A stretch of DNA of 28,877 nt from positions 1 to 28,877 of the IMG/VR virus record IMGVR_UViG_3300031566_014030; one strand, 5' to 3'. Below the pieces are notes generated by a model that saw only the letters and a list, made by a program, of their open reading frames with translations, made no database searches and was not told where the DNA came from. Shown here piece after piece: positions 1 to 28,877 of this stretch. Source of the stretch: a virus. How positions within the stretch are numbered: the first letter of the stretch is position 1; each line of letters starts with the position of its first letter. The position numbers and the translations under genes were made by a program.

Positions 1-204
1 AATATTATAGTAACCAATATCGACATTTCCGGTATTAGTTATCGTATAATAAACTTTCACTTGATCGCTCCACTTTCCGCCGGAATAATCTTGTTCCCAC
101 TTAGTTATTACAACATCAGCACTCAAATTTTGAAATAAACAACATCCCGATAAAAACATAGCTAATATCAAAAATAAAACTACCCAAAAAACTTTCTTTT
201 TCAT
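1..204 (-). CDS. Lipoprotein, cut by the left edge (moron candidate)
   Basis: Reading frame missed by a length cut-off because it runs off the window; 68 codons are visible. It starts with a lysine-rich n-region, a hydrophobic stretch and the lipobox LSGC with Cys21, so a lipid-anchored exported protein is expected. The rest (residues 30-68) is beta-rich, with a segment reading TITNTGNVDI, a pattern common in FxLYD/DUF3426-like extracellular domains; that assignment is weak. A strong ribosome site (AGGGGGT) lies 9 nt before ATG. It has its own good promoter in the gap behind the tail genes, which fits a moron expressed in the lysogen. The C-terminus is outside the window. Confidence 0.8.
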   Translation of the reverse strand, partial: MKKKVFWVVLFLILAMFLSGCCLFQNLSADVVITKWEQDYSGGKWSDQVKVYYTITNTGNVDIGYYNI

Positions 205-279
205 CGCCTATACCCCCTAAAATTTTCTTTAAACTCCCAATATATAATACGATATAAGCAAAGGAAAGTTACCGCTAAT

Positions 280-308
280 ATTATAAATCTTTTTTCAATA
301 ATTTACAA
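280..308 (-). promoter_or_regulatory. Sigma70-type promoter for the left-edge lipoprotein
   Basis: On the minus strand TTGTAA (303-308) is followed by exactly 17 bp and TATAAT (280-285). The -35 box abuts the stop codon of the tail hub gene, and the predicted start of transcription leaves a leader of about 70 nt before the lipoprotein ATG at 204. The -10 is a perfect consensus. Seen directly; activity is inferred. Confidence 0.7.
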
Positions 309-3137
309 TTATTTCAAGCTCTCATCAGTCCGGTTTAATAAATAGATAAACAGATCTTCCAACTTTCTAAACTTATTTGCAATAGTAACATTGAAAATAT
401 AATATATGAGCCCTCCACTATCCCCGGCAGCCCTATATCCCTTCTCTGCTTCACTGGCCGGTTTATATCCTATTACTGCTTCATCAGCAGGTTTATAGGG
501 TATGGTAGGCCATTCAGTAAGCACATCAACCCTTATCAATTCTACCTTTTGGATTATAAATTGCTGGTTAATATTCCTTTTAGTAGAGTAAATGGTTATT
601 ATCTGGCCGCTTCTAATATCACTTCTATTGGTTATAAAAGTAGCCCTAAGGGTAGGGTCAACGTTTTTTAATAGATCGGCTTTGGCTGCTTCATTGGCCC
701 AATCTATACTATCGATATTATTATCCACTAGGCAAAATTCAATAATACCATCTCCACCTTCAATGGCTTTAACGGTATCTATAGAGTCTTGATTCTCTCT
801 TTTAAAACAAATCGGCACTCCTAGGGTAGTATAACCAACAAGTATTTCACTCCCTATCGTTAATTCTCCTTCTCCGATGCTTCCTGTGCCATAAATACTT
901 ACTGTATCATTTGTTACGCTGACTTCAAAGGCTTGATTCGTACAGGGTATTTTATCTTCATTGATATACCATCTACCACTATACCCCGGCTGAACAGCAC
1001 AGAGATAGCCAGCGGTAAAACAAATACCTATACAATCATCCTCCACCACATCTAGATCAACTTCAAAGATTTGTTTTGAGCCTGATATTACGGTGCCGAT
1101 AATTTCTGTATCTCTGGTAGAAAGTTTATTAGGAAATCCTACCGGATCAGGACGGTAAAAAGTAGCCACCTTACAATTAGATAAATTTGCATAGGCATAT
1201 ATTTCTATCCGGGTGATCTTCCCGGTAATATTGGCAGGGTTGGTTTTATTTACATGGGTAATATTCGGATATCCCACTACTGCTGAACCACTTACCAAAG
1301 TTCCAATATCAATTATTTGAATACCTGCAGCCCCGATTGACAATATTTTTGTTGTCTCATTTAACATAAAATCATAATAAAGTGGATTGTCTACCCCAGC
1401 CCAACCGATTGTTTTAATTACTCCATCCACTTTTATGGTAGGTAAAAATTGTTTATATATAATAATATCAGGATCAGCCATATATCCTATTACTAAATAT
1501 TTACCATTATGAGAGAAGATTGCCCCCCTGCCCTGTGCAGTAGGTAAATCAGCAGGGTCAGCTTGCTTACCTAAAGTATCTCCTGAACGAGTATAGATAG
1601 TTACAAAAGGTGTGGTAGCGTGAGCAACTGCTAACTGTATCCCATCAGGAGAGAAATCTACACCACAACAAACGCCAGTAGGTAACTCGGCAGGATTACT
1701 TAATTTGGTAAAAGTATCATCTGCTCGTTTATATACCGTAATATAAGGTGTCACATCGTGGGCAACTGCTAAATAAGTAGAATTAGGACTCCAAGCCACA
1801 TTTTCTCCCCAGCCAGTAGGTAAAGTAGTGGGGTTATTTAATTTAGTAAAAGTATCGCCATCACGTTTATATATGGTAATAAACGGAGTAGTATTATGAG
1901 CCACTGCCAAATAAACACCATTAGGAGAAAACTTACATCCCACACCATCCCCAGTAGGTAAACCGGCAGGATTGTCAAGTTTAGCAAAGGTATCTCCACT
2001 TCTTTTATAGATTGTTATATACGGACTATTATTATGTGCTACTGCTAAATAAACGCCACCGGGAGAAAAATCACAACCGTAACCGTCACCGGTTGGCAAT
2101 ATATTAGGGTTAGTCAATTTAGTAAAGGTATCTTCATTTCTTTTATAAATCATCACATACGGTGAACTATCATGTGCCACCGCCAAATAGGTGGAATCAG
2201 GAGAGAAAGAAGCATCATGCCCATCGGCATTAGGTGTAACGTCAGGATAGTTCAATTGATTAAATGAATCCTCTTCTCTTTTATATATATAAATACCTTT
2301 ATTTGGATTAGATGCCACTTTAATAGTCTTATCATGAGACATTGCTAAATAAATATCATTATGAGAAAAATCACATCTCCAAACATCTCGAGTTGGTGCA
2401 GGGTCTGGGTTTGGTAATTTCTCACGTCCCCGGTTAATAGGGGCAAATTTACAAGTCCACTCCGTAGCCAAACCATCATAAATAAAAATTTCTCCAAAAG
2501 TATCTTTTAGTCCTGAACTTTTTACAAAAACCCTATTCCTTAATTGAGCTATGTCGGTATTAATTATTAGATCTTTATAATCTGCCTGGTTATCGCCTAA
2601 TTGGAATGGTGCCGGGTAAGTATTTTTAGCAAAGAAATGGATATCTTTGTCATAATCCACATACCATTCATAACCGCAACATTCAGCTATTTTGGTTAAG
2701 GCATCCGATACTTGAACATAATCGAAAGCTATTTCGCTTATAGTGGGGCCATCACTGACGTTGATATAAGTAAAACCGGTAGTATAATTATCGATTATAT
2801 GCTTATAAATATCCCCGGCTTTTTGGTCTTTATAGGATTCTGTCACTAATTTTTTATCTAAATCCCGGGTATGATCTATACATTCAACCGGATATTTCAA
2901 GAGATTAGGAGGCAAAAAACTTTCTTCTTTAGATAAGATCCTGCCAGAAAATAATTTCTTAGCGCCCTCTTCGATTAAAACTTCTTCACCGGGGATAGGG
3001 GCAACAGCTATATTATTACAGATAAAATCAAATGAGGCCGAATTAACTTTACTGGTTAACTCATCCCTTATGCTAAGGCTCCGGGCATCCACATATTCAG
3101 TTTTATCCACTCCACCGATTTTAACCGTTATACCCAA
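309..3137 (-). CDS. Tail/baseplate hub protein with an inserted seven-bladed beta-propeller
   Basis: 942 residues from a TTG start, preceded by GAGGAG at 8 nt and by the tape measure stop. Residues 1-230 and 565-620 plus 765-870 look like a split tail hub (gpD/gp27-like) domain: an N-terminal sandwich, a segment with LRNRVFVKSS, then VDGVIKTIG and, near the end, DLLKNVDPTLRATF and IRSGQIITIY. Between them, residues about 239-562 hold seven repeats of about 45 residues, each with a core like FSPxGxYLAVAH followed by IYKRxxDTFxKL; this is a seven-bladed propeller. A second beta-rich insert lies at about 620-765. The C-terminus (870-942) may contact a fibre. Its position directly after the tape measure fits a tail-tip role, with the propeller a likely cell-surface binder (inference). 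Confidence 0.82.
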   Translation of the reverse strand: MGITVKIGGVDKTEYVDARSLSIRDELTSKVNSASFDFICNNIAVAPIPGEEVLIEEGAKKLFSGRILSKEESFLPPNLLKYPVECIDHTRDLDKKLVTESYKDQKAGDIYKHIIDNYTTGFTYINVSDGPTISEIAFDYVQVSDALTKIAECCGYEWYVDYDKDIHFFAKNTYPAPFQLGDNQADYKDLIINTDIAQLRNRVFVKSSGLKDTFGEIFIYDGLATEWTCKFAPINRGREKLPNPDPAPTRDVWRCDFSHNDIYLAMSHDKTIKVASNPNKGIYIYKREEDSFNQLNYPDVTPNADGHDASFSPDSTYLAVAHDSSPYVMIYKRNEDTFTKLTNPNILPTGDGYGCDFSPGGVYLAVAHNNSPYITIYKRSGDTFAKLDNPAGLPTGDGVGCKFSPNGVYLAVAHNTTPFITIYKRDGDTFTKLNNPTTLPTGWGENVAWSPNSTYLAVAHDVTPYITVYKRADDTFTKLSNPAELPTGVCCGVDFSPDGIQLAVAHATTPFVTIYTRSGDTLGKQADPADLPTAQGRGAIFSHNGKYLVIGYMADPDIIIYKQFLPTIKVDGVIKTIGWAGVDNPLYYDFMLNETTKILSIGAAGIQIIDIGTLVSGSAVVGYPNITHVNKTNPANITGKITRIEIYAYANLSNCKVATFYRPDPVGFPNKLSTRDTEIIGTVISGSKQIFEVDLDVVEDDCIGICFTAGYLCAVQPGYSGRWYINEDKIPCTNQAFEVSVTNDTVSIYGTGSIGEGELTIGSEILVGYTTLGVPICFKRENQDSIDTVKAIEGGDGIIEFCLVDNNIDSIDWANEAAKADLLKNVDPTLRATFITNRSDIRSGQIITIYSTKRNINQQFIIQKVELIRVDVLTEWPTIPYKPADEAVIGYKPASEAEKGYRAAGDSGGLIYYIFNVTIANKFRKLEDLFIYLLNRTDESLK

Positions 3138-3138
3138 T

Positions 3139-5145
3139 TTAGTGTCTCCTCTTTAATTCTATTTTTCTTAATACCTCATCACTTATGGTTACTGCCAATC
3201 TCTTAATATCTAGATCATTGGCTATTTTATTATCATGAATATCGATATATATTTTATTTTCGCCAAAACCTTGCGCAGTAATATTCGGAATTCCCACTGA
3301 TCCACCACCAGCAAAAGCGGGGACCGGAGTAGGTAAACCCCCGGTAATAGCTTCTACTAAATTTTGAGGGATCGCCTTAAACTTTCTGATAAAATCGGTC
3401 ATGGGTTTAGATATTACATATTCTCCAATATCTAATTTTGCCATTACCGTATCGGCCAATCCACCGAATTGATACTTTTTGACTTCACCACCAAAGTGAT
3501 ATCCCACTCCACCGCCTTTATTAAATCCTAATATACCGGAAAGCAGACCACCACCTGGAAAAATTAAGTTTATTATCCAGGAAGCTGCAAGTTTGGCTAT
3601 CTGCTGAAGAATGGCATCTATCATGCTTTTCCAAAGATCCTTCATAGCTTCCCCGAAAGTCTTAGCCCCCGAAAGTACACTATAAAAAGCACCACTTAAA
3701 CCGCTTACCATGGCAGCCCTCAAATCAGATATAAGATCACCAATAGCAGAAGTGGTATTATTAACAGTTTCTTCCATCTTCTCACCAGTATATTTTAGAG
3801 GCTCCAATATTAAATCCATATTATCAGTAATACCGTCTCCAAACATAGACATCATATTAGGCATCCATTGATCAGATTTAGAAAGAGGACCTTCTTTAGG
3901 TGGGGATTCAAAACCGAAGAAATTTTTAATCTTATTCCCTACATTTTTAACAGCATCAGTTACTTCTCCTACTTTAGATTTAATCCCTTCACTGAATCCC
4001 GATAAAGCATTTTTGCCCCATTCCAGCATTTTCTTAGGTAAATTAGCCAGATCTTCAAACTTTTGAATTATCCAGTCTATCATTTCTTGAACTTTTTGTG
4101 TTGCACTATCTCTTAAATCTGTAAGAAATCCTATTATTTTTTTATACCAATCTTGAACAAAGGCAACTATTGTATCCCAATTTTTCCATATTAATATAAC
4201 TGCACCAATGGCCAAAATCAATAATCCGATAGGACCAGTAGCTATAGTTCCTATGGCAGTTATAGCTCCCGATATTGCCCCAAAAGCAGAGACAGCCATT
4301 AAGATAGGACCGCCAACCATGGCCAAAACTCCAACCACCGCACCAACCTTCGTGATAGTTTCAACCAATGGAGCATTTTCCTTTGCCCAGGCTGCAACCT
4401 TACCTACTATTTCAGTGACCTTTTCTACTAAGGGGATAATCGCTGGGATCAAAGTATCGCCAATGGTTCTACCTGCCCCAGCCAAAGATCCTTTTAAATC
4501 GGTCATCCTATCGGTAAATTCGGCTGCCTTAGCTGCGGCTTCGGTGGACATGGTTATACCCAGTTCTTTGGCCCGGTTCATTAATTCCTCAATACCGCCT
4601 TCACCCGCTTTAAGTAAGGGCAATAATTCCGGGCCTGCTCTTGCTCCGAATAAATCCATAGCAAGGGCTGCCTGTTTGGTGGGGTTTTCTATTGCGGATA
4701 TTTTAGCTGCTGCCTCTTTTAAGACATCGATGGTAGATCTTAGGTTGCCATCTGAATCGGTAACGGATATATCTAATTCTTTAAAGGCTTCCATCCCTAG
4801 GCCTATACCCTTAGAAGCATCATCCATCGCTGTAGTTAATCCTTTGAGTCCCTTCTCTATTGTTTCAATAGATGTTCCTGATATATCACCAGCATAGGCC
4901 AGGGCCGATAAATCTTCTACTGCTATACCGGTACGCAAACTCATTTTATCGAATTGATCCCCTGCTTGGGCTGTTTTAAATACAATAGCAGTAAAAGCCC
5001 CGGTAACTGCAGTACCGGCAATGGTGGCGATCTTGCCTATTTTACCTAATTTTTCAGAAAAACTTGAAACGTGACTATCAGCTTTATCAAGTTCACCTTT
5101 TAATTTTGAAGCGTCACCTAAAATATTAACCCAAATATCAGCCAA
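3139..5145 (-). CDS. Tail tape measure protein
   Basis: 668 residues, initiated at TTG with GGGGGTGA 9 nt upstream. The N-terminus has the coiled, alanine-rich pattern of tape measure proteins (assembly scaffold for the tail tube, later ejected with DNA). Residues about 265-335 are strongly hydrophobic (several Gly/Ala-rich membrane-like segments), as expected for the part that enters the host membrane. Residues 340-450 are amphipathic helix. A Gly-rich stretch (FPGGGLLSGILGFNKGGG) lies near 560. By the usual 0.15 nm per residue the tail would be about 100 nm long. It sits between the chaperones G/G-T and the hub, the standard order. No peptidase or muramidase motif was seen. Confidence 0.93.
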   Translation of the reverse strand: MADIWVNILGDASKLKGELDKADSHVSSFSEKLGKIGKIATIAGTAVTGAFTAIVFKTAQAGDQFDKMSLRTGIAVEDLSALAYAGDISGTSIETIEKGLKGLTTAMDDASKGIGLGMEAFKELDISVTDSDGNLRSTIDVLKEAAAKISAIENPTKQAALAMDLFGARAGPELLPLLKAGEGGIEELMNRAKELGITMSTEAAAKAAEFTDRMTDLKGSLAGAGRTIGDTLIPAIIPLVEKVTEIVGKVAAWAKENAPLVETITKVGAVVGVLAMVGGPILMAVSAFGAISGAITAIGTIATGPIGLLILAIGAVILIWKNWDTIVAFVQDWYKKIIGFLTDLRDSATQKVQEMIDWIIQKFEDLANLPKKMLEWGKNALSGFSEGIKSKVGEVTDAVKNVGNKIKNFFGFESPPKEGPLSKSDQWMPNMMSMFGDGITDNMDLILEPLKYTGEKMEETVNNTTSAIGDLISDLRAAMVSGLSGAFYSVLSGAKTFGEAMKDLWKSMIDAILQQIAKLAASWIINLIFPGGGLLSGILGFNKGGGVGYHFGGEVKKYQFGGLADTVMAKLDIGEYVISKPMTDFIRKFKAIPQNLVEAITGGLPTPVPAFAGGGSVGIPNITAQGFGENKIYIDIHDNKIANDLDIKRLAVTISDEVLRKIELKRRH

Positions 5146-5146
5146 T

Positions 5147-5305
5147 CTATTTTTTCACCCCCATAAAAGCCAAAAATGCCTTATAAAAAAGCATTTTTAG
5201 ATCATAAATTTCACGAGCATCTTTCATTATCCAGTCTAAATCATCAGGGGGAATTGCCAGGATATCTCTATACCCATATTCATAGGCAAAAGATAAGACT
5301 TTCAT
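5147..5305 (-). CDS. Tail assembly chaperone T region (made as G-T by -1 frameshift)
   Basis: A 52-codon frame whose ATG overlaps the stop of the upstream chaperone gene (TAATG) and ends just before the tape measure TTG. It has no ribosome site of its own. The frame stays open upstream through the end of the chaperone gene back to a run of seven A, where a -1 slip would join the two: predicted product about 181 residues (119 of G, then 10 linker residues, then these 52). The segment YEYGYRDILAIPPDDLDW resembles the T part of other siphovirus G-T proteins, which binds the tape measure. In the lambda model G-T and G coat the tape measure during tail assembly. Separate translation from ATG is possible but less likely. 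Confidence 0.8.
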   Translation of the reverse strand: MKVLSFAYEYGYRDILAIPPDDLDWIMKDAREIYDLKMLFYKAFLAFMGVKK

Positions 5306-5691
5306 TATTTCCCGGAATCCCCCGGCCTGAAATATTTTTTTAATCCAGCTATTTGCACGATCGCTTTTTGCACTCTCTCAAAATCATCAACGTCAACCAA
5401 TTCTTCAAATTCATCTACGGTCAGATCTTTTGCTTCTGGATTCCATTTCTTAATTACAGTCAATAAGGTATAAAAAGTATAATCATAAGTAGCAATATCA
5501 TCCTCTTTTTTTAATTTCTTTTTTTCTATGTTTAATTTTTTAATATCCAGCATAGAAAGAGGCTTGATTATATACTCTTTGCCCCCTATTTTAACCGGGG
5601 AAGTAAAAACTTCCTCTTCAGTAACGTTCGGATTATAGCTTTTATCTCCACCAATAATATTTGGTTTTTTAACTTCTTTATTTTTAGACAT
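5305..5691 (-). CDS. Tail assembly chaperone G-like protein
   Basis: 128 residues, ATG with AAGGAAGGAG 6 nt upstream. It is charged and mostly helical after residue 50, with a short beta N-terminal part (KIGGKEYIIKPLSMLDIKKL), a layout common in tail assembly chaperones (lambda gpG, XkdN/HK97 gp13-like). The place between tail tube and tape measure genes, and the frameshift site near its 3' end, support the assignment more than sequence similarity does. It is expected to keep the tape measure soluble in the cytoplasm and is absent from the virion. Confidence 0.82.
   Translation of the reverse strand: MSKNKEVKKPNIIGGDKSYNPNVTEEEVFTSPVKIGGKEYIIKPLSMLDIKKLNIEKKKLKKEDDIATYDYTFYTLLTVIKKWNPEAKDLTVDEFEELVDVDDFERVQKAIVQIAGLKKYFRPGDSGK
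5309..5341 (-). promoter_or_regulatory. Programmed -1 ribosomal frameshift site
   Basis: On the minus strand the codons GGA TTA AAA AAA TAT contain the slippery heptamer A AAA AAA in the right phase (plus positions 5335-5341, seven T). A few bases downstream, CCGG-GGGATT-CCGG flanked by TTTC/GAAA can form a stimulatory hairpin. After slipping back one base the frame is open to the stop at 5147. All seen directly; frameshifting itself is inferred. Confidence 0.8.
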
Positions 5692-5795
5692 AATACTCCT
5701 TCCTTATTATCAGATAATTCTCTCAGAATACCCTCGAATCGTTAAAATTTACCCCCTACATAATGAAATTTCATCCTACCTAATGGGGTTACCCC

Positions 5796-7232
5796 TTAAT
5801 ACCCGGTTTCAAGATTAATTAAGGTAATTTTGTAAGGATATCCTAAACTTGCATCATATTTGGCCTTACCGGTAACTCCACAAACTATCGGTCCTGGACC
5901 TGACATATTAATCGGATAAGTAAGATATCTAAGTTTTGGTATATCGATTATTAGGGTATAATAATATCCGGTTTCACATTCCGCCCCTACAAATTTAACC
6001 TGGAAGGCCTGTTCCGCACCGTCTATAAATTTATTGTATTCAGCCCGATCCACAAAATCGATGGTAAAGTTAACCGGTATCGTCCTAAAGCCATCCCGAA
6101 TAATTTTTCTTAATATAGCGGTATTGTTAAGGGCATATTTTCCTACACATTTATTATCATAATTGATCCCGAAGGTATTTATGTCATTGTTAGGAGATCC
6201 AGCTATTGAAATAACCGCCTGCTCCCAGGTGAAAGGATTGGTAGTTTCCAGTGATAAAGCGGTCTTTGGTGTATCCCCTATATTCTTGGCAATGATTCCA
6301 TTGGTAGCCTTTAAGATTTTATCGGTAGTAGAGAAATTTAAGGCTAAGGTATTAACTATTGCCCCTAAAAACTGGAAGGCATCCCCTTGATCCCGATAAA
6401 CCTCTAAGGTATAAGGGTTAATCGGACAATCTACATGAAAATCGGTCGCCTGTCTAGGAATAAAGATGTGCTGTTTTGCACTGGTGGCATCGGTAGTGGT
6501 TATTTTCCGGATAACATCAAGATTAATAACACATTCCCCTAAATCGGTTACATATTTCAGGCCCATACTGATTACAGCGGTCAACCCTGCTGGGGTAGCA
6601 ATGGTTAAAGTTACTTCTTTCCACACTCCAGCGGTTAAAACCGGGATATCTAAATTTTCAAGCGGTGTGGCACAATTAGGTGTATCGTCAAGTAAAAATT
6701 GTAAGTCTCCTAAAACGGTAGCCACAGAGCATTTGATCCAAAGTTTTATATGGGTTGAAGCAGTCATATTATTAGAAGCAATTGCTTCAGTGGCTAAAAT
6801 AGCCCCCGCTGCCACGCCAGAAGTAACGCGCAATTTTACCGATTTAGTTCCTTTTTTATAGTCACTTGCATCTATTTCAGATATTACTCCACCGTCTACT
6901 GACTCATCCCATTTATCCTCACAATCCTCTATCTCGGTTTCTGCTGTACCTGCCGGGGTTGCCTCTTCCGGTTCATTAATTGCACTTCTTAATAGGTGGC
7001 CTAAACTTGCGGGATGTACTTCCACCACAACATCACCACCGAAAGCCCTTTCTCCCTGGTAAGAGTTTGGTTCATCGAGTATTCCCTTTTGGGCAGCAGA
7101 TAAAACTTCTTCGATATTCGGGATCAGAGTTTCACTAACAAAATGTAAGAAAAAGTCATTATCCCCTGTTACCTTCTGTCCCCAGACTAATTCTTTTTTA
7201 ATTCCTATGTGTCCCCTTGCTCCCTGTCCCAT
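5796..7232 (-). CDS. Major tail tube protein with inserted beta-sandwich domain
   Basis: 478 residues from ATG with AAAGGAG well placed. Residues 1-95 and 250-478 fit a tail tube protein of the Phage_tube type: N-terminal GARGHIGIKKE, then alternating strands and a C-terminal part with sequences such as FTIDFVDRAEYNKFIDGAEQ. Residues about 98-242 form a separate unit: acidic start (EIEDCEDKWDES), GTKSVKLRV, THIKLWIKCSV, GDLQFLLDDT, GVWKEVTLTI and a final INLDVIRKI, the strand pattern of a jelly-roll carbohydrate-binding-like domain. Without it the tube would have about 330 residues. The domain would project from the tail surface at each subunit. A single tube gene with no sheath gene next to it indicates a siphovirus. 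Confidence 0.85.
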   Translation of the reverse strand: MGQGARGHIGIKKELVWGQKVTGDNDFFLHFVSETLIPNIEEVLSAAQKGILDEPNSYQGERAFGGDVVVEVHPASLGHLLRSAINEPEEATPAGTAETEIEDCEDKWDESVDGGVISEIDASDYKKGTKSVKLRVTSGVAAGAILATEAIASNNMTASTHIKLWIKCSVATVLGDLQFLLDDTPNCATPLENLDIPVLTAGVWKEVTLTIATPAGLTAVISMGLKYVTDLGECVINLDVIRKITTTDATSAKQHIFIPRQATDFHVDCPINPYTLEVYRDQGDAFQFLGAIVNTLALNFSTTDKILKATNGIIAKNIGDTPKTALSLETTNPFTWEQAVISIAGSPNNDINTFGINYDNKCVGKYALNNTAILRKIIRDGFRTIPVNFTIDFVDRAEYNKFIDGAEQAFQVKFVGAECETGYYYTLIIDIPKLRYLTYPINMSGPGPIVCGVTGKAKYDASLGYPYKITLINLETGY

Positions 7233-7425
7233 GATTTATCAGCTCCTTTCTTTTTAATTTTTTTCTTTTAATTTTAATTTCTTTTTCTTTAATCTCATCA
7301 AAATATCCGGTATCTAACATACTTTTAGATAAAACATTATCTTTTATTTCTCTTATTTCTCCTGGCCTATATACTCCAAAACCAACGATCCAGCGCTCAT
7401 CAATCCCTTTGAATTTTAATTTCAT
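7198..7425 (-). CDS. Small hypothetical protein of the head-tail cluster
   Basis: 75 residues, ATG with AAGGTGA 5 nt upstream; its 3' end overlaps the tail tube gene by 35 nt. N-terminal half has the pattern of short phage proteins placed before the tail tube (a few strands, then YRPGEIREI followed by an acidic helix); the C-terminal third is very lysine-rich (EKEIKIKRKKLKRKE). No function is recognised. Good ribosome site and tight packing support that it is translated. The basic tail could contact DNA or the negatively charged tube partner, but this is a guess. Confidence 0.65.
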   Translation of the reverse strand: MKLKFKGIDERWIVGFGVYRPGEIREIKDNVLSKSMLDTGYFDEIKEKEIKIKRKKLKRKELINHGTGSKGTHRN

Positions 7426-7440
7426 AAGATCACCTTCTTT

Positions 7441-7887
7441 TTATTCCCTGGTTATAAAATTTTGCCTTAAAGTTATTTTCATATCAATCCCTACTCCCCT
7501 GAACGGATAAGAGTCAAAATCAAACCTGGTATTCGGGAAGCTAAAATATAGACATTTTCCATCCAGATCTATATGAGCACCCAGGGCTTTTTTAATATCA
7601 AAATTAACGTCAAGCACCCCTTTGGTGGTGGCATCTCCGACTATCTGTTTGTCTACATCAAAGATTTTTACATAGGCCCAGATAGTGACAGTAAAATTTA
7701 TCTCCGTATTATGGGGCATGGTTACTGCCTCTTCCGGTGCATTGGTAGGCTCCAAGATAATACAGGGGAAGTTACTAACCGGAATATTATCCCTGGTCCC
7801 CGGATAAACTATTTTAATATAACCTTTTAAAACAACATCCTCTTCTAAAATAGTTTTAACCTTATTCCAGATATCCTCTAATTTCAT
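7441..7887 (-). CDS. Tail terminator / tail completion protein
   Basis: 148 residues, start overlapping the end of the gpG-like gene by 4 nt. It begins with an amphipathic helix (LEDIWNKVKTILEE), then strands containing SNFPCIILEPT and TVTIWAYVK, and a C-terminal stretch DMKITLRQNF. This alpha-beta layout and length match gpU-like tail terminators, which cap the tube at the head-proximal end. Position between the gpG-like gene and the tail tube gene agrees. No catalytic motif is expected or seen. The family call rests mostly on order and length. Confidence 0.7.
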   Translation of the reverse strand: MKLEDIWNKVKTILEEDVVLKGYIKIVYPGTRDNIPVSNFPCIILEPTNAPEEAVTMPHNTEINFTVTIWAYVKIFDVDKQIVGDATTKGVLDVNFDIKKALGAHIDLDGKCLYFSFPNTRFDFDSYPFRGVGIDMKITLRQNFITRE

Positions 7888-8450
7888 TTGGTTATCTCCT
7901 CTAAATATTCGGTAAAGATCTTAACTATATTTGTTTCATCCTCTTCCTGGAAGAGTAAAAATTTACGCTGAGGCAATTTAGCTATCCTTGCCTTCTGGTG
8001 AACGTGCATAGCAAAAACATCTTCCCCGGTGCCCGGGTCAACCCAGTGTAAAGCCCTCGCTTTTACCGGGTAGATATCCCTTGCCGGTATATTAATAGTG
8101 GCCCCTTCCTGGTGTTTTCTCATATAATCAAGTCTGGTTCCTATCTGAACTTTCTGATCAGACACGACTTCATACACAATAGAGCCTCTTCCTATCCCGG
8201 TATCCTGTAAGATCTTCGCTCCCTTTCCTTCTTTTCTTCGCATGGCTATGGTCATAGGGCTAAGTGGAACCCACCTGGTAGGTCTGCCTTCTTCCCTAAA
8301 GTTTTTATCAATAGACCCTAACATTAATATCCCGGCTCGTTTTAAAGGAATTTTAAGATCCTTAGCTTTATCCCCGGCTTTTTTTAATAAGGCCTTTACT
8401 TCTTCATCTCCACTAATGTTATATTCAATTAATGCCCCCCCATTAGTCAT
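7884..8450 (-). CDS. Phage virion morphogenesis protein (Mu gpG / P2 gpS-like)
   Basis: 188 residues; overlaps the neighbours by 4 and 8 nt. Diagnostic for the tail completion family (Phage_tail_S): a helical start, then GRPTRWVPLSPMT, followed by KILQDTGIGRGSI, and later a RKHQEGATINIPAR motif close to the 'H..G' signature, ending with PQRKFLLF. In Mu the related protein takes part in head-tail joining. The neighbours (Gp36-like before, tail terminator after) are the usual ones. Length is slightly above the usual 150 residues. Confidence 0.85.
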   Translation of the reverse strand: MTNGGALIEYNISGDEEVKALLKKAGDKAKDLKIPLKRAGILMLGSIDKNFREEGRPTRWVPLSPMTIAMRRKEGKGAKILQDTGIGRGSIVYEVVSDQKVQIGTRLDYMRKHQEGATINIPARDIYPVKARALHWVDPGTGEDVFAMHVHQKARIAKLPQRKFLLFQEEDETNIVKIFTEYLEEITK

Positions 8451-8889
8451 TTTCTAAGTCCTCTATCTTATTGGGATCAGTTTCCCAGTTAGTCTCATCC
8501 CTCTCGTCAAAGGTCCTTTTATAATCTTTGGTGGTAGATTGAATAGCCTCCACGTCTACGGTAATACCTTCAATCTGTTTTCTACCCTCGGCAATATCTT
8601 TAAGGGTCTCTCTTGCCTCTTTATATTTATCGCTCCATGTATTTATGCTCGGTGATTTACCTGAATATAGGCCCCTCATCACAAAATAAGAGGCAATATC
8701 CTCAGATAAAGATTTTATGATAGCCGGGGTAGCCCCTAAAGCATCAAGGGCAGCCAACAGATCAGATGAAAAAGCTGCTCTTATTTCTGCGTCTGCTTTA
8801 ACAATAGCCTTAGCCAATAATAAAGCAGGTACTTCGATCACCGCCATATTCAAATTAGTTAATACATCAGCACCTTCACAAAAAGCCAT
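8443..8889 (-). CDS. Gp36-like head-tail connector (DUF1320)
   Basis: 148 residues, ATG with GGGAGA upstream. The mainly helical sequence contains the family pattern: an aspartate-rich helix (KAIVKADAEIRAAF), then PAIIKSLSEDIASYFVMRGLYSG, followed by a kinked helix and the segment KEARETLKDIAEGR. DUF1320/Mu gp36 proteins are placed at the neck and resemble HK97 gp6-like connectors. It lies directly after the capsid gene and overlaps the gpG-like gene by 8 nt. Confidence 0.85.
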   Translation of the reverse strand: MAFCEGADVLTNLNMAVIEVPALLLAKAIVKADAEIRAAFSSDLLAALDALGATPAIIKSLSEDIASYFVMRGLYSGKSPSINTWSDKYKEARETLKDIAEGRKQIEGITVDVEAIQSTTKDYKRTFDERDETNWETDPNKIEDLEND

Positions 8890-8948
8890 TTAAATCTCCC
8901 TTGTGATTAGAGGGAGAGAATATAATCCTCCCCCTCTAGATTTATTTA

Positions 8949-9860
8949 TTAGGTTACTGCTGGGGATATCCTATATCCACAAGCAATACAAACCATTTTT
9001 TCAGCTTCTATGTCACCCACTTCAAACCAATCACTATGTTTTACTTCTATTCTTGCCCTTCTGGTTTGAAATGTTTGAGATTGGAAGGTATAACCTAAAG
9101 AGAATTTCTTTATTCCAGGTCTAGGCTCTACATAAGCTAATATGGCATTCTTACCCCAGAGATAAGATAAAGATTCAGGCTTCCCTTCTTTGGCTGTATT
9201 ATAACCAGCTTTACCGACTATCACCTTTTCTACCTCAAATACACTGGCCATAAGATCAGGAGTAACTACGCCTTTTTGAACGTATTTAATACGATCTAGA
9301 ATAGTGGGATGGTGTTTCAACTTATCATAAACAGCCTTTCCTAATAGCAATACATTCGGCTCTTTAAAAATTACTTTATGTATGGTATCCTTCCCGGTTT
9401 CAATATCTCCTATAGGATTAGAACCATCAGTATAAACATCCCATTTAATACCTGGAGCATTGGCCGATAAGCTTGCCTCTAATATATCTTTGATCCTCAT
9501 CTCCAAACCTAATTGAAGGATATCAGTTAAAAATTCTACGGTATCTATTTCAAGATTTAGAGGTTTATCTGCATTATCTCTTTCTATATCATCAATTAAA
9601 TCATTTAAGGCATGCTCATCACAGTTATAACCATCCTCCGTTACTTTCCAATCCACAGTTCTTGATTCGGTCTTAGGAGCCCTCAAAGTTTTGGGAATCC
9701 TAAACCGATCAGCTTTAGAATCATAGATATAATATATATCCGATTTCTTTTTGACCGGTACAATTGGCATTAATTCAGTTCCGACATAATCGGCATTGCG
9801 GTATTGTACCGAGATATTAGTTAATATTTGATCTTTATGAACATTTTCCGGTCCTGGCAT
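8949..9860 (-). CDS. Major capsid protein
   Basis: 303 residues, ATG preceded by AGGTGA. Contains a typical E-loop/A-domain layout for capsid proteins found with Mu I-like proteases: LMPIVPVKKKSDIYYIY near residue 35, an AL-rich helix bundle around 110-135, PNVLLLGKAVYDKLK around 168, and a C-terminal VEPRPGIKKFSLGYTF. The order protease-decoration-capsid-Gp36 fits. No long scaffold-like N-terminal extension is present, so scaffolding must come from a separate protein, in line with the nested scaffold further upstream. Confidence 0.88.
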   Translation of the reverse strand: MPGPENVHKDQILTNISVQYRNADYVGTELMPIVPVKKKSDIYYIYDSKADRFRIPKTLRAPKTESRTVDWKVTEDGYNCDEHALNDLIDDIERDNADKPLNLEIDTVEFLTDILQLGLEMRIKDILEASLSANAPGIKWDVYTDGSNPIGDIETGKDTIHKVIFKEPNVLLLGKAVYDKLKHHPTILDRIKYVQKGVVTPDLMASVFEVEKVIVGKAGYNTAKEGKPESLSYLWGKNAILAYVEPRPGIKKFSLGYTFQSQTFQTRRARIEVKHSDWFEVGDIEAEKMVCIACGYRISPAVT

Positions 9861-9894
9861 TTAGTTTCACCTCGATTCTTTTATAAATTATTTA

Positions 9895-10275
9895 TTAAGC
9901 ACCGACAATAAGATGCAGTTTGGTAATTAAAACTTCTATTATTTCATCTGCACCCCCGGAAGTTTCCAGAGCTATTGCTCCGACAAAATCTTTATTTGCA
10001 GCTGCTAATACTCCGTGTCCATTAGCATCGGGAGTTAAGAGTGCATTTTCGCTGCATGCTCCGCCCATAACTAATTTACTTGTACCCAATAATCTTACCC
10101 TAGCAGCTTTGGTATTAGCGGGAGTATTCTGTAAAATTCCAGTAGAAAGTTCTTTGGCAACACCACAAGCGACAACACCGCTAGCCCCATCACATTTTAC
10201 AAAGTGATATTGAGAATTAGTTAGATCTGCGCCAGCTTTAAAAGTTAAGTCTAAAACACTGGCATCTTGAGACAT
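9895..10275 (-). CDS. Capsid decoration protein (DUF2190-like)
   Basis: 126 residues, Gly/Ala-rich, all-beta. The segments LTFKAGADLTNSQYHFVK, ATPAN-type turn (QNTPANTKAARVRLLGTSK) and GHGVLAAA fit small capsid cement proteins such as DUF2190. It sits between the protease-scaffold gene and the major capsid gene, the usual place. It probably binds at capsid three-fold or local three-fold positions after expansion and stabilises the shell. Ribosome site: AAAAGAGGTG upstream of ATG. Confidence 0.82.
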   Translation of the reverse strand: MSQDASVLDLTFKAGADLTNSQYHFVKCDGASGVVACGVAKELSTGILQNTPANTKAARVRLLGTSKLVMGGACSENALLTPDANGHGVLAAANKDFVGAIALETSGGADEIIEVLITKLHLIVGA

Positions 10276-10303
10276 TGTTTAACACCTCTTTTCGATTAAT
10301 TAT

Positions 10304-10882
10304 TTATTTTTTCTTTTTTTCTTCGGTAGAATCCAGAACGGCTAAGACTGCTTCTCGATAGGTAGCTTCTTTATGATCATCCATATACTTCTGGACCTTC
10401 TTTTCTTCCGGAGTTAATTTATCTTTGCCTTCTTCCTTTTCCTCTTCGCCCTTGCTTAATTCAGCAAAAATGGAGTCAGAGAAATTAGGTTGAAGTCCGA
10501 TAAATTTCTCCAGTAATTCTCGCTGTGAAAGTTCAGTCTCTTTGTTATCTACCGTAAACTTAATTTTCTTTTCGTCTGAAGTGGACTCTACAAGAGCCAT
10601 TAAAACTTCTTTCTGCTTAGGTAGAAAACGCATGTCTTTTTCGGAGCAGTGATTATCGATAAAGGTTTTAATTTCGGCTTCTCTTTTTTCCTTAGAGATT
10701 TTGTTTAGTTTTTCTTCTGATTCCTTAGACTTTTTCTCTTCGGCTTCAAATTTTTCTTTGAATCCTTTGGCTGTTTCTTTCTCTTTATCTGCTGCTTCTT
10801 TTTCCTTTTCTAATTTCTCAAAATCTTCCACCGCGACATATTTCTTCCCCTCTAGTTCAGTGATCTTGATTCCGTTTGGCAT
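10304..10882 (-). CDS. Nested scaffold protein from an internal start
   Basis: In frame with the protease fusion, an internal ATG (MPNGIKITELEG) is preceded by AAAGGAGA with about 9 nt spacing, as good as any true start here. It would give a 192-residue protein with a short beta start, then a long heptad-rich coiled coil (residues about 20-80) and a compact helical end. Lambda C/Nu3 and Mu I/Z use the same design: one gene yields protease-scaffold and scaffold alone. The upstream stretch before the ATG is a lysine-rich linker, fitting a junction of two units. Translation of this product is inferred. Confidence 0.7.
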   Translation of the reverse strand: MPNGIKITELEGKKYVAVEDFEKLEKEKEAADKEKETAKGFKEKFEAEEKKSKESEEKLNKISKEKREAEIKTFIDNHCSEKDMRFLPKQKEVLMALVESTSDEKKIKFTVDNKETELSQRELLEKFIGLQPNFSDSIFAELSKGEEEKEEGKDKLTPEEKKVQKYMDDHKEATYREAVLAVLDSTEEKKKK

Positions 10883-11665
10883 GATATAAGTCTCCTTTCT
10901 TTTTTTCTCGACCTTTTGGGTCGTTTTCTTTTCTTCTTTCTCGTATATAATTAATTTAGCATTCTCATCAGAATCATATAAGGCAGCAATATCTTTTAAA
11001 TTGGTTACCGCCGGTAGATCAGCCCCCAAAAAGGCTATGGCCGAGAGGACCTTTTTATATACTTTCTTGGTGCTGGGCTCATTATAATTGTCTAAAATCT
11101 CACTGGATATCCTCTTATACGCCCCATTTTTGATTAATTGATATAGGACCTTAGGCACTTCCTTTATATCTACTAAAATTTTATCCCCTGCCCTCTTTAA
11201 TTTGGTGATCCAGCCACCAGCGGGATATCCTGTCCTTTGTAATAGCGCCTGTTTATCATCATGGCCCAGCTTTACTTTGGGCTTTAACTTATCGATTATT
11301 TCATTAGTGCCACTTACAATATTGTCAAGATCCTCACCGGTTATTTTATTACCTTTCCATACTCCAATACCAAATACCTCAACATCTTTTAACTCATAGG
11401 TCTGGGAATAATTTTCCAATATTGCCAATTCCATCGTGGTTAAATTCCCCTGCTCTTCGGTTTTAACCCAGTTACCCTCTTTGTCTTTTTTCCAACCTGC
11501 TTTTTTAAGTCCAGCCCAGGCAGTAGCATTGGCTAAACCTTCTCTTTCCGGTCTATCTTTGTACTGCTCATAGGCACTATTAAAAATATCAATCCAGGTT
11601 TTCTGGGCTTCTCCTGGTAAACTTTTTATCCCTTCCGGGATATTATCCGGATATTTGTAAGGCAT
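10304..11665 (-). CDS. ChaB domain - Mu I-like prohead protease - scaffold fusion
   Basis: Start chosen at the ATG of MPYKYPDNIPEG because AAAGGAG lies 9 nt before it, while the ATG three codons earlier abuts the same site. 453 residues. Residues 1-70 match ChaB (PYKYPDNIPEGIKSLP, FNSAYEQYKD, ANATAWAGLKKAGW). Residues 75-235 resemble the Mu I-like maturation protease: KVKLGHDD with His135 and KRISSEI with Ser187/188 as candidate catalytic residues, and LGADLPAV at the end. Residues 262-453 are a charged coiled coil (scaffold). It probably assembles the prohead and then digests the scaffold. Overlaps the portal gene by 23 nt. Confidence 0.85.
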   Translation of the reverse strand: MPYKYPDNIPEGIKSLPGEAQKTWIDIFNSAYEQYKDRPEREGLANATAWAGLKKAGWKKDKEGNWVKTEEQGNLTTMELAILENYSQTYELKDVEVFGIGVWKGNKITGEDLDNIVSGTNEIIDKLKPKVKLGHDDKQALLQRTGYPAGGWITKLKRAGDKILVDIKEVPKVLYQLIKNGAYKRISSEILDNYNEPSTKKVYKKVLSAIAFLGADLPAVTNLKDIAALYDSDENAKLIIYEKEEKKTTQKVEKKRKETYIMPNGIKITELEGKKYVAVEDFEKLEKEKEAADKEKETAKGFKEKFEAEEKKSKESEEKLNKISKEKREAEIKTFIDNHCSEKDMRFLPKQKEVLMALVESTSDEKKIKFTVDNKETELSQRELLEKFIGLQPNFSDSIFAELSKGEEEKEEGKDKLTPEEKKVQKYMDDHKEATYREAVLAVLDSTEEKKKK

Positions 11666-13853
11666 ATAACTCATCTCCTTTCATATTGATAAAATCCTTA
11701 CCCTTCATCGGTAAGACCCTGGCTTTTAATTCCGGTTTAATCGGTTCAAATTTTTCATAAATAGTTACCGGGATTAATTGTGATCGGCATTCATAATGTA
11801 ACGGTGGAGTATATCTGGCTATATCAGGATCACCATATATAAATACTTGACCGTCTAAAGCCAGGCATATATCGGTAGTCCGTTCATCAATTATGGCTGA
11901 AAACATTTCCCCGGCCATGATATCTTTTACGTCAGGATCTTCCATCATGTCTTGCCTACCCTGATTATAGGCATCTGAAAAATTAGTCCTGACTATATTT
12001 TCTAAATGGTGAGGGGTCAATAATTTCCCTTCTCTGGTTTCTACTCCCGGAGTACCTATAAATTTCTTAAAAAACTGATCCAATAAAAACATAATTTCTG
12101 GGGTAGTCGAACCGTTCTTCATTCCGGTATATAATATTCCTTTGGCATCCTTTAAAATGGCATCTCTCGTTACCCCAGCGATCCAAAAAGCCTTGTTTTT
12201 TAAATATTGCATTGCCTTTTCAGCGGGCAATCCCACAAATTTATTAATTTTTAATTCACTCTCTACTTCACTCATACCGTATCTAAATAATTCCTGTAGC
12301 CATCCCTTAATACAATCCCTAAATTCACCCACATAAGATAATTGTAATTTTTCCACTTCCCGGGCATTCTGGGATTCCATAATCTTGGCCCTGGTTATTG
12401 ATTTTTCAAGGGCTTCCTTTTGCCAGGTTAAAATCTCTCTAAGCTCTTCTTTAGCCTTTACTTCAAAGTTATCTAAACTCTTGATTATCCTGGTAAAATT
12501 ACATTTTTTTTCATATTGATTGGGCTGCCTTAATAATCTGCCTTGATAATTTAAGGTCTTACTCGGGGCCCCGAGCTCTATATTTTTAACAAATAATCCG
12601 CCTTTGGGTTTAGGTTCAGGTAAAATTATCCCTTTTTCTTTGGCCGGGATCTTCAAGAATTCCCGGACCCATTCCTCTTCTGGATTGATCAACCCTGCAT
12701 CAACTAATATTTTGGCAATTACAGCTTTGGCGTTCTGATCATCTTTAATTAGTGATTCAAATTTAAAATAAGGATATTTAGGTTGAGGAAAATTAAAATC
12801 TATTAATCGTTTTATGACCTGTTCCCGGATTATGGTATCTTCGGTTTCTGTACCTAAATAATCAAGGATATAAATAAAGATATCAAAATGGGTTTTAGAT
12901 AAAGCCCAGGAGCCTTGTTCCCCGGTGTCCATTAGAAGGGTCCCCACCAGCAGGGCCCGGGCTATCATTGCATTATTACTATCAAAAGCTGACTTATAAC
13001 CTGCATCTCCTCTCCTGGTAGCTTCCATAAGTTCAGCCTCTAAACCTACAGGCATAACCATCGCAGTATTGATCTGTATATTTTTTAATATGTCTAAATA
13101 TTCATCTTGTTTAAGTTTTGAAGTTCCAGAAGGATAACGGCCAATTATTGTAGGTTGACCATATTTTTCCAAATAAATATTCCAGAATCTTTGAACGATA
13201 TCATTAGAAAAATAATACCGATAGGCAGCCCTAAAATCGGACTCACCATATAAGCTGTCTGCATCGTCATCATTGGGGTTGTAGGCAAAAAGGATAAATT
13301 TATTGACCGGTAAAGGTTTATTGCCCGATTCAATCAAGCCTTTTTCTTCAACATTGCCATGCTCGTCACATTTAAACATATAATTTACAGCTTTTCGGAC
13401 CTTGATATTGTCAATCCCGATCATCCCTTTAAATTCTCCACCGGGAAGGATCTTATAATTAATTTCAGCCACCGAGTAACCATCTCTCATGGCATTCCAT
13501 ATTTTAAGCAGGGTATTATTTATATTCCCCTTCATCTCTGAAAAGCAATGCTCTATAAATTCAGCCTGTTTTACCGCATCCTGATCATCCTCATCTTCCG
13601 CCCTGATACTCCATGGAGTAGATAACCGGGCATACTTCTTTAACATAAAGACAGCTTTAACCTGGCCATCACGCCTTTGCATGGTCCGGTAAATTTCTAA
13701 CCCTTTTTTTTCTACCAGATCATCAGGATTATAGATAGGAAGATTACCAATACCCCAGATGTCAGTACCAGATTTGGACATTTCACCCATATCCGGTTTA
13801 ACCAGTTTTTTTATAGTCTCTTTAGTGTTTTGAAATATATCTTTTAAATCCAT
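11643..13853 (-). CDS. Portal protein fused to MuF head morphogenesis domain
   Basis: 736 residues. Residues 1 to about 430 match the DUF935 portal family of Mu gp29: LEIYRTMQRRDGQVKAVF, a tryptophan-rich WSIRAED, DGYSVAEINYK, and LSKTHFDIF. A helical linker follows. Residues 615-697 match the MuF domain: RTNFSDAYNQGR, then IIDERTTDICLALDGQVF and PPLHYECRSQLIPV, with the conserved D-x-R-T, C and H..CRS pattern. Portal rings form the DNA gate; MuF proteins are minor head proteins, sometimes ejected. In Mu they are separate genes; fusion is common in phages of Bacillota. It follows the promoter and hairpin leader behind the terminase gene. Confidence 0.92.
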   Translation of the reverse strand: MDLKDIFQNTKETIKKLVKPDMGEMSKSGTDIWGIGNLPIYNPDDLVEKKGLEIYRTMQRRDGQVKAVFMLKKYARLSTPWSIRAEDEDDQDAVKQAEFIEHCFSEMKGNINNTLLKIWNAMRDGYSVAEINYKILPGGEFKGMIGIDNIKVRKAVNYMFKCDEHGNVEEKGLIESGNKPLPVNKFILFAYNPNDDDADSLYGESDFRAAYRYYFSNDIVQRFWNIYLEKYGQPTIIGRYPSGTSKLKQDEYLDILKNIQINTAMVMPVGLEAELMEATRRGDAGYKSAFDSNNAMIARALLVGTLLMDTGEQGSWALSKTHFDIFIYILDYLGTETEDTIIREQVIKRLIDFNFPQPKYPYFKFESLIKDDQNAKAVIAKILVDAGLINPEEEWVREFLKIPAKEKGIILPEPKPKGGLFVKNIELGAPSKTLNYQGRLLRQPNQYEKKCNFTRIIKSLDNFEVKAKEELREILTWQKEALEKSITRAKIMESQNAREVEKLQLSYVGEFRDCIKGWLQELFRYGMSEVESELKINKFVGLPAEKAMQYLKNKAFWIAGVTRDAILKDAKGILYTGMKNGSTTPEIMFLLDQFFKKFIGTPGVETREGKLLTPHHLENIVRTNFSDAYNQGRQDMMEDPDVKDIMAGEMFSAIIDERTTDICLALDGQVFIYGDPDIARYTPPLHYECRSQLIPVTIYEKFEPIKPELKARVLPMKGKDFINMKGDELYALQISG

Positions 13854-13870
13854 AAATCCCCTTTAGAAAT

Positions 13871-13924
13871 AAAAAAAGAGAGCCAGTCAAAGAATGCTTT
13901 CGGCATTCTCAAATCTGGCTCTCT
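13871..13924 (-). terminator. Rho-independent terminator between terminase and portal
   Basis: Minus-strand RNA can pair AGAGAGCCAG with CTGGCTCTCT (13877-13886 and 13915-13924, 10 bp perfect) and, inside an asymmetric internal loop, GAATGC with GCATTC around a five-base loop, followed by seven U. A second view is that it acts as an attenuator, because a promoter lies upstream of it and downstream of the terminase stop. Confidence 0.85.
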
Positions 13925-13985
13925 GTAGTTAATCAAATCATTAAGTATATTCCGGGGCTCACTTTGAGAATATTTATTTTTTTTC

Positions 13986-14014
13986 AGAATAACATAAAAT
14001 TTTTTAGTAGTCAA
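13986..14014 (-). promoter_or_regulatory. Promoter of the morphogenesis operon
   Basis: TTGACT (14009-14014), 17 bp, TATTCT (13986-13991) on the minus strand. It sits between the terminase stop (14053) and the terminator hairpin, so RNA from it must pass the hairpin to reach the portal gene. A segment in its leader (13963-13971) is complementary to nine bases of the hairpin's first arm. Seen directly; use is inferred. Confidence 0.55.
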
Positions 14015-14052
14015 ATATTTTACTTTACATAGATAACATTATAATACCATTA

Positions 14053-15570
14053 TCACCAATCCTGCTTGGCACTTGGTCGTTCCCCGGCACCCTGTCCTTC
14101 TATTATAAACTCCGACTCTTCCGGAGCAGTCACCGCCCCATAAACCGCCATAGCCAAAGCAATGGCCAGGTCGATTTTTTTAGTTCCTGATTTCTTAACG
14201 ATTCTCCAACCCCTATTACTATAAATCACTTTACAATTAATTAAAGATAATCTAATTTCTTCTGATTGGTAGAATCCGATCCTTTTGCTCTTGATTAAAT
14301 CAAATAAGCATTGACTAAAGGCTATACAATTCCCCTGGGTCTGAGGCAATTCCACCATATTGATATTTTCTTTTTTAAGATCCTGGCTTAATTGAATAGC
14401 TTGGTAGGGATCAAAATATAAACTTTGAATATCATAAATTTTAGATAATTCGATCAAGTATCTTTTAACGTCATCAAATTGTAATTCTTCCATTTCCAGG
14501 GGAATATAAATTTTATGATCCACTGAAAAAATTCTATCATTAATCTTTCCCACGCCACAAATGGCGGTATAATCATTTCGATATCCCACGTCAAGCCCCA
14601 CCCATATCGGGATTTTATTCTTCGGCCTCCTGATCAAGCTATAATCAATACAAACCCTAAAATCCTCATCAGTTATAAATGAATCTTCTTCACTTACCCA
14701 CAAATTTTTATGCAACCGGTTGAATAGATTAGGTCTCATTCCCGGTTTATGTTCCTGGCTGTTTAAATATTTCTGAGTAACAAAACTGCTCGGATTCGAT
14801 TCTTCCCCTTGCCGGATATAGAAATAGCTATCCGGAGTATTGCCTTTTTCCGATTCCTTAAAGAGATCCCATAAAATACCCTCTTCTGATCTTCCAGCGG
14901 TAGAGGTTACCAGGATTAAGGGATATTTATATACTGGGGATAGCTGCAATTCTTCAAAAAAGAATCTTAACGAATCTGTATCGAAAGAGGCCAGTTCATC
15001 GATACAAATTAACAAGCAATTAAGGCCAGCGCTTGATCGGTAACTGCTCGATAGACATCTTAAAATCGTTCCAGTTTTAATATTCTCGATATAATCGGTA
15101 TAGACCCGGCACCTTTCATTAAGTTTCGGATTCTTTCTAATCATAGAAACAATTTTCCGGTAAGTGATAAAGTTCGATTGATCCTTTGAATTACTGCAAA
15201 TATAAATTTCTCCTGGCTCCTGAGTGATCAAAAACCAGTTTAAAACCATAGCCGAAAAAGTGGATTTACCATTTTTTTTGGCCAGGGATATCAGGATCAA
15301 ACGAGGCCTATTCTCATAAAAGCAGTCTGTAAAAACTTCTCGTTCCCAATCCTCGAGCTTAATCAATTGCTCTTTTTTCTCCGGTAGATAGATCTCGTTC
15401 TCTGAGAATTGGATAATATCCTTTTGATATTCCTGGAAAGAAAAATCAGTCCTGCCAGTCTTTAACCCTTCCAGCCATCTCCGTTTAAGTCCTTCATTTT
15501 GCTTTTTTTTCGCTTTTTGAGTCTTAACTCGATAGCTTTCTTTCAATCTCTTTTTTACATTTTTGGCCAT
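14053..15570 (-). CDS. Terminase large subunit
   Basis: 505 residues, ATG with AAGGTG 7 nt upstream. N-terminal ATPase: deviant Walker A SLAKKNGKS (96-103), Walker B LICIDE (187-192), coupling motif STAG (223-226). C-terminal RNase H-like nuclease: Asp327 in GLDVGY, Asp387 in YFDP, Asp467 in KKIDLA. It drives DNA packaging through the portal and cuts concatemers. The first 35 residues are very basic. The gene is followed by a strong terminator and is not in the same tight cluster as the portal. No recognisable small subunit lies next to it. Confidence 0.95.
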   Translation of the reverse strand: MAKNVKKRLKESYRVKTQKAKKKQNEGLKRRWLEGLKTGRTDFSFQEYQKDIIQFSENEIYLPEKKEQLIKLEDWEREVFTDCFYENRPRLILISLAKKNGKSTFSAMVLNWFLITQEPGEIYICSNSKDQSNFITYRKIVSMIRKNPKLNERCRVYTDYIENIKTGTILRCLSSSYRSSAGLNCLLICIDELASFDTDSLRFFFEELQLSPVYKYPLILVTSTAGRSEEGILWDLFKESEKGNTPDSYFYIRQGEESNPSSFVTQKYLNSQEHKPGMRPNLFNRLHKNLWVSEEDSFITDEDFRVCIDYSLIRRPKNKIPIWVGLDVGYRNDYTAICGVGKINDRIFSVDHKIYIPLEMEELQFDDVKRYLIELSKIYDIQSLYFDPYQAIQLSQDLKKENINMVELPQTQGNCIAFSQCLFDLIKSKRIGFYQSEEIRLSLINCKVIYSNRGWRIVKKSGTKKIDLAIALAMAVYGAVTAPEESEFIIEGQGAGERPSAKQDW

Positions 15571-15576
15571 AACTTA

Positions 15577-15654
15577 TCACCTTAACCTCTTAGAATTGAA
15601 TAGAATATAATCGATAATTACCTGGCATAACTTAATAAATTTTTTAATGGCCAT
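15577..15654 (-). CDS. Possible 25-residue peptide before the terminase gene
   Basis: A frame of 25 codons starting ATGGCCATTAAAAAA with GAGG 9 nt upstream, ending 6 nt before the terminase ATG. The peptide is basic with a hydrophobic middle (KLCQVIIDYILF). The first bases resemble those of the terminase start, so a partial duplication or a leader peptide is possible. Only spacing and the ribosome site support it. Confidence 0.3.
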   Translation of the reverse strand: MAIKKFIKLCQVIIDYILFNSKRLR

Positions 15655-15978
15655 AATTAATCGCCTCTAATTTTTAAATAACCTGCTCCCAGGGAGTTCG
15701 ATAAATCAAACTCCCCTAAATACCCCTAAAAAACGTTTCCTGATAGTCTAAATAGTATTTCTTTATCCCTTAAGGTATGAATCTCTATCAACCCCTTTTT
15801 ATTCTTAAACCCTAAGAATAGCTAAAAGTTATAAGATATAAGGCTTTTTCATTAATTCAAGTTAAAAAAAGTATGCTCTATTTTGATTTTAAAGCCTCTC
15901 AAATTTAAGGCCTTTATCTTTATATCTATTTTTTGGCCTTTATCGTTATAAAATTACACCTTTTAGCCCTGGCCGGGC
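15655..15978. other. Non-coding gap upstream of the terminase gene
   Basis: 324 bp, AT-rich, no convincing gene. It contains a 16-bp direct repeat with one mismatch, GGCCTTTATCTTTATA, at 15909-15924 and 15935-15950 (period 26 bp), and an inverted repeat GGGAGTT/AACTCCC at 15692-15698 and 15709-15715. A short hairpin AGCCC-TGGCC-GGGCT overlaps the end of the next gene at 15965-15979. Position next to the terminase makes a packaging site possible, without direct evidence. No clear promoter was found. Confidence 0.4.
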
Positions 15979-16182
15979 TTAAAGATTCTTAGTGAATATA
16001 GTTTTACAAAGGGATTCTTTTTCAACCCCGGCCTTTTTACACATTTCTTCAAATTCTTTCTTACCAAGATTCCCTTTAGATTCTTTCTTCTTTTCTTCCC
16101 GGTTAAATAGATCTAATTGATTCTTAACTTCGTGATCCCTGCACCAGGCTAAGGCCGATTCTAACCTTTCATTCTTTTCCAA
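15979..16182 (-). CDS. Small hypothetical protein between terminase and integrase
   Basis: The frame opens at 16194 (GTG GTG), but those codons form part of the ribosome site AAAGGTGGTG; a TTG 5 nt further on is the better start, giving 67 residues. Charged and helical: EKNERLESALAWCRDHEVKNQLDLF, then a lysine-rich linker and KKEFEEMCKKAGVEKESLC. No family recognised. Its place directly upstream of the terminase would suit a small terminase subunit, but it is short and lacks an obvious helix-turn-helix. It follows the integrase by 29 nt and probably shares its transcript. Confidence 0.6.
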   Translation of the reverse strand: MEKNERLESALAWCRDHEVKNQLDLFNREEKKKESKGNLGKKEFEEMCKKAGVEKESLCKTIFTKNL

Positions 16183-16211
16183 AATATTCACCACCTTTTA
16201 AATTATGATCC

Positions 16212-16790
16212 TTAAATCCCAAAGCCATTAATAACCTCTTTATTCTCATCATCATCGATCCCGATATACCGGAAAGTTACTTTAATATTCCGGTGATTCA
16301 ATAAGTTAGAGATCCTTTCAATGCTAATTCCCTGCTTTCTCAAGTGATAACCGAAAGTTTTTCTAAGCGTATGGCCTCCAACCTTCTGCTTAATTCCCAC
16401 TCCCCGGCACCAGGCATTTATTAACTGATAGGCCCGGATCCTGGTAATTGGCCTATTCTTTTTTGATTTCTCGTTAGTGAATAGATATTGATCTAGATTA
16501 AATATACCGGTCTTTTCCAGGTAATAGTTCAACGCTTCTTTGATTTGCTTATTAAAGAAAACTTTCCGGGTCTTTCCGGTCTTTTGCTCTTTAATATCTA
16601 AATAGTCTTTTAGATTCCCCTGGTCATTTTTGACATCTCCAAGTTTCAGGGATAATATATCCCCGATCCTCAGGCCGGAGTTAATACCAAAAACAAAAAG
16701 TAAATAATCCCGAGGATTTTTCTGTCGGTATAAATTTCCCCGGATCTGCTTTATTTGATTTTCTGATCTGATCGGCTCAACGATATTCAT
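16212..16790 (-). CDS. Minimal tyrosine recombinase
   Basis: 192 residues containing only the catalytic domain. Catalytic set visible: Arg41 (SGLRIGD), Lys73 region (KTGKTRKV), His140-x-x-Arg143 (GGHTLRKTFG), His166 (LLNHRN) and Tyr175 (TFRYIGI). Full-length phage integrases have 300-400 residues with arm-binding and core-binding domains, both missing here. It may resolve multimers, invert or integrate with help, or be a remnant; all residues needed for catalysis are present. AGGGGGT lies before ATG. It has a good promoter with repeats at its -35 box, so it is controlled separately from the cluster to its right, which ends in a terminator. Confidence 0.9.
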   Translation of the reverse strand: MNIVEPIRSENQIKQIRGNLYRQKNPRDYLLFVFGINSGLRIGDILSLKLGDVKNDQGNLKDYLDIKEQKTGKTRKVFFNKQIKEALNYYLEKTGIFNLDQYLFTNEKSKKNRPITRIRAYQLINAWCRGVGIKQKVGGHTLRKTFGYHLRKQGISIERISNLLNHRNIKVTFRYIGIDDDENKEVINGFGI

Positions 16791-16832
16791 AATTTTTTTA
16801 CCCCCTATATTATACTTAATTTATTTGACTAA

Positions 16833-16861
16833 ATCATAACATAGGTTAAATAAAAATTCAA
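16833..16861 (-). promoter_or_regulatory. Promoter of the recombinase gene
   Basis: TTGAAT (16856-16861), 17 bp, TATGAT (16833-16838) on the minus strand, about 40 bp before the recombinase ATG. The -35 lies inside the first of two direct repeats, which makes this a regulated promoter (inference). Confidence 0.65.
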
Positions 16862-16891
16862 GTATCCTATCAAAATAAATTCAAGTATCCT
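16854..16891 (-). repeat. Two direct repeats over the -35 box (operator candidate)
   Basis: AGGATACTTGAATTT occurs twice (16854-16868 and 16877-16891), 15 bp identical and 23 bp apart, about two helical turns, so proteins bound to both would lie on the same DNA face. One copy covers the -35 box of the recombinase promoter. Confidence 0.6.
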
Positions 16892-16919
16892 GTAATCCTT
16901 ATTTTATATAACTTTTTGA

Positions 16920-16947
16920 ATTTAACACTTAAAGCATTGTGTTAAAT
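16920..16947. repeat. Nine-base inverted repeat (operator candidate)
   Basis: ATTTAACAC at 16920-16928 and GTGTTAAAT at 16939-16947 are perfectly complementary, with 10 bases between. It could be a dimer binding site or a weak hairpin. It lies just behind the two direct repeats, between them and the GAGCCACACC boxes. Confidence 0.45.
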
Positions 16948-16985
16948 ATAAATCTTTCCGGTCCAGGCCAGGGAGATCAATTCAC

Positions 16986-17299
16986 GCCACACCACACCGA
17001 GAAATGAAAAAAATCTTATAGCCTCTTTTCTGGCTTTTTCTACCCCGAGCCACACCAATAAGACTGAGCCACACCGAGCCACACCGATAAGCGAAAAATG
17101 AGACCCTGTAACCGTTGAAAACAAACGATTTTTTTTTTCTTATTTTTGACCTTTTTTCACTTTTCAAAATATTATATTTAATCTACCTAACAAAATCGCA
17201 ATATAGGTCAAATAAAAAAACAGATACCCCCTTTTTTTGTATTCCTATATATCCCCGAAAGATACTTTTGTTAAACAAAAAACGACCCCGAGCCACACC
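16986..17299. repeat. Dispersed GAGCCACACC boxes
   Basis: Exact copies at 17047-17056, 17066-17075, 17076-17085 and 17290-17299, and a variant GCCACACCACACCGAG at 16986-17001. Two copies share 18 bp (ACCCCGAGCCACACCAAT at 17042 and 17285). These GC-rich boxes stand out from AT-rich surroundings with no real gene. They could be binding sites, parts of small RNAs, or a second replication or recombination site. Confidence 0.6.
17169..17214 (-). repeat. Second copy of the 46-bp promoter-like element
   Basis: 46 bp that align without gaps to 16807-16852 (36 of 46 identical by eye), including TATTTrACCTATrTT and an end with ATTAwrTATAATAT. A third, shorter relative lies at 17353-17384 and shares the same end (ATTATGTATAATAC). 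The conserved TATAAT has no conserved -35 box, so activator-dependent promoters are one reading. Confidence 0.5.
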
Positions 17300-17348
17300 A
17301 ATGAATTGAGGTATAACAGGCCTCACAACGTTTTTATTTTTTAACTTT
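17277..17348 (-). ncRNA. Candidate small RNA in the repeat region
   Basis: Begins just downstream of a TATAAT box (17355-17360) and ends in six U. AAAAACG (17329-17335 on the minus strand) can pair with CGTTTTT at the end (17278-17284), and GAG(G)CC with GGCTC inside. It contains one GAGCCACACC box. No gene is encoded. Structure is predicted by eye only. Confidence 0.3.
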
Positions 17349-17497
17349 CCCTGTATTATACATAATATCAATTAAATCAAATAAGAAATAAATGCCTGAT
17401 CCCGGTTTTTAAGAAAATCTTACACCCTATTTTCCGGTCTTAACTGGCCTTCTTACTTAACAAAAGTATCTTCTTCAATCTTTAATTTCCTTTCAAA

Positions 17498-17543
17498 CAA
17501 AAATAGCCAGACTAAAAAGCAATTTCTGCTTTTTTAACCTGGC
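17498..17543 (-). terminator. Rho-independent terminator after the HTH-nuclease-Com cluster
   Basis: Minus-strand RNA pairs GCCAG with CTGGC (17539-17543 and 17506-17510), and inside that AAAAAGCA with TGCTTTTT around a five-base loop, followed by UAUUUUUG. It lies 40 bp behind the stop of the last gene of the cluster. The outer GCCAG/CTGGC pair resembles that of the terminase-portal terminator. Confidence 0.75.
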
Positions 17544-17584
17544 GATCTGGTCGCTCTGTTAATATTTAATTTTGTTTAATTAAA

Positions 17585-17758
17585 TTAATTAATCCATAGA
17601 TCTTGTTTATTACATTCCTCTAAATATTCATCAATAAGATATTTGGTAGCATAAGTAAAATAAATTTCTTCTGACATAGTTATTATCTGACATCTGCAAT
17701 TTGGGAATATGTTCATAAATTTTTCAAAATCTTTAAATAAACTTCTTTTATCTTTCAT
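17585..17758 (-). CDS. Hypothetical protein, 57 residues
   Basis: Too short for a 60-residue cut-off. Its ATG overlaps the stop of the Com-like gene (ATGA), a sign of coupled translation. Content: a charged helix (KDKRSLFKDFEKFMNIF), a small Cys pair (NCRCQI), then SEEIYFTYATKYLIDEYLEE. No family recognised. It is the last gene before a terminator. Confidence 0.65.
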   Translation of the reverse strand: MKDKRSLFKDFEKFMNIFPNCRCQIITMSEEIYFTYATKYLIDEYLEECNKQDLWIN

Positions 17759-17973
17759 TCCTTTAACCTCACAATCACCTTTTCAAATATCTCACTGCTA
17801 ACTATCTCACTACTAATTAAATTCATGGCCCCACACCTGGGGCATTTAACTTCAATTATTTTTGCCTTATTGGTAATCATATTAAATCCAGGCATTCCAC
17901 TAGCCAATTTTCTATTACAGGGTTCTCCCCGATATGTTCCCTTACACCTGATCTCTTCTTCTTTTATTTTAAT
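17755..17973 (-). CDS. Com-like zinc-finger protein without a standard start codon
   Basis: The open frame holds up to 72 residues with IRCKGTYRGEPCNRKL (Cys-x8-Cys) and VKCPRCGAMNLI (Cys-x2-Cys), the fold and spacing of Com-family regulators (in Mu, Com activates translation of mom mRNA). The frame opens right after a TGA; the only codons before the first Cys pair are ATT AAA ATA AAA GAA GAA GAG ATC. AAGGCAGGTGA lies just upstream, and a GTG there would be in frame if a single T were removed. So either a rare AUU/AUA start, a frameshift, or a sequencing error. The 3' end overlaps the next gene by 4 nt, and codon use is normal. Confidence 0.6.
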   Translation of the reverse strand: MKIKEEEIRCKGTYRGEPCNRKLASGMPGFNMITNKAKIIEVKCPRCGAMNLISSEIVSSEIFEKVIVRLKE

Positions 17974-17994
17974 TCACCTGCCTTAATTAATCAA

Positions 17995-18432
17995 TTATTC
18001 CCACCCGAGAATCAGCCCGCCATATTTCTCTATCTCTTTATAGCTTATTATTTCTTCAAAGTCTATTCCTAGATCATCACATAAAAATTTAATCATTTCT
18101 CCATTGGCTTTATCCCTTGCGTACTTATCAGGAATTATAAATCTCAATCTGGCAAATTCTTCGGGATAATATTTTTTAAATCTTTCCAATTTTGTTTTAT
18201 CTTGAGATCGGAGATAACCTCCTTTAACTTCAACCCATGAATCCGAAGCAGGCAAATAAAAATCTGGTTTATAATACCTTTGGCCACGCTTGATATCTTT
18301 AAATTCAAATTCTTTACATTCATAGATATAAAATTCGCGGATATATCTATAATATCGGGCAATATTGGCTTCTGTTTTTGATCGAAAATATTGTTTTAAA
18401 TCTTCCCGGTAACCGCCTTTGGCTACTTCCAT
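17995..18432 (-). CDS. DUF1064 / T7 endonuclease I-like PD-(D/E)xK nuclease
   Basis: 145 residues. Motifs: SKTEANIARYY with Glu21, KPDFYLP with Asp57, and WVEVKGG with Glu68 and Lys70, the order E...PD...ExK of the PD-(D/E)xK fold. The segment YECKEFEFKDIKRGQRYYKPDF is typical of DUF1064, a family related to T7 endonuclease I that is thought to resolve branched DNA. All catalytic residues are present. It belongs to a co-directional cluster starting with the HTH gene. Resolving replication or packaging intermediates is the likely role (inference). Confidence 0.88.
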   Translation of the reverse strand: MEVAKGGYREDLKQYFRSKTEANIARYYRYIREFYIYECKEFEFKDIKRGQRYYKPDFYLPASDSWVEVKGGYLRSQDKTKLERFKKYYPEEFARLRFIIPDKYARDKANGEMIKFLCDDLGIDFEEIISYKEIEKYGGLILGWE

Positions 18433-18445
18433 CTAATTGTTCCCC

Positions 18446-18598
18446 TTATATCTTCCCTGATATTTTTAATATAAACATAATTTCCATAATCACTACCGTT
18501 CCAAAAAGATCCCACCAAGTCAAATTATTGGTTTCTTCTGCTTTTTTAACTGAGCTGCTAAATCCTTTAATATTTTCATATCCTACTTTAAATTTCAT
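18446..18598 (-). CDS. Small single-pass membrane protein
   Basis: 50 residues; ATG directly abuts the stop of the HTH gene (TAAATG), so coupled translation is likely. N-terminal half is polar (KVGYENIKGFSSSVKKAEE), followed by WWDLFGTVVIMEIMFILKI, one hydrophobic segment, and a short positive tail. No family recognised. It lies inside a tight cluster, which supports expression. Confidence 0.6.
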   Translation of the reverse strand: MKFKVGYENIKGFSSSVKKAEETNNLTWWDLFGTVVIMEIMFILKISGKI

Positions 18599-18976
18599 TT
18601 AACTACCCCCGACTTTCTCAATAAAATCTTGGACCAAAAATTTATCGTGTACAGTTTCAACCACTTTATAATATTTTATATATTTATTGTTTATCCTGGT
18701 ATTCTCCTTTCTTTTGGCCAGTAATTCTGGACTTAATGTTTTCTCAAAAGCAATAAGTTTCTCTTCCTTCTCCGTTTTCTGATCCTTCGGAGGTTTAAAA
18801 TATCTCCTCTTATAGTCTCTCCTTCTGCCCCACTTTCTTAATAGACTGTATATGGTAGTAAAAGATACTCCATATTCCCGGGCAATCTTTATTGTTGGTG
18901 TGCCTTGTTTATCCTTCTGGATTATCGCCTCCCGGTTATCCGTTAACATTTTGTGTACTTTCGCTTTATCCACCAT
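18599..18976 (-). CDS. Helix-turn-helix protein (regulator or small terminase candidate)
   Basis: 125 residues, ATG with a consensus AGGAGG 8 nt upstream. Residues 10-52 form a resolvase/homeodomain-like HTH: NREAIIQKDKQG, then TIKIAREYGVSFTTIYSLL and a basic stretch WGRRRDYKRR. The remaining 70 residues are charged helix (KTEKEEKLIAFEKTL) and a short end. Small terminase subunits have such an HTH followed by helices, and none is found next to the large subunit; a transcription regulator is equally possible. It heads the cluster that ends at the terminator near 17.5 kb, behind a structured leader. Confidence 0.7.
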   Translation of the reverse strand: MVDKAKVHKMLTDNREAIIQKDKQGTPTIKIAREYGVSFTTIYSLLRKWGRRRDYKRRYFKPPKDQKTEKEEKLIAFEKTLSPELLAKRKENTRINNKYIKYYKVVETVHDKFLVQDFIEKVGGS

Positions 18977-19002
18977 CCTTCATACCTCCTAATTATATTT
19001 TT

Positions 19003-19090
19003 ATAAGGCCCTTTTGTTTATGTGCCTGAGCCAGGAGCCAAAGTTCGGGTTTTGGGAAATCCCTGACTCCACCTTGCAGAAGGGCCTTAT
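19003..19090 (-). ncRNA. Structured leader upstream of the HTH gene
   Basis: An 11-bp perfect inverted repeat, ATAAGGCCCTT/AAGGGCCTTAT (19003-19013 and 19080-19090), encloses 66 bases that can form GGAGTCA:TGGCUCC (7 bp, one G-U) and further small stems. Minus-strand RNA has the AGGAGG of the HTH gene 12 nt after it and no U-tract, so it is not an ordinary terminator. Its 5' arm overlaps the stop of the preceding gene. A regulatory leader or processing signal fits; it is not a normal tRNA (no T-loop sequence). Confidence 0.45.
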
Positions 19091-19311
19091 TTAGTTTTTT
19101 CTTTTAAATGTTCTTCTAATTTTTTAAATTTCTCATCATGGCTTTTAAAGATCTCTTTAATACTAAGCAATGTATCAGCAAGGGCGGCAAGTTCTGAATT
19201 TTGTCCTTTGTTCTTCTCATAATAATTAACAAACCTGCATATCTTATCCCCTAAATCTTTGATCTTATCTATTTTTTGTAGGCCTTTTTTATCAAATATA
19301 TAGTTAGCCAT
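19087..19311 (-). CDS. Small coiled protein behind the helicase
   Basis: The frame opens at 19365, but the ATG at 19311 has AAGGAAAG upstream and overlaps the helicase stop by 8 nt, so 74 residues are preferred. Mostly helical and charged (KKGLQKIDKIKDLGDKICRF, SELAALADTLLSIKEIF, then KKLEEHLKEK). No family recognised. A helper of the helicase or single-strand binding step is possible from location only. Confidence 0.65.
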   Translation of the reverse strand: MANYIFDKKGLQKIDKIKDLGDKICRFVNYYEKNKGQNSELAALADTLLSIKEIFKSHDEKFKKLEEHLKEKTK

Positions 19312-20656
19312 CGATATCTTTCCTTTCTTCTCTATATTTTGAACTCTTCTTTTCCGCATCCTCATATTTAATAACCTCTTCTTTATCCCTTATATCATCC
19401 CAATTTATCCATCTGTGATATTCAGGATAGAATTTCATTTCTACCCTGCCCGTTTCACCATCTTTATTTTTAGTTACATTAATAATCATATATTCGGGGG
19501 CTTCACCATCCTTCCGAGATAGACTTTCCATTTTTAATTTACGTTCCCAGTAGAGTATAAATATTATTTCTGCTCTTTCTTCAATTGAACCTGATCCCCT
19601 AAAATCGCTATTTCTCGGTTCCCTTATCTTCCCTTCCTGTGGTCTGTGAAACTGCGACAATAATATTACAGATACATTTTTCGTCCTCGCTGTCTGTTGA
19701 ATCTGTAAGGTAAATTTAGTAAGCCTGGCATATTCAGATAAGTTCTCCGGATCGGATATATTTTGCAGATAATCAATTATGACGATGTCCGGCTTATATT
19801 CTGATATTGCCCTTATGATGTCTTGCATTTTATAGGCCCTAACACAATTATATTTCCAGATATCGTTAATTATTGGTATCATCGCCTCTATTTTCCCTTT
19901 ATCCAAATCCGTTAAATTACCCCATCTAAACCTCATAGTATTGATTTTTTGCGTATTAGCTAATATCCTTCTCATATTCGCTTTAGTAGATATCTCTAAC
20001 GTAATTACTAAAACATTATAATCAAGCCCACAAAACCCGATAGTTAAATCGGTGCCGAAACTTGATTTCCCACTGGAAGGATAGCCACCTATGATTATTA
20101 GATCGCCCCTATCAAACCCGCCAGTTATTCTATTTAGGCCTTCAAAGTTTTCTGGGAATTTAAAATCTGTCCCTTTCTCTGCTTCTTCTAAAGTCTTCAA
20201 TATAATATCTTTATTGGTTTCCTTTTCTACTTCATCGGGTGGCTTGATCTTATTTATGATATTTTCCAATTCTCCGGCTTCTATTTTGCCTAGCCTAAAA
20301 TCTTCAGTGGTTCTTAATATGGTCCGGTTATAAGTATAATTTTTCAAAAGTTTAAGATATTGTTCTATTGCTTCTATCGTAGGTACAGAATTTTGTATTT
20401 CAGTCAAACTCCCTAACCCTGCTTCTAATATATGATTTTTATATCCATAATCACTGACAGTTATGATATCTATTTTTATTCCTTTTTTATAAAGTATTTC
20501 AAATATCTTAAATATCTTCTTATAAATAATCTGAACAAAATCATCAATGGTTATCCTGCCAATTATTTTTTCGTATAGCTCCCCTTTTAATAGGATGCAA
20601 CCTATTACGACTCTCTCTATTTGCTTATTAAAATATTGCTTATCAAAAGATTCCAT
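19304..20656 (-). CDS. Replicative DNA helicase, DnaB type
   Basis: 450 residues. N-terminal helical domain (1-110) as in DnaB, with a linker, then a RecA-like core: Walker A GGYPSSGKSS (190-199), Walker B IVIIDY (291-296), sensor-like LLSQFHR (333-339), and the arginine-finger region NSDFRGSGSIEE (349-360). It unwinds DNA ahead of the fork as a hexamer. ATG overlaps the stop of the initiator gene (TAATG), the classic initiator-helicase pair. No separate helicase loader was seen, so the initiator may recruit it directly. Gene length is normal for the family. Confidence 0.95.
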   Translation of the reverse strand: MESFDKQYFNKQIERVVIGCILLKGELYEKIIGRITIDDFVQIIYKKIFKIFEILYKKGIKIDIITVSDYGYKNHILEAGLGSLTEIQNSVPTIEAIEQYLKLLKNYTYNRTILRTTEDFRLGKIEAGELENIINKIKPPDEVEKETNKDIILKTLEEAEKGTDFKFPENFEGLNRITGGFDRGDLIIIGGYPSSGKSSFGTDLTIGFCGLDYNVLVITLEISTKANMRRILANTQKINTMRFRWGNLTDLDKGKIEAMIPIINDIWKYNCVRAYKMQDIIRAISEYKPDIVIIDYLQNISDPENLSEYARLTKFTLQIQQTARTKNVSVILLSQFHRPQEGKIREPRNSDFRGSGSIEERAEIIFILYWERKLKMESLSRKDGEAPEYMIINVTKNKDGETGRVEMKFYPEYHRWINWDDIRDKEEVIKYEDAEKKSSKYREERKDIDG

Positions 20657-21444
20657 TATTCGTTACTCCTTCTTAACCAGTTATGTATAAACCGATTATA
20701 GTCTTTGGGTAATTTGTTTTTCTCACCCTTATCCTTTTTTTCTTTTTCAGCCATCAGCCAATTTTCTATCTTTTCTATTTCCTGATCGATATCAATTCCG
20801 GGATACTTCTCATCAAATTCTTCCATTTTTATTTTGGTCAGATTAGTAAATTCTTTTTTAATAAAATTAAAACGGATATTCTTTTCATTATGCTTATTAA
20901 AATTAAGAAGAATTCTCTTTTCTTTCTTCTCTTTATTATCTTTAAGAGTTTCTTTAAACGAGTGTTCACCCCCCTTGAGATCCTTATTTTTTATACTATC
21001 TCCTGTATTGTTAGGTGTACCTAAACTTGACTTTTCGGCAAGTTTTACTTGACTAATCGGCAAGTTTTGCTTGACTAATCGGCAAGTTTTACTTGACTTT
21101 TCGGCAAGTTTTTTATCACTATTAACTTGACTATTAGTCAAGTTTTTCCATTTCTCATAATGTTCATTAAATTGATAACATTTATCTTTTATAATTATTT
21201 TATTTTCGGTAATCATTCTATTGATATTCCTATTAAGATGCCCCTCATCCATTCCTATATCATCAGCTATTTTTCTTTTATTTAATTCCTTAGTCCAATC
21301 TTGCCTTCTTACCTCTCCATCAAAACCCCAGGACCACCGGACAATATAAAATATTATCCTCATCTCATCTTTGCTCAATAGACCCTTGGCAAGTATATCT
21401 ATTAATATTTTATTTTTTATTGGAGTAGAATCTTTTGGGATCAT
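20656..21444 (-). CDS. Replication initiator, lambda O-like
   Basis: 262 residues. Residues 1-100 resemble the N-terminal winged-helix DNA-binding domain of Phage_rep_O: NKILIDILAKGLLSKDEMRI, then IVRWSWGF, KRKIADDIGMDEGHLNRNIN and ITENKIIIKDK. Residues 101-140 are low-complexity and are encoded by the iterons, so this part is shaped by DNA function. The C-terminus (DEKYPGIDIDQEIEKIENWL, then FIHNWLRRS) is the pattern found in phage replisome organisers and probably contacts the helicase. It precedes the helicase with TAATG overlap. Binding of the N-terminal domain to the iterons inside its own gene is expected by analogy with lambda. Confidence 0.9.
   Translation of the reverse strand: MIPKDSTPIKNKILIDILAKGLLSKDEMRIIFYIVRWSWGFDGEVRRQDWTKELNKRKIADDIGMDEGHLNRNINRMITENKIIIKDKCYQFNEHYEKWKNLTNSQVNSDKKLAEKSSKTCRLVKQNLPISQVKLAEKSSLGTPNNTGDSIKNKDLKGGEHSFKETLKDNKEKKEKRILLNFNKHNEKNIRFNFIKKEFTNLTKIKMEEFDEKYPGIDIDQEIEKIENWLMAEKEKKDKGEKNKLPKDYNRFIHNWLRRSNE
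21025..21143. repeat. Putative replication origin: four iterons plus a palindrome inside the initiator gene
   Basis: Four 19-bp units begin at 21025, 21047, 21069 and 21091, exactly 22 bp apart. Units 1 and 4 read ACTTGACTTTTCGGCAAGT, unit 2 ACTTGACTAATCGGCAAGT, unit 3 the same with G first; the ends ACTTG/CAAGT are inverted repeats. A fifth site, ACTTGACTATTAGTCAAGT (21125-21143), is a perfect palindrome 34 bp further. Because 22 is not a multiple of three, successive units are read in different frames, so selection acts on DNA, not protein. An AT-rich stretch (21144-21220) borders the array. Lambda ori has the same plan: four palindromic iterons within gene O. Confidence 0.88.
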
Positions 21445-21448
21445 CCTT

Positions 21449-21655
21449 TTATTTGTTTACCTCAATGGCCAATTTATAAAACATAACTTTTTCATTACTT
21501 TTCCTTTTTTGCCTATCAATATCAGCAATTATATTTTTAAAATGATTCTCTGCCGCTGCTAAATCTATTTTGGTGTCAGGGTGAATTTTGATTTCCTTGC
21601 CTTCCCTTATATCATTCAACAAATCTGTCACTGCAAATAATTCTCGATAGGTCAT
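21449..21655 (-). CDS. Small hypothetical protein before the initiator
   Basis: 68 residues, ATG with AAGGAGG at good spacing; ends 4 nt before the initiator ATG. Helical with a short loop: TYRELFAVTDLLNDIREGKEI, then an acidic-basic helix (AAAENHFKNIIADIDRQKRK). No family recognised. Tight linkage to the initiator suggests a role in replication or simply co-expression. Confidence 0.7.
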   Translation of the reverse strand: MTYRELFAVTDLLNDIREGKEIKIHPDTKIDLAAAENHFKNIIADIDRQKRKSNEKVMFYKLAIEVNK

Positions 21656-21676
21656 GAGTGCCTCCTTTTTTAAATA

Positions 21677-21850
21677 TCAAAATTGAAAATTATCTTTTGA
21701 TTCTCCAAATTGTTTATTAACAAACCGTTTGGCTTCTTTCATTACATCTTCTGCTTTTTCAAATTCTTCAACTTCTAAAACTATCCCTATTTTTTCATTA
21801 TTAAAATTACAGGATTTTACTTTCTCATAAGTTATTTGCTTTGCCTTCAT
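21677..21850 (-). CDS. Small hypothetical phage early protein
   Basis: 57 residues, ATG with GGGGGTGA. MKAKQITYEKVKSCNFNNEK followed by IGIVLEVEEFEKAEDVMKEA has the strand-strand-helix layout of small phage proteins that occur beside replication genes. Not present in a list limited to 60 residues. Function unknown. Confidence 0.72.
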   Translation of the reverse strand: MKAKQITYEKVKSCNFNNEKIGIVLEVEEFEKAEDVMKEAKRFVNKQFGESKDNFQF

Positions 21851-21883
21851 ATTGTCACCCCCTTTTTTATAGTTTTCTTATAG

Positions 21884-21949
21884 TTAACAAAACACCATAT
21901 AAAACAACGCCATCAGTGCTGATCCGATTAACCAACATATAAATTCCAT
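21884..21949 (-). CDS. Possible 21-residue membrane peptide
   Basis: ATG abuts the preceding stop (TAAATG). The peptide, MEFICWLIGSALMALFYMVF plus a final Cys, is almost wholly hydrophobic, one membrane span. No ribosome site of its own beyond GAAAAT; coupling to the upstream gene would be needed. Weak support. Confidence 0.35.
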   Translation of the reverse strand: MEFICWLIGSALMALFYMVFC

Positions 21950-22216
21950 TTATCTATTTTCCTTCTCTAATTTAGGATCGGAAGCATACCCAGCCTGGTT
22001 CCATTTTTCGTCCCAAGCAAGATCTGAAATCTTTTTAAGCTCTTCAAAGCTCTTACTTTGCCATTTTCTTATAGCAACAAGACCTAAACTTAATGTCCAA
22101 TCAAATAGGAAAGTCCAGCTCGTATTTTTAAATGAAAATTTATTAAACCCAATTCCTAAAATACCAAAAATAAGATCGTACTTTACTTTTAAAATCTTCA
22201 GTTGATATGTTTTCAC
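21950..22216 (-). CDS. Hypothetical protein, 88 residues
   Basis: GTG start with GGAGGT 8 nt upstream; the site overlaps the end of the DUF5131-like gene (2-nt gap). Aromatic-rich N-terminal half (GILGIGFNKFSFKNTSW, then TFLFDWTLSLGLVAIRKW) and an amphipathic helical end (SFEELKKISDLAWDEKW). No family recognised; hydrophobic segments are too short or broken for a confident membrane call. Confidence 0.7.
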   Translation of the reverse strand: MKTYQLKILKVKYDLIFGILGIGFNKFSFKNTSWTFLFDWTLSLGLVAIRKWQSKSFEELKKISDLAWDEKWNQAGYASDPKLEKENR

Positions 22217-22217
22217 T

Positions 22218-22964
22218 TTAATCTACCTCCGGAAATTCTTTTATCTCTGCCGGATAAATATTCTTTAAGCTATCCTTTAGATAAACAGGAATATTATTAT
22301 CCCTACAATAATCAACTATATTTTCTATCCATTCTTTTTTAGGGATAACCTTACCTTTTCTATTGCCTGTCTCAGTGCCAACAATCACCCAATCAAAATG
22401 TTTTAAATATTTATAAGAATATATTTTAGACAACAATGGTTCAAAAGAAATATATTTTATATTATTGTCTTTATAATTAATTTCCAGAAATTTGACTAAC
22501 GCCCAAATATCATTATAAAAGTCATTTTCTTTTGTTATCGTTATCCCTAACCAACAATTCTTAGGGAACTCATATTTTGAATATATTTCAGGATTTCTCG
22601 TTAGGAATTGAAAAGCATGTTGAGGATATTCTTTAGTTTTTTCAATTACCTTTTCTATCCATTCTTTTTTCCAATGGGCTATTTCACTCATAGACCCAAC
22701 AAATATTTTTTGAGGTTTTTTAGGGAATTTCTTATCAAATTGAGATTCTAAAAAAGTAGGTTTGAAATTCCATAACCCACCTAATTGGTCTCTTGTCCAA
22801 ACCCAGCCAGGATGTTTTTTATAATAATAATTAAACTCATTTCTATACATCTGATTCCAAAATCTTTTTGATATCTTTCTTGCATAACAGTATTTACAAT
22901 TATTAAGACATCCCCAAACGCTATTCCATGTGATGTCGCACCAACCGATTTTATTTTTAGCCAT
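22218..22964 (-). CDS. DUF5131 / phage Gp37-Gp68-like protein
   Basis: The frame opens at 22991 but GGAGGGG lies 6 nt before the ATG at 22964, so 248 residues are preferred. It starts KNKIGWCDITWNSVWGC, then the cluster Cys19-x3-Cys23-x2-Cys26 (CLNNCKYCYARK), the pattern of radical SAM proteins and of the Gp37/Gp68 family. Further motifs: KIFVGSMSEIAH, FLTRNPE, NCWLGITI, YISFEPLL, FDWVIVGTETG and the final PVYLKDSL. The reaction of the phage family is not established; an iron-sulfur protein acting on nucleic acid or nucleotide is one idea. Its first eight codons are repeated at the start of the HNH gene just upstream. Confidence 0.85.
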   Translation of the reverse strand: MAKNKIGWCDITWNSVWGCLNNCKYCYARKISKRFWNQMYRNEFNYYYKKHPGWVWTRDQLGGLWNFKPTFLESQFDKKFPKKPQKIFVGSMSEIAHWKKEWIEKVIEKTKEYPQHAFQFLTRNPEIYSKYEFPKNCWLGITITKENDFYNDIWALVKFLEINYKDNNIKYISFEPLLSKIYSYKYLKHFDWVIVGTETGNRKGKVIPKKEWIENIVDYCRDNNIPVYLKDSLKNIYPAEIKEFPEVD

Positions 22965-23467
22965 TAATATCCCCTCCATCTTTGCCCACATATTATTTTT
23001 TTAATTGTAGTATGAGATGTTCCAAATAATCGCCCAACCTTACAATACGAATAACCTTGTTGATATAATTCTCTTATTACAGGAATGTTCTTTGGTTTTA
23101 ATTTAGTAAATTTACTTTCATGCGGGATTGGCATAGTTCCATGTTTCCATTTATCATCTATGTTTTGTTTCCTTGTTCCCCATTCTAAATTGTTAATATT
23201 ATTATTCTGATTATTCCCATCAAGATGTCTGCTCTCATATCCACTTATTTTTTTACCCTTAAAAGCATTTAAAATCAGCAAATGAATATAATACTTTTTC
23301 CCACCATTGTGATTATATAAAAACACATACAAATATCCGGTATTTTTTTTAATTGGCTTCAAATACTTTACAGATTTTGATGAATAAACATTCCCATTTT
23401 TGCTTATAGAATATTCAGGATAATCTTCAATTTCTTTCATATCACACCATCCTATTTTATTTTTCAT
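22964..23467 (-). CDS. HNH homing endonuclease with NUMOD4 domain
   Basis: 167 residues. Residues 11-70 are NUMOD4-like (IEDYPEYSISKNGNVYSS, then GYLYVFLYNH and IHLLILNAF). Residues 77-100 are an HNH_3 motif: ESRHLDGNNQNNNINNLEWG with His81, Asp83 and Asn92/93. The C-terminus (PVIRELYQQGYSYCKVGRLF, then THTTIKKI-like helix) is an HTH for target binding. The first nine codons (MKNKIGWCD) copy the start of the DUF5131-like gene, and TAATG joins both genes, showing insertion at the 5' end of that gene. A second usable ATG lies at codon 10 (MKEIEDYPEY), the normal NUMOD4 start. Confidence 0.92.
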   Translation of the reverse strand: MKNKIGWCDMKEIEDYPEYSISKNGNVYSSKSVKYLKPIKKNTGYLYVFLYNHNGGKKYYIHLLILNAFKGKKISGYESRHLDGNNQNNNINNLEWGTRKQNIDDKWKHGTMPIPHESKFTKLKPKNIPVIRELYQQGYSYCKVGRLFGTSHTTIKKIICGQRWRGY

Positions 23468-23471
23468 CCCC

Positions 23472-23690
23472 TCATTCTCTCCCTATAATTTTTTTGAGAT
23501 CTATTAAAGTCAATTCATAACCTTTATGTTTTGCTATTTCGCCATGATCTCCCACAAACCAAAGTTTATTGCCATCTAATTTATCAAGCATTTCTTCATG
23601 AACTTCTTCAAGACTATCTTCGTCTACTTCGACAATAATTTCGTCCCCATAAACTGTAATTAATTTAAATTCTTCTTTTTTACTTGTCAT
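23472..23690 (-). CDS. Hypothetical protein, 72 residues
   Basis: Start overlaps the preceding gene by 4 nt (ATGA). Two strand pairs (FKLITVYGDEIIVEVD, then NKLWFVGDHGEI) and an acidic helix between them (EDSLEEVHEEMLDKLDG), acidic overall. No family recognised. Lies between two small genes and the endonuclease, all co-directional. Confidence 0.68.
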   Translation of the reverse strand: MTSKKEEFKLITVYGDEIIVEVDEDSLEEVHEEMLDKLDGNKLWFVGDHGEIAKHKGYELTLIDLKKIIGRE

Positions 23691-23920
23691 CTTCTTAAAC
23701 CTCCTGATTTTTTATTATTGTGCTTACAATTCAATTTTTCTTTTCTTCTCCACTCCATTAATTTCTTTGTCCGGGCCTTTTTAATCTCTGCCCTTCTGAC
23801 TTGATTAATCTCATCATCAATCAATTCAAAGATTTGATTAATAAAACTCTCTCCTGAATGCTCTGCCCTATCAATGAGCCTTGACCTTTTTTTGATATAA
23901 TGATTGATCGCTCTTTGCAT
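23687..23920 (-). CDS. Hypothetical basic protein, 77 residues
   Basis: AAAGGAGG lies 6 nt before ATG. Helical throughout: QRAINHYIKKRSRLIDRAEH, then INQIFELIDDEINQVRRAEI, and a very basic end (KKARTKKLMEWRRKEKLNC, final KSGGLRR). It could bind nucleic acid. It directly follows the methyltransferase gene. No family recognised. Confidence 0.68.
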   Translation of the reverse strand: MQRAINHYIKKRSRLIDRAEHSGESFINQIFELIDDEINQVRRAEIKKARTKKLMEWRRKEKLNCKHNNKKSGGLRR

Positions 23921-23931
23921 TTTTACCTCCT

Positions 23932-25569
23932 TTAAAAAATATTTTGCTGGACTTTAGATATTCTTTTATATGACATGTCAATATATTCTTGTTTTATCTC
24001 AATACCAATAAACCTTTTTCTTTGCTTTAAAGCCACCAACGCGGTGGTCCCTGCTCCCACAAAGGGATCTAAAACTATACCGCTTTCCCAACCTGCATTG
24101 CAGCCACAATCGGAATAACCTTTAAATTTATATTCTGCTGTGCAACTTGCTTTTTTATCTGGGGTCTCACTCATTCCTCTTTCTGCGTCATGTTTATGTG
24201 GATGCCAGCTTTTGCCAAGTAATTTTTTATATTCCTCTGTTGGTTCTAATATCTTCACCCTTGCCTTTCCACATTTCTTACAGATAAATTCAGGGCATCC
24301 TGCTTTTATGGGTATCTCAATTAACCCCTCCGGATATACTGCAAAATGTGCTTCCGGGAATGGCTGGGTCGGTATGATCCAGACACAACGTTTATTACGA
24401 CCTTGCTTCCCATAATTAATATCTTTACCGTGGTATTGTGGGTGTTGTGTCCCTTTATCCGGTTGCTTTGTTTTATAACCCCTTTTTTTATTTAATCTCG
24501 GTTGACTTAGATTATGTGGGGTCTGTCCGTTGGCTCCAAACGTCCACTTATTGACGTTTACTCCCCTCTCCATTCGGGGTAATGTGTCAGGTGCATATTC
24601 TTCAAACTGCTGCTCAAACCAATAATCGTGCCCGGTCCAAAATGAATATTTTACTTTCCTTAATCCCTTACATCTCGGACATATCTTATTTTTTATATTT
24701 TCTTTTTCTTTATCACTTGCCTTAAATTGTGGACAATCTTTTTCCTTTCTCATAATGTCCCGGGTCCTAATATTAAAATAATTTTTATCAGAGCAGGCAG
24801 GACATTCTCTCCATTCCCAATCTTTACCTTCTATCCCCTTAATTCCCAATGGCTGTTTATCTACACATTCTAAAGTTTTTTCATTAGTCCAAAATAGAGT
24901 TTTATTGTTTTTAACAAAGAAAAATAGATATTCAAAATCTATGGTAAACCGATCGTCTGCACTTGCGGGCATGCAATTCGGTTTCCACCAGATAATTGTA
25001 TTCCTCTTAATCCAGCCCCGGTTAGTCATTTCTATTGAAAAGCGATAAGGAATATCCAGTAAACATTTAGCATATTGTTTCGGCTTTAACTGTTGAGGTA
25101 CTTTTGCCCTGGTTTTACTATCTGGCCAACCTGCATTTTTACCCTGAGATCCACCATAACTATCTCCAATATTCACCCAGCAAGTCCCATCTTTTCTTAA
25201 TACTCTTTTGACCTCGTCAAAGATATCGCATAGGTGCTTTATATATAATTCAAAGGTTGGTTCGAGGCCCAGGCTGCCCTTCCAGGCTCCGCATTTAAGA
25301 CAAAAGCAATTACCTATATCATCAGAAGCCCCCTTATCTTTAAACCAACCTTCCTTGCCGGGATTAGTTTCACCTGATTTATGTTTTAAAGTAATGGTTC
25401 TATCTCCCCAAATATGTTTACAATTTTTATCCTCATCCCATATAACCGGTTCAATCCCATAATCCCTGAGTCCCCAGTATGGTGGGGAGCATACGCAGCA
25501 ATTAACCAATTCTGCCGGTAATTTCGGTAAGACATTTAAAGCGTGTCCTTGAATTATGGTATTAATCAT
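23932..25569 (-). CDS. DNA methyltransferase (N4-cytosine or N6-adenine) with zinc-finger inserts
   Basis: 545 residues. Catalytic motif IV SPPYWG at 28-33 comes first and the cofactor motif DPFVGAGTT (501-509) last, the order of the beta class. SPPY is usual for N4-cytosine enzymes but occurs in adenine enzymes too. Between them GLEPTFELYIKHL, RKDGTCWVNIGDSY and RFSIEMTNRGWIKRN are family segments. Three Cys clusters are seen: CFCLKCG (88-94), CPAC...C...CPRC (256-300) and CPEFICKKCG (425-434). Such long forms occur in phages. No restriction enzyme is seen, so protection against host restriction is likely (inference). It lies in the early accessory cluster. Confidence 0.9.
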   Translation of the reverse strand: MINTIIQGHALNVLPKLPAELVNCCVCSPPYWGLRDYGIEPVIWDEDKNCKHIWGDRTITLKHKSGETNPGKEGWFKDKGASDDIGNCFCLKCGAWKGSLGLEPTFELYIKHLCDIFDEVKRVLRKDGTCWVNIGDSYGGSQGKNAGWPDSKTRAKVPQQLKPKQYAKCLLDIPYRFSIEMTNRGWIKRNTIIWWKPNCMPASADDRFTIDFEYLFFFVKNNKTLFWTNEKTLECVDKQPLGIKGIEGKDWEWRECPACSDKNYFNIRTRDIMRKEKDCPQFKASDKEKENIKNKICPRCKGLRKVKYSFWTGHDYWFEQQFEEYAPDTLPRMERGVNVNKWTFGANGQTPHNLSQPRLNKKRGYKTKQPDKGTQHPQYHGKDINYGKQGRNKRCVWIIPTQPFPEAHFAVYPEGLIEIPIKAGCPEFICKKCGKARVKILEPTEEYKKLLGKSWHPHKHDAERGMSETPDKKASCTAEYKFKGYSDCGCNAGWESGIVLDPFVGAGTTALVALKQRKRFIGIEIKQEYIDMSYKRISKVQQNIF

Positions 25570-25572
25570 TAA

Positions 25573-25737
25573 TTAGTTTCCTTTTTGGATCTTTTTATCA
25601 TTTCTTTTTCTTAGATATTTCAATAGCTCTAAAAGTTTAATATCATTCTCTTTGGTAAATTCTCTTAATTCTTCTGCAGTTCTATGAAACTGATTAAGTT
25701 TCCTAGATTTTTCTCTTTTAGCTGAGGATGATATCAT
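25573..25737 (-). CDS. Small helical hypothetical protein before the methyltransferase
   Basis: 54 residues, ATG with GGAGG 9 nt upstream; it overlaps the preceding Cys-rich gene by 20 nt and ends 3 nt before the methyltransferase ATG. Very charged helix (SSAKREKSRKLNQFHRTAEE, then LREFTKENDIKLLELLKYL). No family recognised. Good ribosome site and tight spacing support it. Confidence 0.68.
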   Translation of the reverse strand: MISSSAKREKSRKLNQFHRTAEELREFTKENDIKLLELLKYLRKRNDKKIQKGN

Positions 25738-25933
25738 TTTTATAATCCTCCAGGGGGCACCAATCGGGAAGTTTGTGCCTTAAAAGCATCTCATGATTGA
25801 GTATCCTAAAATTACCGTTTTTTCTTCTTGCTAATGGATTAAAACATTTGTATCTATATATGTCATACTTAGCATGAATACAATTAAAATATTCACATCT
25901 ATTACTACAATAATTTATTTTTAATATTTTCAT
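25718..25933 (-). CDS. Small Cys-rich phage protein
   Basis: 71 residues. Cys at 9, 13, 18, 30 and 59, ending PDWCPLEDY, a signature of short phage proteins with a CxxxC...PDWCPL pattern. Probably a metal-bound fold of unknown role. ATG overlaps the stop of the zinc-ribbon gene upstream (ATGA). Confidence 0.78.
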   Translation of the reverse strand: MKILKINYCSNRCEYFNCIHAKYDIYRYKCFNPLARRKNGNFRILNHEMLLRHKLPDWCPLEDYKNDIILS

Positions 25934-26100
25934 TTTTTACCTCCAAACATTTTTCTCTTTAATTTTTCCAACAATGTCAGCGCACATATTTTGTGGTAAA
26001 TTCTATGATCATAAAAAATAATATCATCTATACTAAGGATCTTCTTACCACACCTGAAACACACCCAGGCAATCCCTTCTTGCAGTCTGTATTTCTTCAT
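25930..26100 (-). CDS. Small zinc-ribbon protein
   Basis: 56 residues: CFRCGKKILSIDDIIFYD with Cys14-x2-Cys17, then HRIYHKIC with His36 and Cys39 as the second pair of ligands. A LIM/ribbon-like fold is likely. It sits between the Topo VI A-like gene (5 nt gap) and the Cys-rich gene (ATGA overlap), so the three are probably translated together. Below 60 residues. Function unknown. Confidence 0.72.
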   Translation of the reverse strand: MKKYRLQEGIAWVCFRCGKKILSIDDIIFYDHRIYHKICALTLLEKLKRKMFGGKK

Positions 26101-26105
26101 ATTGA

Positions 26106-26939
26106 TTAAATCCCTTTTTCTATAAATTTATTTAATCTAATCTTCTCGTCCTTCTCTTTTCTTAGCATTTGCACTAAATGACCCTGATCAATATTTTGTA
26201 ATATACAATCTTCAATAATCTTCCTGAGTACATCTGGCGGTAGTGAATCAAGTTCTACCACCATATCAGAGCCATAGATACTAACGAATTTATTATAATT
26301 AGGATCGCTCTGTTTGGCCGGGTCCGAAGGTAATTGATATTTTTCTATCTGTTTTTGGGTTAAAGCGATCCTCTCAAAATTGATAAATACACCAAAATCC
26401 ATAATCCTTTTTTTTATAGAATCATAAATAGATAGTCCTGAGGGGTCAAAATCACCGCAATAATATAAATGGCATTTTTTATCGATTTTAGCTTTATACC
26501 TTCCGGCAGTCCTATATACTTCCGTCCGGGATAACTGCCCTCTGGCTACCATTAGGGCAACGTCATATTGATAGGTAATCTCAGTCAAGACACTTCGCAG
26601 GGCATCCTTTTCAGTCCAAATTTCTAAATAACTATCCTGGTTTTGCCACTTATCTTTACGGTATGATATTTTAACTGACTGCATAAATTCATTAAGCTTG
26701 AGCCAGGAGCTTAGCTTATCTACTGCTCTTAACCGATCAGCAAACCCTTCCTCTGGCAATATTCCCTCATCCCTGCCCGCGACACAAAGCCGGGATAGCT
26801 TTTTATAATATCTTTGCTCGTTAGGAATAATTTGCCTGGCCACTAATTGATAATAAATCTGCCTAAGCGTCAGAGCAAAATCATAACTATCTATTATTTC
26901 TTGTACTTGTGTTAAAAGTTCTAAAGATTGCCTTTGCAC
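26106..26939 (-). CDS. Orphan Topo VI A/Spo11-like protein (Mini-A type)
   Basis: 277 residues, GTG start with AAGGGG 10 nt upstream. Residues 8-60 form a winged-helix 5Y-CAP-like unit: LTLRQIYYQLVARQ with Tyr29/Tyr30, the place of the catalytic tyrosine in Topo VI A (R-x-x-Y-Y). Residues 103-190 are a Toprim domain: LEIWTEKDAL with Glu106, and YYCGDFDPSGLS with Asp163 and Asp165, the E...DxD metal site. Such standalone A subunits without a B subunit were described in mobile elements as Mini-A. No ATPase partner is seen here. It may cut and rejoin DNA in phage replication. A simpler Toprim nuclease is the alternative. Confidence 0.85.
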   Translation of the reverse strand: MQRQSLELLTQVQEIIDSYDFALTLRQIYYQLVARQIIPNEQRYYKKLSRLCVAGRDEGILPEEGFADRLRAVDKLSSWLKLNEFMQSVKISYRKDKWQNQDSYLEIWTEKDALRSVLTEITYQYDVALMVARGQLSRTEVYRTAGRYKAKIDKKCHLYYCGDFDPSGLSIYDSIKKRIMDFGVFINFERIALTQKQIEKYQLPSDPAKQSDPNYNKFVSIYGSDMVVELDSLPPDVLRKIIEDCILQNIDQGHLVQMLRKEKDEKIRLNKFIEKGI

Positions 26940-26940
26940 C

Positions 26941-27147
26941 TTATCGCAACCCCTTTATATAAGATTGGATGTCATTAAGACATTCTGTATTAAATATGGT
27001 TCCGGTTTCCGGGAAAAAGGCGTATTGTCTCCAACTACTCCACCACTTAATAATCCCAAGTCTAATGGGATGCGTTTTAGAATTTACCTCAATAACTTGT
27101 GTTTTAGGCTTTTGTTCTAATAATCGAAATTCAAGATATTTGCTCAT
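26941..27147 (-). CDS. Small hypothetical phage protein
   Basis: 68 residues; ends 2 nt before the Topo VI A-like start codon. Sequence pattern SKYLEFRLLEQKPKTQVIEV, then LGIIKWWSSWRQYAFFPETG and FNTECLNDIQSYI: beta-rich with a conserved-looking WWSSWRQYAFFPE core, known from small phage proteins of unknown role. Ribosome site AAGGAGATAAAAG before ATG overlaps the stop of the next small gene. Confidence 0.75.
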   Translation of the reverse strand: MSKYLEFRLLEQKPKTQVIEVNSKTHPIRLGIIKWWSSWRQYAFFPETGTIFNTECLNDIQSYIKGLR

Positions 27148-27150
27148 CTT

Positions 27151-27249
27151 TTATCTCCTTATTTTCCTTCTTAAGTAAAGAAATAACCCAATAACAGAAA
27201 TTAATATCGCTGCCATTTCTATTAAAAAATATATGTTTTTAATAAACAT
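27151..27249 (-). CDS. 32-residue single-TM protein
   Basis: ATG with AGAGGT 9 nt upstream; stop 3 nt before the next ATG. MFIKNIYFLIEMAAILISVI then GLFLYLRRKIRR: one transmembrane helix with a positive end. Too short for a length cut-off of 60. Possible toxin, holin-like or inhibitor peptide; nothing more can be said. Confidence 0.5.
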   Translation of the reverse strand: MFIKNIYFLIEMAAILISVIGLFLYLRRKIRR

Positions 27250-27365
27250 AATAATTTACCTCTTTAATTTATTGCCTACCCCGGCAGTTGGTCTGCAAAG
27301 ATACTGAGTTAAATATATTCTTTAGGCTACCACGCCACAGGACAGGCAAATTAACTTAATTATTC

Positions 27366-27935
27366 TTAGTCATATACTTTTTTATCTCCCGATGTTTCAA
27401 CTACGTTATAGTTCCAATCCCAAACTGTATAACCAGATACAGTATGAGTAGACCTACTATCCCAATCATTTACGCAAGCCCTAAAATTGGGTAAGGTATA
27501 ACTAGAGGGATAATAATAGCAGCCAGTTTGGTGATAACTCGTATAACAATAACCACTACCCGACTTATAGATACATATTCTATGAGCTAACCCATCGGTA
27601 TATAAGATATGAGTTTGATAAGTAGTATAACCATGCTGGTGTAAACAATAGGAACATAAAGCAGCCCCTTCACTACAGTCTCCAGATTTAGTTTTCCAGA
27701 ATTCATAAGGGCTTTTAACTGTATCGTAATTAACTACAAAGGTACAATTACCTCTTATCCAAGAGGTTATTTTAGCAGGGCTATCCATACTATTTACAAA
27801 GCTCGTAAATGCAGGATCGCTAGGTGGACTCCAGGAGCTAAGATCATAGTAACCTCCAGTACTACTACAACCGGCCATTAATAATAAAAGCCCTAAGATC
27901 ATGACTAAGGCAAAGTTTCTTAGTAATTTCTTCAT
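27366..27935 (-). CDS. Lipoprotein with transglutaminase-like domain
   Basis: The frame opens at 27989, but GGGGGTGA lies before the ATG at 27935, giving a clean signal peptide: KKLLRNFALVMILGLLLL, lipobox MAGC with Cys23. 189 residues. Downstream, KSGDCSEGAALCSYCL with Cys87 followed by DGLAHRICIY with His118 matches the Cys-His part of transglutaminase/cysteine protease-like domains; a third residue (Asp) would be expected near 135-160. The rest is Cys- and Tyr-rich (ten Cys or more), unusual. A cell-surface role in the lysogen (superinfection exclusion or attachment change) is possible. Confidence 0.75.
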   Translation of the reverse strand: MKKLLRNFALVMILGLLLLMAGCSSTGGYYDLSSWSPPSDPAFTSFVNSMDSPAKITSWIRGNCTFVVNYDTVKSPYEFWKTKSGDCSEGAALCSYCLHQHGYTTYQTHILYTDGLAHRICIYKSGSGYCYTSYHQTGCYYYPSSYTLPNFRACVNDWDSRSTHTVSGYTVWDWNYNVVETSGDKKVYD

Positions 27936-27970
27936 TTCTTTTTTCACCCCCTTTCGGTCTTTATTTAGAT

Positions 27971-27994
27971 GGGGCTTGTCAGACCTCAAGCCCC
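27971..27994. promoter_or_regulatory. GC-rich hairpin between the two lipoprotein genes
   Basis: GGGGCTTG (27971-27978) and CAAGCCCC (27987-27994), 8 bp perfect, eight-base loop. On the minus strand no U-tract follows; the ribosome site of the next gene begins about 20 nt later. On the plus strand ATATTTTT follows after one base. An mRNA-stabilising or processing hairpin, or a terminator read from the plus strand. Confidence 0.4.
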
Positions 27995-28018
27995 CATATT
28001 TTTAATTGTTTATTTTGC

Positions 28019-28417
28019 TTATTCAACAAAAACGCCTACGATATCTGTTTCGATTACCCTGCCAGTCCAAAAATTATGCTGAGTATAGGTAACTAAAATG
28101 GTTGTCTCGCCAGATCCAACAGCCCTAATCCAAACTTCATCTCCTACAATATCTACGATAGCGACTTCAGGATCATTCGATGAGTATTCACAATCGGTAA
28201 GTTTTATATCCTCACTAGTCCCATCATTATAATTAGCGGTAACAGATTCTATTTTGCCTGCATTTTCAGGAATTAAACTCGTAGGTTTCGGCATTTCTAA
28301 ATATAGTCCCTCCGGATCAACAGTGATTGATATAAGCTTCGATTCAGGCAATACCCAGCAACCGGCAAGTAAACCAGCAATCAATATAACCGCCACCAAC
28401 ACAGTTAGCTTTTTCAT
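28019..28417 (-). CDS. Lipoprotein with Ig-like (BIG2-type) domain
   Basis: 132 residues, ATG with AGGAGGTGA. Signal peptide KKLTVLVAVILIAGLLAGC with lipid Cys20. Residues 30-132 form an Ig-like group 2 pattern: LISITVDPEGLYLEM, ESVTANYNDGTSEDI, SSNDPEVAIVD and VGSGETTILVTYTQ, the last being the typical BIG2 end. Complete domain, short linker. BIG2 domains bind surface partners; in a phage genome a lipoprotein of this kind is probably a lysogenic-conversion or receptor-blocking factor. Stop is followed by a strong hairpin before the next lipoprotein gene. Confidence 0.85.
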   Translation of the reverse strand: MKKLTVLVAVILIAGLLAGCWVLPESKLISITVDPEGLYLEMPKPTSLIPENAGKIESVTANYNDGTSEDIKLTDCEYSSNDPEVAIVDIVGDEVWIRAVGSGETTILVTYTQHNFWTGRVIETDIVGVFVE

Positions 28418-28444
28418 TTTTCTTTTTCACCTCCTCTCTTGTGG

Positions 28445-28520
28445 GGCCTGGCCCGGTTAAAGGGTCGATAAATTACAATGGTCCTTAGTTTACTGTAATT
28501 TACAATAACCGAGCCAGGCC
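28445..28520. promoter_or_regulatory. Long structured element upstream of the Ig-like lipoprotein gene
   Basis: GGCCTGGC/GCCAGGCC (28445-28452 and 28513-28520), then CGGTTA/TAACCG (28454-28459 and 28506-28511), and inside TAAATTACA/TGTAATTTA (28469-28477 and 28494-28502). Nested, near-perfect pairing over 76 bases. Minus-strand RNA ends the stem 8 nt before GAGAGGAGG of the lipoprotein gene, without a U-tract, so a 5' leader structure is likely; on the plus strand TAATTTTTAC follows. Confidence 0.5.
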
Positions 28521-28563
28521 TAATTTTTACTTTGTATAAGGTATTTTATAGATTGATACTTTA

Positions 28564-28644
28564 TTAAAACGGTATATCCTCATCGGCAATTTCCTGACCT
28601 TCTTCGATTTTTGCCACTTCTATTATTTTTCCACCGCCCTTAAT
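28564..28644 (-). CDS. Possible peptide ending in an SSB-type acidic tip
   Basis: An open frame after AGGAGG, about 26 residues, ending EEGQEIADEDIPF. The end DEDIPF resembles the acidic C-terminal tip of single-stranded DNA-binding proteins, which docks replication and repair proteins. No ATG is present; choices are ATT (28644) next to the ribosome site or GTG (28617), which leaves only 17 residues. It may be the rest of a longer gene or a real micropeptide. Weak as a gene, clear as a motif. Confidence 0.3.
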   Translation of the reverse strand: MKGGGKIIEVAKIEEGQEIADEDIPF

Positions 28645-28670
28645 ACCTCCTAATATTTTATTTTTTAAAA

Positions 28671-28877
28671 TTAACCAAATGTATCATCCTGGCACTTTTG
28701 ACAAAGCCCCGAAATCCCATATTCTTTAATGGATAATTGGTCTTTAAAATCTTCCATTTTTATTTCTTTGCCACAAGTAACACAGACTCCCTTTTCTTTA
28801 GCTTCTGTCGGTGATCTTCCAAAGGCTTTTTTGGCAAAGTCATCGAGAAAATTTTGTATTCCTTTATCCCTTTCCAT
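28671..28877 (-). CDS. Small zinc-ribbon phage protein at the right edge
   Basis: 68 residues with the ATG at the very last bases of the window, so the start could be further out, but the sequence QNFLDDFAKKAFGRSPTEA looks like a natural N-terminus. Two Cys pairs: VCVTCGK (Cys32, Cys35) and LCQKCQD (Cys59, Cys62), a four-Cys zinc ribbon. Small proteins of this type (KEYGISGLCQKCQD) are frequent in phages. Role unknown. Confidence 0.82.
   Translation of the reverse strand: MERDKGIQNFLDDFAKKAFGRSPTEAKEKGVCVTCGKEIKMEDFKDQLSIKEYGISGLCQKCQDDTFG

Follow-up and report, generated by a model that had tools for sequence, protein, structure and literature searches.

A predicted stand-alone Mini-A (Topo VI A/Spo11-like) protein encoded by an optional gene in a group of related phages

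Top6A (Topo VI A) and Spo11 build their active sites from two subunits, the tyrosine coming from one and the metal site from the other. Mini-A proteins of bacteriophages and archaeal viruses have reportedly been described by Takahashi et al. in 2020. The Mini-A family itself is thus already known, and its definition, which we took from reviews, covers truncated Top6A proteins that have the winged-helix tyrosine and the Toprim acidic residues, are carried by viruses and come without Topo VI B. In the literature searched we found no report on the biological role of Mini-A and no activity for any of its members. A protein of Pseudomonas phage NP1 has been named as an example (PMC7614492). Dimers of mouse SPO11 cut DNA without other proteins, through hybrid active sites (E224, D277, D279); the second of the tandem SPO11 tyrosines is catalytic, and yeast Spo11 has Phe at the first position (PMC11922746).

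Here we analyse a Mini-A gene on a 28.9-kb virus fragment, the whole of which we call the window. An original prediction, made from the sequence alone, saw in it a stand-alone Topo VI A/Spo11-like protein of a phage early cluster, and our analysis agrees on the type of protein: it appears to have the 5Y-CAP tyrosine, the Toprim metal residues and the other features by which Mini-A is defined. What is new is a pair of complete kin phages with and without the gene, the finding that its neighbours are not its partners, and a clade of 11 proteins to which it belongs.

A constrained gene and its family

The Mini-A reading frame has 277 codons and a GTG start that is preceded by AAAGGGG and immediately follows the stop codon of the gene upstream. 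The gene and its closest neighbours are as follows.

26106–26939, minus strand: predicted Mini-A (Topo VI A/Spo11-like) gene, 277 aa; PHROG 6247 match over the full length, E 2.7e-68; 32% identity to NP1 Mini-A, E 6e-42; structure model with pLDDT 94
26941–27147, minus strand: 68-aa gene upstream of Mini-A, its stop directly before the Mini-A start; found downstream of Mini-A in kin contig L004
25930–26100, minus strand: 56-aa CxxC...H...C protein adjoining Mini-A; present without Mini-A in kin genome G500, missing beside Mini-A in kin genome G008

Three other viral contigs (L002–L004) encode proteins 85–92% identical to the window Mini-A, and dN/dS among the four copies is 0.07–0.12. This conservation shows that the reading frame is a real gene under purifying selection and did not arise by chance.

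The profile of PHROG 6247 (annotated as 'DNA topoisomerase') covers residues 2–274 of the protein, while Pfam and NCBIfam profile searches gave nothing above their cut-offs. By tblastn, 76 phage records encode relatives, which are 29–36% identical among the matches listed; NP1 is one of these phages, and its similarity extends over 247 aa and both domains. The full-length PHROG match and the likeness to NP1 place the window protein, as far as sequence comparison goes, in the known Mini-A family. In the tree it falls into a separate Mini-A clade (n = 11, support 1.0, stem branch 0.57), whose members share changes at otherwise conserved sites, for example W63E, Y135Q, D174S, R214N and W228V. The usual N-terminal extension of Mini-A is missing in the window protein and its nearest kin.

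Predicted active site and fold

The domains and residues discussed below are encoded at the following positions.

26649–26939, minus strand: predicted winged-helix (5Y-CAP-like) N-terminal domain, residues 1–97; predicted alone, it matches generic winged helices (Z 5–7); sequence motif aligned to Top6A
26862–26864, minus strand: Arg26 codon, aligned with Top6A in 31/31
26850–26852, minus strand: Tyr30 codon, predicted catalytic tyrosine; family-invariant, on the Top6A tyrosine in 31/31, with a precedent in mouse SPO11 (PMC11922746)
26190–26633, minus strand: predicted Toprim domain, residues 103–250, with structure matches to Top6A, MksG, JetD and Spo11
26610–26612, minus strand: Glu110 codon, predicted Toprim metal-binding glutamate; 168/168 in the family, 31/31 in Top6A
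26445–26453, minus strand: Asp163-Phe164-Asp165 codons, predicted Toprim DxD; 168/168 in the family, 31/31 in Top6A

The tyrosine motif of the original prediction, LRQIYY, spans residues 25–30. The last tyrosine of this motif, Tyr30, is shared by 167 of 168 aligned relatives, the remaining one having a gap there, although viral and genome loci were picked by Tyr or DxD motif patterns and those columns are partly selected. Some of the 168 have Phe or His in place of Tyr29, which makes Tyr30 the candidate for catalysis, in parallel with SPO11 and its catalytic second tyrosine. To check for an effect of motif selection, we sampled relatives by profile in 395 genomes from a single bacterial phylum. 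There, full-length members down to E 1e-40 all keep Tyr30, the Toprim glutamate and DxD; the tyrosine is kept in every full-length member and the whole residue set in the better-scoring ones, and the remote members L216 and L222 have altered Toprim motifs.

The original prediction also proposed a complete Toprim metal site made of Glu106, Asp163 and Asp165. Both aspartates, which lie within GDFDPSG, stood, but the glutamate appears to have been misassigned: Glu106 is found in 165 of 168 family members, but Top6A has V, I or L there, and the residue conserved in both the family and archaeal Top6A is Glu110 (within EKDAL). Arg26, Tyr30, Glu110, Asp163 and Asp165 all fall on invariant archaeal Top6A columns (31/31) in three MAFFT modes. 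A tyrosine off the 5Y-CAP position would leave a plain Toprim protein, as the original prediction pointed out, and Tyr30 lies on it. The statistics of profile comparison are less clear-cut. With hhalign, a comparison to four Top6A sequences scored 28.2, against 15.7 +/- 2.5 and a maximum of 23.8 for 150 shuffles, but a larger Top6A set gave 23.6, which some shuffles exceeded (maximum 26.2), and sequence-profile significance to Top6A is marginal (E 0.005–0.03). Such moderate scores would not decide the relationship on their own. As the residue set is complete in the window protein, the same chemistry as in Top6A and Spo11 would be the simplest assumption.

Invariant Glu229, which sits in an ExxAL pattern, might be the counterpart of the Top6A clasp partner Glu342 (PMC13040014), but the MAFFT alignments did not bring the two together, and we make no claim for this match.

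The model of the window protein points to the same relatives. The best three Foldseek matches in the PDB are Top6A, with E just above 0.001, and VIA-align places the predicted Toprim domain closest to Top6A 1d3y (Z 11.0), MksG 8b7f (Z 11.0), JetD 7til (Z 10.6) and Spo11 8uru (Z 9.1). The likeness to Topo VI A expected by the original prediction is found for the Toprim part, while the winged helix alone resembles generic winged helices and is not specific to Top6A by structure; Top6A is not listed in the search with this domain only, which is not evidence against a domain of Top6A type. No match came from searching PDB sequences with the protein and with two profiles, and only one BFVD match, a 152-aa protein, was below E 0.001.

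Because Top6A and JetD/MksG rank equally in structure, the protein might instead be a Toprim nuclease of the JetD/MksG type with a non-catalytic tyrosine, and the invariant E229-x-D231, which was not aligned, could match the glutamate pair proposed for JetD (PMC10123090). We consider this very unlikely: the 5Y-CAP-like domain of MksG has no tyrosine candidate (PMC10123090), while Tyr30 is invariant and lies on the Top6A tyrosine. Pfam JetD_C scores 13.7 bits over 30 residues of the window protein (cut-off 22), and the best PADLOC JetD match (E 8e-7) likewise covers 30 residues only.

Surroundings, partners and distant relatives

The window encodes head, tail, terminase, integrase, resolvase-like, DnaB, O-like initiator, DUF5131 and methyltransferase genes. 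Mini-A sits in the replication half together with the O-like, DnaB and resolvase-like genes, which makes the early cluster of the original prediction reasonable. Kin genomes were found through their terminase (83–100% identical), and those with exact terminal repeats of 119–127 bases (G007, G496 and G500) were taken as complete (circular). Mini-A is present in G007 and absent from G496 and G500, whose terminases are 86–87% identical. In L004 the gene lies between an upstream gene and the gene of the 56-aa zinc protein; at the empty site of G500 a gene resembling that upstream gene, with a similar end (the two ends being ...VYILED and ...VYVLEEN), is directly followed by the zinc protein gene. 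The coupling of Mini-A to zinc proteins and a methyltransferase, suggested originally, does not hold, as each is found without the others: zinc proteins and methyltransferase occur both with and without Mini-A in kin, G007 has Mini-A without the methyltransferase, and G496 and G500 show the reverse. Since complete kin lack Mini-A and its neighbours occur independently of it, phages of this group carry it as an optional gene, and none of the genes around it is a constant partner. A role in origin opening, another earlier suggestion, is unlikely because complete kin lack the gene and because the phage encodes an O-type initiator and a DnaB helicase of its own.

Several other genes of this region deserve mention. 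Most kin (G007, G008, G496 and L004) keep the DUF5131 gene (window 22218–22991), and several unrelated loci have one close to Mini-A. For the DnaB-like helicase (19304–20656) no counterpart was detected in G007, G008, G496 and G500, so the replication module is being exchanged within the group. Upstream of Mini-A, 27366–28417 encodes two predicted lipoproteins, one weakly transglutaminase-like and one weakly Ig-like, with relatives in complete G496. In locus L144 a long NTGNRNTGD-type repeat protein is encoded just downstream of Mini-A (7836–8933); its relatives occur in four loci.

The accessory distribution, with its clean presence and absence, raises the question of an optional weapon that cuts the DNA of the host or of competing elements while phage DNA is spared by methylation or location. 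A methyltransferase gene is nearby, and the Toprim region gives weak matches to the anti-plasmid nuclease JetD. However, the methyltransferase is separable from Mini-A in complete kin, and in other phages Mini-A is housed in recombination/replication operons, and we regard a weapon as distinctly unlikely.

Top6A needs Top6B for topoisomerase activity, and Mini-A might be active only with a partner ATPase that is borrowed from the host or too divergent to be recognised by sequence. The 42 virus records that carry Mini-A, including nine deposited phage genomes, gave no match to the profiles of GHKL ATPase (PF02518) and Topo VI B (PF09239), whereas control genomes matched as expected. No B subunit was recognised in the window, which is partial, or in complete G007, and the Mini-A reading frame itself has no match to an ATPase domain; the original prediction had likewise seen no B subunit. 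Among 173 loci no constantly linked neighbour, as a candidate obligate partner, was found; the commonest neighbour types are integrases (37/173) and HTH repressors (21/173). Dependence on such an ATPase is thus highly improbable.

Recombination genes, which are common company in phage replication modules, surround Mini-A elsewhere. In NP1 and PaMx25 a DNA ligase gene precedes Mini-A at a short distance, a Sak4-like annealing gene directly adjoins it, and a Cas4-type exonuclease and a helicase are encoded nearby. A PD-(D/E)XK exonuclease is encoded in 16 of the 42 virus records, a count that has no background set for comparison, and a SNF2-type helicase lies within 6 kb of Mini-A in 20 of 173 loci. 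In the window no annealing protein or exonuclease was recognised. The neighbours in NP1 and PaMx25 and the exonucleases of the 16 records favour recombination, which we find the better of the three roles first suggested (origin opening, recombination and host takeover).

A close relative of the window protein, 68% identical and in the same clade of 11, is encoded at 6497–7414 of L094, a contig binned to Candidatus Methanolliviera. Judged from its reading frames, this contig also encodes TFB-like, D5-type primase-helicase-like and Orc1/Cdc6-like proteins (4029–5093, 7833–10256 and 11120–12343). Such a copy beside TFB-like and Orc1/Cdc6-like genes suggests that L094 is an archaeal mobile element and that the gene has been exchanged between bacterial and archaeal elements, with the reservation that the host of the window's phage is not established and is only presumed to be bacterial.

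In Parabacteroides phage PDS1 (L013, 6944–7830) two overlapping genes, annotated as 'DNA topoisomerase' and 'DNA primase', together make up Mini-A, and L010, L092 and L098 show similar divisions; all of these may reflect sequencing error, frameshift or a real split. In the bacterial phylum of L099, tyrosine and Toprim motifs occur inside larger proteins of 461–542 aa (L214, L217 and L223), two of which (L217 and L223) have TDYDPWG, nearer to Top6A; these three are possible intermediates between Mini-A and Top6A.

Proposed activity and comparison with known systems

From this anatomy we infer both an activity and a purpose, the purpose being less certain than the chemistry. We put at about one half the probability that Mini-A acts as a homodimer, as a Spo11-like transesterase that needs no ATP, and that phage recombination makes use of the breaks or nicks it produces. 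Two copies would dimerise on bent or supercoiled phage DNA, and each strand would be attacked by the Tyr30 of one copy together with the Toprim metal site of its partner. The product would be a staggered break or a nick with protein on the 5' ends, made without ATP. The break could afterwards be processed by exonuclease, annealing protein and ligase of the phage or host and so serve recombination, recombination-dependent replication or repair, and Mini-A would act as an optional enhancer, not as an essential replication factor.

The same tyrosine could also serve an ATP-independent relaxing enzyme, in which Tyr30 nicks and reseals DNA to lessen supercoiling ahead of phage forks and leaves no lasting breaks. 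A relaxing Topo VIII from Microscilla that works without ATP has been reported (PMC7614492), and Mini-A lies within the replication modules of many phages. However, the strand-passage ATPase is missing, wild-type SPO11 dimers mostly break DNA, and complete kin phages do without the gene while host topoisomerases exist, which makes this reading unlikely.

Transesterification for recombination, our preferred reading, can be put more broadly: Mini-A would make Spo11-like breaks autonomously and independently of ATP and thereby deliberately set off recombination of the phage, as a viral equivalent of the step that initiates recombination in meiosis, and its optional gene would be passed between mobile elements of bacteria and archaea. 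In this full form we consider the reading less likely than not. Dozens of phages carry Mini-A, the simplest form of the Top6A/Spo11 cutting module. Covalent breaks made by the protein alone, if they occur, would reveal how the module functions in the absence of a B subunit, and Spo11 chemistry could then be studied in a bacterial system. The pair of complete kin with and without the gene is a natural starting point, since a gene that can be lost allows its effect to be measured.

Among known systems, Topo VIII resembles Mini-A as a type IIB family protein on mobile elements (PMC8185306), but it is a topoisomerase with a B part, while the window protein corresponds to the A part only. JetD/MksG, the Wadjet nuclease, shares the Toprim fold, but MksG, besides lacking the 5Y-CAP tyrosine, has SMC-like MksBEF as partners (PMC10123090), and no SMC-like complex of the MksBEF type was seen beside the window Mini-A. 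Top6A has the same winged helix and Toprim arrangement, with RxxYY, EK, DxD and then D/Q-I-x-x-Y-x-LP in identical order; the window protein is ∼90 residues shorter and has no Top6B partner. Spo11 has the identical residue set, uses the second tandem tyrosine and acts outside a strand-passage cycle, but it is eukaryotic, works with Top6BL in vivo and has very low sequence similarity. The closest likeness is to published Mini-A (NP1, PHROG 6247), over the full length and in size, the two domains, the tyrosine and Toprim residues, the lack of a B subunit and the viral carrier, from which the window protein differs by its separate clade and by the missing N-terminal extension.
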